From: Halarchaeum grantii
GTDB lineage: Archaea; Halobacteriota; Halobacteria; Halobacteriales; Halobacteriaceae
NCBI RefSeq assembly: GCF_014647455.2
Contig: NZ_BMPF01000002.1
Coordinates: 1 to 64,000, forward strand
DNA length: 64,000 nucleotides
Direction: 5' to 3'
How positions within the stretch are numbered: the first letter of the stretch is position 1; each line of letters opens with the position of its first letter. Positions 1 to 64,000 of the stretch are shown piece by piece. The position numbers and the translations under genes are program-made. A model generated the notes under the pieces. The model saw nothing but the letters and a program-made list of their open reading frames with translations, had not been told where the DNA came from and ran no database searches.

Positions 1-86
1 GGCGATTTCAGCCATCAACCAGCAGAAACTCGCACCGCCTCGCTTTTCAGCCTTAACTAAACACCGCGTCTGCCACACCACCGCGT

Positions 87-944
87 ATGGCCCGCCGCGC
101 CCTCCTCTGCTGCGTTATCCTCGTCGCGGGACTCGCCGTCGTCGCGACGCCCGCCGCCGCGCGCCCGCCGCCACAGCCCGTCTCGGGCTTCGACGGGTTC
201 GGAGACGACGCGTACGCGCCCGTGAACTACCCATCGACGGACACGGCGGACGTCACCGTTGACGTCGCCGTCCACGCGAACGGCACGAGCACGTGGACGG
301 AGTCGACGACGCTCACCGATCCCGACGCCGCCGACGCCTTCCGCGAGAACGCGAGCCTTCGGGAAACCGTCGTCGCCGCCCGCTTCGCCCACCGGTTCGA
401 CCGCGACACCGCACACCTCCGCTCGCGCGTCGCGAACGACACGCTCGTCGTCACCTATCGCCTCGACGGCGTCGTTCACGAGGCCGGCGGCGGCGTCCTC
501 CTCGCGCCGTTCGCCGACTACACCAACGACTACTACCCGGGCGACGCGGACGTGACCATCGAGGCGCCAGCGGGCGACCGGGTCACCGGCCACCCGGAGG
601 CGATGGTCGTCGCGGACGGCGGCACGACGCTCCGCTGGAACGCATCGACCGGTGTCGGTGACGCCGGCGTCTCGCCCGGCCTCGTGACGTTCACACCGGC
701 GGGCGCGGCGTTCCCGGGCGTTCGCGCGGAACTCGTCGTCCTCGCTACCTACGGCCTCCCGACGCTCGGCGTCGGCGGCGTCTACGCGCTCCTCGTCGGC
801 GTCCCGTTCGGCCTCCTCCTCAGCGGCGTCCCGCGACTCGCCGGCCGCGCCAGCCGAGACGTCCGCGCGAGCGTGCTCGCCGTCGGCCTCGCCGTCTCGC
901 TCGTCGGCGTCGGCGTGCACGTCGTCGCGCGGCGCGTGCGCTAG
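87..944 (+). CDS. Secreted/membrane-anchored haloarchaeal protein of unknown function
   Basis: 285 residues. A cleavable signal peptide is visible at about 1-25 (hydrophobic core ending in AAA). An acidic exposed domain follows (about 26-210) with an N-glycosylation sequon NGT near 57, then two C-terminal hydrophobic segments (about 214-243 and 262-281) with a basic tail. The exposed domain, rich in Ala/Asp/Thr beta-strand patterns, loosely resembles the N-terminal DUF7345-type domain of the gene at the other end of the window; that similarity is a by-eye inference. An AT-rich stretch at about 51-60 suits a TATA box for the ATG chosen. No catalytic motif is seen, so no function is assigned. 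Confidence 0.7.
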   Translation: MARRALLCCVILVAGLAVVATPAAARPPPQPVSGFDGFGDDAYAPVNYPSTDTADVTVDVAVHANGTSTWTESTTLTDPDAADAFRENASLRETVVAARFAHRFDRDTAHLRSRVANDTLVVTYRLDGVVHEAGGGVLLAPFADYTNDYYPGDADVTIEAPAGDRVTGHPEAMVVADGGTTLRWNASTGVGDAGVSPGLVTFTPAGAAFPGVRAELVVLATYGLPTLGVGGVYALLVGVPFGLLLSGVPRLAGRASRDVRASVLAVGLAVSLVGVGVHVVARRVR

Positions 945-992
945 CGTCGCCAGTGCGAAGCGTTTAATCGACCTCCCACGGAAGCCCCGTGC

Positions 993-1265
993 ATGAAGCG
1001 GCTCATCATCCACGGGGACCCCGGCGTGCGCAACGGCGCCGTCATCGAGCGCGACGGCGACGAGAAGGTCCTGTTCGGCGTGACCCGCAACGGCGACTGG
1101 CACGGCCCCGAGCGCGTCCAGCTCTGGTGCGTCATGGGCGACCGCGAGGAGTACGAGGACTACGAGAAGCGCAACTACATCCCCCACTGGCTCGACGTCG
1201 AAACCGTCGACGCCGAGGACGTCACCGTCGTCACCGAGTCGGAGACGTCGCTCTCCTTCGACTGA
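993..1265 (+). CDS. HAH_0734 family small conserved protein
   Basis: 90 residues, starting MKRLIIHGDPGVR, with a conserved ERVQLWC stretch and a YIPHWL motif. These are recognisable hallmarks of the small HAH_0734 family found across haloarchaea; its function is unknown. A TATA-like tttaat at 963-968 lies 30 bp before the ATG, so the transcript is probably leaderless. The protein is acidic, soluble and has no membrane segment. It stands alone between the upstream membrane protein and the initiator tRNA gene on the opposite strand. Family recognition is from memory of the sequence pattern. Confidence 0.8.
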   Translation: MKRLIIHGDPGVRNGAVIERDGDEKVLFGVTRNGDWHGPERVQLWCVMGDREEYEDYEKRNYIPHWLDVETVDAEDVTVVTESETSLSFD

Positions 1266-1420
1266 GAACGCGGTCTTTCCGCGTGGATGCCGCTACACGA
1301 GTAGTGACGATATCGGGCGAGGGAACCCGCCGAGACGAATCGAGTCCGACAGAAGGCGATGGGCCGTCGAAGTGATGGCACGTCGAAGCACGGCGCTTCG
1401 AGGCGTGAGTGCAGGAGAAG

Positions 1421-1495
1421 TAGCGGGAGGTAGATTTGAACTACCGATCTCCGGGTTATGAGCCCGGCGGAATCTCCTGGCTATCCCATCCCGCT
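1421..1495 (-). tRNA. Initiator tRNA-Met (CAT)
   Basis: 75 nt forming a full cloverleaf: 7-bp acceptor stem AGCGGGA/TCCCGCT, T-arm GGTAG-TTCAAAT-CTACC, anticodon loop CTCATAA. Two features mark it as the initiator: an A1-U72 pair and three consecutive G-C pairs (GGG/CCC) next to the anticodon loop. CCA is not encoded. No intron is present. Confidence 0.93.
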
Positions 1496-1566
1496 GATTC
1501 TTCGTAACGCCCTCCTGCGGATAAGGCTTGCGAAGGGCGGTGCCGTGTGGCAGTTTCTACCTCGGC

Positions 1567-2247
1567 TCAGAGGTCGAGTTCGTCCGCGAACGCCTCGGCG
1601 GCGGCGGCCGAGGATTCGGGCCCGCGCGCAGTGACGAGGTCGCCGTCGACCGTGACCGACGCGTCCGCGTCGAGTTCGGCGTCCCACTCGGCGCCCGCCG
1701 CGACGACCTCGTCCTCGACCCAGTAGGGGAGCTTACGCCCGTCCGGGAGGCGGTCGTGCTCGTCGACGATTCCCTCCTCCCACGCGTTCGGGAAGCCCGT
1801 GACCGACCGCCCCGCAACGAGGAAGTCGCCGTCGGAGTCGCGCGTGAACGCGAGGATGCCGACGGCGTGACAGACGACGAGCGCCTTCCCGTCGTCGCCG
1901 GCGACGCTCTCGCGGAGGAGGCCGCGGGCGTCGCGGTCCTGATTCACGTCCCACGCCGTCCCGTGTCCGCCCGGGAAGACGACCGCGTCGTAGTCCCCGG
2001 CATCCACTGCGGCGAGCGGTTCGGGGTCGTTCAGGCGCTCGTCGCTCTCGTGAACGTCGAGGACCCAGTCGGCCGTCTCCTCGCCGACGCTCTCCGGGTC
2101 GACCGAGCGCTCGTCCACCACCGGCGGCTCACCGGTCGGCGTCGCGACCGTGACCTCGGCGCCGCGCTCGTCCAGCGTCGTGAGCGGCTCGATACACTCC
2201 TCTCCCCAGTAGCCTTCTTCGCTGACGACGAACAGAACAGACGTCAT
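1567..2247 (-). CDS. DJ-1/PfpI family protein (type 1 glutamine amidotransferase-like)
   Basis: 226 residues, a single class-I glutamine-amidotransferase-like fold. Visible are the N-terminal strand MTSVLFVVSEEGYWGEE, a PGGHG turn near residue 93 and the nucleophile-elbow motif VCHAVG, whose Cys is the presumed nucleophile. The GYWGEE segment resembles Hsp31-type chaperone/glyoxalase III members of the superfamily rather than true proteases. A role in detoxifying glyoxals or repairing glycated molecules is inferred from family only. The stop lies about 70 bp downstream of the divergently oriented tRNA region, and a purine phosphoribosyltransferase gene follows upstream on the same strand. Confidence 0.85.
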   Translation of the reverse strand: MTSVLFVVSEEGYWGEECIEPLTTLDERGAEVTVATPTGEPPVVDERSVDPESVGEETADWVLDVHESDERLNDPEPLAAVDAGDYDAVVFPGGHGTAWDVNQDRDARGLLRESVAGDDGKALVVCHAVGILAFTRDSDGDFLVAGRSVTGFPNAWEEGIVDEHDRLPDGRKLPYWVEDEVVAAGAEWDAELDADASVTVDGDLVTARGPESSAAAAEAFADELDL

Positions 2248-2340
2248 ACACCCACCCGTTCGTGCGTCCCGCGCAAAACAGTGTCTTCGGTCGTGGCGCT
2301 TGCCGCCTCCACGCGTCGGCGGCGCGCGTCTCCGCGAGCG

Positions 2341-2907
2341 TCAGTCGTCGCCGTGCTCGTCCGTGATGACGACCTCGCCGTCGACGACGTCGACGTTGAT
2401 GAGCGTCTTCACGTCGACCCCCGAGTCGTCGAGTTCGTTCGGGCCCTCCTTCTTGATGACGGCGACGACGTCGGAGACGTCCGCGCCGATGTGGTCGAGG
2501 GCGTCCGTGATCGCGCGCAGCGTCCCGCCCGTCGAGAGGACGTCGTCGAGGACGAGCACGCGGTCGCCCTCGAAGACGTCGTTGATGTACATCTCGGACT
2601 CCGAGTAGCCCGTCTGCTGCGTGAGCGAGACCTCGCCGTCGAGACCGTACTGCCGCTTGCGGATGACCACCAGGGGAATGTCGGTCATCAGCGACACCGC
2701 CGTCGAGATGTGGATACCCATCGCGGCGGGCGTGACGATCTTGTCGACGTCCTCGATCTCGGCCTTCCGGATGATGCGGATGACGATCTCCCGGAGGAGC
2801 TCGGGTTCGAGCATCGGGACGCCGTCGCTGATCGGGTGTACGAAGTAGTGATACCCTTCCTTCTCGATGATCGGCGCATCGAGCAGCGACTGCTTCAGTC
2901 TATCCAT
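2341..2907 (-). CDS. hpt: Hypoxanthine/guanine (adenine-like) phosphoribosyltransferase
   Basis: 188 residues, the usual length for archaeal HGPRTase-like enzymes that join a purine base to PRPP in salvage. The PRPP-binding loop [16 protein letters not shown] is at about 118-133. The archaeal N-terminal pattern ([15 protein letters not shown]) is also present, as is an AAMGIH stretch that contributes to base binding. Cytosolic. The annotation of base specificity (hypoxanthine/guanine rather than adenine) follows the haloarchaeal family and cannot be proved from motifs. It works alongside guaB, 3 kb away, in purine nucleotide supply, but the two are not in one operon. Confidence 0.85.
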
Positions 2908-3111
2908 GTCGCCTCTTCTCGCGCGAGCAATAAAGCCTGACGGAACTTTCGGCGCTTCGATAGCGTGTACCGTAGCGCAGTGACACTACCGCACGCGACA
3001 CCCTCACGGCCTCGCCCAGCGCGACGATGGGCGCTACACCGTCCTCTCCTCGTGGGAAGGCCCGACGCCCGAGTCGGGTACGTTTATGCCGCCGTCGCGG
3101 ATACCTCCGCT

Positions 3112-3624
3112 ATGCCTCGCTGGACCGCCGCCGAGTACGAGAACCCGCTCGCCGTCCTCTTCGTCTGGGTGAGCGCACTCCTCCCGTGGGAAGTCGCCTC
3201 CGCGACCCTCTCGAATCCCGACGTCTCCGTCCTCTTCGTCCGCTGGCCGCTCTTCCAGTTGCGTCGCGTCACCAGTCGCATCGACGGCGCCAGCGACCTC
3301 ATGTTCACCACCTCCGTCGGCGCCTACCAGTACCAGGGAACGACGACCATTGCCACCGGCTACCTCGTCTGGAGCGTCGTCTCCGTCGCCTTCCTCGCGC
3401 TCCTCGCGTTCAGTGTCGCCTTCTACCTCGAGGAGGACGCCGTCATCGACCGACTCGACCGCCCCGCGCGACTCGTCGGCGCCGCGCTCTGCTGCACCGG
3501 CCTCGGCTACCTCGTCGCCGCCAGCGCCATCTATCGGACGGGATTCGCCGGCCTCCACGTCCCACTCGGCGCGCTCTTCCAACTCGCCTTCGGCGTCCTC
3601 CTCCTCACCAACGACCCCGCCTGA
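3112..3624 (+). CDS. Multi-pass membrane protein of unknown function
   Basis: 170 residues from the ATG at 3112, chosen because a tttat element at 3083-3087 sits 29 bp upstream and the longer reading frame adds only Arg-rich non-coding-like sequence. There are about four hydrophobic segments (roughly 14-35, 70-95, 110-135, 140-165) separated by short loops and a conserved-looking FVRWPLFQLRR stretch. It resembles a haloarchaeal integral-membrane family of similar size, but I cannot name it with confidence. No enzymatic motif is seen. Confidence 0.7.
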   Translation: MPRWTAAEYENPLAVLFVWVSALLPWEVASATLSNPDVSVLFVRWPLFQLRRVTSRIDGASDLMFTTSVGAYQYQGTTTIATGYLVWSVVSVAFLALLAFSVAFYLEEDAVIDRLDRPARLVGAALCCTGLGYLVAASAIYRTGFAGLHVPLGALFQLAFGVLLLTNDPA

Positions 3625-3666
3625 GCGAACCGTTCGCGATAAGTGAGCCCCGGCCGACGGGCCCGT

Positions 3667-4020
3667 ATGGACCTCCCCACGGTCGCCGCCGGCGTCGGCG
3701 TCGGAATCGTCCTCCTCGCCGCCCTCGCCGTCTGGTGGCGCCGCCGAACCGCCGAGCGGCGCGCCTCGAAGCGCGCGCACGACGCCGCCCAAGAACGCGA
3801 CCCGCCCGTCGAGATCGGCGAGACCTACGAGTTCGGCGTCACCGACTTCAGCGACCACCACTCCGGCGAACGCGTCGCCGTCGGCAAAGTCGAGGGCTTC
3901 GTCCTCTTCACCGAAGACGTCCCCGATGACCTCGCCGAAGGCGACGTCATCCGCGCCAAGGTCACGTCCTTCAACAGCGGCCGCACCTCCGCCGACGCGA
4001 TCTACCGAGAGCGCGCCTAA
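3667..4020 (+). CDS. Membrane-anchored TRAM-domain protein
   Basis: 117 residues. One N-terminal transmembrane helix (about 5-23) is followed by a basic stop-transfer patch (WWRRRTAERRASKR), and then a C-terminal domain from about 45 with the TRAM pattern: GETYEFGVTDFS, VGKVEGFVLFTEDVP, GDVIRAKVTSFN. TRAM domains are small beta-barrels that bind RNA and are common as short proteins in haloarchaea; the membrane anchor suggests an RNA-binding module held at the inner face of the membrane. The start is the ATG at 3667, not the upstream in-frame codon, because the helix then begins at residue 5. Confidence 0.75.
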   Translation: MDLPTVAAGVGVGIVLLAALAVWWRRRTAERRASKRAHDAAQERDPPVEIGETYEFGVTDFSDHHSGERVAVGKVEGFVLFTEDVPDDLAEGDVIRAKVTSFNSGRTSADAIYRERA

Positions 4021-4085
4021 CCGTCTCCCGAAAAGAGCCCTCGTGGACGACACGCATCGCTCGACGATCTGTATCGGAGTAGAAA

Positions 4086-4262
4086 TGGGGCCGGAGGGAT
4101 TTGAACCCCCGATCGACTGATATCTCCGGTGCGCCTCGGAACTCCAGAGGGTCGTCGTCGCGAGCCGATGATCAGTCGGTCGCTCGGTATACCAGTCTGG
4201 AATTTCGTCCCGGGCGCGTGGCCTCTGGAGTCAGTCGCCATCCCTGGCTTGGCCACAGCCCC
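4086..4262 (-). tRNA. tRNA-Trp (CCA) with 103-nt intron
   Basis: Exon 1 is 4225-4262, the intron 4122-4224 and exon 2 4086-4121; the joined tRNA is 74 nt. The acceptor stem is GGGGCTG/CGGCCCC (one G-U) with discriminator A. The anticodon loop CTCCAGA gives CCA. Splicing between positions 37 and 38 restores a 5-bp anticodon stem ACTGA/TCAGT, which fails to form without removal. Haloarchaeal tRNA-Trp genes are known to carry such an intron, which acts as a C/D-box guide for 2'-O-methylation of its own pre-tRNA. Here intron bases 4141-4150 are a perfect 10-nt complement to 4222-4231, which spans the anticodon loop. Confidence 0.95.
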
Positions 4263-4305
4263 TCGCATCGCTTCGTATGCCGATTCTGCCTAAATGGGTT
4301 TCGAT

Positions 4306-4533
4306 TCAGTCCCGGTCGGTCTCGCTCCAGTCGCACTCCTGGCACTTGCGGCCGACGACGTACTCGGTGATGCTGGGCATGTAGCCGACTTCGAGGACGT
4401 CGCCGCCGCAGTTCGGGCACTCCCGGTCGGTGTCCTCGATGGCTTCGGCTTCCATGACGTCGCCGTCCTCGATGAGTTCGGCGAGGTGCTGGGGCGTGAC
4501 CATGCGGCCCTGCACGACGCGGGTATCGGGCAT
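4306..4533 (-). CDS. DUF5795-like zinc-ribbon protein
   Basis: 75 residues. The N-terminal half (RVVQGRMVTPQHLAELIE) is followed by a zinc ribbon with two CxxC-type pairs, CPNCGG at about 39 and CQECDW at about 64, giving four cysteine ligands. The arrangement matches the short haloarchaeal DUF5795 family; its role is unknown. It lies between the tRNA-Trp gene and a DUF5794-like membrane protein, all on the minus strand, and could be the last gene of that transcription unit. Confidence 0.8.
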   Translation of the reverse strand: MPDTRVVQGRMVTPQHLAELIEDGDVMEAEAIEDTDRECPNCGGDVLEVGYMPSITEYVVGRKCQECDWSETDRD

Positions 4534-4578
4534 ACGCGTAGCGTGCGACCCGAAGGCGGGTAAGCGCTCCGCTCCGGT

Positions 4579-5451
4579 CTACAGCCAGGGGGCGCGTTCG
4601 TCGGCGCCGTCCTCGCCGGGGTACCCGTAGGGGGCGGGGCCGTCTTCGGCGGGTTCCTCTTCGCCGCCGTCGGTGGTCGCGGCGGCGGGAACGGCGTCCG
4701 CTTGGCCGGGTTCGATGGCGAGGAGGCCGGCGAGCGCGAAGACGGGGAGGGCGGCGCCGTCGGGAACGATGCCGAAGAGCGAGAGCGCGAGAGTGCCGAG
4801 GGCGACGGCGCTCCCGAAGCGGAAGCGGTCGATGTCGAGGAGGCGCCGGAGGTGGGGTTCGAGGAGCGCGACGCCGAGCGCGAACGCGACGGCGACGGTG
4901 GCGGCGCCGGCGGCGCCGGCGACGATCGTGGGATCGACGTCGACGACGAGCGCGAACGACGACGGCCGGACGCTCGCGAGGAGCCCGAGCGCGACGATGA
5001 CACCGGGGCTGGGGAGGTAGTCACCAATGCGCGTGCTCGCGGTCTTCGCGGCGATGGCGAGCACGACGAAGGCGGCGAAGCGCTCGAAGACCCCCGTGTC
5101 GAGGAGGCTCGCGACGGTGGGGGCGAGCGCGGCGACGGCGAGCGACCCGAGGACGAGCGGGACGCCGACGAGGAGGACGGACTGAGCCTTCTCGCGGCGA
5201 CTCCCCTGCATGTCGACGAGGACGACGGCGACGGTGGCGCTCCCGCCGAAGACGAGCAGGCCGATCTGGAGGATGCCCGTAGGTATGACGAGCGACCCGA
5301 CGGTCGTCGTCTGGGTGAGCGCGCCGCTGAGGACGAGCGCGGCGAAGATGCCGTCGACGAGCGGGAGGAGCATGACGGTGGCGAGGAGTCGCGTCGCGCC
5401 GCCGACACGCTGCTCTAGGCGAAGGGCGATGGGGTGCCGTGAGATGCTCAT
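4579..5451 (-). CDS. DUF5794-like integral membrane protein
   Basis: 290 residues with about seven or eight hydrophobic helices between residues 20 and 250. The start MSISRHPIALRLEQRVGGATRLL and the segment LLVFGGSATVAVVL match the haloarchaeal DUF5794 family as I recall it. The C-terminal 50 residues are acidic and low complexity (EEEPAEDGP). Function unknown; no transport signature is identifiable. No TATA box is seen 30 bp upstream of the start, whereas a good one precedes the 65-codon ORF just upstream (5455-5652), so the two may share a transcript. Confidence 0.8.
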   Translation of the reverse strand: MSISRHPIALRLEQRVGGATRLLATVMLLPLVDGIFAALVLSGALTQTTTVGSLVIPTGILQIGLLVFGGSATVAVVLVDMQGSRREKAQSVLLVGVPLVLGSLAVAALAPTVASLLDTGVFERFAAFVVLAIAAKTASTRIGDYLPSPGVIVALGLLASVRPSSFALVVDVDPTIVAGAAGAATVAVAFALGVALLEPHLRRLLDIDRFRFGSAVALGTLALSLFGIVPDGAALPVFALAGLLAIEPGQADAVPAAATTDGGEEEPAEDGPAPYGYPGEDGADERAPWL

Positions 5452-5454
5452 CGC

Positions 5455-5652
5455 TCAGGCTGGATGGCCGTCACCATCGGCCGAGCGGTGATATCCCCGA
5501 CGATGCGGCGATGACTCGACAGCCATCTGCCGCCGCCAGAAGGTGGTGGCTCCCGTAAATGTCCCGGTGGTCTCGCAGAGTTTTGTAAAGTCGCCGGAGC
5601 GCTGGAGCTGGTTGCCGGCGATGCGGACTGCGACGGGACCGTGGGAGTCCAT
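5455..5652 (-). CDS. Possible 65-aa leader-gene protein upstream of the DUF5794-like gene
   Basis: A short ORF starting MDSHGPVAVRIAGN, ending 3 bp before the start of the DUF5794-like gene on the same strand. Support: a tttat TATA element (complement of 5678-5682) lies 30 bp before the ATG at 5652, the leaderless geometry seen for other genes here, and the first 25 codons use G/C at the third position like neighbouring genes. The second half is less gene-like. No family is recognised. It may be a true small protein or a transcribed leader. Confidence 0.4.
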   Translation of the reverse strand: MDSHGPVAVRIAGNQLQRSGDFTKLCETTGTFTGATTFWRRQMAVESSPHRRGYHRSADGDGHPA

Positions 5653-5955
5653 ACGTGAGTGTTTCCGGTTCACGTCCATAAACGTTGTGTGACACGAGTG
5701 GCCACGTAGCGTCCGATCGTCACGGGAACGCCGCCCACAAGACACGATAGCACACAAATACCCTATCTAAACTGACGTCCGGTCAAATTTCGAGTTCTCG
5801 CGGCCGGATCGTACACGTTCGTTCACGAACGGTGGTCGAACGTGGAGCGCTCGCACGGCAATGCTTGCCTCTGGATATGCACGACCGTGACAGTATCACA
5901 CCCGATTCTCCGCCGGTTACGGAACGTTTTTGCGTATCGCGCGAACACGGTTTAC
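5653..5955. promoter_or_regulatory. Divergent intergenic region with guaB promoter
   Basis: Lower-GC gap between the small ORF (minus) and guaB (plus). It holds the minus-strand TATA element at 5678-5682 and, for guaB, a T-run (gttttttgcg) at 5926-5933 about 27 bp before the ATG. A 14-bp sequence cacccgattctccg at 5899-5912 recurs at 5979-5992 inside the guaB coding start. A short inverted repeat cgttcgttcacgaacg is at about 5816-5831. No other gene is seen. Confidence 0.6.
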
Positions 5956-7455
5956 ATGGCGAACGACGAGCGATCACGCACCCGATTCTCCGACAAACTC
6001 GACGTCCCCGAAGCGCTCACGTTCGACGACGTGTTGCTCCGGCCCGCCGAGAGCCGCGTCGAACCGGACGAGGCCGACGTCTCCACGCGCGTCTCGCGAA
6101 ACGTCTCGATCAACGTCCCCATTCTCTCCGCCGCGATGGACACCGTCACGGAGAGCGAACTCGCCATCGCGATGGCGCGCGAGGGCGGCCTCGGCGTCCT
6201 CCACCAGAACCTCGACGACGACGAACTCGTCGCCGAGATCGAGCGCGTGAAGCGCGCGGACGAGCTCGTCATCCGCCGCGAGGACGTTGTCACCGCCGCC
6301 CCCGAGCAGACCATCGACGAGGTCGACGCGATGATGGAGCACGAAGGCGTCTCCGGCGCGCCCGTCGTCGACGACGACGACACGGTGTTGGGGATCATCT
6401 CCGGCACCGACATCCGCCCCTACCTCGAGGTCGGCGAGGAGGACACCGTCCGGGAGGCGATGACGGACGAAGTCATCACCGCGAGCGAGGACGTCGACGC
6501 GCGCGACGCCCTCGAACTCATGTACGAGCACAAGATCGAGCGCGTCCCCATCGTGGACGAGGACGACCGGCTCGTCGGCCTCGTCACGATGCAGGGCATC
6601 CTCGCGCGCCGCGAGCACGAGGACGCCGCGCGCGACGACGAGGGCGGCCTCCGCGTCGGCGTCGCCGTCGGCCCCTTCGACGTCGAGCGCGCGAAAGCCG
6701 CCGACGGGGCGGGCGCGGACGTCGTCTTCATCGACTGCGCGCACGCGCACAACCTGAACGTCATCGACTCCGCCCGCGAGATCAAGGCGGAGATCGACGC
6801 TGACGTCGTCGTCGGGAACGTCGGCACCGCCGAGGCCGCCGAGGACATCGTGGACTTCGCGGACGGCATCAAGGTCGGCATCGGCCCCGGTTCCATCTGC
6901 ACGACGCGCGTCGTCTCCGGCGCCGGGATGCCCCAGATCACCGCCGTCTCGCAGGTCGCCGACGTCGCCGCCGACTACGACGTCCCCGTCATCGCCGACG
7001 GCGGCATTCGCTACTCCGGCGACGCCGCGAAGGCGTTCGCCGCCGGGGCGGACGCCGTGATGCTCGGCTCCTACTTCGCCGGCACCGACGAGGCCCCCGG
7101 GCGAGTCATCACCATGAACGGCAAGAAGTACAAGCAGTACCGCGGCATGGGGTCGGTCGGCGCGATGCAGTCCGGCGGCGGCGAGCGCTACCTCAAGGAG
7201 GACGACGAGGACGAGGAGTACGTCCCCGAGGGCGTCGAGGCCGCGACGCCGTACAAGGGCCCGCTCGCGAGCGAGCTCCACCAGCTCGTCGGCGGCATCC
7301 AATCGGGGATGGGCTACGTCGGCGCCGCGACAATCGCCGAGTTCAAGAACGACTCCGAGTTCGTCCGCGTCTCCTCGGCCGGCCAGACCGAGGGCCACGC
7401 CCACGACGTCATGATCACGGACGAAGCGCCGAACTACAGCCCGGGCGACAACTAG
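5956..7455 (+). CDS. guaB: IMP dehydrogenase
   Basis: 499 residues. Oxidises IMP to XMP with NAD+, the committed step of GMP synthesis, in the cytosol. The N-terminal barrel part has [10 protein letters not shown] and [14 protein letters not shown]-domain pair occupies about 100-220 ([22 protein letters not shown]). The catalytic loop GSICTT has Cys315. Also present are the phosphate-binding [11 protein letters not shown] and the flap GMGSVGAMQ. The start at 5956 is preferred over an in-frame ATG at 5842 because it follows a T-rich TATA element by about 27 bp and matches the family N-terminus. Its stop codon overlaps that of the convergent coaBC gene. Confidence 0.97.
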
Positions 7456-8603
7456 CGCTCCGCCGCGAGTTCGTCCGCGACGCGCAGTCCCAGTCCGTCC
7501 TTCGTTCCGGTGTACTCCTCGTAGCCGTCCGCGCGCACGACGAGCGCGCGAGTTTCCTCGCGACCCATGACGCTCGCGTCGTTCGCGACGACGAACGCGA
7601 GACCCGCGCGCTCCATGATGCGGCGCGCTTGGGCGACCATCGCGTCGTCGTCGCCGCTCGTCTCCGCCTTGAACCCGACGAGCGTGAGGTCGGGGTGGGC
7701 CTCGCGGACGGCATCGAGGAGCTTCGGCGTCGGCGCGAGCTCGAGGACGAGTTCGCCGCCGCTCCGTATCTTCTCCTCGGCCGGTTCGACGGTGTAGTCG
7801 GAGATGGCGGCGACGGAGCAGACGGCGTCGGCGTCGGCGCAGGCCTCGAGGACGGCGTCGAGCATCTCCTCGGCCGACTCGACGTGCGTCACGGCCGCGT
7901 ACGGGACGTCCTCGCCGTCGTGAACGAGCGTGACGTCCGCGCCCCGGACGTAGCAGGCGCGCGCGACGGCGCGGCCGGTGCGGCCCGAGGCGCGGTTCGT
8001 CAACACGCGCACGGGGTCGATGCGCTCGCTCGTCGCGCCCGACGTGACGACGACGTGGTCGCCGTCGAGGGGGCGGTCGCCGGCGGCGCGCGCGACGTCG
8101 AGGCAGATGGCGTCGACGCTCGCGATCTTCGCTTTCCCCTCCTCGACGCGCGGGTCGACGAAGTCGACGCCCCACGACTCGACGCGCTCGATGCTCTCCA
8201 GCACGCCGGGATGGTCGTACATCGGCTCGTGCATCGCGGGCGCGACGACGACGGGGACGCCCGCGCCGAGCGCCGTCGTCGCCGTCGTCGTGACCGGCGT
8301 GTCGTCGACGGCGGCCGCCATCTTCCCGACGGTGTTCGCGGTCGCGGGCGCGACCAAGTAGACGTCCGCCCACCCCTCGACCCCGCAGAGCTCGACGTGC
8401 TCGACGGCGCCCGTGATCTCGGTGACGACGTCGCGCTCGGTGGCGAACTCGACGGCCCACGGGTGGACGATACCGCGCGCGCTCTCCGACATGACGGCGC
8501 GGACGGACGCGCCGCGCCGCCGGAGCTCGTGCGCGAGTTCGACCACCTTCACCGCCGCGATGCTCCCGGTGACGCCGAGCGCGACGTTCACACCCTCTAG
8601 CAT
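7452..8603 (-). CDS. coaBC: Bifunctional phosphopantothenoylcysteine decarboxylase/phosphopantothenate-cysteine ligase
   Basis: 383 residues, the normal bifunctional length. The N-terminal flavin-dependent CoaC part (about 1-175) shows GVTGSIAAVK, the APATANTVGKMA stretch and PAMHEPMYDHP. The C-terminal CoaB part (about 180-383) shows VVTSGATSERIDPVR, RASGRTGRAVA and the AAISDY segment. Together they convert 4'-phosphopantothenate plus cysteine to 4'-phosphopantetheine for coenzyme A. The gene converges on guaB; the two stop codons share a CTAG tetranucleotide (7452-7455). Confidence 0.95.
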   Translation of the reverse strand: MLEGVNVALGVTGSIAAVKVVELAHELRRRGASVRAVMSESARGIVHPWAVEFATERDVVTEITGAVEHVELCGVEGWADVYLVAPATANTVGKMAAAVDDTPVTTTATTALGAGVPVVVAPAMHEPMYDHPGVLESIERVESWGVDFVDPRVEEGKAKIASVDAICLDVARAAGDRPLDGDHVVVTSGATSERIDPVRVLTNRASGRTGRAVARACYVRGADVTLVHDGEDVPYAAVTHVESAEEMLDAVLEACADADAVCSVAAISDYTVEPAEEKIRSGGELVLELAPTPKLLDAVREAHPDLTLVGFKAETSGDDDAMVAQARRIMERAGLAFVVANDASVMGREETRALVVRADGYEEYTGTKDGLGLRVADELAAER

Positions 8604-8649
8604 GGCTCAGTCTCCGCGTCCGCGACAGTAAAACCGTCCGCCTTCCGCC

Positions 8650-9399
8650 CTACTCGTCCGCGTCGTCGGCGACGCTCGGATGCATGGTCGGTTCCTCGGG
8701 GTGGCGCTCGTCGAACGCCTCCCGCATGCGCGCCATCGCGTCGCGCTCGCGTTCCGCGCGCTCGCCCTCGTCGATCTCCTCGACGCCCGGCGGGACGTCG
8801 CGCCCGCGGCCCGTGAAGTAGCCCTCGGGGGCGACCCAGTCGTGGTAGTAGGGGACGTCGGAGTCCTCGACGACGGACAGGCCGACCTTCGCGCCGTGGC
8901 CGGCGACGATGGCGGCCTGATGGGGTTCGGCGGCGAGGCGGCCCGCGACGTAGAGGCCCGCCACGTCGGTCCGCCCGCGGTCGTCGGCCCGAACGTACGT
9001 CTTCGAGCCGTGCTGGTCGCGGTCGAGGTCGAAGCCGTCGAGGTAGCCGGGGTTCGACTTCGTCGCCGCGATCGCGTAGTCGCCCGCGTAGGCCTCGTCG
9101 CCCGCCGTGTCGGCGACGAACCGACCCTCAGAACGTCGCAGGGAGACGACTTCGCCGGTGACGAGGTCGGCGCCAGCCTCCGTCGCTTGCTCCTCGAGGA
9201 GGTCGAGGAACGTCCGGGAGTTCACGCCCGCCGGGAAGCCGGGGACGTTCTCGAGGTGGCCGTTGCGCCGGAGGATGGACTCGCCGGCGTTGACGACGGT
9301 GGTCTCGAAGCCCGCGCGGGCTGTGTAGAGTGCGGCGTTCAGTCCGGCGACGCCGCCGCCGACGACGACGACGCTCGGCCGGGGAGTGGAGTCGCTCAT
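8650..9399 (-). CDS. FAD-dependent oxidoreductase, thioredoxin-reductase-like
   Basis: 249 residues. The FAD-binding Rossmann motif VVVVGGGVAGLNAALY is at about 10-25, and a second FAD-contact segment DVAGLYVAGRLA near 170, as in thioredoxin-reductase-like flavoproteins. It is shorter than true thioredoxin reductase (about 310 residues): no NADPH-binding GxGxxA domain and no redox CxxC pair are seen. It therefore probably works on another acceptor, or with a partner. The acidic C-terminal tail (about 205-249) is an extension. It sits just upstream of coaBC on the same strand with a 46-bp gap. Confidence 0.8.
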   Translation of the reverse strand: MSDSTPRPSVVVVGGGVAGLNAALYTARAGFETTVVNAGESILRRNGHLENVPGFPAGVNSRTFLDLLEEQATEAGADLVTGEVVSLRRSEGRFVADTAGDEAYAGDYAIAATKSNPGYLDGFDLDRDQHGSKTYVRADDRGRTDVAGLYVAGRLAAEPHQAAIVAGHGAKVGLSVVEDSDVPYYHDWVAPEGYFTGRGRDVPPGVEEIDEGERAERERDAMARMREAFDERHPEEPTMHPSVADDADE

Positions 9400-9555
9400 A
9401 CCGCACCGATACGGAGTCAGCGGTTACAACGGTTGCGGACCCGGTGACGGCGCCGAACGCTGACGTGACCCGGGCGCGACGTCGCGTCCCGGTCGCCCCA
9501 CGGCTCGCGACGGATTCACCGACCACTTATGCCGGTCGCGCGCGCACGGAGACGC

Positions 9556-10128
9556 GTGAAGACCGTCGAGGTCAGTACGACCGTCTACGCCCCCCGCGAG
9601 GAGGTCTACGACTTCCTGCTCGACTTCCCCGGATACGCCGACTACTCGAAGCACCTCGAGTCCGTCCGCGCGGACGGCGACGGCGAGCCGGGAACCGAGT
9701 ACCACCTCACGTTCGCGTGGTGGAAGCTCGACTACACGCTCCACTCGCGCGTCACGGACGTCGAGCGCCCCGCACGCATCGACTGGGAGGTGACGAAGGA
9801 CCTCGACGCCGCCGGCCAGTGGCTCGTCGAGGAACGGGAGGCCGGTGATGGCCGGAGCGACGCGGACGGTGGAGTGCCCGACGAGGGTGAGGCGGGCGGC
9901 GAGGGTGCGACGGGGGACGCCGACGCGTGTCGCGTCCGCCTCGTCGTCACCTACGACCCGAACTCGGCCGACGGGGCCCTCGACCTCCCGATGTTCGTCT
10001 CGCTCGACTGGGTGATCGAGAAGGTCGCGGACCTCGTCGTCGAGGAGGGCGAGCGCGTCGTCGAGCGCGTCGTCGCCGACCTCGAGGGTGAGCGCCGCAG
10101 GGTCGACCTCGACGTCTCGGTCTACTGA
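9556..10128 (+). CDS. SRPBCC (START/polyketide-cyclase-like) superfamily protein
   Basis: 190 residues from a GTG start at 9556. The start KTVEVSTTVYAPREEVYDFLLDF is the usual first strand and helix of the Bet-v1-like helix-grip fold, which binds lipids or other hydrophobic ligands. An acttat element at 9525-9530 lies about 30 bp before this GTG, which argues against the ATG at 9529 (it would lie within the promoter). An acidic Gly/Glu-rich insert (about 92-125) interrupts the domain. The specific ligand is unknown. Confidence 0.8.
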   Translation: MKTVEVSTTVYAPREEVYDFLLDFPGYADYSKHLESVRADGDGEPGTEYHLTFAWWKLDYTLHSRVTDVERPARIDWEVTKDLDAAGQWLVEEREAGDGRSDADGGVPDEGEAGGEGATGDADACRVRLVVTYDPNSADGALDLPMFVSLDWVIEKVADLVVEEGERVVERVVADLEGERRRVDLDVSVY

Positions 10129-10451
10129 TCATGTTTTCGGGGGACGGGTGAGCGGAGCGCGCGGGACTAGCGTGACCGCAGGTCCCACAAGGATGGGGAA
10201 GGCGCGAACGCTTCGCGTGAAACTCGCGCCAGTAGGCGCGAGTACGCTGGACCGCGCCGCAGCCAACGATAGAGACAGTGGCGGTGCTGAACAATCCACG
10301 GATAGGGTGTCCGCGAATCGAGTGGTTCGAAGAACCCGGTAGGTTCGCGGTTCTCTCGCCGTAGGCGAGGTCAAGAGCCGACCAGCGGGAGGCTCGCAGA
10401 CTTTTGTTCGAGCTTTTGCAAGCGACCGAAGGGAGCGCAGCAAAAGGTCGT
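10129..10451. repeat. Gene-free segment rich in perfect hairpins
   Basis: No convincing gene in either strand. Perfect inverted repeats: cgcgaa-cgc-ttcgcg at 10203-10217, actcgcgcc-agta-ggcgcgagt at 10222-10243, ctcgcc-gta-ggcgag at 10355-10369, and cttttgc...gcaaaag at 10413-10446. GC content is lower than in the neighbours. The last element, with its cgaccgaagggagcgcag core, has the look of a palindromic sequence dispersed in haloarchaeal genomes, but copies cannot be counted here. Confidence 0.5.
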
Positions 10452-11504
10452 CTAGAGCTGGTAGTCGTGCGCGCCGTCCTCGGTGTCGAGGACGGCGGCG
10501 AGCAGGTCGACGGTCGCGTCGATGTCGTCCTCGTGGGCGGCCTCCGTCACGGTGTGCATGTAGCGGAGCGGGACGCTGATCGCGCCGACGGGTTTCGCGC
10601 CGTTCGTGTTCTGGAAGCCCGCGGTGTCCGTCCCGCCGGCGGGGAGCACTTCGAGTTGGTGCGCGATGTCGCGCGTCTCCGCGACGGACTGCATGCGCTT
10701 GTGGACCTTCGGGTTCGTGATGACGCTCCCGTCCTTGAGTTTGATCGCCGCGCCCTCGCCGAGCTCGGTGACGTGCTTCGATTCGTCGGAGAACTGCGGG
10801 ATGTCGTTCGCGACGGTGACGTCGAGCGCGAGCGCGAGGTCGGGGTCGAGGTCGACGCCGAGCGCCTTCGCCCCCCGGAGGCCGACCTCCTCCTGAACGG
10901 TCGCCGCGAAGTGGACGGTGACGTCGGGGGTGATGCGTTTGGCGGCTTCGAGCATCGCGAAGAGACAGACCCGGTCGTCCATCGACTTCCCGGTGACGGT
11001 GTCGCCGAGCACGCGCGTGTCCTGTGCCATCGTCACGACGTCGCCCACGGAGACGAGGTCCGCGACCGTCTCGCCGTCGCGCCCGAGGTCGACGTAGAGG
11101 TCCGCGACCTCGTCGGTCGATTCGCGCTCCTCCTCGCTCATCGTGTGCGGGGGCGGCGAGCCGATGACGCCCTCGATGTCGCCCTCGCTCGCGTGGACGG
11201 TGACGCGCTGGGCGCGCAGGACGCGGGGGTCCCACCCGCCGAGCGCGTCGAGCTTCAGGAAGCCCGCGTCGGTGACGTGCGTCACCATGAAGCCGATTTC
11301 GTCCATGTGCGCGGCGACCGCCACCTCGTAGTCAGGGGTTTCGGCGCCCTCGACGGTGGCGACGACGTTCCCCATCGCGTCCGTCCGGATGTCGTCCACG
11401 ACGTCGGCGAGTTCGCGCCGGACGATGTCGCGGATGCGGTCCTCGTGCCCGGGCGCGCCGTGCGACTCGGTGAGTTCGCGCAGCAGATCGTAATTGGCGT
11501 CCAT
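10452..11504 (-). CDS. M42 family metallopeptidase (tetrahedral aminopeptidase-like)
   Basis: 350 residues. A cytosolic co-catalytic zinc aminopeptidase of the family that forms dodecameric peptide-trimming shells in archaea. Visible metal/catalytic segments: AAHMDEIG near 67, KSMDDRVC near 178, VQEEVGLRG near 210 (catalytic and metal Glu), ALDVT near 232 and the final HTVTEAAHEDD near 318. The start MDANYDLLRELTE at 11504 is preferred over a 111-residue N-terminal extension that reads through origin repeats. A tttat at about 11530-11534 lies roughly 29 bp upstream. It is transcribed away from the candidate origin. Confidence 0.92.
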   Translation of the reverse strand: MDANYDLLRELTESHGAPGHEDRIRDIVRRELADVVDDIRTDAMGNVVATVEGAETPDYEVAVAAHMDEIGFMVTHVTDAGFLKLDALGGWDPRVLRAQRVTVHASEGDIEGVIGSPPPHTMSEEERESTDEVADLYVDLGRDGETVADLVSVGDVVTMAQDTRVLGDTVTGKSMDDRVCLFAMLEAAKRITPDVTVHFAATVQEEVGLRGAKALGVDLDPDLALALDVTVANDIPQFSDESKHVTELGEGAAIKLKDGSVITNPKVHKRMQSVAETRDIAHQLEVLPAGGTDTAGFQNTNGAKPVGAISVPLRYMHTVTEAAHEDDIDATVDLLAAVLDTEDGAHDYQL

Positions 11505-11633
11505 ACGCGGGACGAGTCGGGGCCGAGACATAAACACCGGACCCTCGTCGCCGCGTCCGTCCCGCTGACTGGGCGTCGACGGAGCACCCACCCGATCGAC
11601 CGAGACCGAGACCGAGGGCGACCGATAGCTCCT

Positions 11634-11655
11634 CCCCCACCCCGCGTTTCCGTCG
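11634..11655 (-). repeat. ORB-like element 1
   Basis: Minus-strand copy reading CGACGGAAACGCGGGGTGG. A degenerate partner (ttccacgtcggaag) follows directly at 11656-11669. Confidence 0.75.
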
Positions 11656-11688
11656 TTCCACGTCGGAAGCCGAGGGCCGTGGGAGTCT

Positions 11689-11710
11689 CCCCCACCCCAC
11701 GTTTCCGACG
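11689..11710 (-). repeat. ORB-like element 2
   Basis: Minus-strand copy reading CGTCGGAAACGTGGGGTGG, identical over the core to element 5. Confidence 0.8.
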
Positions 11711-11755
11711 TCTCTCTTTCGAGAGCGGGGGCAGGGACCCATCCATCCACCGACC

Positions 11756-11777
11756 CACCCACCCCACGTTTCCGTCG
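11756..11777 (-). repeat. ORB-like element 3
   Basis: Minus-strand copy reading CGACGGAAACGTGGGGTGG. A partial plus-strand G-string match (gaacggggtgggg) lies just beyond at 11788-11800. Confidence 0.78.
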
Positions 11778-12066
11778 TACGCGCCACGAACGGGGTGGGG
11801 TAGTTCCGGACGCCGAGCGGACCGGATTGGAGACCACACGGTGACCGAACGTGAACCACGCACCTTCAAGTACGCACCCGCCGTACTGTCCACTAACGCT
11901 CTTTCGCGTACTGTCGGAACGAACCGTCGTTCGTGTAGACGGTCGAAACGCACCGCTGGTGGCGCGTCTTCGCCCCGCCTTCCTTCACGCACCTCGCCGC
12001 GCGGGCGGACGGTTCGCTTCCTCACCGACCACCTCTTCTCCACCCCCTCCCCTCGCCGCCGCGATA

Positions 12067-12088
12067 CGTCGGAAACACGGGGTGGGTG
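12067..12088 (+). repeat. ORB-like element 4
   Basis: Plus-strand copy reading CGTCGGAAACACGGGGTGG, two substitutions from the consensus centre. Confidence 0.78.
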
Positions 12089-12197
12089 GGACCCCCATCG
12101 TTTCACGTTCCACGCCGCGTGAGAAACAACTCTCGACGCCCCATTCGCATAGAACCACACGCACAACCCCGGAGGCTGGCGATCAACCCCAGGGACA

Positions 12198-12219
12198 CGT
12201 CGGAAACGTGGGGTGGCGA
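12198..12219 (+). repeat. ORB-like element 5
   Basis: Plus-strand copy reading CGTCGGAAACGTGGGGTGG, 46 bp before the orc1/cdc6 start codon and directly upstream of its TATA element (tttat at 12230-12234), so initiator binding here could also repress the gene. Confidence 0.8.
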
Positions 12220-12265
12220 CTTCGCGGGGTTTATGCCCGCGAGTCGACACAGGACGGACACGCGA

Positions 12266-13492
12266 ATGGCGCCCGACTCCTCCTCTATCGACGACCCCCT
12301 CTTCGACGCCGGCCACCACATCTTCGCGAACAAGGACCTCCTGAAGACCGGCCACGTTCCCGAAGCCGACCGCATCGTCGGCCGCGACGAGGAGATCTCG
12401 AAGCTCGCGACGCGCCTCAACGGCGCCGTCCACGGCTACTCCCCGGAGAACGTGATGGTCTACGGGAAGACGGGAACGGGGAAGTCCCTCGTCTCCCGGC
12501 ACGTCTGTCAGCGCGCGCGCAACGCCGCGCAGGACGGCGTCACCATCGGCACGGCGTACGTCGACTGCGCGGAGGACGACACGGAGACGCAGGCCGTCTC
12601 CTCGCTCGCCGCGAAACTGAACGACGAGGCGGAGACCGGCATCTCCGTGCCGCACACCGGCCTCAGCACGTCGAAGTACTACAAGCTCCTCTGGGAGACG
12701 CTCGACGCCCAGTACGACTCGACCATCGTCGTCCTCGACGAGGTCGACCTGATGGACGACGACAGCGTCCTGATGAAGCTCTCGCGCGCCGAGGAGGCCG
12801 GAAAGATAACCGGGAGCATCGGCATCATCGCCATCAGCAACAAGATCCAGTACATCGACGACCTGAACGAGCGCGTCAAGAGCAGCTTCCAGCACAAGGA
12901 GCTCTTCTTCAAGCCCTACGACGCGAACCAGCTCCGCGAGATCATGTACAACCGGCGCGACGCCTTCCGCGAGGGCGTCCTCTCGGAGGACGTCATCCCG
13001 CTCTCGGCGGCGTTCGCCGCACAGGAGCACGGGGACGCCCGGAAGGCCATCGACATCCTCCGGCACGCCGGCGAAGTCGCCTTCGAGGAGGAGGCCGACA
13101 CCGTCCGCGAGCACCACGTCCGGCAGGCCCAACAGCACGCGGAGAAGGACCGCTTTCGCGAGCTCGTCAGCGGCGCGCCGACGCAGGCGAAGGCGGCGCT
13201 CCTCGCGCTCACTGAGCTCTCCATCAACGCGAGCGGTGACGCCTTCCTCACGAGTCAGGTCTACGACCAGTACGAGCGCGTCTGCGAGTTCCTCGACATG
13301 GACGTCCTCTCCGTGCGGCGCTTTCGGGACATCCTGAAGGAGCAGGCGTTCCTCGGCGTCGTCGAAATCGAGAAGATCAACAAGGGGAGCGCGGGCGGCA
13401 TCCACCTCCAGAACCGCCTCATCGAGGACGCGCAGGTCGTCCGCGAGACGATCCTCGAGGACGCCCGGATGGGCGACTGGGCGAGCGAGTAG
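12266..13492 (+). CDS. orc1: Orc1/Cdc6 replication initiator
   Basis: 408 residues, typical for archaeal Orc1/Cdc6. The AAA+ part: Walker A VYGKTGTGKS at about 66-75, Walker B TIVVLDEVDLMDDD at about 152-165, sensor 1 IIAISNK at about 187-193, and sensor 2 in the HGDARKAIDILRHAGE segment near 255. A C-terminal winged helix (about 310-400) contacts origin DNA. The start at 12266 avoids a 60-residue extension that reads through ORB element 5. The gene begins right beside a cluster of ORB-like repeats and is transcribed away from them, the arrangement of haloarchaeal origin-linked orc genes. Which origin class it belongs to is not decided here. Confidence 0.95.
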   Translation: MAPDSSSIDDPLFDAGHHIFANKDLLKTGHVPEADRIVGRDEEISKLATRLNGAVHGYSPENVMVYGKTGTGKSLVSRHVCQRARNAAQDGVTIGTAYVDCAEDDTETQAVSSLAAKLNDEAETGISVPHTGLSTSKYYKLLWETLDAQYDSTIVVLDEVDLMDDDSVLMKLSRAEEAGKITGSIGIIAISNKIQYIDDLNERVKSSFQHKELFFKPYDANQLREIMYNRRDAFREGVLSEDVIPLSAAFAAQEHGDARKAIDILRHAGEVAFEEEADTVREHHVRQAQQHAEKDRFRELVSGAPTQAKAALLALTELSINASGDAFLTSQVYDQYERVCEFLDMDVLSVRRFRDILKEQAFLGVVEIEKINKGSAGGIHLQNRLIEDAQVVRETILEDARMGDWASE

Positions 13493-13589
13493 GGCAGTCC
13501 GGACGAGCGTGCCGTCGAGACGACGACGGCCGGGTTTCCGGGCGCCGGCCAGACACAATCCTTTTCCGGGTTCTCGGCGACGAACGCCC

Positions 13590-13847
13590 ATGAGCGATGC
13601 AGAAGCCGACCTCCGCGAGGAGCTCACGGCGGCCTTCGAGGACGCGGACTACCCCGTGACGAGCATGACGAGCCTCCTCCCCGAACTCTCGCGCGGCCCG
13701 ATGACGAAGTTCAGTGCCGGCGAGCGGACGTACTCCGCGATGGAGCTCGCGAAACTCCTCTCCGGCCACGAGGAGTTCCCCTACGAGGACGTCGAGGGCC
13801 TCGTCGACGACGTGATCGCTGGCCTCAAAGCAGAGGGCGAGCTCTAG
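13590..13847 (+). CDS. MTH865-like family protein
   Basis: 85 residues. The whole protein matches the small archaeal MTH865 family, an EF-hand-like helical fold: LREELTAAFEDADYPVTS near the start, then GPMTKFSAGERTYSAMELA and FPYEDVEGLVDDVI. Function unknown. The ATG at 13590 is chosen over an in-frame upstream one because a ccttttcc element lies about 30 bp before it and the family begins here. Its stop codon overlaps the stop of the convergent membrane protein gene (CTAG at 13844-13847). Confidence 0.85.
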   Translation: MSDAEADLREELTAAFEDADYPVTSMTSLLPELSRGPMTKFSAGERTYSAMELAKLLSGHEEFPYEDVEGLVDDVIAGLKAEGEL

Positions 13848-14173
13848 TCGCGCCGCCAGTAGACGAGGACGGCGAGCAGCCCGCAGACGGCGACGCCGAC
13901 GACGTTCCAGCCGACGAACGCGAGCGCCATCCCGACGGCGAAGGCGATGATGGCGGCGTCGTGGGCGTGCTCGCGTCCGGTGTAGAGCATCCAGCACGCC
14001 GCGAGTTCGCCGAGCGCGACGGCGAACGCGAGCGCGCCGAGGCCGAGTTCGCCGAGCGTGCCGTCGCCGAGCGCGACGAGCGCGTAGCCGGTGAGGGCGC
14101 TGATCGCGACGGCGAGGAGGCCGGCGACGGCGAGCAGTTTCGAGGCCGTGTCGGCGCGCGGTGAGTCGGTCAT
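13844..14173 (-). CDS. Small membrane protein, three helices
   Basis: 109 residues. Helices at about 12-33, 45-62 and 72-103, with a short basic end WRRD. The N-terminal region starts MTDSPRADTASKLLAVAG. No family is recognised and no functional residue stands out. The reading frame extends far upstream on the minus strand, but that part lies antisense to the M28 peptidase gene and has no start-site support. Divergent from the M28 peptidase gene, with a 96-bp spacer. Confidence 0.65.
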   Translation of the reverse strand: MTDSPRADTASKLLAVAGLLAVAISALTGYALVALGDGTLGELGLGALAFAVALGELAACWMLYTGREHAHDAAIIAFAVGMALAFVGWNVVGVAVCGLLAVLVYWRRD

Positions 14174-14269
14174 ACGTCCCGTTGCCCCCCCGAGGGAGTT
14201 AGGCCCACGGGTTCTCCGTCTCGGGACCGACAGCCAACGCTTAGGTAGCCGCCGCGCCGACGCACCGCC

Positions 14270-15571
14270 ATGACGGAGTGGATCGGCGAGACGGTCACGA
14301 GCGAGACGGGCTGGAACCACCTCGAGACGCTCGTGGACATCGGGAACCGGATGGCGGGCAGCGACGGCGAGCGGGCGGCGGCGGTGGCGACGCGGGACGC
14401 GCTCGCCGAGCACGCCCGGAACGCGCGCCTCGAGGAGTTCGGGATTCAGGGCTGGGAGCGCGGCGACTCGCGCCTCACCGCGGGCGACGCCGAACAGGGG
14501 TGCATCGCGCTCCCGCGCAGTCCGTCGGGCGAGGCGTCGGGCGAACTCGTCGACCTCGGCTACGGCCTCCCCGAGGAGTTCGCGGGCCGCGACCTCTCCG
14601 GGACGGTCGTGATGGTCTCCTCGGACGTCCCCGACCACTACGAGCGCGTCGTCCACCGCCGCGAGAAGTACTATCACGCCGTCGAGGCGGGCGCGGCCGG
14701 CTTCGTCTTCGCGAACCACTATCCGGGTGGATTGGCGCCGACGGGGAGCGTCGGCACCGAGGAGTCGCCCGTCGGCGACGTCCCGGCGGTCGGCGTCTCG
14801 AAGGAAGTCGGCGCGCGCCTCTCACGGCGCTTCGACGGCGAGGCCGTCACCGTGTCGGTGGACGCGTCGCTCGCGGACGCCACCTCGCAGAACGTCCACG
14901 CGGAACTCGGCCCGGACACGGCCGAAGAACTGCTCGTCACCGCACACGTCGACGCCCACGACATCAGCGAGGGCGCGGTGGACAACGGCGCGGGCACCGC
15001 GATGGTCGTCGAACTCGCGCGCGTGCTCGCCGCCCGCGAGGCGGAGTTGGACGTGCGCGTCCGCTTCGTCGTCTTCGGCGCGGAGGAAGTCGGCCTCGTC
15101 GGCTCCGCGCACGACGCCGCCGAGCGCGACACGGACGCCGTTCGCGCCGTCCTGAACCTCGACGGCATCGCGGCGGCGCGCACGCTCGCGTTCACGACGA
15201 ACGGTTTCGACGCGCTCACCGACGCGGCGAACGCCGTCGGCGAGCGCCTCGGGCACCCGGTGGTGACGAACCCCGAACTCGGCCCGCACTCCGACCACTG
15301 GGAGTACGTCGTCCACGGCGTCCCCGCGTACATGGTGTCGAGCGACACCGGCGACGCGGGTCGCGGGTGGGCGCACACCGCAGCGGACACCCTCGACAAA
15401 CTCGAGAAGCGCACCTTCCGGGAGCAGGCGGTCCTGCTCGCCGAACTCGCCGTGGACCTCGCGGACGCTGGCTTCGGCGTCGCGCACGCCGCCCCCGAGG
15501 ACGTCGCGGCGGCCTGCGAGGCACAGGACCTCGCGGAGGGCATGCGAGTCACCGGCGATTGGCCCTTCTGA
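14270..15571 (+). CDS. M28 family zinc peptidase with PA-domain insertion
   Basis: 433 residues. A PA-like substrate-access domain is visible around 90-190 (GTVVMVSSDVP, HAVEAGAAGFVFAN). Catalytic-domain zinc ligands and catalytic residues follow: VTAHVDAHD (His near 226), AVDNGAGTAM (bridging Asp), FGAEEVGLVGS (catalytic and metal Glu), LNLDG and WAHTAADT (final His). All five expected positions are present, so it should be an active aminopeptidase. No signal peptide is seen; it is probably cytosolic. A lone gene on the plus strand, followed 37 bp later by an NAD-kinase-like gene. Confidence 0.9.
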   Translation: MTEWIGETVTSETGWNHLETLVDIGNRMAGSDGERAAAVATRDALAEHARNARLEEFGIQGWERGDSRLTAGDAEQGCIALPRSPSGEASGELVDLGYGLPEEFAGRDLSGTVVMVSSDVPDHYERVVHRREKYYHAVEAGAAGFVFANHYPGGLAPTGSVGTEESPVGDVPAVGVSKEVGARLSRRFDGEAVTVSVDASLADATSQNVHAELGPDTAEELLVTAHVDAHDISEGAVDNGAGTAMVVELARVLAAREAELDVRVRFVVFGAEEVGLVGSAHDAAERDTDAVRAVLNLDGIAAARTLAFTTNGFDALTDAANAVGERLGHPVVTNPELGPHSDHWEYVVHGVPAYMVSSDTGDAGRGWAHTAADTLDKLEKRTFREQAVLLAELAVDLADAGFGVAHAAPEDVAAACEAQDLAEGMRVTGDWPF

Positions 15572-15608
15572 CAGCAGCTTTTTCACCACGGGAAGCGACC
15601 CTCCGACG

Positions 15609-16346
15609 ATGACCGACGCACACGTCGGGCTCGTCGGCCCGGACGCGGACGGCGCCGCCGCCGTCGTGGGGAACGCGGGCGGCCACGCGCACGTCGGCAC
15701 CGCGAGCGACGTCCTCGCCGCCGACGTCGACGCCGTCGCCGCGCTCTCGGAGTCCGCGCTCTACGAGCTCGTCCGCGCCGGCCTCGCCGCCGGAACGCCC
15801 GTCCTCGCCGTGAACGCCGGCGACGGCGTCCCGTCCGCCGCCACGGCCGACCGCGACCGCGCGCTCCGACGCCTCGTTCGGGGCGAGTACGCCGAGCGCG
15901 AACGCCCCACGCTCGCCGTGGACGCGCGCCGCGAGACGTACCGCGCGCTCGCTGACGTGATGCTCGTCACCGCGGAGGCCGCGCGCATCTCCGAGTTCGC
16001 CATCGACGCGACGGGCGAGTCGGGCACCGAGCACGTGGACACGGTGCGCGCCGACGGCGTCGTCGTCGCGACCCCGGCGGGGAGTCGGGGCTACACGCGG
16101 ACGGACGACGGGCCCGTCCTCTCGCCGGCCGTCGACGCCGTCGCCGTCGTCCCCATCGCGCCGTTCCGCGTCGAGTGCCCGGACTGGGTGGTGTCGCTCC
16201 CCGCGACGCTCAGCGTCGAACGCGACGAGACGGACGTCGCCCTCCTCGTCGACGACGCGGACGTCGCCCTCGTCGAACCGGGTGCACCCGTCGACATCGC
16301 GCACGGCGCCCCCGTCACGCTCGCCGTCACCGGCGAGGACGCCTAA
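15609..16346 (+). CDS. Degenerate NAD kinase-like protein
   Basis: 245 residues. The C-terminal beta-sheet domain of the ATP-NAD kinase superfamily is recognisable: DGVVVATPAGSRGYTRTDDGPVLSP, PIAPF and a following strand-rich tail. The N-terminal half lacks the GGDG motif that NAD kinases use for catalysis and nucleotide binding, and the usual GSTAY is GSRGY. It is therefore probably not a working NAD kinase; ligand sensing or another role is possible. Downstream comes a strong hairpin (16377-16396) shared with the convergent nth gene. Confidence 0.75.
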   Translation: MTDAHVGLVGPDADGAAAVVGNAGGHAHVGTASDVLAADVDAVAALSESALYELVRAGLAAGTPVLAVNAGDGVPSAATADRDRALRRLVRGEYAERERPTLAVDARRETYRALADVMLVTAEAARISEFAIDATGESGTEHVDTVRADGVVVATPAGSRGYTRTDDGPVLSPAVDAVAVVPIAPFRVECPDWVVSLPATLSVERDETDVALLVDDADVALVEPGAPVDIAHGAPVTLAVTGEDA

Positions 16347-16376
16347 GCCCGTTCGCGGCGGTCAACCGTCGAGACG

Positions 16377-16396
16377 CGTCGCTCTCGCGAGCGACG
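16377..16396. terminator. Bidirectional terminator-like hairpin
   Basis: Perfect 8-bp stem cgtcgctc/gagcgacg with a 4-nt loop in the 56-bp gap between the convergent NAD-kinase-like and nth genes. Confidence 0.4.
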
Positions 16397-16402
16397 GCGC
16401 GC

Positions 16403-17089
<687 letters not shown>

Positions 17090-17188
17090 GCCCGAGAGTC
17101 GGGCGGCGACCGGTTTCGTCCTGTCGGTTCGACGCCCCGAAACGCGCGATTCGGGGGCTTTATGGCCGCGTCCGCCGCCGGATGTGGT

Positions 17189-18166
17189 ATGAAGGCGACC
17201 GCGAAAGCCCACCCGATTCAGGGCCTCGTGAAGTACCACGGGATGCGCGACCACGACGCGCGCTACCCGTACCACGACAGCATCAGCGTCTGCACCGCGC
17301 CCGCGCACACGAAGACGACCGTCGCGTTCGACGACGACCTGGACGCGGACGAGTACGTCATCGGCGGCGACGCCGTCGAGGGCCGGGGCGCCGAGCGCAT
17401 CGCGAGCGTCCTCGACGAGGTGCGCGAGCGCGCCGGCATCGAGACGCGCGCGAAGCTCGTGAGCGAGAACGACTTCCCGACGAACATCGGCCTCGGCTCC
17501 TCCGCCTCGGGGTTCGCGGCGGCCGCCGTCGCCGCCTGCGAGGCCGCCGGGCTCGAGCTCTCGCACCCCGAGATGTCCACCATCGCTCGACGCGGTTCGG
17601 CCTCGGCGGCGCGCGCCGTCACCGGCGGCTACTCCGACCTCGGGGGCGGGCTGAGCGACGCGGAGTGCCGGAGCCACCGCCTCGGCGCCGCCGACGAGCT
17701 CGAGGACGACGTCCGCATCGTCATCGCGGAAGTCCCCGCGTACAAGGAGACCCAAGCCGCCCACGACGAGGCCGAGGAGAGCCACATGTTCGACGCGCGG
17801 CGCGTCCACGTCGAGGACCAGCTCGCGGAGATGCGCGACGCCGTCCGCGAGGGCGAGACGGCGCGCGTCTTCGAGACGGCGGAGCACGACTCGCTCTCGC
17901 TCGCCGCGACGACGATGACGGGCCCCGAAGGGTGGGTCTACTGGAAGCCCGACACGCTCGAGGTGTTCGACGCGGTGCGCGAGCTGCGAGATTCGGGGGT
18001 CCCCGCGTGGTTCTCCACGGACACGGGCGCGACCGTCTACGTGAACACGGACGCCGAGCACGTCGACGCCGTCGAGGAGCGGATCGCCGCGACCGGCGTC
18101 GACACGCGCGTCTGGCGCGTCGGCGGCCCCGCACGCGTGCTGCACGCGAGCGAGTCGCTCTTCTAG
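17189..18166 (+). CDS. mvaD: Phosphomevalonate decarboxylase (mevalonate-pathway GHMP family)
   Basis: 325 residues. Begins MKATAKAHPIQGLVKYHG, a family hallmark. The GHMP phosphate-binding loop PTNIGLGSSASGFAAAA is at about 97-113, and GGYSDLGGGLSD near 155. In haloarchaea this enzyme decarboxylates phosphomevalonate to isopentenyl phosphate in the modified mevalonate route, feeding ether-lipid, quinone and carotenoid synthesis. The substrate choice (phospho- versus diphosphomevalonate) rests on knowledge of the Haloferax enzyme. A ctttatgg TATA element at 17158-17165 lies 30 bp before the ATG, indicating a leaderless transcript. Confidence 0.9.
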   Translation: MKATAKAHPIQGLVKYHGMRDHDARYPYHDSISVCTAPAHTKTTVAFDDDLDADEYVIGGDAVEGRGAERIASVLDEVRERAGIETRAKLVSENDFPTNIGLGSSASGFAAAAVAACEAAGLELSHPEMSTIARRGSASAARAVTGGYSDLGGGLSDAECRSHRLGAADELEDDVRIVIAEVPAYKETQAAHDEAEESHMFDARRVHVEDQLAEMRDAVREGETARVFETAEHDSLSLAATTMTGPEGWVYWKPDTLEVFDAVRELRDSGVPAWFSTDTGATVYVNTDAEHVDAVEERIAATGVDTRVWRVGGPARVLHASESLF

Positions 18167-18205
18167 GGCCCGAAACCCGAAGGCCCACCCCCGCGAAGTG
18201 CGGGT

Positions 18206-19357
18206 ATGCGCGTCGCAGTACTCGGCGGTGGCTACGCCGGCCTGCTGGTCACGCGAAAGCTCGAAGAGCGCCTCCCGCCCGGGGACGAACTCGTGCTCGT
18301 GGACGAGACGGGCGACCACCTCGTCCAGCACGAACTCCACCGACTCCTCCGGTATCCGGACCTCGTCGAGGACGTCTCGATCCCGCTCACCGAACTCACC
18401 GAGCGCGCGGACGTGCGCGAGGCGACCGTCGAGGACGTCGACACCGACGGGCGCGTCGTCCAACTCGACGACGGGACGCTCGACTACGACGTCGGCGTCG
18501 TCGCGCTCGGCTCGCAGACGGCCGACTACGACATCCCGGGCGTCGCGGAGCACGCGACGCCGCTGAAGCGCATCGAGCACGCCGCCGCGCTCCGCCGGGA
18601 GTTCTTCGACGTCGTCGACACCGGCGGCGGCACCGTCGTCGTCGCCGGCGCGGGCCTCGCCGGCATCCAGACGGCCGGCGAACTCGCGGCGCTCGCCGAA
18701 GGGGAGGGCGTCGCTGACGCCGTCGAAATCGTACTCGTCGAGCAGGCGGACGCGGTCGCACCCACCTTCCCCGCGCGCTTCCGCGAGGCCGCACACGACG
18801 CCCTCGCGGACTGCGGCGTCCGCATCGAGACGGGGACGACCGTGACGGCGGTCGGCGAGGACGACGTCGAGACCGACGCGGGGTCGTTTCGCTACGACGC
18901 GCTCGCGTGGACGGGCGGGATTCGCGGGCCGGACGCGCTCGGCGGCGAGCGACGCGACGTGCGCGCGGACCTCCGCCTCGACGAGCGGACGTTCGTCGTC
19001 GGTGACGCCGCGCGCGTCGTGGACGCGGACGGCGAGCGCGTGCCCGCGAGCGCACAGGCCGCGGTGCGCGCGTCGCCGACGGTCGCGAAGAACGTCGAGC
19101 GCGTGCTGAACGCCGCGCGGAACGACGAGGCGGCCGCGCACCTCGAGAAGTGGGCGTTCGAGACGCCGGGCTGGCTCATCAGCGTCGGCGACGACGCCGT
19201 CGCGCAGCTCGGCCCCGAGGTCTTCCGCGGGACGGCAGCGAACGTCGTGAAGTCGAGCGTCGGCCTCACCTACTTGGCCGAGCACGGGTCGCTGCGCGCC
19301 GCGCTCCGCGTGCTCCGCGAGGAGCTCGGCGACGAACGCGTCGTCCCGGAACCGTAG
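18206..19357 (+). CDS. Type-II NADH dehydrogenase-like FAD oxidoreductase
   Basis: 383 residues. Two Rossmann motifs: VAVLGGGYAGLLVTRKL (FAD, about 3-19) and VVVAGAGLAGIQTAGEL (NAD(P)H, about 147-163). A conserved FVVGDAARV segment near 268 contacts FAD. Layout and length suit NDH-2, which passes electrons from NADH to menaquinone at the membrane face without pumping. The C-terminal region (VKSSVGLTYLAEHGSLRAALRVL) could supply the membrane-binding amphipathic helix. It follows mvaD by 39 bp on the same strand. Confidence 0.85.
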   Translation: MRVAVLGGGYAGLLVTRKLEERLPPGDELVLVDETGDHLVQHELHRLLRYPDLVEDVSIPLTELTERADVREATVEDVDTDGRVVQLDDGTLDYDVGVVALGSQTADYDIPGVAEHATPLKRIEHAAALRREFFDVVDTGGGTVVVAGAGLAGIQTAGELAALAEGEGVADAVEIVLVEQADAVAPTFPARFREAAHDALADCGVRIETGTTVTAVGEDDVETDAGSFRYDALAWTGGIRGPDALGGERRDVRADLRLDERTFVVGDAARVVDADGERVPASAQAAVRASPTVAKNVERVLNAARNDEAAAHLEKWAFETPGWLISVGDDAVAQLGPEVFRGTAANVVKSSVGLTYLAEHGSLRAALRVLREELGDERVVPEP

Positions 19358-19447
19358 CCGCCGCGTGGCGCGCGACGCGGCCGGCGCCGTCGCGGAGCGG
19401 CGCGACCGGGGAGTGGTTCTAAGAGCGCGGCGAACCCACGGGCGTAC

Positions 19448-20227
19448 ATGACTGATGTCACTCCGAACGCATCGTTCGAGCGCGTGACCGACGCCCCGGC
19501 GGAACCCGCGACGCTCGTCGAGGGCCTGCCCGGGCACGGCCTCGTCGCCGCGATCGCCGTCGACCTCGTCACGCGCCAACTCGGCCTCGACCACCACGGC
19601 ACCGTCACGTCGCCCGCGTTCCCCCGCGTCGCCTCGTTCGCGGACGGCCGCGTGCGCGACCCGGTGCGCGTCTACGCGGGCGACGATCCCGCCGTGATGA
19701 CGCTCCAGTCCGACGTCACGCTCGACGACGGCGGCGCCGACGCGCTCGCCGAGGGCCTCCTCGACGGCCTCGGCGACCGCCTCGACCGCGTGGTGCTCCT
19801 CGTCGGCGCGCCCGCAGACTCACAACAGCAGGTCGGTGACGTCGCCGGCATCGCGACGTCGGACGACGTCGCACGGGACCTCTCTGACGCCGGCATCGCG
19901 CTCGCCGAGGGAACGGGTCTCGTCGGCGGCGCGACCGGGTCGCTCCTCGCCGCGTGTCACCAGCGAGACGTGCCGGCGGCGGCGCTCGTGGTTCGTGCGA
20001 ACCCCTACATCCCCGACCCGCGCGCCGCGCGGGCCGTCATCGAGGAGGCGCTCGAACCGCTCGTCGACTTCGACATCGACACCGCACGACTCGAAGCGGA
20101 CGCCCACCAGATCGAGGACCGACTCGAGCAGATGGCCGAGCAGTATCGGCGTGCACAGACGACGGGGGCGGAGGAACACGCCGACTCGACGGCGCGATCG
20201 CGCACCCTCTCGAACATGTATCAGTAA
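19448..20227 (+). CDS. PAC2 family protein (proteasome-assembly-chaperone-like)
   Basis: 259 residues. Matches the archaeal PAC2 family: LVEGLPGHGLVAAIAVD near 24, a conserved FPRVASFADG, and the GATGSLLAACHQRDVPAAALV segment in the second half; the PNPY-like element reads RANPYIPDP. A C-terminal amphipathic helix (about 215-240) is followed by a disordered tail. Homologues are proteasome-assembly chaperones in eukaryotes; the archaeal role is not established. It abuts the convergent 63-codon gene with no spacer. Confidence 0.85.
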   Translation: MTDVTPNASFERVTDAPAEPATLVEGLPGHGLVAAIAVDLVTRQLGLDHHGTVTSPAFPRVASFADGRVRDPVRVYAGDDPAVMTLQSDVTLDDGGADALAEGLLDGLGDRLDRVVLLVGAPADSQQQVGDVAGIATSDDVARDLSDAGIALAEGTGLVGGATGSLLAACHQRDVPAAALVVRANPYIPDPRAARAVIEEALEPLVDFDIDTARLEADAHQIEDRLEQMAEQYRRAQTTGAEEHADSTARSRTLSNMYQ

Positions 20228-20419
20228 CTAGGCGTCGTCGGTCACCGCGTCGGCGCGCTGGATGACGATGCGGCCGTCGCGCGTCCGCACGAAGACCTCC
20301 TCGCCGATGTCCAGTCCCGCGACGAGGAGTTCGTCCTCGTGGATGTTCACGTGTGCGTTGTGGTACTCGCCGTCGGCACCCTTCGCCCCGCTCGGGCTCA
20401 GGGTCTTCTTCCGCACCAT
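20228..20419 (-). CDS. Small beta-rich protein, AbrB/SpoVT-like in appearance
   Basis: 63 residues. MVRKKTLSPSG is followed by alternating strand patterns (HVNIHEDELLVAGLDIGEEVFVRTRDGRIVIQRAD). The segment G-x-EVFVRTRDGRIVI looks like the swapped-hairpin fold of AbrB-type DNA-binding proteins, though it could equally be another small barrel. No family name is certain. It ends flush against the PAC2 gene stop codon and is divergent from nothing on its upstream side, where the SLC13 gene shares its strand. Confidence 0.65.
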   Translation of the reverse strand: MVRKKTLSPSGAKGADGEYHNAHVNIHEDELLVAGLDIGEEVFVRTRDGRIVIQRADAVTDDA

Positions 20420-20486
20420 TCTGTGTCGGCCTCAAGCCACGCGCCGGTATAACGGTAGCGACTGCGTCGTCCGCCGAGGCCGCCGC

Positions 20487-22352
20487 TCACGCGGGGCGAA
20501 CGCCCCAGAAGAAGACGATGCCGAGCACCGTCACCACCGAGAGGAGCACCTGCAGGGGGGCGCCGACGCGGACGTAGTCGCTGAACTTGTAGCCGCCCGG
20601 CCCGTAGACGAAGAGGTTCGTCTGGTAGCCCACGGGGCTCAGGAACGCCGTCGACGCCGCGAACGTGACGGCGAGGACGAACGCGAACGCGTTCGCGCCG
20701 AGGCGACTCGCCGTCTCGACGGCGACCGGGATCATCAACACCACCGAGGCGTTGTTCGAGATGACGCTCGTCACCAACCCCGTCACGATGTAGAACACCC
20801 AGAGGACGCCGATGAGCGGGAGCACCTCTCCGGTCGATGCGACGAGGCGCCCGATGAGCGCGGCGGCACCCGACTGCTCGATCGCGATGCCGAGCGGGAT
20901 GACGCCCGCGAGCAGGAAGATGACGTCCCAGTCGACGCTCTCGTAGAGTTCGCTCGGGCGCAACACGCCCGTGAGCACCATCGCGACGACGCCGCCGAGC
21001 GCCGTCACGACGATGTTCACGGGGAGGAACGGCTGGGAGGCGAGCGCGACGACGCCGACGATGATCGCGACCGCGTGCGGGATCTTCCCCGTCCGATAGC
21101 TCGGCTCCTCGGGTTCGCGCGCGACGATGAAGTCCGGGTTCTGCGCGAGTCGGTCGATGCTGTCAGCGGGCGCCTGCACGAGGAGCGTGTCCCCGATCCG
21201 CAACTCGACGTCGTCGAGGCGCGAGCGCACCGTCTCACCGCGCGACCGGAACGCGAGGACGTTCGCGTCGTAGCGCTGGCGAAACGACGTCGACGTGAGC
21301 GTCTCGCCGACGAGCGCCGACCCCGACTGGATGACGACCTCGACGAGCGACTGCTCGTCGCGGCCCTCTTCCATCTCCGCCTCGGTGCGCGGCAGGCCCG
21401 TGAGGTCGAGGCCGTCGAGTTCGGCGATGGTCGCGAGCGTCTCCCGGTCCGTACGCAACATCAGGACATCGCCCGCGCGGATGCGCTTGCTGTCGATCCC
21501 CTCGAAGAACGTCTCGTGATCGCGCGTTATCTGGAGGATGTCCGCGTCGAAGACCGCGTCGTCGATCGCGCGCGCAACCGTCTCGCCGACGATCGGCGAG
21601 TCCTCCCGAACCACGACTTCCGTCACGTAGTCCTGAATCTCGTACTCCTCGAGGTAGTCGTCGCGCGCCGGCACGCGCTCCGGGAGGAGGCGATAGCCAA
21701 CCGTCATCAGGTAGATCGAGCCGACGACGAGCACCACGACGCCGAGCGACGTGAACTCGAACATCGAGAACGGCGCGCCCGCGACGCCGAGGTCCGCCGC
21801 GACGCTCGACGCGAGGATGTTCGTCGACGTCCCGATGAGCGTCAGCATCCCGCCGAACATCGACGCGAAGGAGAGCGGCATCAGGAGCTTCGAGGGCGAG
21901 CTCTTCCCCTCGTGCGCGAGGTCCGTGATGACCGGGACGAGGATGGCGACGACCGGCGTGTTGTTGATGAACCCCGAGACCGGCCCCGCGACGCCGATGG
22001 TCGCCCCGAGTTGCTTCATCGGGTTGTCGCCCGCGAACGACGCCATCCGCTTCCCGACCGATTGGACGAGCCCCGTCTTCGAGACGCCCGAGGAGAGGAT
22101 GAGCATCGCGAGCACCGTGACCGTCGCCGGGTTCGAGAACCCCGAGATCCCCTCCGCGACCGAGACTTCCGTCCACGGCCCCAGCACCATCAACACCACC
22201 ATGATCGTGATGGCGGTGACGTCGATCGGGAGCGCCTCCGTCACGAAGAGCACGAGCGCGAGCAGGACGACCACGAGGACGACCACGATCGACGGCGTCA
22301 ACCCGGTGGCGCCCGCCTGCGCTGGAAGCACTGAGAGAACGGGACCCAACAT
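20487..22352 (-). CDS. SLC13-family permease with two RCK_C domains
   Basis: 621 residues. Two transporter halves flank a cytosolic insert. Helices cover about 20-215, including the NTPVVAILVPVI and FGGMLTLIGTSTNI re-entrant motifs, and about 440-620, with SNNASVVLMIPVAVE and VGYQTNLFVYGPG. Between them (about 230-420) lie two TrkA-C (RCK_C) domains (EVVVREDSPIVGETV, EVVIQSGSALVGETL). The family imports sulfate, dicarboxylates or other anions by Na+ symport; the substrate is not predictable here. A ttata element about 30 bp upstream of the start (22379-22384 complement) serves as promoter. Confidence 0.92.
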   Translation of the reverse strand: MLGPVLSVLPAQAGATGLTPSIVVVLVVVLLALVLFVTEALPIDVTAITIMVVLMVLGPWTEVSVAEGISGFSNPATVTVLAMLILSSGVSKTGLVQSVGKRMASFAGDNPMKQLGATIGVAGPVSGFINNTPVVAILVPVITDLAHEGKSSPSKLLMPLSFASMFGGMLTLIGTSTNILASSVAADLGVAGAPFSMFEFTSLGVVVLVVGSIYLMTVGYRLLPERVPARDDYLEEYEIQDYVTEVVVREDSPIVGETVARAIDDAVFDADILQITRDHETFFEGIDSKRIRAGDVLMLRTDRETLATIAELDGLDLTGLPRTEAEMEEGRDEQSLVEVVIQSGSALVGETLTSTSFRQRYDANVLAFRSRGETVRSRLDDVELRIGDTLLVQAPADSIDRLAQNPDFIVAREPEEPSYRTGKIPHAVAIIVGVVALASQPFLPVNIVVTALGGVVAMVLTGVLRPSELYESVDWDVIFLLAGVIPLGIAIEQSGAAALIGRLVASTGEVLPLIGVLWVFYIVTGLVTSVISNNASVVLMIPVAVETASRLGANAFAFVLAVTFAASTAFLSPVGYQTNLFVYGPGGYKFSDYVRVGAPLQVLLSVVTVLGIVFFWGVRPA

Positions 22353-22581
22353 ACCCGCAGGGACTCGCGAAACCCGTATAAGGATTGGTGGTCCGGCGCG
22401 CCGACACGCGTGTGCCCACCCTCCGTACGAGCGCGATCGCCAGACGGAGACGGGGCGCGCAAACTACCCTGTTTGGATCAGAAAATACGTCGTTCTCGAA
22501 CGAAGCTAAAACGGCGTGAAAGAGAGGAAGACGCCCCGAGACGCCAGAATCGAGTTGGCGTCGATTCGGGCGGTTTGCGAG

Positions 22582-22656
22582 TGGGCGTTGCAGGATTTGA
22601 ACCCGCGGCGTCTTGGTCCGAAGCCAAGTGCTCTGTCCAAGCTGAGCTAAACGCCC
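22582..22656 (-). tRNA. tRNA-Arg (TCG)
   Basis: 75 nt. Acceptor stem GGGCGTT/AACGCCC with discriminator A, D-arm GCTCAGC..., anticodon stem-loop CTTGG-CTTCGGA-CCAAG (anticodon TCG), T-loop TTCAAAT. No intron. A cttaag element lies about 30 bp upstream on the minus strand. The 225-bp stretch from here to the SLC13 gene start holds that gene's promoter and nothing else recognisable. Confidence 0.95.
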
Positions 22657-22751
22657 GCGTATGTTCGTTCCCGGCGGTGGCGCTTAAGTCCCGCGGTTCG
22701 GCGTGCGCGAGATGCGGGCGTTTATGCGGGTGGGCCGACGACGCTGCCGTA

Positions 22752-23582
22752 ATGTCTCTCGGCGAGCGGGCGCGTGGACTCTTGGACCTCTGCCGACCGC
22801 TGAACGCGGTCCTCGCGGGGGTATTGACGCTCATCGGGGCGTACGTCGCGGGTCGGCCGCTCGCGGGCGCCGCGCTGGTGGCGGCGCTTGCGACGGTGTT
22901 CGCGGTGGCGGCGGGGAACGCGATCAACGACTACTTCGACCGTGAGATCGACCGGATCAACGCACCCGAGCGCCCGATTCCGCGGGGTGCGGTGTCGCCG
23001 CGCGCGGCGCTCGCGTTCAGCGTCGCCCTCTTCGCAGCGGCGGTGGTGCTCGCGCTCTCCCTCCCGATGGTCGCGGTCGCGATCGCGGCGGTGAACCTCG
23101 TCGCGCTCGTCGCGTACACGAAGCTCTTCAAGGGTCTGCCGGGCGCGGGAAACGCTGTCGTCGCGTACCTCGGTGGGAGCACGTTCCTCTTCGGTGCGGC
23201 GGCGGTCGGCCGGCCGCTCGCGGGCGCGGTGCTCGCGCTGCTCGCGGCGCTCTCGACGCTCGCGCGCGAGGTGGTAAAGGACGTCGAGGACGTCGCGGGC
23301 GACCGCGAGGAGGGGCTGAACACGCTCCCGATCGCGGTCGGCGAGCGACCCGCGCTCCTCGTCGCGGCGGGCGTGCTCGCGCTAGCGGTTCTGGCGAGCC
23401 CGCTCCCCTACGTCACCGACCTGTTCGGTGTCGCCTACCTCGCGGTCGTCGTGCCGGCGGACGCCGTCATGGCGTACGCGGCCTATCTGGCGTTCTCGGA
23501 CCCGACGCGCGCGCAGGGCCTCCTGAAGTACGGGATGGTGCTCGCGGCGGCGGCGTTCGTCGTCGGGCGGACGTTCGCGTGA
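22752..23582 (+). CDS. UbiA-family geranylgeranylglycerol-phosphate geranylgeranyltransferase
   Basis: 276 residues, eight or nine membrane helices. The first Asp-rich motif NDYFDREIDRIN is near 60 and the second KDVEDVAGDREEG near 180; both bind Mg2+-prenyl diphosphate. It starts with the LLDLCRPLNA pattern of archaeal DGGGP synthases, which add the second geranylgeranyl chain to form digeranylgeranylglyceryl phosphate, the core of the archaeal lipid. Other UbiA members (menaquinone or heme prenylation) are possible but fit less well. A gtttatgcg element at about 22719-22727 is 30 bp upstream of the ATG. Confidence 0.88.
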   Translation: MSLGERARGLLDLCRPLNAVLAGVLTLIGAYVAGRPLAGAALVAALATVFAVAAGNAINDYFDREIDRINAPERPIPRGAVSPRAALAFSVALFAAAVVLALSLPMVAVAIAAVNLVALVAYTKLFKGLPGAGNAVVAYLGGSTFLFGAAAVGRPLAGAVLALLAALSTLAREVVKDVEDVAGDREEGLNTLPIAVGERPALLVAAGVLALAVLASPLPYVTDLFGVAYLAVVVPADAVMAYAAYLAFSDPTRAQGLLKYGMVLAAAAFVVGRTFA

Positions 23583-23633
23583 GTGAGGGTCGGGGCCTCT
23601 AGGTTTTTCGGCGTCGCGTGCGAACGCCCACGT

Positions 23634-24041
23634 ATGCCCGTCGAGGACGACGAGACGCTCGCGGAGATACTCGACTACGAGACGATCGCGGTCGTCGGCT
23701 GTTCGAGCACGCCCGGGAAGGCCGCCCACGACGTCCCGAAGTACTTGCAGGAGCACGGCTACCGTATCGTCCCGGTGAACCCGACGGCCGAGGAGGTGCT
23801 CGGGGAGCGCGCGTACGACTCGCTCGCGGACGTCGAGGAGGAAGTCGATGTCGTGGACGTCTTCCGGCCGAGCGAGGAGGTCGCGGGCATCGTCGAGGAG
23901 GCGCTCGCGCGCGAGGACGTGCGGGTCGTCTGGACGCAACTCGGCATCGAGGACGACGAGGCGGCGCGTCGCGCGGAGGAGGGGGGCCTGCTCGTCGTGC
24001 AGGACCGCTGTCTGAAGGTCGAACACGGCCGCCTGAAGTAG
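23634..24041 (+). CDS. CoA-binding protein (YccU-like Rossmann fold)
   Basis: 135 residues. CoA-binding-domain family with IAVVGCSSTPGKAAHDVPKYLQ at the N-terminal nucleotide loop (about 17-38), VPVNPTAEEVLGERAYDSL, and VDVFRPSEEV. Small stand-alone versions of this domain bind CoA or similar nucleotides; the biological role is unclear. The start at 23634 follows a ggtttttcgg element by about 30 bp. It lies 51 bp after the UbiA gene, but its own promoter signal suggests separate transcription. Confidence 0.88.
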   Translation: MPVEDDETLAEILDYETIAVVGCSSTPGKAAHDVPKYLQEHGYRIVPVNPTAEEVLGERAYDSLADVEEEVDVVDVFRPSEEVAGIVEEALAREDVRVVWTQLGIEDDEAARRAEEGGLLVVQDRCLKVEHGRLK

Positions 24042-24043
24042 GC

Positions 24044-24307
24044 TTACGCGTCCGCGTCGTCGAGGTCCTCGTCGTCGAGGTCGGCGAGCACCGCCTCGGC
24101 GTCTACGGCGTTCTCGGCGGCGATGGCTTCGAGGAGCGCGCGCTGCTCGGCGAGGTCGTCCTCGAGGTCGGCGACGCGCTCGTTCGTCTCGCTCACGGTG
24201 TCGCGCATCTCGTGTATCTGCTCGCGCATCGACTCCACGCGCTTGTAGAGTTTCTCCGCGAGGTCCGTCAGCTTACTCACCTTGCTCGCCGTGTTCGCCA
24301 GTCCCAT
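24044..24307 (-). CDS. DUF5798-like coiled-coil protein
   Basis: 87 residues. After MGLANTASKVSKLTDLAEKL a continuous heptad pattern runs from about 10 to 66 (RVESMREQIHEMRDTVSE), ending in an acidic tail (DLDDEDLDDADA). Matches the short haloarchaeal DUF5798 family as recalled. Function unknown; dimerisation is likely from the coiled coil. It converges on the CoA-binding gene with a 2-bp gap and lies divergently from the SRP RNA gene. Confidence 0.78.
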   Translation of the reverse strand: MGLANTASKVSKLTDLAEKLYKRVESMREQIHEMRDTVSETNERVADLEDDLAEQRALLEAIAAENAVDAEAVLADLDDEDLDDADA

Positions 24308-24396
24308 ACACCACTCTCGGCCGTCCCGACCCTAAGGTCTTCCCCCGTCGCCCGGGTTAACGAAAGGCCCTTATGTGAAACCCGACTACGCAGAGA

Positions 24397-24706
24397 TGGA
24401 CTAGGTCGGGCGGTTTGGCCCCGCCCCTCGCCCGCGAAATGGTCATTAGCGGGGACCGAACGCCGTGGGAGTCCGGCCCGCCCGGGTCGGACCCCGGAAG
24501 CCGACGTCGAAACCTCGTCCTTCGGGGGCGACGGTCCGTCGTCTACGCGCCTGCAGGGGCGTCGTAGCACGGTTCGTCGGTGCGATCCCGCCAGGCACGG
24601 AAGTGAGCAGCGGAGCACCGGACGGTCGTCGCTCGAAGGGTCGCGGGGTGGAGGAGGCGACCGGGACTATCCGTCCCGGAACGGTCAGGCGACCACGGCC
24701 TGTCCA
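24397..24706 (+). ncRNA. ffs: 7S signal recognition particle RNA
   Basis: About 310 nt, the usual archaeal size. The diagnostic helix-8 element is at about 24580-24620: ccaggcacggaagtgagcag, with the GGAA tetraloop and the AGCAG asymmetric loop that bind SRP54. The ends pair through tggac (24397-24401) and gtcca (24702-24706) as helix 1. A cttatg TATA box at 24370-24375 sits 27 bp before the inferred 5' end. A T-run follows the 3' end at 24720-24723. Exact ends are inferred from pairing and promoter spacing. Proteins predicted across this stretch are spurious. Confidence 0.92.
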
Positions 24707-24797
24707 CCATTCATATCGGTTTTCACCGCCCACGAGCCGCCGGCTCGGTGGTGCTCGACGCGTGCGGACCGCAAAAGCGGAGGAGAGGCAGGCGTCG

Positions 24798-25718
24798 CTA
24801 TTCGGCGTCGAAGGCCTCGGGGTCGACGGCGTCGCCGTTGACGGTGACGGCGCCTTCGAGCGTGCGCGTCGGGTAGGGGATGTCGATGCCCTCCTCGTCG
24901 AAGCGCTCCTTGACGGCCTGCACGTACTCGCTGCGGGTCCGCACGAAGTCGGCGCGCGAGGGATCGGCGATCCAGAAGCGGCTCTTGAGGCCGACGAAGG
25001 AGTCGCCGAGCTGGGTGAGGCGCACGGAGACGCCCGGGTCGTCGAGGATGTCGTCGCGCTTCTCGGCCTCCTCGACGATGATGGCCGTGGCCGTCTCGAT
25101 GTCGTCGTCGTAGCTGATGCCGAACTCGAACTGGACGCGGAGCTTGTCCTTCGCGACGGGGTTCTTGATGACGCCGTCGGTGAGGTTCGAGTTCGGGACG
25201 GTGAGGAGTTCGTTGTCGAAGGTGCGCACGCGACTGACGCGGAGGCTGATGTCCTCGACGATGCCGGAGTTGCCGTCCCACTCGATCCAGTCGCCGATCT
25301 TGAACGGTTTGTCCGTGTAGATGAAGATACCCGCGACGAAGTTCTTCAGGACGTCCTGCATCGCGAAGCCGATGGCGAGCGTCGCGGCCGCGCCGATGGT
25401 GGCGACGGCGGTGAGGATGTTCCCGAAGCCCGCGAACGCGAACGCGACGCCGACGGCGACGAACAGCACGACGATCGACGTGACCTTCCGGAGCGGGCGT
25501 TTAGCGTGCTCGTCGAGGCCGCGACGCTCGAGAACGCGACTCACGAGGGGGAGCACGACCGCCTTCCCGACGTAGTAGAGGACGGTGGCGGCGACGAGGA
25601 AGGTGATCGCCTTCCCGACCGGTCCCGCGTAGGAGGCGTCGATGTAGCGCGCGAGGAAGTCACCGACTGCATTCCCGGTGGACGCGCCAGCCTGAAGCGG
25701 GAGCGCGACGCCCGTCAT
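24798..25718 (-). CDS. MscS-family mechanosensitive channel
   Basis: 306 residues. Three hydrophobic helices in the first 130 residues. The pore helix and following turn read GAAATLAIGFAMQDVLKNFVAGIFI (Gly/Ala-packed TM3, about 104-128). The beta domain follows with KIGDWIEWDGNSGIVEDI and LLTVPNSNLTDGVI, then an alpha/beta C-terminal domain. Opens under membrane tension to release solutes after hypo-osmotic shock. Its start codon overlaps the stop of the upstream yhbY-like gene by 4 bp (ATGA), so the two are co-transcribed and probably translationally coupled. A second MscS gene is at 49296. Confidence 0.94.
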   Translation of the reverse strand: MTGVALPLQAGASTGNAVGDFLARYIDASYAGPVGKAITFLVAATVLYYVGKAVVLPLVSRVLERRGLDEHAKRPLRKVTSIVVLFVAVGVAFAFAGFGNILTAVATIGAAATLAIGFAMQDVLKNFVAGIFIYTDKPFKIGDWIEWDGNSGIVEDISLRVSRVRTFDNELLTVPNSNLTDGVIKNPVAKDKLRVQFEFGISYDDDIETATAIIVEEAEKRDDILDDPGVSVRLTQLGDSFVGLKSRFWIADPSRADFVRTRSEYVQAVKERFDEEGIDIPYPTRTLEGAVTVNGDAVDPEAFDAE

Positions 25719-25957
25719 CGGGTGTAGACGGCAGTGTTCCCGCGCGTTTCGAAGACCTCCGCGTTCGCCTTCTCCGCGAGCTCCTCGGCGAGCTCCTCGG
25801 TAGTCGTCCCGCCCCGCGACGCGCGGAGGAACTTCACCTTCACCACGTCCCGGTCACCGAGTTGGTCGTCGAGTTCGTCGACGACGGACGCGATTCCGGC
25901 CTTCCCGACCCAGACGGTCACGTCCGCCTCGTGGGCTTTCGTGCGTAGATCAGCCAT
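25715..25957 (-). CDS. YhbY/CRM-domain RNA-binding protein
   Basis: 80 residues, a single CRM domain: KAHEADVTVWVGKAGI with the GKAG (GxxG-like) RNA-binding turn, then VKVKFLRASRGGTTTEELAEELAEKANAEVFETRGNTAVYTR. Bacterial YhbY binds pre-ribosomal RNA; the archaeal role is presumed to be in RNA or ribosome maturation. It lies 71 bp downstream of rnp4 on the same strand and overlaps mscS by 4 bp. The ATG at 25957 is the family start; the longer frame is antisense-like sequence. Confidence 0.92.
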   Translation of the reverse strand: MADLRTKAHEADVTVWVGKAGIASVVDELDDQLGDRDVVKVKFLRASRGGTTTEELAEELAEKANAEVFETRGNTAVYTR

Positions 25958-26028
25958 TACGTCCCCGCTAACTCGCGGAGAGGGTTTGAAGCTTCGGCCT
26001 TCGGCCGCGTCACGCGACGACCGGGAGC

Positions 26029-26304
26029 TCAGTGATACGGGTAGCGCGCCTGCGCACCGCAGTCGCAGGTGACGACGACGTGGCCGTCCTGCAGGCGGAC
26101 GCGGGCGTTCCGCCCGGGAATCAGGTAGGTGTTGCAGGCGTCGCAGGTGAAGCGGACGAGGTCGCGGGGGAGGCGCAGGCGGTTGCGCTCGGCGATACGG
26201 CGGGCGAGTCGGACGTACTCGCGCGAGCGCCCGTACTCGCCGTCGCGCGCGGCGGCTTCGGCGAGCGCGGTGAGTCGCTCGATGCGTTCCTCCGCGACGG
26301 TCAT
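26029..26304 (-). CDS. rnp4: Ribonuclease P protein component 4
   Basis: 91 residues. Rpr2/Rnp4 family: an N-terminal helical pair (EERIERLTALAEAAARDG...RSREYVRLARRIAERNRLRLPR) and a zinc ribbon with CDAC near 54 and CDCGAQARYPY near 80. It pairs with Rnp1 on the RNase P RNA to mature the 5' ends of tRNAs. The start MTVAEERIERL at 26304 is family-consistent. Upstream and divergent is a glycosyltransferase gene. Confidence 0.95.
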   Translation of the reverse strand: MTVAEERIERLTALAEAAARDGEYGRSREYVRLARRIAERNRLRLPRDLVRFTCDACNTYLIPGRNARVRLQDGHVVVTCDCGAQARYPYH

Positions 26305-26376
26305 ACCCCGAGAGTCGGCGACGGCGCCCGAAAACCGTTCCGGTAGGTCTTTCGCCGCCGCCCCGCACCACACCGT

Positions 26377-27462
26377 ATGCGCACCCTCGACTACCTCGAA
26401 TTCGAGGACCGCCTGCGCGGCGGCATCGTCACGGCGACCCGCCAGCAGCGCAAAGCCCTCCGCAGGCAGGGGGTTGACGTCGCCGAGTCGCCGTGGCGCG
26501 CGGGCGATCCGGTGCGTTCGCTCGGCACCGCGTTCGCGGGGCTGGGCTACTTCGACGACTACGACGTCGCGCACTGCAACACCATCGGCCCCGGGTCGCT
26601 CGCGGTCGCCCGGCACGCGAAACGCGAGGACGTCCCGCTCGTCCTCCACGCGCACACGACGGGCGAGGACTTCGCGGGCTCGTTCCGGTACTCCGAGCGC
26701 GCCGTCCCCGCGCTGAAGGCCTACCTGAAGCGCTTCTACGCGCAGGCGGACGTCGTGCTCTGCCCGAGCGACTACACGCGCTCGGTCCTCGAGTCCTACC
26801 CCGTCGACGCCCCGATACGCACGGTGTCGAACGGCGTGGACGTCGAGAGCCTCGAGGGGTACGAGTCGTTCCGCGAGGAGACGCGCGAGCGCTTCGACCT
26901 CGAGGGGATGGTGGTCTTCTCCGTCGGCGAGGTCTTCGAGCGCAAGGGCCTCTCGACGTTCTGCCGACTCGCGGAGCGCACCGACTACGACTTCGCGTGG
27001 TTCGGCCACTACGAGACGGGCGCGGCGGCGAGCGCCGAGGTCACGAAGTGGACGCAAAACCCCCCGGAGAACGTGACGTTCACGGGGTTCGTCGAGGACA
27101 AGCGGATGGCGTTCGGCGCGGGCGACGTCTACTGCTTCCCGACGAAGAACGAGAACCAGGGGATCGCCGTCCTCGAGGCGATGGCGACCGGGAAGCCGGT
27201 CGTGCTCCGGGACATCCCGGTCTTCGAGGAGTTCTTCGAGGACGGCCACGACTGCCTGAAGTGCGAGACCGAAGCGGAGTTCCGCGACGCCCTCGAGCGA
27301 CTCGCCGCCGAACCCGAACTGCGCGAGCGCCTCGGGGCGAACGCGCGCGAGACGGCGAACGAGCACTCGCTCGCGCGCGTCGGCGAGCGCCTCACGGACG
27401 TCTACCGGGCGCTGTTGAACGGGGAGGTGCCGCCCGAGTCGACCGAACCGATGGACGGATAG
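26377..27462 (+). CDS. GT4-type glycosyltransferase
   Basis: 361 residues, GT-B fold. The nucleotide-sugar E-x7-E motif is at about 265-277 (NENQGIAVLEAMATGKPVVLR); other motifs are LHAHTTGEDFAGS and VSNGVDVESL. Cytosolic or membrane-peripheral. It is followed 23 bp later by a second GT4 gene, so the two probably act in sequence on one glycan, plausibly a glycolipid or a surface glycan; substrate and linkage cannot be read from sequence. The unusual N-terminus RTLDYLEFEDRLRGGIVTATRQQ replaces the usual Gly-rich first loop. Confidence 0.88.
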   Translation: MRTLDYLEFEDRLRGGIVTATRQQRKALRRQGVDVAESPWRAGDPVRSLGTAFAGLGYFDDYDVAHCNTIGPGSLAVARHAKREDVPLVLHAHTTGEDFAGSFRYSERAVPALKAYLKRFYAQADVVLCPSDYTRSVLESYPVDAPIRTVSNGVDVESLEGYESFREETRERFDLEGMVVFSVGEVFERKGLSTFCRLAERTDYDFAWFGHYETGAAASAEVTKWTQNPPENVTFTGFVEDKRMAFGAGDVYCFPTKNENQGIAVLEAMATGKPVVLRDIPVFEEFFEDGHDCLKCETEAEFRDALERLAAEPELRERLGANARETANEHSLARVGERLTDVYRALLNGEVPPESTEPMDG

Positions 27463-27485
27463 GCCCGCGCGCCACAGTCGGGCGT

Positions 27486-28583
27486 ATGCAGCCACGCGTC
27501 GCGGCGTTCACGGACACCTACCTCCCGACGGTCAACGGCGCGACCTACACGGTGCGGACGTGGCGCGAGCGCTGGCAGGCCCGCGGCGGTCGGATGGACG
27601 TCGTCTACCCGGACGCGGACTACGAGCCCGACCCCGGCGAGCATCCCGTGGCCAGCCTCGACTTCCCCTTCTACGAGGGCTATCGCCTCGCGCTCCCGCA
27701 CACGCCGCGCGGCGTCGTCACCCCGGACGTCGTCCACGCCCACTCGCCGTTCGCGGTCGGGCTCGCGGGCTACCGCTACGCCCGCCGTCAGGACGCGCCG
27801 TTCGTCGTCTCCTACCACACGCCGACGAGCGAGTACGTCGAGTACCTCGCGCCGGACGCGCTCGTCGCGCCCCTCGAACGCGCGAGCGAGCGCTGGGAGC
27901 GGTCCTTCCTCGACCGGGCGGACCTCGTGCTCGCGCCGAGCGAGCGAACCTGCGCACACGTCCGCGACCTCGGCGTCACCACGCCCGTCGAGGCGCTCTC
28001 GAACGGCGTGGACGTCGAGTTCTTCGCGCCGACGGAGAGCGCAGCGTTCCGCGAGCGCCACGGCCTCGGCGACGGCCCGCTCGTCGGCTACACGGGCCGC
28101 CACGGCTACGAGAAGCGCCTGCACGACCTCGTGGACGCCGTCGCGGGGCTCGACGCGACGCTCGTCGTCGGCGGGGACGGCCCCGCGCGCGACGACCTGG
28201 AAGCCCGCGCCCGCGAGCGTGACGTCGACGCGCGCTTCCTCGGCTTCCTCGACCGCGAGGAGCTCCCGGCGTTCTACAGCGCGCTCGACGTCTTCGCGTT
28301 CCCGAGCCCCGTCGAGACCGAGGGCCTCGTCGCGCTGGAGGCGAACGCCTGCGGGACGCCGGTCGTCGGCGCGGACGCCGGCGCGCTCGTCGAGACGGTC
28401 GACGACGGCGAGACCGGCTACCACTACCCGGTGGGCGACGTTGATGCGTTCCGCGACGCGATCCGGCGCGCGCTCGACGAACGGGCGTCGCTCTCCGAGG
28501 CGTGCGTCACGCGGCGTGAAGAAGTGAGCGTTTCGCGGGCGATCGACCGCTTAGAGACGGCGTACGCCCGCGTCCTCGATTAG
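27486..28583 (+). CDS. GT4-type glycosyltransferase (diacylglycerol glycosyltransferase-like)
   Basis: 365 residues. Starts RVAAFTDTYLPTVNGATYTV, the pattern of lipid and phosphatidylinositol GT4 enzymes. DVVHAHSPFAVGLAG, the SNGVDVEFF linker and the E-x7-E motif VETEGLVALEANACGTPVV (about 276-294) are all present. Together with the preceding gene it may build a glycolipid headgroup on archaeol; this is inferred from similarity to bacterial diacylglycerol glucosyltransferases. The stop codon overlaps the convergent Gly/Met-rich gene by 4 bp (28580-28583). Confidence 0.88.
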   Translation: MQPRVAAFTDTYLPTVNGATYTVRTWRERWQARGGRMDVVYPDADYEPDPGEHPVASLDFPFYEGYRLALPHTPRGVVTPDVVHAHSPFAVGLAGYRYARRQDAPFVVSYHTPTSEYVEYLAPDALVAPLERASERWERSFLDRADLVLAPSERTCAHVRDLGVTTPVEALSNGVDVEFFAPTESAAFRERHGLGDGPLVGYTGRHGYEKRLHDLVDAVAGLDATLVVGGDGPARDDLEARARERDVDARFLGFLDREELPAFYSALDVFAFPSPVETEGLVALEANACGTPVVGADAGALVETVDDGETGYHYPVGDVDAFRDAIRRALDERASLSEACVTRREEVSVSRAIDRLETAYARVLD

Positions 28584-29008
28584 TCGCGGTCCTCGAGCGC
28601 GTTCGCGATGCGGTCGAGCTTGTTGTTCGTTCGCTCGACCTCCTTGCGGAGCTGTTCGAGCTCGCGGCCGATCTTCTTCTGTGCGCCCGATTCCTCCTCG
28701 CCGCCGCGGCCGCCGGGACCGCCGCCCATCCCGCCGGGGCCGCCACCGCCGCCCATCATGCCGCCCATCATCTGCGCGAACGGGTTGCCGCCGGCACCGC
28801 CGGGGCCGCCACCGCCGCCCATCCCGCCGGGGCCGCCTTCGCCGCCCATGCGCTCGCGGAGCTCCTCGCGACGGTCGCCCTCGTCGCCCTCGCGCTCCTC
28901 GCGCTGCTCGCGGATCTCCTCGACGCGCTCGCGGAAGGACTTCGTCTCCTCGTCTCCTTCGCCGGCGTCGGCGTCGGTACCCTCGTTCTCGTGGTCGTCG
29001 TCTGCCAT
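28580..29008 (-). CDS. Gly/Met-rich low-complexity protein with terminal coiled coils
   Basis: 142 residues in three parts: an acidic N-terminal coiled coil (about 15-55, ERVEEIREQREEREG), a Gly/Pro/Met-rich centre (about 56-105, with repeats of GGPGGMGG and the hydrophobic NPFAQMMGGMMGG), and a C-terminal coiled coil (about 110-140, KKIGRELEQLRKEVERTNNKLD). A self-assembling or scaffold role is possible, but no family is recognised. The centre is encoded by imperfect gcc/ccg repeats, which may vary in length between strains. Confidence 0.7.
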   Translation of the reverse strand: MADDDHENEGTDADAGEGDEETKSFRERVEEIREQREEREGDEGDRREELRERMGGEGGPGGMGGGGGPGGAGGNPFAQMMGGMMGGGGGPGGMGGGPGGRGGEEESGAQKKIGRELEQLRKEVERTNNKLDRIANALEDRD

Positions 29009-29065
29009 ACGCGGTCTTTCACGTGTCGGTGTGAAAAGCCCTGTGTCACCGGCCAGTGAGGGAGC

Positions 29066-29407
29066 CTACGAGAACGCGTCCGCGTCGCGCGCGAGCCGAG
29101 CGACGACGGCGGCGGCGACGAGGAGGACGACGACGTCGAAGCCCGCACGAAAGAGCGGTTGGTAGCGCGCGCTCGCCCAGACCCCGATGAGCGTGCCGAC
29201 GGTCGTGTAGAGGTTCACGGCGGCGACGAGCGCGAGCACGCCCGCGATGGCGATGCCGAGCCAGCGCGCGACGCGCACAAGCGAGCGGCCGGTCGAGTCG
29301 GTCGAACCGGCCGGCTCCGCGCCGTCGTCGGCTCCCGTCGCCGACGCGTCGTCGACGCGTTCGACGGCGTCCGCCGGCTCGTCCGGGTCGCGTGCGGGGT
29401 CGCTCAC
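29066..29407 (-). CDS. Small membrane protein downstream of the PGF-CTERM gene
   Basis: 113 residues from a GTG start. An acidic disordered N-terminal half (about 1-45) is followed by two helices (about 52-75 and 85-105). The GTG at 29407 overlaps the TGA stop of the upstream PGF-CTERM gene (GTGA, 29404-29407), so the two are translationally coupled. It may be a membrane partner of that surface protein; no family is recognised. Confidence 0.65.
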   Translation of the reverse strand: MSDPARDPDEPADAVERVDDASATGADDGAEPAGSTDSTGRSLVRVARWLGIAIAGVLALVAAVNLYTTVGTLIGVWASARYQPLFRAGFDVVVLLVAAAVVARLARDADAFS

Positions 29408-30402
29408 GCCGACCACCTCCGCGCGAGGAGGGCGACGCCAGCGAGCGCGGCGAGCGCGGCGGGGACGCCGAAGCCGGGCGTCCCGCCGCTCGTCTCGGTG
29501 GTCGTCCGAGACGGCTTTCCGCCCTCGCGCTCGGTTTCGAAGTCGCTGACGTCCAGTTCGACGTCTCGGGTGGTTTCGTTCACGCTGAGGGTGCGCGACG
29601 GGTCGAGGTTCGCGGCGGCCGTCGTCGAGTCGACGATGACGCCGTCCTTTCGGAGGATCGCGTCCACGTAGTAGTTGTAGTCGCTCGGGACGGCGAGCGT
29701 CGCGTTCGGCGTGACGGTGTGCCCGGACGCGACGTCCGAGACGGCGACGCTCGCGCGGTCCGCGACGAGGTTCGAGTCGGCCTGCCGCGCGACGTACTCG
29801 ACCGTGACCGGCTCGCTCTCCCCGCCCGTGTTCGTCACGTGCGCGGCGACGTCGAGCGTCGTGCGCTCGTCGCCCGCTTCGCGGACGGCGACGGCGACCG
29901 TCGGGATGACCCCGCCGGCGAACTCGTGGAAACGGATCGGACTCCGCGCGTACGCGGGCGTGAGCGCGCCGACGCCGCGCACCGAGCGGTGGCCGGTCGC
30001 GACTCGACTGCCGTTCTCGTAGACGACCGTCTCGATCCGGTAGCCGCCCGAGCGCTCGACGGTGAGTGTCGCCGTCGGGGCGCGCTCGCCCCCAGTGGTG
30101 AGCGTGCCGAGCGAGGCGGTGGCGCTCGTCGCGACGAACCCGCTCTCGAGGTCGATGGCGCGCGTGAGCACGGTGACGTTCCGAGCGGGGCCGCCGTCGT
30201 GGGTGACGTAGTTCGTCACGCCGAGCGTGACGGTGTCGCCGGCGACGGCGGTCGGCGCGACGGTCATCTCCGTGTACGCGATACGTGCGGGCGGGCGGTC
30301 CCGGTCGGGCGGCGCGAGCGCGCCGGGGACGGCGAGGGCGGCGACGAGCGACAGCGCGACGAGCGCGGTGGCGCCGCCGAGGAGGGCTCTCTCTGCGTTC
30401 AC
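29404..30402 (-). CDS. PGF-CTERM-anchored surface protein (DUF7490-like)
   Basis: 332 residues from a GTG start. N-terminal signal peptide (about 5-30, LVALSLVAALAVPGALA). Two Ig-like beta domains follow (about 45-150 and 155-275) with repeated VTN-type strands and several N-x-T/S sequons. The C-terminal sorting tail TPGFGVPAALAALAGVALLARRW carries the PGF motif recognised by archaeosortase A, which replaces the tail with a lipid anchor. A ttatcg TATA element lies about 27 bp upstream. The DUF7490 suggestion is tentative; the PGF-CTERM call is clear. Confidence 0.85.
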   Translation of the reverse strand: MNAERALLGGATALVALSLVAALAVPGALAPPDRDRPPARIAYTEMTVAPTAVAGDTVTLGVTNYVTHDGGPARNVTVLTRAIDLESGFVATSATASLGTLTTGGERAPTATLTVERSGGYRIETVVYENGSRVATGHRSVRGVGALTPAYARSPIRFHEFAGGVIPTVAVAVREAGDERTTLDVAAHVTNTGGESEPVTVEYVARQADSNLVADRASVAVSDVASGHTVTPNATLAVPSDYNYYVDAILRKDGVIVDSTTAAANLDPSRTLSVNETTRDVELDVSDFETEREGGKPSRTTTETSGGTPGFGVPAALAALAGVALLARRWSA

Positions 30403-30442
30403 GGCGGCGAATCACGAGCCAGCGATAAGTGTTTTCGGGGTG

Positions 30443-31207
30443 TCAGGAGAACGCGCCGAGGCTCGCCTGCAGGTCGCGCCCGCTCGCCTCCGCGCGCGCC
30501 TCGTGGCCGACGAGGTCCCGGAGGTCGACCGCGTACGTCGTGCCCGCGCGCTCGAGACAGCAGACGCGGCCCTGCACGCCGCGAACGGTCCCGGTCGCGA
30601 GCACTTCGGGGACGGGCTGGCTGTCGAGGGCGAACCCGTAGTCGAGTTCGAGCACCTCGACGGGGTCGAAGTCGGCGAGGGCGTCGCGCCAGACCGCCTC
30701 GTCCATCGACTCGTGGAGGCCCGCGACCTTCGTCGGGACGCGCACGCGGTCGGGGATGCCGTGCTCGGCCGCGATGTCGGCCTCGAGCTCGCGGGCGATC
30801 CGGCCGTTCTCGACCGTCCGAAGGTGTGCGGCGACGTCCGCGCCCTGCTCGCGCAGGCGGGTCTCGAGGCGCCACTCGCGCGTCACGCCGACCTTCACGG
30901 TCTCGGGCGCGAAACCCGCGAGGTAGACCGCGTGCGCCTCGTGGCAGTCCATCTCGTCCTTCAGGCACTCGCCCGTGCACTTCGCGCAGACCCACGTCGA
31001 GGTGTGCGCGCGACAGTACGGCGCGTCCGCGTTCGCGCAGGCGACGTGGCGACCCTCGGTTATCGTGCCCGCGCAGCGCCGCTCGCCGAGGGCGTACGCG
31101 AGGTCGGTGCCGGGTTCGAGGATGAGGCGAGTGAGGTCGCCGTCGCTCGCGAGGCGGAGCGCCGCGTCGTCCCCGGGTCGGCTCGGCCGGTAGCCCACGA
31201 ACTGCAC
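30443..31207 (-). CDS. DUF2797 family protein with cysteine cluster and GIY-YIG-like segment
   Basis: 254 residues from a GTG start (the CARDB-like upstream extension lacks support; a ggctttac TATA element lies 30 bp before this GTG). Cys/His-rich section (about 47-92): ERRCAG, HVACANADAPYC, WVCAKCTGEC, MDCHEAH. Directly after comes VYLAGFAPETVKVGVTREWRLETRLREQGA, which resembles the catalytic core of GIY-YIG nucleases (Y...KVG.T...R). DUF2797 is uncharacterised; a zinc-bound nucleic-acid enzyme is an inference. Confidence 0.82.
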   Translation of the reverse strand: MQFVGYRPSRPGDDAALRLASDGDLTRLILEPGTDLAYALGERRCAGTITEGRHVACANADAPYCRAHTSTWVCAKCTGECLKDEMDCHEAHAVYLAGFAPETVKVGVTREWRLETRLREQGADVAAHLRTVENGRIARELEADIAAEHGIPDRVRVPTKVAGLHESMDEAVWRDALADFDPVEVLELDYGFALDSQPVPEVLATGTVRGVQGRVCCLERAGTTYAVDLRDLVGHEARAEASGRDLQASLGAFS

Positions 31208-31292
31208 GCGCGACGCTACGCCGGGGCGGCGTAAAGCCGTGGCGAGTGCGCGGGACAAGAGCCAAGTGGCGACCCGGCGAACCGACGCCCAC

Positions 31293-31937
31293 ATGCCCTC
31301 CAACTCGACGGTCCGCAGGCTCCTCACCGACCCGAACGGCTTCTTCGCCGCGAAGGAGGACGCCGAGGAGTGGGGACTCCTCCGTCCCGCGCTCCTCGTC
31401 GCCGCCACCGGCGTCGTCGGCGCGGCCTCCGCCTACCTGATGACGAGTCTCGTGGTGAGCGCCCTCCCCGAGGACGCCCAAGGCGTCGGCGCCTTCATCG
31501 GCGTCGTCGGCGCGCTCGGTGCCTTCGTCGGCACCGTCCTCATCTGGGGCGTCCTCGCCGTCGTCTTCTTCGCCCTCAGCGCGCTCTTCGACGGCGAGGG
31601 GTCGCTGAAGAAGACGCTCGCGTACGTCGGCTGGGGCTACCTCCCGCAGCTGCTCGGCTCGGTCGTCAGCCTCGCGCTCACCTACGTCGGCCTCCGCGGG
31701 CTCACGCCGCCGAGCGACGCCTCGCAGTATCAGGCGTTCGTCCAGCAGCTCCAACAGCGCCCGATATTCCTCGTTTCCACCGCCGTCGGCGTCGTCTTCC
31801 TCCTCTGGGCGGGGTTCGTCTGGACGTTCGCGCTGAAGCACGCGCGCGACCTCGACGTCCGGCAGGCCGCGATCTCGGTGCTCGTCCCCGTCGGCCTCTA
31901 CGCGCTCTACCAACTCTCCTCGTACCTTCGGCTGTGA
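31293..31937 (+). CDS. Yip1-family membrane protein
   Basis: 214 residues. After LLTDPNGFFAAKEDAEEWGLLRP, the usual Yip1 entry, there are five hydrophobic helices (about 30-52, 62-92, 105-125, 150-175, 185-207). The family in prokaryotes is of unknown function. ATG at 31293 chosen because the family's NPNGFF-like start follows closely; an upstream in-frame ATG at 31239 overlaps the region before it. Confidence 0.8.
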   Translation: MPSNSTVRRLLTDPNGFFAAKEDAEEWGLLRPALLVAATGVVGAASAYLMTSLVVSALPEDAQGVGAFIGVVGALGAFVGTVLIWGVLAVVFFALSALFDGEGSLKKTLAYVGWGYLPQLLGSVVSLALTYVGLRGLTPPSDASQYQAFVQQLQQRPIFLVSTAVGVVFLLWAGFVWTFALKHARDLDVRQAAISVLVPVGLYALYQLSSYLRL

Positions 31938-31989
31938 CCCGCGGACCGGTGGCGGCAGCGTTTTAGCGCTGGCGCGTCACGTCACGCAC

Positions 31990-32034
31990 ATGATTGAACG
32001 CGCGTTCACACCCGACGCGAGGGGGCGACGATGA
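31990..32034 (+). CDS. 14-codon leader ORF coupled to the CARDB protein gene
   Basis: Encodes MIERAFTPDARGRR. A ttttag element at 31961-31966 lies 29 bp before its ATG, so on the leaderless rule translation should start here and not at 32031. Its TGA overlaps the next ATG (ATGA at 32031-32034), the arrangement for termination-reinitiation. It could be a regulatory leader peptide. Too short for family comparison. Confidence 0.45.
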   Translation: MIERAFTPDARGRR

Positions 32035-33506
32035 CCCGCTCGCGCTCGCGGACCGCCGTCGTCGCCGCCCTCCTGCTCGCCCTTCTCGTCGCGCCCGTCG
32101 CGCCCGCCATCGGCGCGAGCGCGACCTACGTCTCCATCACGGACGCGACCGTCACGCCAGGGTCGCCCGCGCCCGGCGACACCGTCACCGTCGACGCCAC
32201 CGTCCGCAACCTCGCGTCGAGCGGGTCGGGCTTCAGCATCGACTACGTCCGTCTCCTGACCGACGCCGGGCGCGTTCGCGGGTACGCGGGCGACCTCGGC
32301 ACGCTCGCACCGGGCAGCGAAATCGGCGTCCCGCTCACCACCACCTTCGACTCGGCGGGCACCTACCACCTCCGCGTCGAAGCGCACGGCACCACCGACA
32401 CCGGCGAGGAGAAGACCGTGAAGTACCCCGTCGTCGTGCGCGTCGGCGAACGCGGTCCCGCCGTCGACGTGGACGTGCCGAACGCCGTCGCGGGCGCCGC
32501 CTCCCCCGTCGACGTCACCGTCGCGAACGGCCTCGACACCGCCGTCAGGAACGTCCGCGTCACCCTCTCGGGCGAGGGCGTGCGCGTCGTCCAACCACGG
32601 CGCGTCGCCGCCACCGTCGAGTCCGGCGCGAGCGAGACGGTCACCTTCGACGCCATCGCCGCCGACGCGGGCGTCCACGACCTCAGTGCCACCGTCCACT
32701 ACAGCACGAGCGACGCCGACCGCGAAACCACCTACACCGTCCCCGTCACGTTCGCGCCGCTCCGCGAGGACGTCGCGCTCACGACCGAGCGCGTCGGCGA
32801 CGGGAGCGCGCTCCGCGTCGCCGTCACCAACCTCGGGAACGCCGCCCTGCGCGACGTCTCGATTCGCGGGGAGAGCGAGCGCGCCACCGTCACCGGCGCC
32901 ACCCTCGCGAGCGTTCCCGCCGGCGAGACCCGGACGGCCGTCGTGAACGCGAGCGGCCTCAGCGGCGAGACGCCCGTCCGCGTCGTCGCCAGCTACGACT
33001 ACGGCCCCGACACCCGGAGCGGAACCGTGAGCGCGGACGCCACCGTCGCCGCGAACCCCGGGCAGATCCGACTCACCGGCCTCGCGCTCGAACGGGAGAA
33101 CGGCGACCTCCACATCACCGGGAGCGCGAGCAACGTCGGCCTCGGCGCCGTCGACAGCGTCGTCGTCAGCGTCCTCCCCGGTGAGGGCGTCCAGCCCGCC
33201 TACCCCGGCAAGGAGTACTTCGTCGGCACCGTCCCGGAGAGCGACTTCGTGAGCTTCGACGTCTACGCGGCGACGAGCGCGAACGCGACGAGCGTCCCGC
33301 TCGAAGTCACCTACCTCACCGACGGCGCGCGACAGACGACCACCGTCGAGGTGCCGATCGACGACGCCCGACCCGCCACCCAACCCACCGAATCGAGCGA
33401 CGGCGGTGGCGGCTGGCTCGTCCCCGGTCTCGTCGGCCTCCTCGTCGTCGCCGGCGTCGCCGCCGCCGTCTACGTCGGATGGACGAACTACGCTCGCGGG
33501 GAGTAG
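32031..33506 (+). CDS. Secreted CARDB/Ig-like surface protein with C-terminal anchor, ABC partner
   Basis: 491 residues. Signal peptide about 1-29 (AALLLALLVAPVAPAIGA). Three or four CARDB-like beta domains (about 30-440) show repeated PGDTVTVDATVRN / VTVANGLDTAVRNV / VAVTNLGNAALRDV patterns. A single C-terminal TM helix (GGGWLVPGLVGLLVVAGVAAAVYVGW, about 458-482) ends in a short cytosolic tail. It is followed by an ATPase and a MacB-type permease in one operon, so it probably takes the place of the MacA-like periplasmic partner on the outer face. Confidence 0.82.
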   Translation: MTRSRSRTAVVAALLLALLVAPVAPAIGASATYVSITDATVTPGSPAPGDTVTVDATVRNLASSGSGFSIDYVRLLTDAGRVRGYAGDLGTLAPGSEIGVPLTTTFDSAGTYHLRVEAHGTTDTGEEKTVKYPVVVRVGERGPAVDVDVPNAVAGAASPVDVTVANGLDTAVRNVRVTLSGEGVRVVQPRRVAATVESGASETVTFDAIAADAGVHDLSATVHYSTSDADRETTYTVPVTFAPLREDVALTTERVGDGSALRVAVTNLGNAALRDVSIRGESERATVTGATLASVPAGETRTAVVNASGLSGETPVRVVASYDYGPDTRSGTVSADATVAANPGQIRLTGLALERENGDLHITGSASNVGLGAVDSVVVSVLPGEGVQPAYPGKEYFVGTVPESDFVSFDVYAATSANATSVPLEVTYLTDGARQTTTVEVPIDDARPATQPTESSDGGGGWLVPGLVGLLVVAGVAAAVYVGWTNYARGE

Positions 33507-33509
33507 CTC

Positions 33510-34172
33510 GTGGCCGTCATCGAAACCCGCGGCCTGACGAAGACCTACGAGTCCGGCCCCGAGACCGTCGACGCCCTCGTCGACGTCGACTTCGCGGTCG
33601 AGGAAGGCGAGTTCGTCTCCATCGTCGGCCCGTCCGGGAGCGGGAAGACCACGCTCCTCAACATGCTCGGCCTCCTCGACCAGCCGACCGCCGGCGACCT
33701 CTACGTCGCCGGCGAGGACGCCACCGCGCTCGAGGAGCGCGAGCGCACCCGCACCCGCAAGCGCTTCATCGGCTTCGTCTTCCAGCAGTTCTTCCTCATC
33801 CCGACGCTCACCGCACAGGAGAACGTCGAAGTGCCGCGACTCCTCGAGCACGACCCCCACACCGCCGAGCGCGCCGCCGACCTCCTCACGCAGTTCGGCC
33901 TCGGTGAGCGCCTCGACCACACCCCGGACGAGCTCTCCGGTGGGCAGAAACAGCGCGTCGCCATCGCGCGCTCGCTCATCAACGACCCGCGTCTCGTGCT
34001 CGCGGACGAACCCACCGGGAACCTCGACCGGACCACGAGCACGAAGATACTCGAAGAGTTCCAGCGCATCTGCGGGGAGGGCGTCGCCGTCATCGCCGTC
34101 ACGCACGACGAACTCCTCGAGGAGTACGTGGACCGCACGGTCGAGATCGTGGACGGTGAACTCACGCGATGA
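33510..34172 (+). CDS. ABC transporter ATP-binding protein (LolD/MacB type)
   Basis: 220 residues from a GTG start 3 bp after the previous stop. Walker A GPSGSGKTT at about 39-47, Q-loop FVFQQFF, signature LSGGQKQRVAIARSL at about 143-157, Walker B RLVLADEPTGNLD, switch His in AVTHD. The 220-residue length and TGNLD ending are those of LolD/MacB/FtsE ATPases, which power mechanotransmission rather than classic transport. Overlaps the permease by 4 bp (ATGA). Confidence 0.95.
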   Translation: MAVIETRGLTKTYESGPETVDALVDVDFAVEEGEFVSIVGPSGSGKTTLLNMLGLLDQPTAGDLYVAGEDATALEERERTRTRKRFIGFVFQQFFLIPTLTAQENVEVPRLLEHDPHTAERAADLLTQFGLGERLDHTPDELSGGQKQRVAIARSLINDPRLVLADEPTGNLDRTTSTKILEEFQRICGEGVAVIAVTHDELLEEYVDRTVEIVDGELTR

Positions 34173-35305
34173 ACCCGCTCTACGAGCGCTTCCCGTGGCT
34201 ACTGATGGCGCGCCGGAACGTCGCGCGCACCCCGGTCCGCTCCGCGCTCGCCGCGCTCGGCATCGTCATCGGCGTCCTCGCGATCGCTTCCTTAGGTGTG
34301 TTCGGGACGACGCTCCAGTACTCGGTCACGCAGAACCTCGGCGACGTCGGCAACGACGTCACCGTCTCGCCCGCCGCCGACACCGGCGAGCGGTACCTCA
34401 GCGACCGGGACGTCCGAGACATCGAGCGCGCCGTCACCACCGAGACCGTCGTCCCCGTCAAGCAGGACCGCGGCGTCGTCACCTACGGCAGACAGCGGAC
34501 GGCGGTGGCGCTGTACGGGATCGAACGCCCCGGGCGGCTGTTCGAGGCGCGCGACGGCCGCATCCCCTCGCCCCTGCGTAGCGGCGTCCTCGTCGGGTCG
34601 ACGCTCGCGGACAGCCTCGACGTCCACGCCGGGAACTCGCTCAGCGTCGACGGGAAGACCTATCGCGTGAAGGCCGTCCTCGAATCGCAGGGCGGTATCA
34701 CCGCGCTGAATCCCGGGGGCGGCCTCGTCGTCCCGCCGAGCGCCGTCGACCACGCGGGCTACGACCAGGTCGTCGTCCGCGCGGAGAGCGCCGCCACCGC
34801 GAACGCCTCCGCACAGAACATCCGCGAGCGCCTGAACGACCGCCAAGAGCGCGTCAGCGTCTTCGAGTACGCGTCGCTCACGAGCCAGATATCGAACGTC
34901 TTCGGCGTCGTCAACACCTTCCTCATCGGCGTCGGCTCCATCTCGCTCGTCGTCGCCGGCGTCAGCATCCTCAACGTCATGCTGATGAGCGCCGTCGAGC
35001 GCCGCCAAGAGATCGGCGTCCTCCGCGCCGTCGGCTACCAGAAACGCGACGTCCTCATCATCATGCTCGCCGAAGCCGTCCTCCTCGGCATCGTCGGCGG
35101 CGGCGTCGGCGTCCTCCTCAGTATGGCCGCCGGCCTCGTCATCAATCAGGTCGTCCTCGGCGACCCGCTGTTCACGTTCAGCGCCGCGAACCTCGGCTAC
35201 TTCGGTGCCGCGTTCGCGTTCGCGTTCGTCACCAGCCTCCTCAGCGGCCTCTACCCCGCGTGGAAGGCCGCGAACCGCAACCCCGTCGAGGCGCTCCGGT
35301 CGTAG
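34169..35305 (+). CDS. MacB/FtsX-type ABC permease
   Basis: 378 residues. One N-terminal helix (about 26-48, ALAALGIVIGVLAIASLGVF), an extracellular MacB-PCD domain (about 50-245), then three helices in the FtsX domain (about 255-280, 300-330, 340-360), including the conserved ERRQEIGVLRAVGYQKRDV coupling segment and the terminal RNPVEALRS. It couples ATP hydrolysis to movement of the external domain, exporting or extracting a membrane-linked substrate. The substrate is unknown; the CARDB protein upstream is the presumed external partner. Confidence 0.94.
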   Translation: MNPLYERFPWLLMARRNVARTPVRSALAALGIVIGVLAIASLGVFGTTLQYSVTQNLGDVGNDVTVSPAADTGERYLSDRDVRDIERAVTTETVVPVKQDRGVVTYGRQRTAVALYGIERPGRLFEARDGRIPSPLRSGVLVGSTLADSLDVHAGNSLSVDGKTYRVKAVLESQGGITALNPGGGLVVPPSAVDHAGYDQVVVRAESAATANASAQNIRERLNDRQERVSVFEYASLTSQISNVFGVVNTFLIGVGSISLVVAGVSILNVMLMSAVERRQEIGVLRAVGYQKRDVLIIMLAEAVLLGIVGGGVGVLLSMAAGLVINQVVLGDPLFTFSAANLGYFGAAFAFAFVTSLLSGLYPAWKAANRNPVEALRS

Positions 35306-35402
35306 TCCTCGTCTTTCGTATCGCGGCATCCACTATACTCTCCCGGTCCGAACGAGTCGAGCGGACCGGCGAGGCTTAGGCGCTCCGCGCGTATCGAGAC
35401 GT

Positions 35403-36083
35403 ATGTGCGGCCGCTACGCGCTCTTCAGTGATTCGGAGACGCTCGCCCACCGCTTCGACGTCACCGTCGCGGAGTACGATCCGACGTACAACGCCGCGCC
35501 CTCCCAGTCGCTCCCCGTCGTGACGAACGACGACCCCGGCGTGCTCCAGTCGTTCCAGTGGGGCCTCGTGCCGTCGTGGGCGGGCGACGCCGACCCCGGC
35601 CCCATCAACGCCCGCGTCGAGACGGCGCACGAGAAGCCGACGTTCGCCGAGAGCGTCGAGACGCGGCGCTGCCTCGTCCCCTGCGACGGCTTCTACGAGT
35701 GGCGCGAGGAGGGCGGCACGAACCAGCCCTACTTCTTCGCGCGCGCGGACGGCGCGCCGTTCGCGATGGCCGGCATCTGGGCGCGCTACGAGCCCGAGAC
35801 GAAACAGACCGGCCTCGGGGAGTTCGCGGACGCCGGCGGACCGGACCAGGAGGCCGACGCCGTCCACTCGTTCGCGATCCTCACCACCGAGGCGTCCGGC
35901 GTCGTCGCCGACTACCACCACCGCGAGTCCGTCGTCCTCTCGCGCACCGAGGAGACGCGCTGGCTCGACGGCGATCTCGACGTCCGGGAGCGCGAGAACG
36001 CGCTCGACGTCTCCGCCCACCCGGTCTCCCGGGCGGTGAACGACCCCGCGAACGACCGGCCGGCGCTCGTCGAACGCGTCTGA
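35403..36083 (+). CDS. SRAP-family DNA-protein crosslink protein (YedK/HMCES-like)
   Basis: 226 residues. Starts MCGRYALF, whose Cys2 forms the thiazolidine link to abasic sites once Met is removed. INARVETAHEKPTF carries the conserved Asn and Arg, CDGFYEWREEGG the active-site Glu, and FAILTTEASGVVADYHHR the conserved His region. It shields abasic sites in single-stranded DNA during replication. The start is fixed by the required Cys2. No LexA-type control is expected in archaea, and no operator is seen. Confidence 0.94.
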   Translation: MCGRYALFSDSETLAHRFDVTVAEYDPTYNAAPSQSLPVVTNDDPGVLQSFQWGLVPSWAGDADPGPINARVETAHEKPTFAESVETRRCLVPCDGFYEWREEGGTNQPYFFARADGAPFAMAGIWARYEPETKQTGLGEFADAGGPDQEADAVHSFAILTTEASGVVADYHHRESVVLSRTEETRWLDGDLDVRERENALDVSAHPVSRAVNDPANDRPALVERV

Positions 36084-36185
36084 GCGCCGACGTGACCCCA
36101 CCGATAAACACGATACCGCGATAGCAAATCAGCGACGGCGGGACGAAGCCGTGGGGTTCACGTCCCCGTTCACCCAAGAGCCGCC

Positions 36186-37226
36186 ATGCTCGACAACCGT
36201 CGTCAGGCCGCCGGCGTCGGGTTCCTCGCGGCGGCGCTCCTGCTCGCGGGGCTCTTCTGGTACGTCGGCGCCGCCGAGGTGTTCGCGGAGCTCGCCGACG
36301 CGGACCTCGGCCTCGTCGCGCTCGTCGGCGCGATGGCCGTCGCGTGGCTCTGCGCGTGGACGGTCGTCCTCCGTACCGTCCTCGGCGCGCTCGGCCAGAC
36401 GCTCTCCGTCCGCGACTCGCTGCTCGTCTACGCGGCCGCGACGTTCGCGAACAACGTCACGCCGTTCGGGCAAGCGGGCGGCGAACCCATCACCGCGCTC
36501 CTCATCTCCGACACCGCTGACGTCGAGTACGAGCGCGGCCTCGCCACCATCGCGAGCACGGACGCGCTCAACTTCGTGCCCTCCATCCTGCTCGCCGTCC
36601 TCGGCGTCGCGTACTACGCGACGCAGGTCGGGCTCACCGGACGCCTCGAAACCGTCGCGACCGGCGTGCTCGTGCTCGCGATCGCCGCGCCCGCCCTCCT
36701 CGCGGTCGGCTGGCGCTATCGCTACACGGTCGAGGCCTCCCTCCTCGGCGCGAGCGCGCCCGTCCTCGCGCGCCTCGACGCCGCGCTCCCGTGGCTCTCG
36801 CCCCCGACGCCGGCGGGCGTGAAGGCGCGCATCGAGGGGTTCTTCCACGCGATCGAGCGCATCGCGACGAGCCCGCGACGCCTCGCGCTCGCGCTCGGCT
36901 TCTCGGCGGCCGGCTGGCTCTGCCAAGCGGTCGGGCTCTGGGTGGCGTTCCGGGCGTTCGGCGCCGCCATCCCCATCTACATCGCGCTCTTCGTCATCCC
37001 CATCGGCACGATAGCGAGCGCGTCACCGACGCCGGGTGGCCTCGGCGCTATCGAGGCCGTCCACGTCCTCCTGCTCACCGGCGCGACCCCGGTGCCCGCG
37101 TCGACGGTTGCGGCCGTCGTCGCCGTCCATCGCGTCGGCGGCTTCCTCCTGACGACGTCGCTCGGCGGCGGCGCGGCCGCCTATCTCTGGTCGGTCGACC
37201 GCCGGGTGGAACCGAGCGCCGACTAG
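36186..37226 (+). CDS. Flippase-like membrane protein (LPG synthase TM domain, UPF0104)
   Basis: 346 residues, about eight helices. Hallmarks of the lysylphosphatidylglycerol-synthase TM family: FANNVTPFGQAGGEP near 96-110 and ASPTPGGLGAIEAV near 279-292. The catalytic synthase domain is absent. Stand-alone copies of this domain in archaea are proposed lipid or glycolipid flippases. The substrate is unknown. A 7-bp hairpin (37253-37270) lies just downstream. Confidence 0.88.
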   Translation: MLDNRRQAAGVGFLAAALLLAGLFWYVGAAEVFAELADADLGLVALVGAMAVAWLCAWTVVLRTVLGALGQTLSVRDSLLVYAAATFANNVTPFGQAGGEPITALLISDTADVEYERGLATIASTDALNFVPSILLAVLGVAYYATQVGLTGRLETVATGVLVLAIAAPALLAVGWRYRYTVEASLLGASAPVLARLDAALPWLSPPTPAGVKARIEGFFHAIERIATSPRRLALALGFSAAGWLCQAVGLWVAFRAFGAAIPIYIALFVIPIGTIASASPTPGGLGAIEAVHVLLLTGATPVPASTVAAVVAVHRVGGFLLTTSLGGGAAAYLWSVDRRVEPSAD

Positions 37227-37670
37227 CGATAGCCGACCTCGACGCGGGAGACGACGGGGGCGTCCCCGTCGCGTCCGAAGGCGTCGTCGGCGTCCGTCGC
37301 TTGCCGTACCCAGGGAGTGCGAGGAGGACCGATGGACCACCGTATCGGAGCGCCCGGTCGCGTTCGCGAACGAAGCCGCGACTCAGAGCCGTTCGATGGG
37401 GCCGTGAAAATCGCCGAAGCACCGTCGCACGCGGCGTCTCGCGACGAACGCCCATCGGTCGCCGGATGGCGACCGAGAGCAGTTCAGAGGCACAGCCGGT
37501 GCGTGTGCACCAGCACGCGTACCATTGTGGCCGACCCGTATTAACTCACGTACTGCGGGCGGAACCACCAACTCGTCGTACGTAATAAAACTGCCTGTCT
37601 TTTATATACTGTCGGGGGCTGGTCGTGACACAAGCGAGTATTTATACGCGGCCCGACACCACGAAGGCGT
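37227..37670. promoter_or_regulatory. Gene-free region with hairpin and two TATA elements
   Basis: No gene seen. At the left, a perfect 7-bp hairpin gacgggg/ccccgtc (37253-37270) can terminate the flippase transcript. At the right, tttatacg at 37641-37648 is 30 bp before the regulator ATG, and a second strong TATA-like tract ttttatata at 37599-37607 sits 40 bp further upstream. The latter reads as a TATA box in both directions. Confidence 0.55.
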
Positions 37671-38435
37671 ATGACCGGCGACCCCGAGCGCTTCGCCCGA
37701 CTGCTCGTTCAGCGCGCGCCGGTCCTCCACTCGCTCGCCGCCGCGAACGCGAGCAAAGCCGAGCTGGCGGACGACCTCGGCGTCTCGCGCTCCACCGTCG
37801 ACCGCGCCGTTCGGGACCTCGAATCCGTGTGCGCCGTCGAGCGTCGCGACGGCACCGTCACGCTCACGCTCGTCGGTCGCCTCGCGCTCACCGCCTACGA
37901 CGCCTTCCAGACCGACCTGCACTCGCTCACCGGCTGCGACGGCCTCGCCCATCTCGACGCCGACACGCCGGTCACGCTCGACGTCGTTCGCGGCGCCACC
38001 ACCGTCACCGCCTCGGCGGGCGCGCCACACCAGCCCGTCTCCGCGTTCGTCGACTTCGTCGAGGACGCCGTCCACGTCGACCTCTACGCCACGATGGTCC
38101 TCCCGACCGTCGTCGACGCCATCGCACGCCGCATCGAGGACGGCCTCACCGTCGACGCCTACCTGAACGGTGACGCCCTCGACGCGCTCCTCGCCGACCA
38201 CAGCGAGACGGCGACGCGCGTCCTCGACAGCAGCCGCGTCACCGTCGCCGAAACCACCGCCGACTACCGCTTCGACTTCGCGCGCTTCGACCTCGCCGAC
38301 GGCCGGCAGGTCACCGCTCTCGCCTACGGCGCACACGGCGTCGACGAACTCCTCGTCAACGACACCGCCGACGCGCTCGCGTGGGCACAGACCCGGCTCG
38401 ACGACCTCGGGGACGACGCCACCGTGCTCACCTGA
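37671..38435 (+). CDS. Winged-helix regulator (FilR1/DUF1724-like)
   Basis: 254 residues. An N-terminal winged helix (about 15-75) with recognition-helix pattern KAELADDLGVSRSTVDRAVRDLE, then a C-terminal sensor domain (about 110-250) like that of the archaeal FilR1 family (VDLYATMVLPTVVDAIARRIEDG). DNA-binding and likely ligand-responsive. It precedes the ABC/PrsW gene set by 165 bp on the same strand and may control it and itself, given the two TATA tracts upstream. Ligand unknown. Confidence 0.85.
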   Translation: MTGDPERFARLLVQRAPVLHSLAAANASKAELADDLGVSRSTVDRAVRDLESVCAVERRDGTVTLTLVGRLALTAYDAFQTDLHSLTGCDGLAHLDADTPVTLDVVRGATTVTASAGAPHQPVSAFVDFVEDAVHVDLYATMVLPTVVDAIARRIEDGLTVDAYLNGDALDALLADHSETATRVLDSSRVTVAETTADYRFDFARFDLADGRQVTALAYGAHGVDELLVNDTADALAWAQTRLDDLGDDATVLT

Positions 38436-38600
38436 CCCGGCGGCCGGCGAGCGTCGCGCCGTCGTAGTCGCGCTCGACCGGGACGCTACGTCCGTCAGTC
38501 GCGTCCCCGCCCACACCCCGAGGACGACCCACGGTCCGACGCCGACTCACGCACCGAGGCCCCCGCAACGACCATGGGCGTCGAGCCCACGCGCTAGGGC

Positions 38601-39473
38601 GTGCTCTCCGTCTCCGGCCTCCGGAAGACCTACGGCGACGTTGAGGCCGTTCGCGGCGTCGACTTCGAGGTCGCCGACGGCGAGGTGTTCGGCCTCGTCG
38701 GCCCGAACGGCGCCGGGAAGACGTCGACCCTGAAGACGCTCGCCGGCCTCCTCGAACCGACCGCGGGCGACGTCGTCGTGAACGGCTACGACTCCACGGA
38801 CCCCGAGATGCGCCACACCCTCGGGTTCCTCCCCGAGGAGTCCCCGCTCTACGAGGACATGACGCCGCGCTCGTACCTGCGCTTCTTCGCGGATCTCTAC
38901 GGCGTCGACCGGGAGACGGCGGACGAGCGCATCGCCGCGACGCTCGACCGCCTCGCCCTCGACGCCCGCGATCGGCCCGTCGGCGACTTCTCGAAGGGGA
39001 TGAAGCGGAAGGTCGCCATCGCGCGCTCGCTCGTCAACGACCCGGACGTCCTCGTCTACGACGAACCCGCGTCCGGCCTCGACCCGACGACGACGAACGT
39101 CGTCGTGGAGTACGTCGGCGAGCTCGCCGAGCGCGGGAAGACCGTCGTCTTCAGCGCGCACGACCTCCACCACGTCGAATCCGTCTGCGACCGCGTCGCC
39201 ATCCTCTCGGCGGGAGAGATCGCCGCCCAAGGGACGCTCGCGGAGATCCGCGAGGAACACGGCCGCGTCGAGTACCGGGTGTTCACGGACGTCGCACTGG
39301 AGGGGAGCGAGGAGGTCGAACCGGGACGCCACCGAACGACCGTCGAGTCGATGGCGGGGATGGACGCGCTCCGCGAGCGCGCGCGAGCGGCGGGCGGCGA
39401 CGTCGTGGACGTCCGGACGCGCGAGTCCACGCTCGAGGACGTCTTCCTCGCCGTCACGGGGAGCGAGCCGTGA
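38601..39473 (+). CDS. ABC transporter ATP-binding protein (NatA-like)
   Basis: 290 residues from a GTG start. Walker A GPNGAGKTST at about 34-43, signature FSKGMKRKVAIARSL at about 132-146 (KG in place of the usual GG), Walker B DVLVYDEPASGLDP, switch His in FSAHD. The LGFLPEES segment and C-terminal extension place it in the NatA/DrrA class that partners ABC-2 permeases. Its stop overlaps the next start by 4 bp, so the three ABC genes form one operon. Confidence 0.94.
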   Translation: MLSVSGLRKTYGDVEAVRGVDFEVADGEVFGLVGPNGAGKTSTLKTLAGLLEPTAGDVVVNGYDSTDPEMRHTLGFLPEESPLYEDMTPRSYLRFFADLYGVDRETADERIAATLDRLALDARDRPVGDFSKGMKRKVAIARSLVNDPDVLVYDEPASGLDPTTTNVVVEYVGELAERGKTVVFSAHDLHHVESVCDRVAILSAGEIAAQGTLAEIREEHGRVEYRVFTDVALEGSEEVEPGRHRTTVESMAGMDALRERARAAGGDVVDVRTRESTLEDVFLAVTGSEP

Positions 39474-41242
39474 GCCCGCGCAGGACCCTGCGGATCGCGC
39501 GCTGGGAGGTGACGCGCGGCGCGGGCGCGCTCGACCGGCGGACCGCCGCCGTCCTCGCCGTCGTCATCCTCTCGTGTGCCGCGCTCGCGCCCGCCCTCGT
39601 CGCGTCCCCGCCCGCGCCCGGCGAGGGCGTCTATCGCGTGAGCGTCGCCGAGTCGAGTCCGTACTACGCGCCCGTCGCCGCCGACGACCAGTTGCGCGCC
39701 GTCCCGCCCGGAAGCGAGGCCGTCGCGGGCGGCCGCGCCGAGGTCGCGGTTGCGGGGAGCGCGTTCCGCGTCGCCGACACCGAGAAGGGGCGCGCGGCGC
39801 TCGCCGACTTCCGGAGCGCGGTCGCCGCGTACAACGACCGCCGCATGGCGCTCGACGACGACCCCGCCGCCGCGTTCCCCGTCACCGTCGACCTCGCGTA
39901 CGTCGAGCGCGGGACGACGCCGGTCGCGGACGGCACCGGCGGCGACACGACGACCGTCGCGGACGGCGGGGCGACCACGGGAATGGACACGACGAGCGCG
40001 GACGCCACGACGAGCGACACCGGCCGCGAGACGACGACGGACACGGCCGGCGCGCCCGCGACGACGCTCCCCGACGCCGGCTCGGGTGCGGGTGTGCGCC
40101 CGACGACGCCGGGCGGCCTCTCCCCGCCGTTCCCCCTCGAATCGCTCGTGCTCGCGTTCGCGTTCCTCCTCCCCCTGAACGTCGTCATCCAGTCCTACGG
40201 CTCCAGCGTCATCGACGAGCGCATCGGCCGACGGGGGGAGCCGCTGCTCGTCTCTCCCGCCTCCCGGGGCGACATCGTCGCCGGGAAGACCCTCCCGTAT
40301 CTGTGTGGTGCCGCCGCCATCACCGCCGTCATCGCGCTCGGCGTCGGCGCCGGCCTCTCGGCCGTCCTCGCCGTCCTCCCGCTCGCCGGCCTCTTCCTCG
40401 GCGTGACGTTCCTCGGCGCGCTCTTCGCGCGCTCCTACAAGGAGCTCACCTTCGTCACCGTCGCCGTCAGTGTCGGCCTCACCGCCTACGCCTTCGTGCC
40501 GGCGGTGTTCACCGAAGTCCACCCCATCGCCGCCATCTCGCCGCTCTCCGTCGTCGTCCGCGACGTCCGGGGCGACCCCGTCGCCCTCGGCGGGTTCCTC
40601 CTCTCGACGGTTCCCGTGGGGACCGCCGCCGCCGTCTGCTACGCGCTCGGCACTGGCGTCTACCGCGAGGAGGACCTCTTCACGCAGAAACGCCTCCCCG
40701 CGAAGGCGCTCGACGCCCTCGCCGCGCCGCTGTCGTCCGTCTGGCGCGTCGGCCTCTGGAGCGCGCTCCTCATCCCGTTCGTCCTCGTCGCCGAGTTGTT
40801 CAGCGTCGCCGTCCTCTTCGTCGTCCCCGGCGCGCTCGCCGTCCCCGCGCTCCTCGCCCTCGTCGCCGTCATCGAGGAGGGCGCGAAGAGCCTCCCCGCG
40901 TACGCCGGCTTCGCTGGCGGGCGCTTCGAGCGCCGCGACCGCATCGCAGTCGCCGTCGGCGTCGCCTCGGGCGTCGGCTTCTTCCTCGGCGAGAAGCTCC
41001 TCCTGTTGACGCGTCTCGTCGGCCTCCCCGACCTCACCGTCGGGCGGGCCGCCTTCGGGAGCGCGGAACTCGGCGTCGGCTCCCCCGCGCTCTTCCTCGC
41101 GCCGCTCGCCCTCCACGTCGCCGCCGCCGTCGTCGCGGCGCTCGGCGCGCGGCGCTCGTGGGGCTGGTACGCCGCCGGCCTCTCGGGGGCGATACTCCTC
41201 CACGTCGCCTACGACTACGCGGTGGTGGTGCTCCTTGGATAG
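39470..41242 (+). CDS. ABC-2 permease fused to a PrsW-like intramembrane protease domain
   Basis: 590 residues. N-terminal half: helix at about 25-45, an extracellular domain with a Thr/Asp-rich linker (about 150-215), then five or six helices of an ABC-2 permease (about 225-400; FPLESLVLAFAFLLPLNVV, VSPASRGDIVAGKTLPYL). C-terminal half (about 410-590): a second helical bundle with PrsW-type motifs: EEGAKSLPAYAGF near 467, FFLGEKLLLL near 505, HVAYDY near 580. EExxK plus a later HxxxD are the proposed metal ligands of PrsW. GTG start (ATGA-type overlap with the ATPase). The combination is unusual. Confidence 0.8.
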   Translation: MSPRRTLRIARWEVTRGAGALDRRTAAVLAVVILSCAALAPALVASPPAPGEGVYRVSVAESSPYYAPVAADDQLRAVPPGSEAVAGGRAEVAVAGSAFRVADTEKGRAALADFRSAVAAYNDRRMALDDDPAAAFPVTVDLAYVERGTTPVADGTGGDTTTVADGGATTGMDTTSADATTSDTGRETTTDTAGAPATTLPDAGSGAGVRPTTPGGLSPPFPLESLVLAFAFLLPLNVVIQSYGSSVIDERIGRRGEPLLVSPASRGDIVAGKTLPYLCGAAAITAVIALGVGAGLSAVLAVLPLAGLFLGVTFLGALFARSYKELTFVTVAVSVGLTAYAFVPAVFTEVHPIAAISPLSVVVRDVRGDPVALGGFLLSTVPVGTAAAVCYALGTGVYREEDLFTQKRLPAKALDALAAPLSSVWRVGLWSALLIPFVLVAELFSVAVLFVVPGALAVPALLALVAVIEEGAKSLPAYAGFAGGRFERRDRIAVAVGVASGVGFFLGEKLLLLTRLVGLPDLTVGRAAFGSAELGVGSPALFLAPLALHVAAAVVAALGARRSWGWYAAGLSGAILLHVAYDYAVVVLLG

Positions 41243-42281
41243 CCGCCTCGTCGTCGCGCGACGGGAGCTCGCGTCGCTCGGCCGCGAGAAGACCATCGTC
41301 CTCGCGCTCGCCATCCAGCTCTTCGTCGCGGCCTTCAGCTCGTTCCTCGTCGTCGGCCTCGTCAGCCTCTACGCGCCCGGCGCGACCGCCGGCGCGTACG
41401 TCGTCACCGTGGGCGTCGCCGGGAACGCGAGCGGCGACCTCGCGCCCGTCGTCGACGCGGGCGGGGCGCGGACCGCCATCGAGTACGAGAACCCCGCACT
41501 CGCGCGCGCCGCCTTCGAGGAGGGGACCGTGGACGCCTACGTCGTCGCGGAGCGCGCCCCGTCCGGCCGGACGCACGTCGACGCCGTCGCGCCCGAGGGC
41601 TCCTTCGAGACGACGCTCGTCGTCACCCAACTGAAGGACGCGCTCACCGACTACGAGCGCCAGCGCCGCGCGGAGCTCGCCGACCGCCTCGACAGACAGC
41701 CCCTCGATCTCCCGCCGGAGCGCGGCGGCAACCCATACTTCGGGTTCACCTACACCGTGCTCGTGCCCGTGCTCGCCTTCCTCCCGGCGTTCATCAGCGG
41801 CTCCATCGCCGCCGACAGCGTCGCGGAGGAACTCGACCGCGGGACGTTCGAGCTGCTCCGGGTCGCGCCGCTCTCCGTCGCCGACATCGTCGACGGGAAG
41901 GCGCTCGCGTTCGTCGCCATCGCGCCCGCGCAGGCCGCCTGCTGGTTCGCGTTCCTCGCGCTGAACGGCACGCCGCTCGGCCACCCGGTCGCCGTGCTCG
42001 GCCTCGTCGCCGCCGTCTCCGCGGTGCTCGTCGGCGCCGGCATCGCCACCGCGCTCCTCGCGCCGAAGCGCCGCGAGGCCCAACTCGTCTACTCCTTCGG
42101 CGCGCTCGCGGCGTTCGGCGCGGCGAGCCTCCTCCCGGAGAGCCCGCAGAACGTCGTCGCGAAGCTCGCCATCGGCTCGCCCACGACCGTCACGTGGCTC
42201 TCCGTCGCCGGCGCGCTCGCGCTCGGCGTCGCCGGCTACGCGGCGGCTCGAGTCGCGGCAGCCCGCGCGGGCGGCGCGTAG
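41235..42281 (+). CDS. ABC-2 type permease
   Basis: 348 residues from a TTG start that overlaps the upstream gene by 8 bp. One helix near 22-45, an extracellular domain (about 50-165), then five helices (about 175-345) with the AEELDRGTFELLRVAPLSVADIVDGKAL segment typical of NatB-like permeases (elements that couple to the ATPase). It forms the second half of the exporter with the 590-aa fusion. Substrate unknown. Confidence 0.85.
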   Translation: MDSRLVVARRELASLGREKTIVLALAIQLFVAAFSSFLVVGLVSLYAPGATAGAYVVTVGVAGNASGDLAPVVDAGGARTAIEYENPALARAAFEEGTVDAYVVAERAPSGRTHVDAVAPEGSFETTLVVTQLKDALTDYERQRRAELADRLDRQPLDLPPERGGNPYFGFTYTVLVPVLAFLPAFISGSIAADSVAEELDRGTFELLRVAPLSVADIVDGKALAFVAIAPAQAACWFAFLALNGTPLGHPVAVLGLVAAVSAVLVGAGIATALLAPKRREAQLVYSFGALAAFGAASLLPESPQNVVAKLAIGSPTTVTWLSVAGALALGVAGYAAARVAAARAGGA

Positions 42282-42312
42282 GCTTTTGCCGGAGCCGCGC
42301 GTGGGCCCCTGC

Positions 42313-43287
42313 ATGGAGTACACGACGCTCGGGAACACGGGCACGTCGGTGAGCGAGCTCTGTCTGGGCTGTATGAGCTTCGGGTCGAGCGACTGGCGGC
42401 CGTGGGTGCTCGAGGAGGAGGAGTCACGGGAGATAATCGAGCGGGCGATCGACCTGGGGATCAACTTCTTCGACACGGCGAACGTCTACTCGACCGGCGA
42501 GTCCGAGGAGATCCTCGGAAACGTGCTCGATGATTACGACCGGGACGAGCAGGTGGTGGCGACGAAGGTGTTCGGCGAGATGGGCGAGGACCCGAACAAG
42601 CAGGGGCTCTCCCGGAAGGCCATCGAGCAGGAGTTGGAGAACTCTCTCGAACGGCTCGGCATGGACACCGTCGACCTCTACCAGATCCACCGCTGGGACC
42701 CGGAGACGCCCATCGGGGAGACCCTGAAAGCCCTCGACGACGCCGTCCGCCGTGGACAGGTGCGCTACGTCGGCGCGTCGTCGATGTGGGCCCACCAGTT
42801 CGCCGACGCCCTCCACACCAGCGACTCGCTGAACGTGGAGTCGTTCGCGACGATGCAGGACCACTACAACCTCGTCTACCGCGAGGAGGAGCGCGAGATG
42901 CTTCCCCTGTGTGAGAAAGAAGACGTCGGCGTGCTCCCGTGGAGCCCGCTCGCACGCGGCTACCTCACGCGCCCCCACGAGGACATCGACGCGACCGAGC
43001 GCGGCGCGAGCGAGGAGCACATGTACGAACACCCCTACCGGGAGGGCGGCGGCCCCGAGGTGAACGAGCGCGTGCAGGAACTCGCCGCCGAGAAGGGTGT
43101 GAAGATGGCGCAGATAAGCCTCGCGTGGCTCCTCCACAAGGACTGGGTGACGTCACCCATCGTCGGGACGACGAGCGTCGAGCACCTCGAGGACGCCGTC
43201 GAGGCCACGGAGCTCTCGCTCTCGCAGAGCGACATCGCGTACTTGGAGGAGCCCTACGAGCCGGTGCGGGTGTCCGGGCACGAGTAG
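42313..43287 (+). CDS. Aldo/keto reductase
   Basis: 324 residues, TIM barrel. NADPH-dependent carbonyl reductase. Catalytic tetrad: Asp and Tyr in FFDTANVYSTGESE (about 53-66), Lys in VVATKVFGE near 85 and His in LYQIHRWD near 127. The C-terminal NADPH site is SPIVGTTSVEHLEDAV. The physiological substrate is unknown; the closest look is of AKR12/Kv-beta-type reductases. An in-frame ATG 27 bp upstream is discounted because gcttttgc lies about 30 bp before 42313. Confidence 0.93.
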   Translation: MEYTTLGNTGTSVSELCLGCMSFGSSDWRPWVLEEEESREIIERAIDLGINFFDTANVYSTGESEEILGNVLDDYDRDEQVVATKVFGEMGEDPNKQGLSRKAIEQELENSLERLGMDTVDLYQIHRWDPETPIGETLKALDDAVRRGQVRYVGASSMWAHQFADALHTSDSLNVESFATMQDHYNLVYREEEREMLPLCEKEDVGVLPWSPLARGYLTRPHEDIDATERGASEEHMYEHPYREGGGPEVNERVQELAAEKGVKMAQISLAWLLHKDWVTSPIVGTTSVEHLEDAVEATELSLSQSDIAYLEEPYEPVRVSGHE

Positions 43288-43308
43288 GGTCGTCCCTCCG
43301 GGACGACC
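43288..43308. terminator. Hairpin directly after the aldo/keto reductase stop codon
   Basis: Perfect 9-bp stem ggtcgtccc/gggacgacc with a 3-nt loop, beginning at the base after the stop. A second hairpin (cggcggt...accgccg) follows at about 43319-43345, before the convergent EamA-like gene. Confidence 0.5.
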
Positions 43309-43375
43309 GAACGACGAGCGGCGGTAGCCGCGAGTAACCGCCGTTCTGAGCGATGGTGAAGACCGACCGGCGGCG

Positions 43376-43804
43376 TCACGCGCGCGGGCCGGCGGTGAGG
43401 TAGACGGCGGCGATGGCGAACCCGATGCCGGCGACTTTGCGGAGCGTGAGGTCGTCGCCCAGCCAGAGCACGCTGACGAGCGAGCTCGTGACGAGGAACA
43501 TCCCGAAGACGGGGACGACCACGCTCACCGGACCCCGCGAGAGCGCCTCGTAGTAGGCGAGGATGCCGACGGCGAGGCAGACGCCGGCGGCGAGGACGTA
43601 GAGCATCCGCGGGTGGGTGGCGTACTCGAGGACGGGGATGCCGGAGTAGAGGACGACGCCGACCGAGGCGACGACGAGGACGGTGTTCGCGACGAGCGCG
43701 GCGACGGTGGCGGGGATGCCGCCGGGCGCGGTTGCGACCTTCATCAGCGGCGCGACGAAGGTGTAGCCGGCGAGCGCGACGAACGCCCACTTCACGTAGT
43801 TCAC
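43376..43804 (-). CDS. EamA-like (drug/metabolite transporter) membrane protein
   Basis: 142 residues from a GTG start. Five hydrophobic helices, with the half-length EamA look: NYVKWAFVALAGYTFVAPLMK at the start, YYEALSRGPVSVVVPVFGM near 90 and the terminal KVAGIGFAIAAVYLTAG. One EamA repeat forms small-multidrug-type dimers. Start uncertain: a longer frame runs to 43945, overlapping the divergent DUF123 gene. Substrate unknown. Confidence 0.75.
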   Translation of the reverse strand: MNYVKWAFVALAGYTFVAPLMKVATAPGGIPATVAALVANTVLVVASVGVVLYSGIPVLEYATHPRMLYVLAAGVCLAVGILAYYEALSRGPVSVVVPVFGMFLVTSSLVSVLWLGDDLTLRKVAGIGFAIAAVYLTAGPRA

Positions 43805-43889
43805 AGTGGGGGGTAGTGCGTCGACGAGAAACGCGTGTCGGAGTCGGCTTCCGAACGAGCCATGCCGGTGCCACACGTCGGGTCGAGTG

Positions 43890-44306
43890 ATGCCCGACGG
43901 CACGTACACGCTCCTACTCGAACTGCCGGCGGCGGCCACGGTCACGTTCGGCGCGGCGGGTGACTACGACCTCGAGGCCGGCTGGTACGCCTACACGGGG
44001 TCGGCGTTCGGGCCCGGCGGGCTCTCGCGCGTGGCGCGCCACCGGCGGGTCGCGCGCGGCGAGCACGACGTCCGGCACTGGCACGTCGACTACCTCACCG
44101 GCCACTCCGACACGGAACTCGACGCCGTCTACGTGAGCGAGGGCGATGACCGCGAGTGCGCGGTCGCACGGGCACTGAACGACGCGGGCGACGCGCTCGC
44201 GGGGCTCGGTGCGTCCGATTGCGACTGCGAGAGCCATCTCGCGTACGCCCCGGCGCGGGCGACGCTCGCGGCGGTCGCGCGTGCGGAACACGAGACGCGG
44301 CGCTGA
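43890..44306 (+). CDS. DUF123 (GIY-YIG-like) protein
   Basis: 138 residues. Starts GTYTLLLELPAAATVTFG, then GWYAYTGSAFGPGGLSRVARHRR, the GIY-YIG-like YAYTGSA...R core of the DUF123 family, and HWHVDYLTGH and CDCESHLAYAP with conserved His/Cys. The family is sometimes fused to endonuclease III and is suspected to act in DNA repair. Divergent from the EamA-like gene. An alternative GTG start lies one codon upstream. Confidence 0.85.
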   Translation: MPDGTYTLLLELPAAATVTFGAAGDYDLEAGWYAYTGSAFGPGGLSRVARHRRVARGEHDVRHWHVDYLTGHSDTELDAVYVSEGDDRECAVARALNDAGDALAGLGASDCDCESHLAYAPARATLAAVARAEHETRR

Positions 44307-44318
44307 GCGCCGGGAACC

Positions 44319-44975
44319 TCACTCGTCGAGCGCGACCCAGTCGGTGGGTGCGTCGGTGACGCCGCGCACGCGGGCTTCGCGGCCGTCGTCACCGAGGCGG
44401 ATCTCGATCATGCCGTCGAAGAGCTGACTGATGGTGTTGACCTCCTGCTGGTCGTGGCTATCGGGGTCGATGGCGAAGAGGCCGAGCCAGTCGCGCGACT
44501 GGATCTGGCTCGTGAAGACGTGGAGGAAGCGGAAGAGGCGCTGGAGGTCGACGTACATGAGGAGCGGGGAGAGGGAGTCGAAGCCGACGCGGAGGCGCTC
44601 GATGTCCGCGGCCTCGGCGTCGCGGGCGATTTCGGAGAACTCGATCCCGATGCCGGTGAGGTCGCCGGGGGAGGAGACTTCGTGGACGCGCGCGCCGTCG
44701 ACTTCCGCACCGCTGCGCGAGCTGACGCAGTCGATGATGCGGAAGTAGCCGAAGTCGCCGTCGAGGACGTCGCGGTAGGACTGGGTGACGTCCTCGGCGG
44801 GGTTGCGCGAGGTGACCACGACGGAGCCCTCCCCCTCGCTCGTACCGCGTGCGAGCAACTGAAGCAGGAGCTGGCGTTTCCCCGACATCGCCGGACCACT
44901 AACGAGAAGGTTCGTGCCCGGATCGACCTCCGTCAGCAGCTCCGGCGGGAGGACGTCGTCAATCTTGTATGGCAT
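44319..44975 (-). CDS. RecA/RAD55-like ATPase (DUF7504-like)
   Basis: 218 residues, RecA-fold. P-loop-like GPAMSGKRQLLLQLL near 27-41, with Arg after Lys where Ser/Thr is usual. Downstream segments (SVVVTSRNPAEDV, RLRVGFDSLSPLLMYVDLQRLFRFLHVFTSQIQ, LGLFAIDPDSHDQQEVNTISQLFDG) follow KaiC/RAD55-like small ATPases of haloarchaea. A regulatory or signalling role is likely but unknown. Start chosen at MPYKIDD; an in-frame ATG 18 bp further up is possible. Confidence 0.78.
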   Translation of the reverse strand: MPYKIDDVLPPELLTEVDPGTNLLVSGPAMSGKRQLLLQLLARGTSEGEGSVVVTSRNPAEDVTQSYRDVLDGDFGYFRIIDCVSSRSGAEVDGARVHEVSSPGDLTGIGIEFSEIARDAEAADIERLRVGFDSLSPLLMYVDLQRLFRFLHVFTSQIQSRDWLGLFAIDPDSHDQQEVNTISQLFDGMIEIRLGDDGREARVRGVTDAPTDWVALDE

Positions 44976-45075
44976 TGCTGGATGAACCGACATCTCCTCT
45001 CGGTGCCGTCCTTGGTTCGTCTATGCCCAGCCAACTTAAGTATGTGCGGGATGGCTCCGTCCTCACCCCGACCGG

Positions 45076-46752
45076 TTACGGCCCGCTCGCTCCCGGCCGA
45101 GCGTCGGCGTTTGCGGGCGTCGTCTCGTTCCCGACGAACTCGTTGAAGGTGGCGACGGAGTCGTCGTTGCCGGCGACGACGAGCGTGTCGTCGCGGCGGA
45201 ACTCGAAGTCCGGGTCGAGGTCGGCACGCACGGCCCCGTCGCGCTCGACGGCGATGACGGTACAGCCGGTGCGCCGGCGGACGTCCGCGCCGGCGAGCGT
45301 GCGCCCGGCAAGGCGGGGTGCGGCGGTGCGGACGATGGTGACGCCGGTGTCGAGGCTCATGACGTCCTCGCCGAGGATGGTGTCGGCGAGCATCCGGCCG
45401 CTGACGGTGGCGAGCGCGAGGACGTAGTCGGCGCCGGCGGCGTAGAGCTTCGAGGCGGAGTCGGCTTCGTCGACGCGTGCGACCACGTCGAGTTCCTCGA
45501 CTTCCTCGCGCGCGACGAGCGTGCTGAAGACGGTGGTGGTGTCGTCGCCGAGTGCGAGCACGAGCGCGGTGGCGTCGGCGACGCCGGCCTCGGAGAGCAC
45601 GCTCGGGTCGGAGACGTCGCCGACGACGTCGACGCCCTGTTTGTCCTCGATGTCGACGACGGTGTTTTCGACGCCCTGACTGTCGAGGACGGCTCTGACG
45701 GTGGAGCCGACCTCGCCGTGGCCGGCGACGACAACGGGGCCACGGGTGTGAACGCGGTGCTCGGCGAGCGTGAGTTCCTTCAGGTCGCGGAGGGCGTCCT
45801 CGGGGCCGGCGACGAGGAGGATGGTGTTGCGGTGGATGACGCGGTCGGGATCGGGGCTGCCCGCGAACTCGCCCTCGAACCACGCGCCGATGACGTGGAC
45901 GCCGGTGCGTTCGCGGACGGCGCTCTCGGCGAGCGTGACGCCGTCGAGGTCGGAGTCGGACTGAATCGGCATCTCGGCGACGACGAAGTCCTCGCCGATG
46001 TCGACGGTCCCGCCGAGGTCGGTGCTCACTGCCGAGGTGACCTTGTCGGCGAGGCTGTGCCCGAGGATGTCGTTCGGGCTGAGCACCTCGTCGGCGCCCG
46101 CGTACTCGAGGTAGGTGGCGACGTCGCGGTCCTCGGCGAAGCTGACGATGCGGACGTCGTCGTCGACGGCGCGGACGGAGAGCGCCATCATCGCGTTGCG
46201 CTCGTCGGAGTCGTCGAGGACGACGCTCCGGGCGCGCGCGACGTTCGCGGCCTCGAGGCCGTCGGCGGTTTCGGGGTCGCCGACGACGACGCTCCGGCCG
46301 TCGGTGTAGAGGTCGCGGGCGGTCTCTCGGTCGTCGAGGAGGACGGCGTAGGGGACGCCGGCGGCGTCGAGCTCGTCGACGAGCGTCTCGCCGCGCGCGG
46401 AGAAGCCCGCGACGACGACGTGGTCGTCGGTGTCGACGCTGGTCGGCGGGTTCACTTCGAGGCGGCGTTCGACCCACGGCGCGGCGAAGAGCGGGAGGGT
46501 GAGGACGAGGAGGACGAGGCCGGTGAGCTGCATCGCGATGACGAGGACGTGCATCGGCGCGGTCGTCCACGGGGCGTCCTCGCCGTAGCCGGTGGAGGTG
46601 AACGACTGCACGGTGACCTCGAGGGCGTGGACGAAGGTGACGGGCCGCCCTTCGAGGTGCGCCATCCCCCACTGATAGACGAGGGCGTAGGAGACGGCGA
46701 CGACGACGAGCAGCGCGAAGTAGCCGGCCGCGCGGCGCCGCTGCGTGTTCAT
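45076..46752 (-). CDS. Potassium channel with two RCK (TrkA-N/C) modules
   Basis: 558 residues. Two TM helices (about 10-30 and 67-92) flank a pore loop with filter VQSFTSTGYGED (about 48-59). Two cytosolic RCK modules follow: DDHVVVAGFSARGETLVDEL (about 110) and RGPVVVAGHGEVGSTVRAVL (about 343), each a Rossmann nucleotide fold, with TrkA-C parts near 255 and 475. A tetrameric, ligand-gated K+ channel is expected, suited to the high internal K+ of haloarchaea. The filter reads STGYGE rather than the common T-x-G-Y-G-D. Confidence 0.93.
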   Translation of the reverse strand: MNTQRRRAAGYFALLVVVAVSYALVYQWGMAHLEGRPVTFVHALEVTVQSFTSTGYGEDAPWTTAPMHVLVIAMQLTGLVLLVLTLPLFAAPWVERRLEVNPPTSVDTDDHVVVAGFSARGETLVDELDAAGVPYAVLLDDRETARDLYTDGRSVVVGDPETADGLEAANVARARSVVLDDSDERNAMMALSVRAVDDDVRIVSFAEDRDVATYLEYAGADEVLSPNDILGHSLADKVTSAVSTDLGGTVDIGEDFVVAEMPIQSDSDLDGVTLAESAVRERTGVHVIGAWFEGEFAGSPDPDRVIHRNTILLVAGPEDALRDLKELTLAEHRVHTRGPVVVAGHGEVGSTVRAVLDSQGVENTVVDIEDKQGVDVVGDVSDPSVLSEAGVADATALVLALGDDTTTVFSTLVAREEVEELDVVARVDEADSASKLYAAGADYVLALATVSGRMLADTILGEDVMSLDTGVTIVRTAAPRLAGRTLAGADVRRRTGCTVIAVERDGAVRADLDPDFEFRRDDTLVVAGNDDSVATFNEFVGNETTPANADARPGASGP

Positions 46753-46851
46753 CTACCGATTCGTGCCCGGGGAACGGCATAAACCCCGGCGAATCGAGAC
46801 GCCACCGCCGACGCCACAACGCCCTAAGGGCCGCCACCCGAAGGCTAGCGT

Positions 46852-47085
46852 ATGGTGACGACACGACTTCGCGTCAGTGGCATGGGTTGTGAGGGCTGCG
46901 CCGATATCGTCTCGAACGCGCTCTCGGAGGTGCCGGGTGCCGGCGACGTGGACGTCGACTTCGAGGCGGGCACGGCCGTCGTTGAGGGCGACACCGACGC
47001 GGACGAACTGCTGGGGAAGGTCGATCGAGCCGGGTACGAGGCCGAGGTCGTCGAGCGCGAACCCATGGGCGAGACGGAGGAGTGA
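46852..47085 (+). CDS. Heavy-metal-associated (HMA) metallochaperone
   Basis: 77 residues, a single ferredoxin-like HMA domain. The metal-binding loop GMGCEGCADIV holds the two Cys of the MxCxxC motif (about 11-17). It binds Cu(I) or a similar soft metal and hands it on. The tail is acidic. No P-type ATPase is beside it; the next gene is a PadR-type regulator 81 bp downstream with its own TATA box. Confidence 0.92.
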   Translation: MVTTRLRVSGMGCEGCADIVSNALSEVPGAGDVDVDFEAGTAVVEGDTDADELLGKVDRAGYEAEVVEREPMGETEE

Positions 47086-47166
47086 GGCGACGGCGCCGAA
47101 TCGTGTAACCTCCCTTTCCTTTAGGTGGATGGTTTATCCGTGGAATCCGTATATATCACCCTTGGA

Positions 47167-47463
47167 ATGAACGAAATAACGGGATTTCAGCGCGATATTC
47201 TCTACGTCGTCGCGGGTCTCGGCGATCCGAAGGGGATGCGCGTACAGGACGAGCTCGAGGAGTATTACGGCTCGTCGGTCCTTCCTGCCCGCGTCTACCA
47301 GAACCTCGACGACCTCCACGAGGCAGGCCTCATCGAGAAGGGCGAGCGCGACTCGCGGACGAACTACTATCGGCTCACCGACGCGGGCCGCGAGCGAATC
47401 GAGCGCCGGCGCGCGTGGGAGCAGGGGTACGTCGACGACGCCGTCACGCCGGCCGACGACTGA
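47167..47463 (+). CDS. PadR-family transcriptional regulator
   Basis: 98 residues. One winged-helix domain: MNEITGFQRDILYVVAGLGDPKGMRVQDELEEYYG, then VYQNLDDLHEAGLIEKGERDSRTNYYRLTDAGRERIERR. The TNYYRLT wing is the PadR hallmark. Dimeric DNA binding is expected; the effector is unknown. The start at 47167 has tttat at 47133-47137 and a second A/T tract atatat at 47149-47156 nearby, which may mark an operator over its own promoter. Confidence 0.88.
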   Translation: MNEITGFQRDILYVVAGLGDPKGMRVQDELEEYYGSSVLPARVYQNLDDLHEAGLIEKGERDSRTNYYRLTDAGRERIERRRAWEQGYVDDAVTPADD

Positions 47464-47542
47464 TGCCGGTTACCTGCACGTAACCCCGTCACGCGGCCGT
47501 TACCGAGGTACTATAGTGCTGGCGCCCCTCCGTTTTGGTACG

Positions 47543-47806
47543 ATGAACGAAGAGACGGTCCAGGACCTCCCGCCGAGTGCGAAGCTCGTCCTCAAGGTAC
47601 TCGAGTACAACGGTGGCCTGACCCAGAAGGAGATCGTCGAGAAGTCCCGTCTCTCCCAGCGGACCGTCCGCGACGCCCTCGAACGGCTTCAGGAGAACGA
47701 TATCGTCGAGAAGGACATCTACATCCCGGACGCCCGGCAGAACCTCTACCAGCTCGACGTCGAGACGGACGCCGAAGCCGAGCAGAGCGCGGCGCTCCTC
47801 GACTAA
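47543..47806 (+). CDS. MarR/TrmB-like winged-helix protein
   Basis: 87 residues. A single winged helix: SAKLVLKVLEYNGGLTQKEIVEKSRLSQRTVRDALERLQENDIVEKDIYIPDAR. The recognition helix is LSQRTVRDALERL. No sensor domain is attached. Such stand-alone winged helices regulate transcription in haloarchaea. ATG at 47543 with an A/T tract (actatag) about 33 bp upstream. Confidence 0.82.
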   Translation: MNEETVQDLPPSAKLVLKVLEYNGGLTQKEIVEKSRLSQRTVRDALERLQENDIVEKDIYIPDARQNLYQLDVETDAEAEQSAALLD

Positions 47807-47868
47807 CGACGGCGCAGAACCGGGATTTTTCGCGATCGTACCTCAGGCCGCCGAGCGACGCGGTCGGG

Positions 47869-48237
47869 TCACGCCGGCGTCGAGCCGTCCTCGGCCGGTT
47901 CGAGGTGCTCGTCGCCCCACTCCGCGAGCGCCCGCACGACCGTCTCGAGCGACTCGCCCGTCTCGGTGAGCGAGTAGCGGACCCGGACGGGTTTCTCCTC
48001 GATGACCTCGCGGTCGAGGAGGCCCTTCTCCTCGAGGTCGTCGAGGCTCTCGGAGAGCACCTTGCTCGAGATGCCGTCGACCTGCTCTTGGAGTTCGTTG
48101 AAGCCGGCGGAGCCGTTGTTGAGGAGGCGGTGGATGATGACGGGGTGCCACTTCTTCCCGATGAGCGACGCCGTCGCGGTGATCGAGCACCACTCGTTCC
48201 CGGGACAGCTCGTCGGAAGGCTGTCGGTTTCGGACAC
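47869..48237 (-). CDS. HxlR-family transcriptional regulator
   Basis: 122 residues from a GTG start. Winged helix with family pattern CPGNEWCSITATASLIGKKWHPVIIHRLL, FNELQEQVDGISSKVLSESLDDLEEKGLLDRE and VRYSLTETGESL. HxlR proteins respond to aldehydes, redox state or other small molecules; the Cys in CPGNEWCSI are candidate redox sensors. A ctttttga TATA tract lies about 25-30 bp upstream on the minus strand (48262-48272), supporting this GTG over longer frames. Confidence 0.88.
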   Translation of the reverse strand: MSETDSLPTSCPGNEWCSITATASLIGKKWHPVIIHRLLNNGSAGFNELQEQVDGISSKVLSESLDDLEEKGLLDREVIEEKPVRVRYSLTETGESLETVVRALAEWGDEHLEPAEDGSTPA

Positions 48238-48437
48238 ACCCCTAGTGGGGCGCGCACCGTCAAAAAGGATTACGTCTAGAAAGGGGGTTACGTTACGGTA
48301 GTCGGGTGTCGCGACCGCACGCGCGATTGGGGCGTGAAAGCCGTGTAGCGGGCTCGTCACGCGGTAACAAGGAGACGCGACCGCCGGCGGTTCGGGGAAG
48401 CACACGACTCTTATCCGCGAATCCCCTTCGCAGTCGT

Positions 48438-49076
48438 ATGGAGAACGTGACCGACCGAACGTGCAACCCGTTCGGCATGCAGCCGGCGGGCGACGCGCAC
48501 GTCTACGGCTACGGGGACGCGAACGCGGACTTCCACGTGGTCGGCGACCACCCCGGTGCGCACGGCGGCGCGGAGACCGGCGTCCCCTTCACCGGAACCG
48601 AGGCGGGCGTCCGCCTCCAGCACGCGCTCGCCGCCGTCGGCCTCGTCACCGACCCCGGCGAGGAACCCGCCGTGGACAACTGCTTCCTCTCCTACCGGCA
48701 CATGCGCGTCCTCGACGCGGAGCGCGAGCCGACGGCCGCGGAGTACGCGGACCTCGAGATGTTCTTCGACGCCGAGCTCCGCGCGATCACCGCGCACGTC
48801 CTCCTCCCGGTCGGACGCGACGCCACCGAGCACGTCCTCGGGCAGTACACGGCGCGCCGCGAGAAGGTCGACACCACCGACATGGCCGCCCTCCACGGCG
48901 AGGAGGTCTACGGGAGCGGCTTCCTCGTCGTCCCCGTCCGCGACCCGCGCGAGTGGACGGACGGCGACGGCCGCGCGCTCGCGGAGTCGCTCGCCGAACT
49001 CATGGAGCGCGACTATCGGCGCGAGTCCGACCTCGGGCGCTTCCTCACCGGCCCCGAACCCTACTGGGTCCGATAG
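48438..49076 (+). CDS. Uracil-DNA glycosylase superfamily protein
   Basis: 212 residues. Motif A is FHVVGDHPGAHGGAETGVPFTG (about 31-52), the GDxPG...PF pattern of family 4/5-type glycosylases. Motif 3-like segments HVLLPVGRDATEHVL and VVPVRDPREW follow. The conserved His of the catalytic serine-valine motif is not evident, so activity is uncertain; it could excise uracil or be a related enzyme. The ATG at 48438 is preferred over a longer frame from 48306. Confidence 0.8.
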   Translation: MENVTDRTCNPFGMQPAGDAHVYGYGDANADFHVVGDHPGAHGGAETGVPFTGTEAGVRLQHALAAVGLVTDPGEEPAVDNCFLSYRHMRVLDAEREPTAAEYADLEMFFDAELRAITAHVLLPVGRDATEHVLGQYTARREKVDTTDMAALHGEEVYGSGFLVVPVRDPREWTDGDGRALAESLAELMERDYRRESDLGRFLTGPEPYWVR

Positions 49077-49099
49077 CCGGGGCACCGACTTAAACACAG

Positions 49100-49270
49100 G
49101 AATATTCATGCAGAGGCCGTAACTGGGAGAGGAACGCAGTCGCATACGCCTGCTCGACAGGCACCGTGCCTCTGCCGGGGAGCGTCCGCCCCACCGCTCC
49201 CCGACTACTGCCGCCGGCCGACCACGCCCCGTCGGCCGGCCACCACCAGCCCCCGACCGGTCGGTTTTTT
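49100..49270 (+). ncRNA. Candidate structured RNA with C-rich hairpin loops
   Basis: A 219-bp gap after the UDG-like gene packed with perfect hairpins: aggcac/gtgcct (49159-49171); 9-bp stem cggggagcg/cgctccccg with loop tccgccccac (49176-49203); 10-bp stem gccggccgac/gtcggccggc with loop cacgcccc (49213-49240); and terminator-like ccgaccggtcgg plus T6 (49253-49270). A cttaaac element at 49089-49095 could start it near 49116. Both long stems present a CNCGCCCC-like loop. Independent transcription is not proved; the strand is inferred from the T-run. Confidence 0.5.
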
Positions 49271-49295
49271 GTGCCGTCGCGACGCAGTCGTCCGA

Positions 49296-50249
49296 GTGAA
49301 CCGTGGGTACGTCGCGCTCGCGTTCGCCGTCGGCTTCGCGCTCCTCGGCGGCGTCGTCCTCCAGGCCGGCGGTTGGCTCGCGACGACGATGTTCTACGGC
49401 TACGCGGTGGGTGAAATCGCCGGGAAGGCGCTCGCCACGGTCGCCGTCGTCGCCGGCTTCTACGGCGCGTACGCGCTCGCACGTGGCTTCCTCGTCCATC
49501 GGACCACGGACAAGGTCGCTCGACACAAGGCCGTCTCCATCCTGCAGTTGCTCTTCATCACGCTCGGGACGCTCGCCGTCCTCGGCGTCGCCACCGACCG
49601 CTGGGTGCCCGCGCTCGTCTCCCTCGGCGTCGTCGGTTTCGCCATCACGTTCGCGCTCCAGCAGCCGCTGCTCTCGCTGTTCGGCTGGGTCTACATCATG
49701 GTGAAGGAGCCCTATCAGGTGGGCGACCGGGTCGCCATCGAGGGCTCGAAGGGCGACATCATCGACGTCGACTTCCTCGTGACGACGCTCTGGGAGGTGA
49801 ACGGCGAGCTCGTCTCCTCGAACCAGCCCTCGGGCCGGCACGTCACCGTCCCGAACAGCGTCGTGCTCTCGACGCAGATCACGAACTTCTCGCACGACGA
49901 CTTCCCGTACGTCTGGAACGAGGTCGAGGTGCAGGTCGCTTACGAGACGGACTTGGAGTTCGCGAGCGCGCAGATGCGCGCGGCCGCCGAGGGGTTCCTC
50001 GGCGACGAGATGGAGCGCGCCGTCTCGCGCTACCGCGACCTGCTCGCGGAGACGCCGGTCGAGCTCGAGGTGAACGAGCGCCCGAGCGTGAACGTCCAGC
50101 CGGAGAACACGTTCGTGACGCTCCGCCTTCGGTACCTCGTCTCGCCCAAGCGCGGCCAGCGGACGAAGAACGAGCTCTACCAGCGCATCATCGCGCGCTT
50201 CAACGACCACCCCGACCGCGTCGCGTTCCCCGTCGGCCGCAACCGCTAA
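49296..50249 (+). CDS. MscS-family channel or transporter (short type)
   Basis: 317 residues from a GTG start. Four hydrophobic segments in the first 155 residues. The pore helix is ALVSLGVVGFAITFALQQPLLSLFGW and the beta domain begins YQVGDRVAIEGSKGDIIDVDF, with VTVPNSVVLSTQITNFS. Compared with the copy at 24798 the pore is less Gly/Ala-regular, so gating may differ. The GTG at 49296 is fixed by the T6 tract at 49265-49270 about 30 bp upstream, which doubles as the T-run of the preceding hairpin terminator. Confidence 0.9.
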   Translation: MNRGYVALAFAVGFALLGGVVLQAGGWLATTMFYGYAVGEIAGKALATVAVVAGFYGAYALARGFLVHRTTDKVARHKAVSILQLLFITLGTLAVLGVATDRWVPALVSLGVVGFAITFALQQPLLSLFGWVYIMVKEPYQVGDRVAIEGSKGDIIDVDFLVTTLWEVNGELVSSNQPSGRHVTVPNSVVLSTQITNFSHDDFPYVWNEVEVQVAYETDLEFASAQMRAAAEGFLGDEMERAVSRYRDLLAETPVELEVNERPSVNVQPENTFVTLRLRYLVSPKRGQRTKNELYQRIIARFNDHPDRVAFPVGRNR

Positions 50250-50285
50250 GCCTAGAGCTAACTCGCTGCGCGCGCACGCCCCGAT

Positions 50286-50948
50286 ATGGCGGACGTACTC
50301 ACGGACGACGTCGCGGCGCTCCTCGCCGCCGCGAACCCCGAGCCCGAGTCGCTCCTCGAAGAGATGGCCGCACACGCCCGCGAGCGCGGGTTCCCGTTCG
50401 TCGGGCCGGCGGTCGGCCAGCTCCTCCGCACGCTCGCGGCGACGAACGGCGCGGAGCGCGTCTTCGAGTTCGGCTCCGGCTTCGGCTACTCGGCGGCGTG
50501 GTGGGCGGCCGCCCTCCCCGAGGACGGCGAGATAGTGCTCACGGACTTCGACGAGTCGAACCTCGTGGACGCCCGCGGATTTCTCGAGGATAGCTATCCG
50601 CCGACGTTCCGCTACGAGGTCGGCGACGCCTTCGACAGCTACGGGCGCCACGAGGGACCGTGGGACGCCGTGCTCATCGACCACGACAAGGACCGCTATC
50701 CGGAGGCTCTTGAACTGATTCGCGACGACCTGAGCCCGGGCGCCGTCGTCGTCGCGGACAACGTGATGGAGGGCCCGGTGACGCCCGAGGAGGTGCGCGC
50801 CGCGCTCACCGGCGAGGCCGAGGCCCCCTCGGAGGCCGCCGTCGGCGTCGCGGCCTACCTCGAGGCGGTGCGCGACGATCCCGACTTCGAGACGGCGCTC
50901 GTCCCGCTGGGCGAGGGCATCGCGATCAGCACGTATCGGCCGGAGTAA
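50286..50948 (+). CDS. SAM-dependent O-methyltransferase (COMT-like)
   Basis: 220 residues. Class-I methyltransferase. Motif I VFEFGSGFGYSAAWWA (about 59-74) for SAM, post-I acidic DFDESN, and DAVLIDHDKDRYPEAL near 128, whose Asp/His pair binds the catalytic metal in O-methyltransferases of the caffeoyl-CoA/COMT type. VVVADNVMEG follows. Substrate unknown. It follows the MscS gene by 36 bp on the same strand and may share a transcript. Confidence 0.9.
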   Translation: MADVLTDDVAALLAAANPEPESLLEEMAAHARERGFPFVGPAVGQLLRTLAATNGAERVFEFGSGFGYSAAWWAAALPEDGEIVLTDFDESNLVDARGFLEDSYPPTFRYEVGDAFDSYGRHEGPWDAVLIDHDKDRYPEALELIRDDLSPGAVVVADNVMEGPVTPEEVRAALTGEAEAPSEAAVGVAAYLEAVRDDPDFETALVPLGEGIAISTYRPE

Positions 50949-50978
50949 CGAGGGACGAGAGGAGAGTCGGAGGGCTGT

Positions 50979-51728
50979 TTAGCGCATGCGGGCGGCGACG
51001 AGCGCCGCACCGGCGAGCGCGACGATGGCGAGACCGGCACCGAAGCCGGGCGACCCGCCGGACGTCGTGGACGTCCCGGCCGCCGTCGTCGTCGACGTCG
51101 TCTCGGCCGTCGTGGTGTCCTCGGTGGTGGAGGCCGTGGTCGTCGTGGTGGTCTCCGTGGTCGTCGTCTCGGTCGTGGTAGACGTCGTGGTCGTCTCGGA
51201 GGACGCCGCGATGCTCAGCGTCGCGGTGGACTCCCCGCCGCTGGACTGCGGGTTGATGTCGACGGAGACGTTGTAGTCGCCCGCCTCGCTCGGGTTCGTC
51301 GCGTTGTCGTAGACGACGACGACCTGATCGCTCTCGTTGAGGCTGTAGGAGCCGCCGAGGTTGAGCGTGAGCGTCCCGCCGTTGTTGCTGGCGGTGACGC
51401 CGTCGAGGTCGTCGGAGACGTTCACGTCGACCGTCGCGCCGCTGGCGTCGTTCCCGCGGTCGATGCCGATGGCCTCGACGTCGGCGGTCGTGACGTTGCT
51501 CACGTCGGTGCCGCCGTCGGTGTAGGTCACCGCGTAGCCGGTCCACGACGCGCTCGCGACGTCGCTACCGACCGTCTGCGTCACGGTGTGCGTCGCGGTG
51601 TCGCCGGGCGTTGCGGGGTCCGCGCCGAGCGTCGCGGTGCCGGCGGCGGCGCCGAGACCGGCGGTGCCGGCGACGACTGTCAGTGCGAGGAGTGCAGCGA
51701 GGACGCTGCGCGAGAACGCTCTAGTCAT
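50979..51728 (-). CDS. PGF-CTERM-anchored surface glycoprotein, Thr-rich
   Basis: 249 residues. Signal peptide about 1-29 (VLAALLALTVVAGTAGLGAAA). One or two Ig-like beta domains (about 30-170) with N-x-T/S sequons (NVS, NAT). A Thr-rich stalk (about 172-222) of ETTTT/STTT repeats is probably O-glycosylated. The C-terminal GSPGFGAGLAIVALAGAALVA tail is processed by archaeosortase A. The start at 51728 is supported by a tttacttta tract about 30 bp upstream on the minus strand. Confidence 0.86.
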   Translation of the reverse strand: MTRAFSRSVLAALLALTVVAGTAGLGAAAGTATLGADPATPGDTATHTVTQTVGSDVASASWTGYAVTYTDGGTDVSNVTTADVEAIGIDRGNDASGATVDVNVSDDLDGVTASNNGGTLTLNLGGSYSLNESDQVVVVYDNATNPSEAGDYNVSVDINPQSSGGESTATLSIAASSETTTTSTTTETTTTETTTTTTASTTEDTTTAETTSTTTAAGTSTTSGGSPGFGAGLAIVALAGAALVAARMR

Positions 51729-51842
51729 GTGTCGTTTCGACCGACGGCTCGGTAAAGTAAATGGCTTGGGGCCGGTGGAGAAAAGCGTGCCAGACACTCA
51801 CACCCGCGGGACGGGTGTTTCGGAGCGACGACCCGGGCTGGC

Positions 51843-52073
51843 TCAGGACTCGACCGCGGACTCGGCGCCGCGCCACTCGGCGGCGAGCGAGCGGGCGTCC
51901 GCCTCCGTCGCGACCGTCCGGTGTCGATAGGCCGACCCTCCGGGCGCCTGTCGGAGACGGTCGTACGTCACCGCCCAGTCGCCGGCCGCCGTCTCGCGCA
52001 CCCACACCACGGCGTATCCGTCCTCGCGCTCCCAGCGCTCGCCGCTCTCGGCGGACTGCTCGTGCCACTCCAT
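51843..52073 (-). CDS. Small conserved haloarchaeal protein, unknown function
   Basis: 76 residues. Starts MEWHEQSAESGERWEREDGYAVVWVRE, then aromatic strand patterns (DWAVTYDRLRQAP) and a short C-terminal helix (ATEADARSLAAEWRG). No cysteine cluster, membrane segment or catalytic motif. It resembles one of several 70-90-residue haloarchaeal families of unknown role (possibly DUF7543). Stands 37 bp downstream of the M24-like gene on the same strand. Confidence 0.65.
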   Translation of the reverse strand: MEWHEQSAESGERWEREDGYAVVWVRETAAGDWAVTYDRLRQAPGGSAYRHRTVATEADARSLAAEWRGAESAVES

Positions 52074-52110
52074 GCCGCGAGAGAGGTGGCCCGCGCGTAT
52101 AGGGCCGTCG

Positions 52111-53187
52111 TCAGCGCTCGAACGCCACCGGGTGTGCGAGCTCGACGTCGAAGTCGAACGCCGTCGCCGGCTCGCGCGCGACGTCGCCCGCAGTCAGGCA
52201 CTCGAAGCCGTCCTCGGTGACGAGCCACGTGTCCTCCGTCTTCGTCCCCTGCACGGTCGGGTTCCACGCGTACGCCATCGGGAGGTGGACGGACCGCTCG
52301 AGGTCGGGCGTCGCGATCCACTCGCGGCCCGCGAACCCGGCGGCGCCGCCCTGGTGGTGTCGGCGCCACTCGCCGTCGTAGCCCGCCGCCGCGTAGGCGT
52401 CCTGCACGTGCGCGAAGACGTCGCCCGCCGTCCCGCCGTCGCGTCCGACCTGCCGGGTCGCCGCGAGCGCCGTGGAGGCGACGCGCGCCGCCGCCGTCTG
52501 CCGCTCGTCGTACCACGTTGGCGCGTCGAAGCGCACCGCGCGCGTCAGGCTCGCCCAGAGGCCGTCGCGCTCCGCCGTCACAGAGAGCAACGCGTACCCG
52601 TCGAGCTCGACGTCTTGGGGCGTGTAGTGGCGGTACTTCGGGGCGCGCTCCTCGCTCCCGACGAGGACGACGGGCGCGCGGGCGTCGCGCTCCGCGAGTT
52701 CGCTCGTGAGCGCCGCCGCCGCCTCCGACTCGGTCGTTCGCGCGTCGACGGTACGGCAGACCGCCTCGACGGCCTCGGCGGCGTCCGCCCCGAGTTCGCG
52801 ATACGCCTCGACGTCCGCGTCCGTGAGCGGCTGGCGCAGCTCCGTCGCGTCGACGGACGCGAAGCCCGGGACGTCGAAGTCGGCGGCCGCCGGCGTCGGA
52901 CTCCGCTCGGCGAGCGCGTCCGCGAGGCCGTCCGCGAACCACGGGAACGACTCGACGACGGCCTCCTCGGGCAGTTCCTCGGCCGCGAGGCGCTCGGCTT
53001 CGATGTCGTCCGTGACGACGCGCAGTCGCTCGCCATCGTAGCCCGCCGCCGCGACGCCGACGTCCCCCGCGTGGTCCACGACGTTGTCGCCGCCGGTCAG
53101 CCACGCGAACCCGTTCGGCCGGGCGAACCAGACGGCCTCGTTGTCGGTGCGGTCCAGGTAGGCGTCGAGTCGCTCGCGTCGTCGCAT
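52111..53187 (-). CDS. M24-family (Xaa-Pro peptidase-like) protein, metal site apparently degenerate
   Basis: 358 residues. Two domains as in prolidase-like proteins: N-terminal creatinase-type domain (about 1-130, NEAVWFARPNGFAWLTGG) and a C-terminal pita-bread domain (about 140-358). The region where the two metal Asp normally sit (DxG...DxTR) reads LLSVTAERDGLWASLTRAV, with no clear Asp pair. HHQGGAAGF keeps one His, and the usual catalytic Glu is at TKTEDTW. At least two ligands look missing, so it may be non-catalytic or use another chemistry. Confidence 0.8.
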   Translation of the reverse strand: MRRRERLDAYLDRTDNEAVWFARPNGFAWLTGGDNVVDHAGDVGVAAAGYDGERLRVVTDDIEAERLAAEELPEEAVVESFPWFADGLADALAERSPTPAAADFDVPGFASVDATELRQPLTDADVEAYRELGADAAEAVEAVCRTVDARTTESEAAAALTSELAERDARAPVVLVGSEERAPKYRHYTPQDVELDGYALLSVTAERDGLWASLTRAVRFDAPTWYDERQTAAARVASTALAATRQVGRDGGTAGDVFAHVQDAYAAAGYDGEWRRHHQGGAAGFAGREWIATPDLERSVHLPMAYAWNPTVQGTKTEDTWLVTEDGFECLTAGDVAREPATAFDFDVELAHPVAFER

Positions 53188-53245
53188 GGCGTGGTGTGTC
53201 ACGCCGACGCTCTTGAATGTGCGCCTTCGACGCCGCGAACACCCG

Positions 53246-54085
53246 TCACTCGGCGAAGACCGCCGCGCCGCAGGCCTGACACGCGAGGAGGCGGTCGGGG
53301 CCGTCGGGGCCGTAGCCGCCACAGCAGCCCTCGGTCTCCCACGCGAGCTCGCCGTCACAGCTCGGGCACCGCTCGAGGAACGCGCGGAGTGCGCTCGCAG
53401 CGGGGAGCGCGCTCTCGCGGGGGACGCCGTACTTCGCGAGCGCGTCGACCGCGGCGACGTCGGCGACGGCGACGGCGGGCGCGAGCCACGACTCGTCCGG
53501 CGTCCCGGCGCCGACGACGACCCATTCGTCGCCGGACTCGTCGATTTGGCGCTCGACGACCGCGTTCGGGCGCGTCTCGCCGACGGCGGCGACGACGTCG
53601 CCCGAGCGGACGTCGCGCATGCGTTCGCGCCACGCGGTTCGGAAGGCCTCGTCGAGCGCGACGTCCGCGTCGCTTCCGACGAGCACGCCCGCGTCTCGGA
53701 GCGCGTCGAAGACAGCGTCCCCGTCGGTGGAGTCTGAGTCGGTCGCGGCGGCGTCGGGGTCGGCGCCCGCTTCGCCGCCGCGCTCGTCCGGCCCACGGTT
53801 CGCGCCGTCGGTCGTGGAGCGCGTCGGCGACCGTTCAGAATGACCGAACGAGAACGGGAGCCGTTTGGCGAGTCGCGGGGCGAACCGGGGGGTGCCGGGG
53901 ACGACGTATCCCCGGTAGGCGATGGCGGCACCACCGAGGCCGGCCGCGACGACCGCGAGCGGCGTCCAGACGAGCGCGAGCGCGAGCGCGACGACGGCCA
54001 CGATAGCGCCGTTGAGGGCCGTACAGGGCCAGCAGCGGTTGGCGCCGACGTACTCCTCGCGGACGAGGCGGTCTCGGAGTGACAT
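53246..54085 (-). CDS. Membrane protein with C-terminal zinc ribbon
   Basis: 279 residues. Two adjoining N-terminal helices (about 25-60; LNGAIVAVVALALALVWTPLAVVAAGLG), a long acidic linker (about 80-120), a central alpha/beta region (DAVFDALRDAGVLVG..., VDALAKYGVP), and a C-terminal Cys-rich end: RCPSCDGELAWETEGCCGG...LACQACGAAVF, two CxxC pairs plus CC. It resembles other haloarchaeal proteins of unknown role. Upstream lies the promoter of the sugar-uptake operon, divergent. Confidence 0.7.
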   Translation of the reverse strand: MSLRDRLVREEYVGANRCWPCTALNGAIVAVVALALALVWTPLAVVAAGLGGAAIAYRGYVVPGTPRFAPRLAKRLPFSFGHSERSPTRSTTDGANRGPDERGGEAGADPDAAATDSDSTDGDAVFDALRDAGVLVGSDADVALDEAFRTAWRERMRDVRSGDVVAAVGETRPNAVVERQIDESGDEWVVVGAGTPDESWLAPAVAVADVAAVDALAKYGVPRESALPAASALRAFLERCPSCDGELAWETEGCCGGYGPDGPDRLLACQACGAAVFAE

Positions 54086-54161
54086 GGGGGTCGGTTGGCT
54101 ACACGCCGGTTTCAGGGTTGTGCCGACTCCGCCACGGCACGACCGGCTGACAATCGTGTAC

Positions 54162-54177
54162 TACAACAGTAGTTGTA
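54162..54177. promoter_or_regulatory. Palindromic operator candidate upstream of the sugar-uptake operon
   Basis: Perfect inverted repeat tacaac-agta-gttgta, nested with TACT-N5-AGTA at 54159-54171. It ends about 11 bp before the TATA box. The TACT...AGTA part recalls the TrmB site of haloarchaea. Its position upstream of the TATA box suits an activator; a repressor would more often overlap it. Confidence 0.5.
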
Positions 54178-54185
54178 CCTGTCCT

Positions 54186-54198
54186 AAATTATAAATAG
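54186..54198 (+). promoter_or_regulatory. TATA box of the sugar-uptake operon
   Basis: aaattataaatag, the most TATA-like element in the window, centred about 28 bp before the ATG at 54221. Confidence 0.7.
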
Positions 54199-54220
54199 TG
54201 TCCATCACTGAGGAACGAGT

Positions 54221-55711
54221 ATGGCATCGAACACGCCAGGCAGGGACGACTTCTCGCGTCGAACCTTCGTCAAGACCGTCGGAGCGACCGGCATCGCGGC
54301 CGGTCTCGCCGGCTGTGGTGGGAACGGCGGCGAGGGCAGCACGACGACCGGGACCACGACGTCGAGCGGCGGAAGCGGTGGCACGACGACGATCCAGTTC
54401 GCGGCCGACTCCCGCGCGGCCGACAACGAGGACGCCATCAACGAGGCGCTCCACAACGCCGGCCTCTCACAGGACATCGAGGTGTCCATCCTCGCCGGCT
54501 CGCAGGTCACCGACAACCGCCAACAGCAGTACACTCAGTGGCTCTCCGCGAACCGCTCACAGCCCACGCTGCTGATGATGGACTCCGGGTGGACGATTCC
54601 GTTCATCGTTCGCGGACAGCTCCAGAAGCTCGACGACGTCCTCCCCTCCGACCTCCTCAGCCACGTCAAGGACGACTACTACCAAGCGAGCGTCGCGACC
54701 GCGCAGGCGCCCCAGACCGACGCGCTCTACGGCGTCCCGCTCTTCCCGGACTTCCCGACGATGCAGTACCGCAAGGACCTCGTCGAGGACGCCGGCTACA
54801 ACCCCGAGAGCGAGAACTGGGCCACGGAATCGATGAAGTGGGACGAGTTCTCCCACGTCGTCTCGGACACGATGGACAGTCCGGACGTCGACATGGGGTA
54901 CAACTTCCAGGCCTCCGTCTACGAGGGCCTCTCCTGCTGTGACTTCAACGAGTGGCTCACCTCGTGGGGCGGCGCCTACTTCGGCGACCACGACAACCTC
55001 TTCGGCCCCATCGGCGACCGACCCATCACCGTCGAGGAGGAGCCGGTCGTCAACTCCCTCAAGATGGTGCGCTCGTTCCTCGACGACGACTTCGACCCCG
55101 GTCTCGAGGGCGACTACGCGGGCAAGATCTCGCCCGATTCCTGTCTCCAGTGGGTCGAGGACGACTCGCTCGCGCCGTTCCAGAACGGCAACGCCGTCGC
55201 GCTTCGCAACTGGCCGTACTCCATCAACATCTGTGGCGCCGACGACGTCTTCGGCGAGGACCTCGGCGTCATGCCGATCCCCTACGCGAAGGAGCCCTCG
55301 GAGACGAAGTACGACGGCACCGGTGGCCCGGTCTCCGCGCTCGGCGGCTGGCACGTCACCATGAACCCGAACGCCCCGGAGGCGAACAAGGACGCCGCCG
55401 TCGAGATCATTCAGGCGATGGCGACGGAGAGCTTCGCGCTCGACATGTTCGGCATCATCGGCTGGATCCCGCCGGTGCCCGAGCACCTCACTACGGACCG
55501 CGCGAAGAGCGTCGACGTCATCGGCCGCTACACGGAGCAGCTGAAGGTCGCCGGCGAGAACGCCGTTCCGCGCCCCGTCACCGCCGTCTGGCCGCAGGAG
55601 TCCACGAAGGTCTCCCAGGAGGCCAACGCCGCACTCAGCGGAGAAAAGAGCGCCGAAAACGCGATGTCCTCGCTGAAGCAGTCCCTCGAGGCCATCGAGA
55701 GCAGCGTCTAA
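54221..55711 (+). CDS. Carbohydrate ABC transporter substrate-binding protein (Tat lipoprotein)
   Basis: 496 residues. A Tat signal with the SRRTFVKTVG twin-Arg motif and lipobox LAGCGG place a lipid-modified Cys32 outside the membrane, followed by a Gly/Thr/Ser linker. The mature part has the type-1 sugar-binding fold, with TQWLSANRSQPTLLMMDSGW, DALYGVPLFPDFPTMQYRKDL and GGPVSALGGWHVTMNPNAPE. The sugar is not predictable, though MalE/trehalose-type proteins are the nearest look. First gene of an operon with two permeases and an ATPase. Confidence 0.93.
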   Translation: MASNTPGRDDFSRRTFVKTVGATGIAAGLAGCGGNGGEGSTTTGTTTSSGGSGGTTTIQFAADSRAADNEDAINEALHNAGLSQDIEVSILAGSQVTDNRQQQYTQWLSANRSQPTLLMMDSGWTIPFIVRGQLQKLDDVLPSDLLSHVKDDYYQASVATAQAPQTDALYGVPLFPDFPTMQYRKDLVEDAGYNPESENWATESMKWDEFSHVVSDTMDSPDVDMGYNFQASVYEGLSCCDFNEWLTSWGGAYFGDHDNLFGPIGDRPITVEEEPVVNSLKMVRSFLDDDFDPGLEGDYAGKISPDSCLQWVEDDSLAPFQNGNAVALRNWPYSINICGADDVFGEDLGVMPIPYAKEPSETKYDGTGGPVSALGGWHVTMNPNAPEANKDAAVEIIQAMATESFALDMFGIIGWIPPVPEHLTTDRAKSVDVIGRYTEQLKVAGENAVPRPVTAVWPQESTKVSQEANAALSGEKSAENAMSSLKQSLEAIESSV

Positions 55712-55735
55712 ACGCGCTCACCCTCATTCTTTAGC

Positions 55736-56722
55736 ATGTCGACAGAAACTGATGCACCGTCAGACGGCGTTCGGCAGGGGTCGGCGGGACCGCTGACGCT
55801 CGCGGCGAGACGGGTAGAGAACCTCGGTGAAGCCGGGTTCGCCTATCTCCTGCTCGTGCCAGCGATAGCCATCCTGCTCATCATCGCCGTCTGGCCGCTC
55901 TTCGAGACGCTCAAGATGTCGCTCCACGCCGACGCGCTCCTCACCAACAATCAGGTCGGGGAGTTCGTCGGCCTCCAGAACTACCGCCGGTTGCTCACCG
56001 GCGAGCTCGACCCGCTGCTCGTCAGGCCGTTCTTCGACCTCTCGCAGCCGTTCCAGAGCGCGCTCACCGTTACGCTCCTGTTCACCGTCGTCTCCGTCTT
56101 CTTCGAGACGATAATCGGACTCGGACAGGCGCTCGTCCTCGACCAGGACTTCCGGGGGCGCCGCTGGGTGCGGGTCGCGGTCATCCTCCCGTGGGCGGTC
56201 CCCATCGTCATTCAGGGGATGATCTTCTACCTGCTCTTCCAGCCCCAGATCGGGTTCCTGACGGCGCCGCTGCAGTCGATCGGCCTGTTCAGTTCGACGC
56301 CGCTCTCGAACAGCGTCGACTCGTTCATCATCGTCACCGTGGCCGACGTCTGGAAAACGAGCGCGTTCATGGCGCTCATCATCCTCGCCGGCCTCCAGAG
56401 CATCGACAGACAGCTCTACGACGTCGCGAAGGTCGCGGGCGCCTCGAAGTGGCAGCAGTTCAAGCTGATCACGTTCCCGCTCGTCCTGCCGTCGATCATC
56501 GTCGCGATGCTCTTTCGCACCATCGCGGCGATGCGGGTGTACGGGATCATCGAGACGGTCTCCTCGTGTAGCACCGTCCCGTCGCTGTCCTGTATGGTCG
56601 TCTCGTCGTTCAGCCAACACCGCTACGGGAGCGCCGCCACCCTCGCGTTCGTGACGGCGTTCATCATCGCACTGTTCGTATCCGTGTACATCATCAAATT
56701 CGCAGACTCGGGTGATCTCTGA
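55736..56722 (+). CDS. Carbohydrate ABC permease (MalF type)
   Basis: 328 residues, six helices. N-terminal helix about 38-62, then a helical core; the EAA coupling loop is YDVAKVAGASKWQQFKLITFPLVLPSI (about 222-248). Between the later helices two Cys (SSCSTVPSLSCMV) could form an extracellular disulfide. It pairs with the next gene as heterodimeric membrane subunit. The start ATG at 55736 lies 25 bp after the binding-protein stop. Confidence 0.94.
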   Translation: MSTETDAPSDGVRQGSAGPLTLAARRVENLGEAGFAYLLLVPAIAILLIIAVWPLFETLKMSLHADALLTNNQVGEFVGLQNYRRLLTGELDPLLVRPFFDLSQPFQSALTVTLLFTVVSVFFETIIGLGQALVLDQDFRGRRWVRVAVILPWAVPIVIQGMIFYLLFQPQIGFLTAPLQSIGLFSSTPLSNSVDSFIIVTVADVWKTSAFMALIILAGLQSIDRQLYDVAKVAGASKWQQFKLITFPLVLPSIIVAMLFRTIAAMRVYGIIETVSSCSTVPSLSCMVVSSFSQHRYGSAATLAFVTAFIIALFVSVYIIKFADSGDL

Positions 56723-56723
56723 G

Positions 56724-57710
56724 ATGTCCGCGAGCGCCGACACGCCGCTGGACACCGAGGAGGAAGAGGAGGAGGGACCGCGCCGGAACGTCCTCCAGCG
56801 CTGGACGCGGCGAGCCATCGAGAACCCCGGGAACGTCTACCGGGCCATGTTCTACGTCGCGGCGGCGTTCTTCATGGTGACGACGCTCTTCCCGTTCTAC
56901 TGGCTGCTCGTCCTCGCGCTGACGCCGAACCGCTTCATCTACCACGTCGGCCTGCTGCCGAACGGCTTCAACCCGGCGGCCTTCATCGAGGTCTTCCAGG
57001 TGTTGCCGTTCCACATCTACGTCGCCAACAGCCTCATCCTCGCAATCGGGACGACGGTCATCGTCCTCCTGATCGCGAGCCTCGCGGGCTACGTCTTCGG
57101 CCGCCTCGAGTTCCCGGGGCGCGCGCCGCTCATGCTGGGCGTGCTCGCCATCTCGTACTTCCCGCCGGCGGCGTTCCTCCTGCCGCTGTTCAGCCTGTTC
57201 AACGGCAACATCGTGCTGTTCGGCGTCAGCTCACCGGAGCTCTACAACACGCCATGGGCGATGATGCTGCCGTTCACGGCGCTGTTCATGCCGCTGAGCA
57301 TCTTCATCCTCGCGACGTTCTACGGGCAGATCCCGGACGGACTGGAGGACGCGGCCCGCATCGAGGGGACGACGCGCATCGGCGCGCTCTTCCGCGTCAT
57401 CATGCCGCTGTCCGCCCCCGGCGTCGCGACGGCCGGCGTCCTCACGTTCATCAGCGTCTACAACGAGTTCTTCTTCTCGTTCCTGATGACCGACGGCCTC
57501 ATTCCGGCCACGCTCGCCGGCATCGCGAGCTCGCAGAACCACTGGGCGCCCCTCGTGCAGGGGATCATCCAGTACCAGGGACAGTATCAGAAGTTCTACA
57601 ACCTCATGGCTGCGGCGAGCATCGTCGGCGTCCTTCCGGTCGCCATCCTCGTCGTCGTCGCACAGGAGAAAATCGTCAGCGGCCTCACGCAGGGCGCACT
57701 CAAGGAGTAA
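56724..57710 (+). CDS. Carbohydrate ABC permease (MalG type)
   Basis: 328 residues from the ATG at 56724 (an in-frame GTG 12 bp upstream is possible but overlaps the previous gene). Acidic N-terminal stretch DTEEEEEEGPRRN, then six helices. EAA loop LEDAARIEGTTRIGALFRVIMPLSAPGVAT near 205-235. The C-terminus ends in the helix VAILVVVAQEKIVSGLTQGALKE typical of MalG-type permeases. Confidence 0.94.
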   Translation: MSASADTPLDTEEEEEEGPRRNVLQRWTRRAIENPGNVYRAMFYVAAAFFMVTTLFPFYWLLVLALTPNRFIYHVGLLPNGFNPAAFIEVFQVLPFHIYVANSLILAIGTTVIVLLIASLAGYVFGRLEFPGRAPLMLGVLAISYFPPAAFLLPLFSLFNGNIVLFGVSSPELYNTPWAMMLPFTALFMPLSIFILATFYGQIPDGLEDAARIEGTTRIGALFRVIMPLSAPGVATAGVLTFISVYNEFFFSFLMTDGLIPATLAGIASSQNHWAPLVQGIIQYQGQYQKFYNLMAAASIVGVLPVAILVVVAQEKIVSGLTQGALKE

Positions 57711-57713
57711 TCT

Positions 57714-58853
57714 ATGGGTAACGTAACACTCGAACACGTCACGAAGGAGTACGGCGACGTCGTCGCGGTCGACGACATGAACTTGGACATTCGGGACGGC
57801 GAGTTCGTCACGCTCGTCGGTCCCTCGGGGTGCGGGAAATCCACCACGCTCGAGACCATCGCGGGCCTGACCAAGCCCACCTCCGGCACCATCGACATCG
57901 CGGGCACGGACGTCACGATGCTCCCGCCGAAGGACCGGGGTATCTCGATGGTCTTCCAGAACATCGCGCTCTTCCCGCACATGGACGTCTACGACAACAT
58001 CTCGTTCGGTCTCCGCCTCCGGGACTACCCGAAGGACGAGATCGACCGGCGCGTCGAGCGCGCCGCCGAAATCGTCCAGCTCGAAGGGATGATGGACCGG
58101 ATGCCGGACGAGATGAGCGGCGGCCAGCGCCAGCGCGTCGCCATCGCGCGCGCCATCGTCCGCGAGCCCGAGGCGTTCCTGATGGACGAGCCGCTCGCGA
58201 ACCTCGACGCGAAGCTCCGCGTCCACATGCGGACGGAGCTCCAGCGCCTCCACAAGGAGCTCGACACCACCATCATCTACGTCACGCACGATCAGGCGGA
58301 GGCGATGACGATGAGCGACCGCATCGCCATCATCGACGGCGGCGAGCTCCAGCAGATCGACCCGCCGCTCGTCTGCTACAACGAGCCCGCGAACGAGTTC
58401 GTCGCGGGCTTCATCGGCAGCCCGTCGATGAACTTCCTCGACGCCGAGGTCACGGCGGACGGCCTCGTCTCCGAGCACTTCACGCTCGCGGTCGACCCCG
58501 AGGGCGCCGGCGTCTCCGTCGGCGACCGCGTCCGCGCCGGCATCCGCCCCGAGGACGTCTATCCCGCCGAGGAGGCGGCCGACCTCGACCGACCGAGCAC
58601 GGAGATCGAGGTGACGACGGACGTCCTCGAACCGATGGGTGACGAGATCTTCGTCTACCTCCTGCTCGGCGGCACCGAGGAACGCCCGAGCATGGACGCG
58701 GAGTCGAGCGCGAACCAGCTCCTGATGTCCGTCGACCCGGACAGCGACATCAGCGAGGACGACGAGCTCACCGTCGTGCTCGACCGCTCGAAACTCCACC
58801 TCTTCGACGTCGAGACCGGCGAGGCCATCACACACGGACTCGGGGGGCGATAG
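57714..58853 (+). CDS. Carbohydrate ABC ATPase (MalK/UgpC type)
   Basis: 379 residues. Walker A GPSGCGKSTT at about 36-45, Q-loop MVFQNIALFPHM, signature MSGGQRQRVAIARAIV at about 134-149, Walker B FLMDEPLANLD, switch His in VTHDQ. The C-terminal OB/TOBE domain (about 240-379) with DRVRAGIRPEDVYP and the final FDVETGEAI is the regulatory domain of MalK-type ATPases, though its tail has a unique acidic region. It powers the two permeases. Confidence 0.96.
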   Translation: MGNVTLEHVTKEYGDVVAVDDMNLDIRDGEFVTLVGPSGCGKSTTLETIAGLTKPTSGTIDIAGTDVTMLPPKDRGISMVFQNIALFPHMDVYDNISFGLRLRDYPKDEIDRRVERAAEIVQLEGMMDRMPDEMSGGQRQRVAIARAIVREPEAFLMDEPLANLDAKLRVHMRTELQRLHKELDTTIIYVTHDQAEAMTMSDRIAIIDGGELQQIDPPLVCYNEPANEFVAGFIGSPSMNFLDAEVTADGLVSEHFTLAVDPEGAGVSVGDRVRAGIRPEDVYPAEEAADLDRPSTEIEVTTDVLEPMGDEIFVYLLLGGTEERPSMDAESSANQLLMSVDPDSDISEDDELTVVLDRSKLHLFDVETGEAITHGLGGR

Positions 58854-58855
58854 GG

Positions 58856-59059
58856 ATGGTCACGACGCTCGGCTGGGTCTACCTCATCGGCGGCACGCTC
58901 CTGTTCTTCTTCTGGGCGTACGGCATCGTGTCGTTCGTCCTCGACGTGAAGAACAAGTTCGTGCCGGCCGTGCGCACGCTCTGGCGCGAGCGCAAGCGCG
59001 CGAAGGCCGAGGAGGAAGCCGAGCGCGAGCGCGAAGAGCAGGAACAGCAACTCTACTAG
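58856..59059 (+). CDS. 67-aa single-helix membrane protein in the sugar-uptake operon
   Basis: One N-terminal helix (LGWVYLIGGTLLFFFWAYGIVSFVLDV, about 5-31) followed by a charged cytosolic segment with continuous Arg/Glu/Lys heptads (WRERKRAKAEEEAEREREEQEQQ). It begins 2 bp after the ATPase gene, so it is co-translated with the transporter. It could be an accessory subunit or regulator of the ABC complex. No family is recognised. Confidence 0.7.
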   Translation: MVTTLGWVYLIGGTLLFFFWAYGIVSFVLDVKNKFVPAVRTLWRERKRAKAEEEAEREREEQEQQLY

Positions 59060-59060
59060 C

Positions 59061-59078
59061 GGCGGCCGCGCGGCCGCC
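59061..59078. terminator. Perfect 18-bp palindrome after the transporter genes
   Basis: ggcggccgcgcggccgcc, starting directly after the stop codon of the 67-aa gene. It can form a hairpin in either strand and may end or attenuate the transporter transcript before the dehydrogenase gene, which has an A/T tract (ttgataact) at about 59118-59126. Confidence 0.45.
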
Positions 59079-59149
59079 GTGCGGAACGCCATCGGCGCCC
59101 CTCAGTGCGCACCCGTATTGATAACTGACTCCCGTACGAACTAGCTACA

Positions 59150-60226
59150 ATGAGCACGACAGACACGGAGAACCGAGTCCGCGTCGGCATCGTCGGACTC
59201 GGCGGCATCGGCAACCACCACGCGCAGCGACTCACCGACCTCGGCGAGCACCTCGTCGGCGGCGTCGACGTCGTCGAGGACGCCCGGAACGCGTTCAGCG
59301 GGCGCTGGGACGTCCCGACCTACGAGAGCTACGACGACCTCTACGAGGCCGGCATCGACGCCGTCATCGTCACGACCCCGAACAAGTTCCACGAGCAGTA
59401 CGCCGTTCAGGCCCTCGAATCGGGCGTCGACGTCCTCCTCGAGAAACCGCTCGCGAACACCCTCGAATCCGCGGAGCGCATCGCAGCGGCCGCCCGCGAG
59501 GCCGAGGGCTTCTGCATGGTCGGCTTCAACAACCGCTTCCACCCCGGCGTCGAGGTGTTCAAGGCCGAGCAGGCGGCGGGCCGCTTCGGCGACGTGATGC
59601 ACGTCGAGGCGAACTGGGTACGGCGACGCGGCGTCCCCGGACGCGGCGGCTGGTTCACCACGAAGGAGATCTCGGGCGGCGGCGCGCTCATCGACATCGG
59701 CGTCCACATCATCGACCTCGCGCTGCACTTCGCGGGCTTCCCGGAGGTCGTCGAGGTCTCCGGTGAGACGCGCGCGGAGTTCGGCGGCCGCGAGGACTAC
59801 ACCTACCTCGAGATGTGGGGCGAGGATCAGGCCGAGATCTCCTTCGACGTCGACGACTCCGTGACCGCCTACCTCCGCACCGAGAGCGGCGCGAGTATCG
59901 CCCTCGAGGTCGCGTGGGCGGCGAACCGCCCGCCGAAGAACGAGTTCTCGATACAGGGCACGAAGGCGGGCGCGTCCTTCGACCGCGAGAGCGGCGAGCT
60001 CACCGTCCACGAGACGAGCGACGAGGGCGCACCGCACCACGAGGACACCGTCGTGGAGACTCGGGACGTCGACATCCACGAGGCCGAACAGGAGTGCTTC
60101 TTCGACGCGGTGCGTGCGGGCGAGGCGCCCGAGCGCAACACCGTCGAGCAGGGCTTGCAGGTCCAGCGCGTCATCGACGCCATCTACCGCTCCAGCGAAT
60201 CCGGCGCGGCCGTCCGCCTCGACTAG
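59150..60226 (+). CDS. Gfo/Idh/MocA family NAD(P)-dependent dehydrogenase
   Basis: 358 residues. N-terminal Rossmann domain: VRVGIVGLGGIGNHHAQRL (about 10-28). The family motif EKPLANTLESAERI (about 99-112) carries the catalytic Lys. The catalytic-domain segments GGGALIDIGVHIIDLALHFAGFP (His in IGVHIID) complete the active site. Such enzymes oxidise sugars or inositols, so this one probably acts on the sugar imported by the adjacent ABC system. Its stop codon shares CTAG with the convergent GGR-family gene (60223-60226). Confidence 0.93.
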   Translation: MSTTDTENRVRVGIVGLGGIGNHHAQRLTDLGEHLVGGVDVVEDARNAFSGRWDVPTYESYDDLYEAGIDAVIVTTPNKFHEQYAVQALESGVDVLLEKPLANTLESAERIAAAAREAEGFCMVGFNNRFHPGVEVFKAEQAAGRFGDVMHVEANWVRRRGVPGRGGWFTTKEISGGGALIDIGVHIIDLALHFAGFPEVVEVSGETRAEFGGREDYTYLEMWGEDQAEISFDVDDSVTAYLRTESGASIALEVAWAANRPPKNEFSIQGTKAGASFDRESGELTVHETSDEGAPHHEDTVVETRDVDIHEAEQECFFDAVRAGEAPERNTVEQGLQVQRVIDAIYRSSESGAAVRLD

Positions 60227-61599
60227 TAGCGGTACTCGGCCTCGCGCAGCTGGACGTACTTCCCCTTGCGGTAGCGGAACTTCGCCTGTTTGTAGTCCTT
60301 GTAGAGACGGAGGCCGTCGACGCCGACGCTCGCGTTCTGCCGGGTGAGTATCTTCCCGGAGTCCGCGGCGTCGAGCATCTTGCTGGCGACGCGGAACGTC
60401 GTGTCCCACTCGCCGGGCCCGTACTCCTCGACGACGTCGGCGATCGCGACGTTGCGCAGTATCTCGTCGCCGATGGCGTCCTTCCACGCGTCGTTGTAGG
60501 CGTCGAGTTCGCCGAGCGCGGCGAGCTCGCCGGCGAGCTTCCCGGTGCGGAGCGCGACGTGGTCGCCGCCCTCGTGGAACGCCGACGTGGTACCCATCGC
60601 GCCGCCGACGACGGCGATTCCGGCGTCCGTGGGCGAGTCGATGGGGCGCGTCGAGGAGATGGAGTAGGTCTCCGTCCCCTTCGACTTCCCGTAGCCCTCC
60701 TCGACGACCGGGAAGTCCTCCTCGACGTCGTACTCGTCGCCGTAGAGCTCCTCGAGGAGCCGGCGGATGTACTCGGCGCCCTTCGGGATGGCGTCGTCGT
60801 CCTCGCGGAGGAGGCGATAGTCGCCCTTCTCGAAGTCGTCGATGTCCATGCCGATCGGCATCGTGAGGCCGACGCGCGCGACGTTGTCGGCGTTCGGGAA
60901 CACCCACGGGTAGGCGGTCTCGCCCGGCATCCATCCCCACCAGAACTTGATGCGGTCCTGTTCGAGGGCCCCCTCGGGGAACTTCCGGTATTCCTGGTAG
61001 GCGATGTGGTTCGTCTCGGGGGGGCTGAGGCGCTCGCTCGCCGGCTTGTCCTCGGGGAGGAAGGAGTCGAGGACGGGGATGGTGATGCGGCGCTGCGGGC
61101 CGTCCGCGAGGACGACGTAGTCGGCCGTCCACTCCTCGCCGTTCGAGAGCGTGAGCGTGTGCTCGTGACCGTCCGAGAGGTCCGTCTCGACGTCGAGGAC
61201 GCTGTCGCCGACGCGGTAGTCCGCGCCCGCCTCTTGCGCGCGCTCGCGGAGCCAGTCGTCGAAGCGCGCGCGCTGGAAGGTGAAGCCGAAGCCCTCGTAG
61301 GTCGAGTCGATGCCCGTGCGGTCGACGACGACCGACTCCTCGGGGCCGATGAACTCGGCCGCGTTCAGTTCGCGTTGCACGACGCCCTCGGGGAGCTCCT
61401 CGACGTCGAGTTGCGCGATGTCCACCCAGTAGTTCAGGAAGCCGGCGGCGTCCGTGGAGTCCGGGCCGAGTCGGTCGCGGTCGGCACGCGGAACGCCCTT
61501 CTCGAAGACGACGACGTCGGCGCCCTCGTCGGCCGCACGCTCCGCGGCGGCGGTGCCGGCGGGCCCACCGCCGACGACGGCCACGTCTACGTGGTTCAT
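60223..61599 (-). CDS. Geranylgeranyl reductase-family FAD oxidoreductase
   Basis: 458 residues. FAD motif VDVAVVGGGPAGTAAAERAADEG (about 4-26) with VVFEKG after it. The family GD-like FAD segment is GIAVVGGAMGTTSAFHEGGDHVALRTGKLAGEL (about 328-360), and the FWWGWMPGETAYPWVFPN substrate-region is present. Members of the family saturate isoprenoid chains of archaeal lipids and quinones. The length (458) exceeds the 400-residue digeranylgeranylglycerophospholipid reductases, so a quinone or carotenoid substrate is also possible. Confidence 0.86.
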   Translation of the reverse strand: MNHVDVAVVGGGPAGTAAAERAADEGADVVVFEKGVPRADRDRLGPDSTDAAGFLNYWVDIAQLDVEELPEGVVQRELNAAEFIGPEESVVVDRTGIDSTYEGFGFTFQRARFDDWLRERAQEAGADYRVGDSVLDVETDLSDGHEHTLTLSNGEEWTADYVVLADGPQRRITIPVLDSFLPEDKPASERLSPPETNHIAYQEYRKFPEGALEQDRIKFWWGWMPGETAYPWVFPNADNVARVGLTMPIGMDIDDFEKGDYRLLREDDDAIPKGAEYIRRLLEELYGDEYDVEEDFPVVEEGYGKSKGTETYSISSTRPIDSPTDAGIAVVGGAMGTTSAFHEGGDHVALRTGKLAGELAALGELDAYNDAWKDAIGDEILRNVAIADVVEEYGPGEWDTTFRVASKMLDAADSGKILTRQNASVGVDGLRLYKDYKQAKFRYRKGKYVQLREAEYRY

Positions 61600-61696
61600 A
61601 CCACTTCCTCTATACCCGCCGACTAAAAGCCTTCAACTTCCGGTATCCGATCCGCCCTCCCCTACGCTTATGCCACCGACTCGCGCATCGACGGGC

Positions 61697-61897
61697 ATGG
61701 ACGCGGGCCGCCTTCTCTATCGGGTCGTCGCGCTCTACGTCGCCTCCCTCGTCGTCGTCGGCCTGCTCACGGGCGTCTGGCTGTTCGCCCCGGCGGTCGT
61801 CGCGCGACCGACGGTGGCGGTCCTCTGGTTCTCGCTCGGCGGCTTCGGCTTCCTCGTGCTCGTGACGGTCGGCCTCCTCACGTACTTCGAGACGTAG
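61697..61897 (+). CDS. Small two-helix membrane protein
   Basis: 66 residues. MDAGRLLYRVVALYVASLVVVGLLTGVW... with two TM helices (about 10-30 and 40-62). A cttatg TATA element at 61667-61672 is 30 bp before the ATG, so a leaderless transcript is likely. No family is recognised; such short hydrophobic proteins are common in haloarchaea. Confidence 0.65.
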   Translation: MDAGRLLYRVVALYVASLVVVGLLTGVWLFAPAVVARPTVAVLWFSLGGFGFLVLVTVGLLTYFET

Positions 61898-61935
61898 AAC
61901 CGGCGGGCGACGTGCGTCGACGAGACACCGTGCCT

Positions 61936-62997
61936 CTAGACGGTCTCGTTCGCGTCCGCGTCGGTGGTGTTCGACGCGGCGTCGAGCACGCCGTCCCGCG
62001 TGGCGCTCACCGTCTCGTTCACCACGTCACCGACGGAGGCGGTGCTGGTGGACGGCGCGCCGTCGGGCGCCGCCGTCGACGTGTGCGTGGCCGTCGCGTT
62101 CCCATCCGAGTCGGCGGTCGTCGTGTCGACCGCCCCCGTTCCGACGGCCACGTCGGCGCTCGCGTTCAGGTGCGAGCGCGCCGTCTCGGCACGCACGACC
62201 GCCCGCGTCGCGAGGCGGGCCGCGCGGGTCTCGTTCCCGGCCTCGCGAGCGTCGCGGGCGGCCTCGAGCGCGGTGTGCGCCCGTTCGAGTGCCGAGCGGG
62301 CGTCCGCGCTCGCGTCGGGCGTCGCGTTTACGGCGGCGTCGAGGCGCTCGACGGCGCTCGACGCGCGTTCGAGCGCGCCCGTGGCGTTCGCGTTCCCGGA
62401 GGTCGCGATGGGGGGAGTGGGGGGAGTGACGACGGCGTCGGCCCCCGGGAACTCGGTGACGTTGGCGAGCGAGCGCGCCCGTGCGCCGGTCGCGCGGAGC
62501 GCCTGCGGGTCGGCGCCGTGGCTGGTGCGGACGGATGCGGGAAGCGCGTCCGCGGCGGCGGCGGCCCGGTCGGCGAGCGCGCTCGCGGACTGACCGCGTG
62601 CGGCGAGCGCCGCCATTCGCGCGGCGAAGGCGCCGTCGCTCAGCGACCCGTTACGGTGGGCGGCGACGAGCGCGGCCCGTTGGTCGGCGAGCGCGTCGAC
62701 GCGGTCGCTCAGGGCCGCCTGTCGCGACGCGACGAGTCGCGCCTTCGACGCGTTCGACTGCATGGTGGCGAGCGCGTGGTCGAACGCTCGGGACTCGAGC
62801 GCCCCGTCGACGGTCGCGCCCTGCGCGCCGATTGCGCCGGCGAGCTGTGCCCCGGGCGCGACGGCGTTCGCGCTCGCGTTCGACGCTGTGGTCGTCGTAC
62901 TCGACGGGCCCGGCTGTGCCGCCACGGCCGGGAGACCGACCCCGGCCGTGGCTACGACCAGCGCGAGCACCACGAGACGGACACGGGTCGTCACCAT
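61936..62997 (-). CDS. Secreted Ala-rich coiled-coil protein (DUF7096-like)
   Basis: 353 residues. Signal peptide about 1-27 (LVVLALVVATAGVGLPAVAA). Long Ala/Arg-rich helical region (about 70-170) with QAALSDRVDALADQRAALV and SDGAFAARMAALAARGQSA, the pattern of the haloarchaeal DUF7096 group as recalled. A second helical stretch (about 205-275) is followed by a Thr/Ser/Asp-rich end with several N-x-T/S sequons. No C-terminal anchor is seen. A cell-surface or secreted role is probable. Upstream is the partial regulator gene on the same strand. Confidence 0.7.
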   Translation of the reverse strand: MVTTRVRLVVLALVVATAGVGLPAVAAQPGPSSTTTTASNASANAVAPGAQLAGAIGAQGATVDGALESRAFDHALATMQSNASKARLVASRQAALSDRVDALADQRAALVAAHRNGSLSDGAFAARMAALAARGQSASALADRAAAAADALPASVRTSHGADPQALRATGARARSLANVTEFPGADAVVTPPTPPIATSGNANATGALERASSAVERLDAAVNATPDASADARSALERAHTALEAARDAREAGNETRAARLATRAVVRAETARSHLNASADVAVGTGAVDTTTADSDGNATATHTSTAAPDGAPSTSTASVGDVVNETVSATRDGVLDAASNTTDADANETV

Positions 62998-63106
62998 GCA
63001 GTCCTCCGTAGGTCGGTGGGGACCATATACTCGGCAGACCGTTGACTCGAATTTCGAACGGTTAAGCCGGATTTGAACGGTTTCGACCCGTACGCAGTCG
63101 GGCGAT

Positions 63107-64000
63107 TCACGACTCCTCGACCCCCTCGTCGGCGTCGGGAAGCTTCAGCACGTTCTCGCGACCGATCCGGAACGACTCCAGGTCGCCGGATTCGCGCATC
63201 CCGCTCACGACCTGACTCGTCTTCGCCTCCGTCCACCCGGTCTCGGCGACGACCTCCTGCTGGCGCGCGCGCCCGCCGTGCTCGCGGAGCACGCGTTTCA
63301 CGCGCTCCTCGTTACTCAACAGCTCCGCCGGCGGTCGCTCGTCCGCACCGTCGCGCTCACGCTCGCCGGCGGCCGCGTCCGGCTCGGCGTCCGACGCGGC
63401 GGCGTCCGACCCGCTCCCCGCATTCGCGCCACCCGCGGCCGTCCCGTCCGCCTCGCCATCCGCCTCCCCGTCGCTCCCCGCAGTACCGCCGGCCCGCGCG
63501 CGACGCCGGTACCAGAGACCGGCGCCCGCGAGGGCGGCGAGGAGGGCGACGACGCCCGCGACGAGCGGCCACGGGACCGGCGATGCGGGCGGGGCGAACG
63601 TCGCGCGCGGTTGCTCGTCCGTGAACGTCACCGGGCCCTCCCAGGCGACCGCGGTCTCACTCCGCGTCGTCGGCGGCGGCGACACCGAGGCCACGCGGTA
63701 GCCCTCGGGCGCGCTCAGGGTGAGCGTGGTGTCCTCGTCGATATAGAAGCCCGCGATGGCGTCCCCGGCCCGCACCGTCCGACCGTCGACGGCGGCGAAC
63801 CCGTGCCACGTGAACTGGTAGGCGACGACGCCGTACTGCGAGCCGATGGACTGGACGCGCGTCGACACCGAGAAGGCCGTGGCGTTCATCGGCCGGCCGG
63901 TCGCGTTCTCGGCCGTCCGCACCGTCGTTCGGATGCGCTCGGCGAACGGGTCGAGGTAGGCGCTCCGGTTCGCCCGGACGTCCCGCTGGAGGTCCTCGAA
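63107..64000 (-). CDS. Membrane-anchored winged-helix protein (DUF7345/DUF7343-like), 5' end beyond the window
   Basis: The reading frame continues upstream of the in-frame GTG at 63922 through clear coding sequence (FEDLQRDVRANRSAYLDPFAERI), so the gene runs off the right edge. At least 297 residues remain. An extracytoplasmic N-terminal DUF7345-like domain is followed by a TM helix (PWPLVAGVVALLAALAGAGLWY), an acidic/Gly linker (about 100 residues), and a C-terminal winged helix (LLSNEERVKRVLREHGGRARQQEVVAETGWTEAKTSQVVSGM). The layout suggests a sensor that signals from outside to DNA; that is inference. The true start is not in the window. Confidence 0.82.
   Translation of the reverse strand, partial: FEDLQRDVRANRSAYLDPFAERIRTTVRTAENATGRPMNATAFSVSTRVQSIGSQYGVVAYQFTWHGFAAVDGRTVRAGDAIAGFYIDEDTTLTLSAPEGYRVASVSPPPTTRSETAVAWEGPVTFTDEQPRATFAPPASPVPWPLVAGVVALLAALAGAGLWYRRRARAGGTAGSDGEADGEADGTAAGGANAGSGSDAAASDAEPDAAAGERERDGADERPPAELLSNEERVKRVLREHGGRARQQEVVAETGWTEAKTSQVVSGMRESGDLESFRIGRENVLKLPDADEGVEES

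Follow-up and report, generated by a model that had tools for sequence, protein, structure and literature searches.

A predicted haloarchaeal small RNA family with a conserved unpaired core complementary to the rosR start-codon region

Introduction

The 64,000-nucleotide stretch of Halarchaeum grantii DNA analysed here (the window) contains, between genes for a uracil-DNA glycosylase (UDG) superfamily protein and an MscS-type channel, a gap packed with inverted repeats (49100-49270). Does this gap hold an RNA gene of its own or the 3′ untranslated region (UTR) of the UDG gene, and, if an RNA, on what would it act? By folding, comparison with related genomes and searches for complementary sites, a previously unannotated small-RNA gene with its own promoter is predicted here, designated type A, and a second, similarly built RNA, type B, was found in the window. 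The features discussed below are collected in Table 1.

Table 1. Features of the type A and type B loci in the window
Feature	Position	Strand	Remarks
UDG superfamily gene	48438..49076	+	Upstream of type A RNA
TATA-like promoter element CTTAAA	49089..49094	+	Spacing to CATGCAG shared with Halorussus copies
CATGCAG, conserved, promoter-proximal	49107..49113	+	Transcription start predicted at ~49117 from TATA spacing
Predicted type A small RNA	49117..49270	+	Start placed by TATA spacing, end by terminator
Hairpin A (P1), type A	49148..49162	+	GCCUG 49148-49152 / CAGGC 49158-49162; in every type A copy found
Unpaired core CGUGCCUCUG	49165..49174	+	9 nt GUGCCUCUG complementary to CAGAGGCAC of rosR start region
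Hairpin B	49176..49203	+	9-bp stem CGGGGAGCG 49176-49184 / CGCTCCCCG 49195-49203, loop TCCGCCCCAC
Third hairpin	49213..49240	+	10 bp (49213-49222/49231-49240), loop CACGCCCC; this genome only
Palindrome CCGACCGGTCGG (49253-49264) and T6 (49265-49270)	49253..49270	+	Terminator-like
MscS-type channel gene	49296..50249	+	Downstream of type A RNA
Type B hairpin B UCGGUCGCC/GGCGACCGA	37455..37476	-	Different perfect stems in relatives
Type B core UGUGCCUCUGA	37484..37494	-	11 nt complementary to UCAGAGGCACA of rosR start region
Type B hairpin A GCUGGUGC/GCACCGGC	37495..37514	-	Pairing in 100% of cells (16 sequences), with one compensatory pair
Candidate TATA box TTAATA, type B	37539..37544	-	Weak by sequence; ~26 nt ahead of hairpin A
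HTH regulator gene (FilR1_middle, HVO_A0261_N)	37671..38435	+	Divergent from type B RNA in 17 Halobacteriaceae genomes

Structure of the intergenic region

A preliminary description of the gap had listed perfect stems of 10 and 9 bp and a 12-bp palindrome followed by T6, all of which are present, together with a 6-bp stem AGGCAC/GTGCCT (49159-49164/49166-49171), which is impossible as a hairpin because its loop would be only 1 nt. Comparison across the family shows the true pairing to be GCCTG with CAGGC (predicted hairpin A), which leaves GTGCCTCTG single-stranded. The predicted fold of the plus strand reached -79 kcal/mol, compared with -64.9 kcal/mol for dinucleotide shuffles (z = -3.16, equalled by 1 of 200 shuffles), and the corresponding value for the minus strand was much weaker (z = -1.36). 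Predicted accessibility of the core was 0.44 against 0.37 for the control, a modest excess. Another pairing in this genome, GCAGAGGC (49110-49117) with GCCTCTGC (49168-49175), was rejected: homologues lack it, and the predicted transcript would begin at or after its 5′ arm. The third hairpin likewise had no counterpart among the aligned homologues. In two congeners (G002 and G003) the UDG stop codon is followed at once by the palindrome and T6, and the hairpin stretch is absent, so this terminator-like element is older than the RNA or independent of it.

Conservation of the type A RNA

Aligned type A copies share the TATA-like element, hairpin A (GCCUG/CAGGC), the unpaired core (U)GUGCCUCUG(AC) and hairpin B. 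Between species the stem sequence of hairpin B is almost wholly replaced, with pairing preserved (GGAAGCCG/CGGCTTCC, CGGGGAGCG/CGCTCCCCG, GGGAGTG/CACTCCC, GGTGCGGTCG/CGACCGCACC and CGGGGTAACGG/CCGTTACTCCG, among others). Nearly all stems were perfect in a survey showing 39 of 40 copies; G020 had no clear stem, and that of G008 is interrupted. A search for hairpin A plus core gave a single match per genome, in five Halobacteriaceae and in most genomes of another family, Haladaptataceae, with Halorussus as one group and, probably, Haladaptatus as the other; most of the Halorussus and Haladaptatus genomes searched carry single copies elsewhere. A covariance model built without hairpin B, which leaves that hairpin usable as an independent check, matched 26 of 392 genomes, all within these two families, and misses the divergent copies of this genome, G008 and G009. 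A model of core and hairpin only (R2) was discarded as too unspecific. No relevant Rfam 15 family was found for type A or type B above the gathering cut-off or at permissive thresholds, and the phage records searched gave no match.

The promoter candidate cttaaac of the preliminary description is backed by spacing: CTTAAA and CATGCAG are separated by 12 nt both here and in the Halorussus copies, and in relatives from other genera the corresponding position is taken by TTATAAAA, CATAAA or TGTTTAAG. Its expectation of compensatory changes in homologous loci was likewise borne out, hairpin B keeping its pairing through them. Structure, own promoter and compensatory changes speak for a functional structured RNA as it had proposed, but not for the C-rich loops as the active part. 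Loops with CGCCCC, described there as conserved within the locus, were found in hairpin B of this genome and G009 only, and other relatives have GAAA, TCTC, GTAC or CCTC; a regulatory RNA acting by C-rich loops was rejected on this ground. Nor did pairing with generic GGGG sites hold up: among the unpaired elements it is the core between the hairpins, UGUGCCUCUG(AC), that is conserved, and its complement is the start region of rosR specifically.

UDG and MscS-type genes are adjacent or nearly so in many genomes of Halobacteriaceae, and RNA homologues lie between them in four relatives of this family (G004, G008, G009 and G010). In these four, UDG is followed by a gene for an MBL-fold hydrolase, with the RNA homologue directly 3′ of it, and then by redoxin and/or M20 hydrolase genes. 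This MBL gene is absent from the genome under study, where the RNA has outlived its neighbour, which argues against leader function for that operon. The gene downstream of the RNA also varies, being redoxin or M20 hydrolase (G004-G010), MscS in this genome, and unrelated genes in Halorussus and Haladaptatus; in Halorussus the type A gene is often found, unannotated, on a large plasmid. A cis-regulatory leader or riboswitch of the redoxin/hydrolase operon was accordingly rejected, as the RNA has no fixed gene position and is kept without the MBL gene. Varied gene contexts, intergenic position and a conserved promoter, recognised by its sequence, are the marks of an independent gene.

Complementarity of the core to the rosR start codon

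The gene rosR encodes a major oxidative-stress regulator. Having been defined from the RNA alignment before any target was seen, the core has a reverse complement, AUGUCAGAGGCACA, that is the start-codon region of rosR, as read in loci of relatives. The 12-mer UGUGCCUCUGAC was present in 317 of the 384 haloarchaeal genomes searched. Many RNA copies were considered as the source of this enrichment and rejected, since the loci read show mostly the rosR start codon; it was this reading that identified the target. At most of these loci the opposite strand carries the 12-mer, at the start codon of ATGTCAGAGGCACA..., and the encoded protein (MSEAQ...) matches the hsRosR structures PDB 6ez1 and 6qfd (E ~1e-49). 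Eight Halorussus genomes contain the 12-mer exactly twice genome-wide, once in the RNA and once at the rosR start; G173 and G154 lack an RNA with an exact core, and their sole 12-mer is the rosR start. For family f17, which includes Halorussus, a hand count gave 69 matches against 14 for the reversed control. Relatives thus combine a conserved unpaired core with a complementary conserved mRNA site encoded elsewhere.

Codon usage at the site was compared in 45 rosR genes, whose conservation there is biased upward because they were collected by the 12-mer itself. The site has TCA and GCA, although elsewhere in the gene these account for 2.7% of Ser and 17.7% of Ala codons, respectively; codons and residues after MSEAQ vary widely. 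Among 8 plasmid RosR-like genes found by protein, 2 have the exact site and 3 have it with one or two changes, and the three more distant ones have lost it. Predicted core-rosR duplexes in Halorussus have energies of -28 to -33 kcal/mol, compared with background means of -13 to -21 kcal/mol; the margin is smaller in Haladaptatus, and in Haladaptatus and G145 some random sites match rosR in energy. The complementarity extends over 9-14 bp depending on the species. The two cores of the present genome are the shortest and most degenerate (9 and 11 nt), and its one exact 12-mer lies outside the window. The rosR start in this genome and its congeners is expected to read ATGTCAGAGGCAC. The family may be real and its function nonetheless relaxed in this species.

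Several observations were made beside this comparison. In Halorussus (e.g. L298 and L300) a second, partial copy, GTCAGAG, stands just 5′ of the rosR start codon (GTCAGAGTCTATGTCAGAGGCACA) and is possibly a second pairing register. On a plasmid of Halomicrococcus gelatinilyticus (L497:151-165), the RosR-like gene start GTCAGAGACACA complements the variant core of Haladaptatus type, UGUGUCUCUGAC, without mismatch, possibly through a compensatory change. Genus g11 of family f5 has about 3 exact 12-mers per genome, compared with almost none for the reversed control, a count in which positions are unlisted and rosR paralogues are indistinguishable from RNA copies.

A second RNA in the window

The type B RNA, found on the minus strand (37455-37514), repeats the arrangement of two hairpins and a core; model R1 had flagged 37475-37520 (-) with a weak score (E = 0.24). 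The family consensus of its hairpin A is GCUGGUGY/RCACCGGC. The type B 14-mer is present as exactly one copy in 17 of the 26 Halobacteriaceae genomes; the ~160 others searched had none. In G008 a variant core (UGUGCCUCUGU) stands next to a homologue of the HTH gene, so that the RNA adjoins this gene in 18 genomes of the family. In congeners G002 and G003, RNAs are absent at both the type A and the type B locus. Two further RNA genes were seen in the window, namely an archaeal SRP RNA gene with a strong Rfam match (24394-24709) and a 177-base Rfam tRNA match at 4086-4262 (-), not called by ARAGORN, which is probably an intron-containing tRNA gene.

Proposed mechanism and alternative explanations

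The only evolutionarily kept unpaired stretch complements the rosR start, and the RNA therefore probably switches rosR translation. Two hairpins would frame and present the single-stranded core UGUGCCUCUGAC(A), which would pair with rosR mRNA over the start codon (AUGUCAGAGGCACA). As the rosR mRNA leader appears short, such pairing would block translation initiation, resulting in less RosR. We consider it likely that the RNA predicted at 49117-49270 acts in trans in this way, pairing across the start codon and repressing rosR translation, with 37455-37514 (-) as a second member. Sequence comparison shows the gene, its structure, its conservation and a complementarity to rosR that is unique in several genomes; transcription, in vivo pairing and the direction of effect are inferred.

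The same complementarity would fit an RNA that pairs with rosR mRNA and stabilises or activates it, or one that is itself titrated by rosR mRNA. Stabilising archaeal sRNAs exist, M. mazei sRNA154, cited in PMC13286277, being one, but pairing at a start codon normally hinders initiation, the site includes that very codon of rosR, and we regard such an effect as unlikely. That the structured RNA uses its core to bind a protein or some other RNA, the match to rosR being coincidental, seems slightly less probable still: structure and core conservation require no rosR, and one seed can have several targets, yet the exact complement is unique at the start codon in several whole genomes and kept across many lineages.

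That the shared 12-mer is instead a DNA operator, bound by a regulator of both rosR and the RNA genes, is very unlikely in our judgement. Both occurrences are close to a promoter, and RosR is listed as a repressor of its own gene (PMC3443676, PMC4287449); that repression, however, goes through an unrelated DNA motif, the published site TCGnCGACGAGnTCGnCGAC having no match to the core. Moreover, in the RNAs the 12-mer is antisense relative to rosR and stands far downstream of the promoter, within the predicted transcribed region between covarying hairpins. A plain UDG 3′ UTR, ending in a terminator and carrying G+C-rich hairpins by chance, would account for a stretch directly after the UDG stop codon and for a terminator common to congeners. 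It is contradicted by conservation outside the UDG context, where homologues follow other genes or lie on plasmids and have promoters of their own, and its probability is close to nil; the preference of the preliminary description for a functional RNA over a plain 3′ UTR was well placed. Repression of rosR translation by base pairing remains the reading that we favour.

Comparison with known systems

The RNAs described here constitute an undescribed haloarchaeal family. A literature search found no report of an RNA acting on rosR, an absence that is no proof of novelty. Methanosarcina mazei sRNA162 (PMC3510493) is likewise an archaeal trans-acting sRNA with a proposed target mRNA encoding a transcription factor; it is an experimentally characterised RNA of a methanogen, whereas the present RNA, with rosR as its proposed target, is supported by comparative evidence. 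Haloferax volcanii sRNA132 and SHOxi (PMC6560208, PMC12482152) are also haloarchaeal intergenic sRNAs acting on mRNAs. SHOxi acts by base pairing under oxidative stress on an mRNA different from rosR, and sRNA132 has a phosphate transporter operon as its putative target. The H. volcanii RNA hvo_1211s (PMC13286277) is a regulatory RNA within the RosR network, but the proposed control runs the other way, from RosR to the RNA, and not from the RNA to rosR as here. C-rich-motif sRNAs of the CcsR/CCUCCUCCC type (RF02791) similarly carry a pyrimidine-rich segment on a hairpin RNA; the present RNA differs from them in having no Rfam match and in that its C-rich loops are not conserved.

Distribution and significance

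Many haloarchaea with the rosR site yielded no type A or type B RNA. Neither the 12-mer nor an RNA of either type was found in G005, G011 and G014 (genus g3), possibly reflecting joint loss of RNA and target site. In other families, including Halalkalicoccus, there are intergenic copies of TGTGCCTCTGAC in which a loop holds the core or hairpins flank it (L338, with two in tandem, L342, L346, L350, L351, L356, L359, L366, L371 and L372); these are possible further anti-rosR RNAs, to be treated as leads whose membership is not established. It is conceivable, with somewhat less than an even chance, that most haloarchaea carry sRNAs on differing, fast-evolving hairpin scaffolds that share one core antisense to the rosR start codon. 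If true, this would amount to a lineage-wide circuit of RNA and transcription factor in which only seed and target site are conserved.

Archaeal RNAs that act in trans and have a conserved target are, to our knowledge, few. The present prediction, one site at the rosR start codon for a deeply conserved RNA, is directly testable in the model species Halobacterium salinarum. If true, pairing with rosR would also explain why the first rosR codons are frozen at the nucleotide level.
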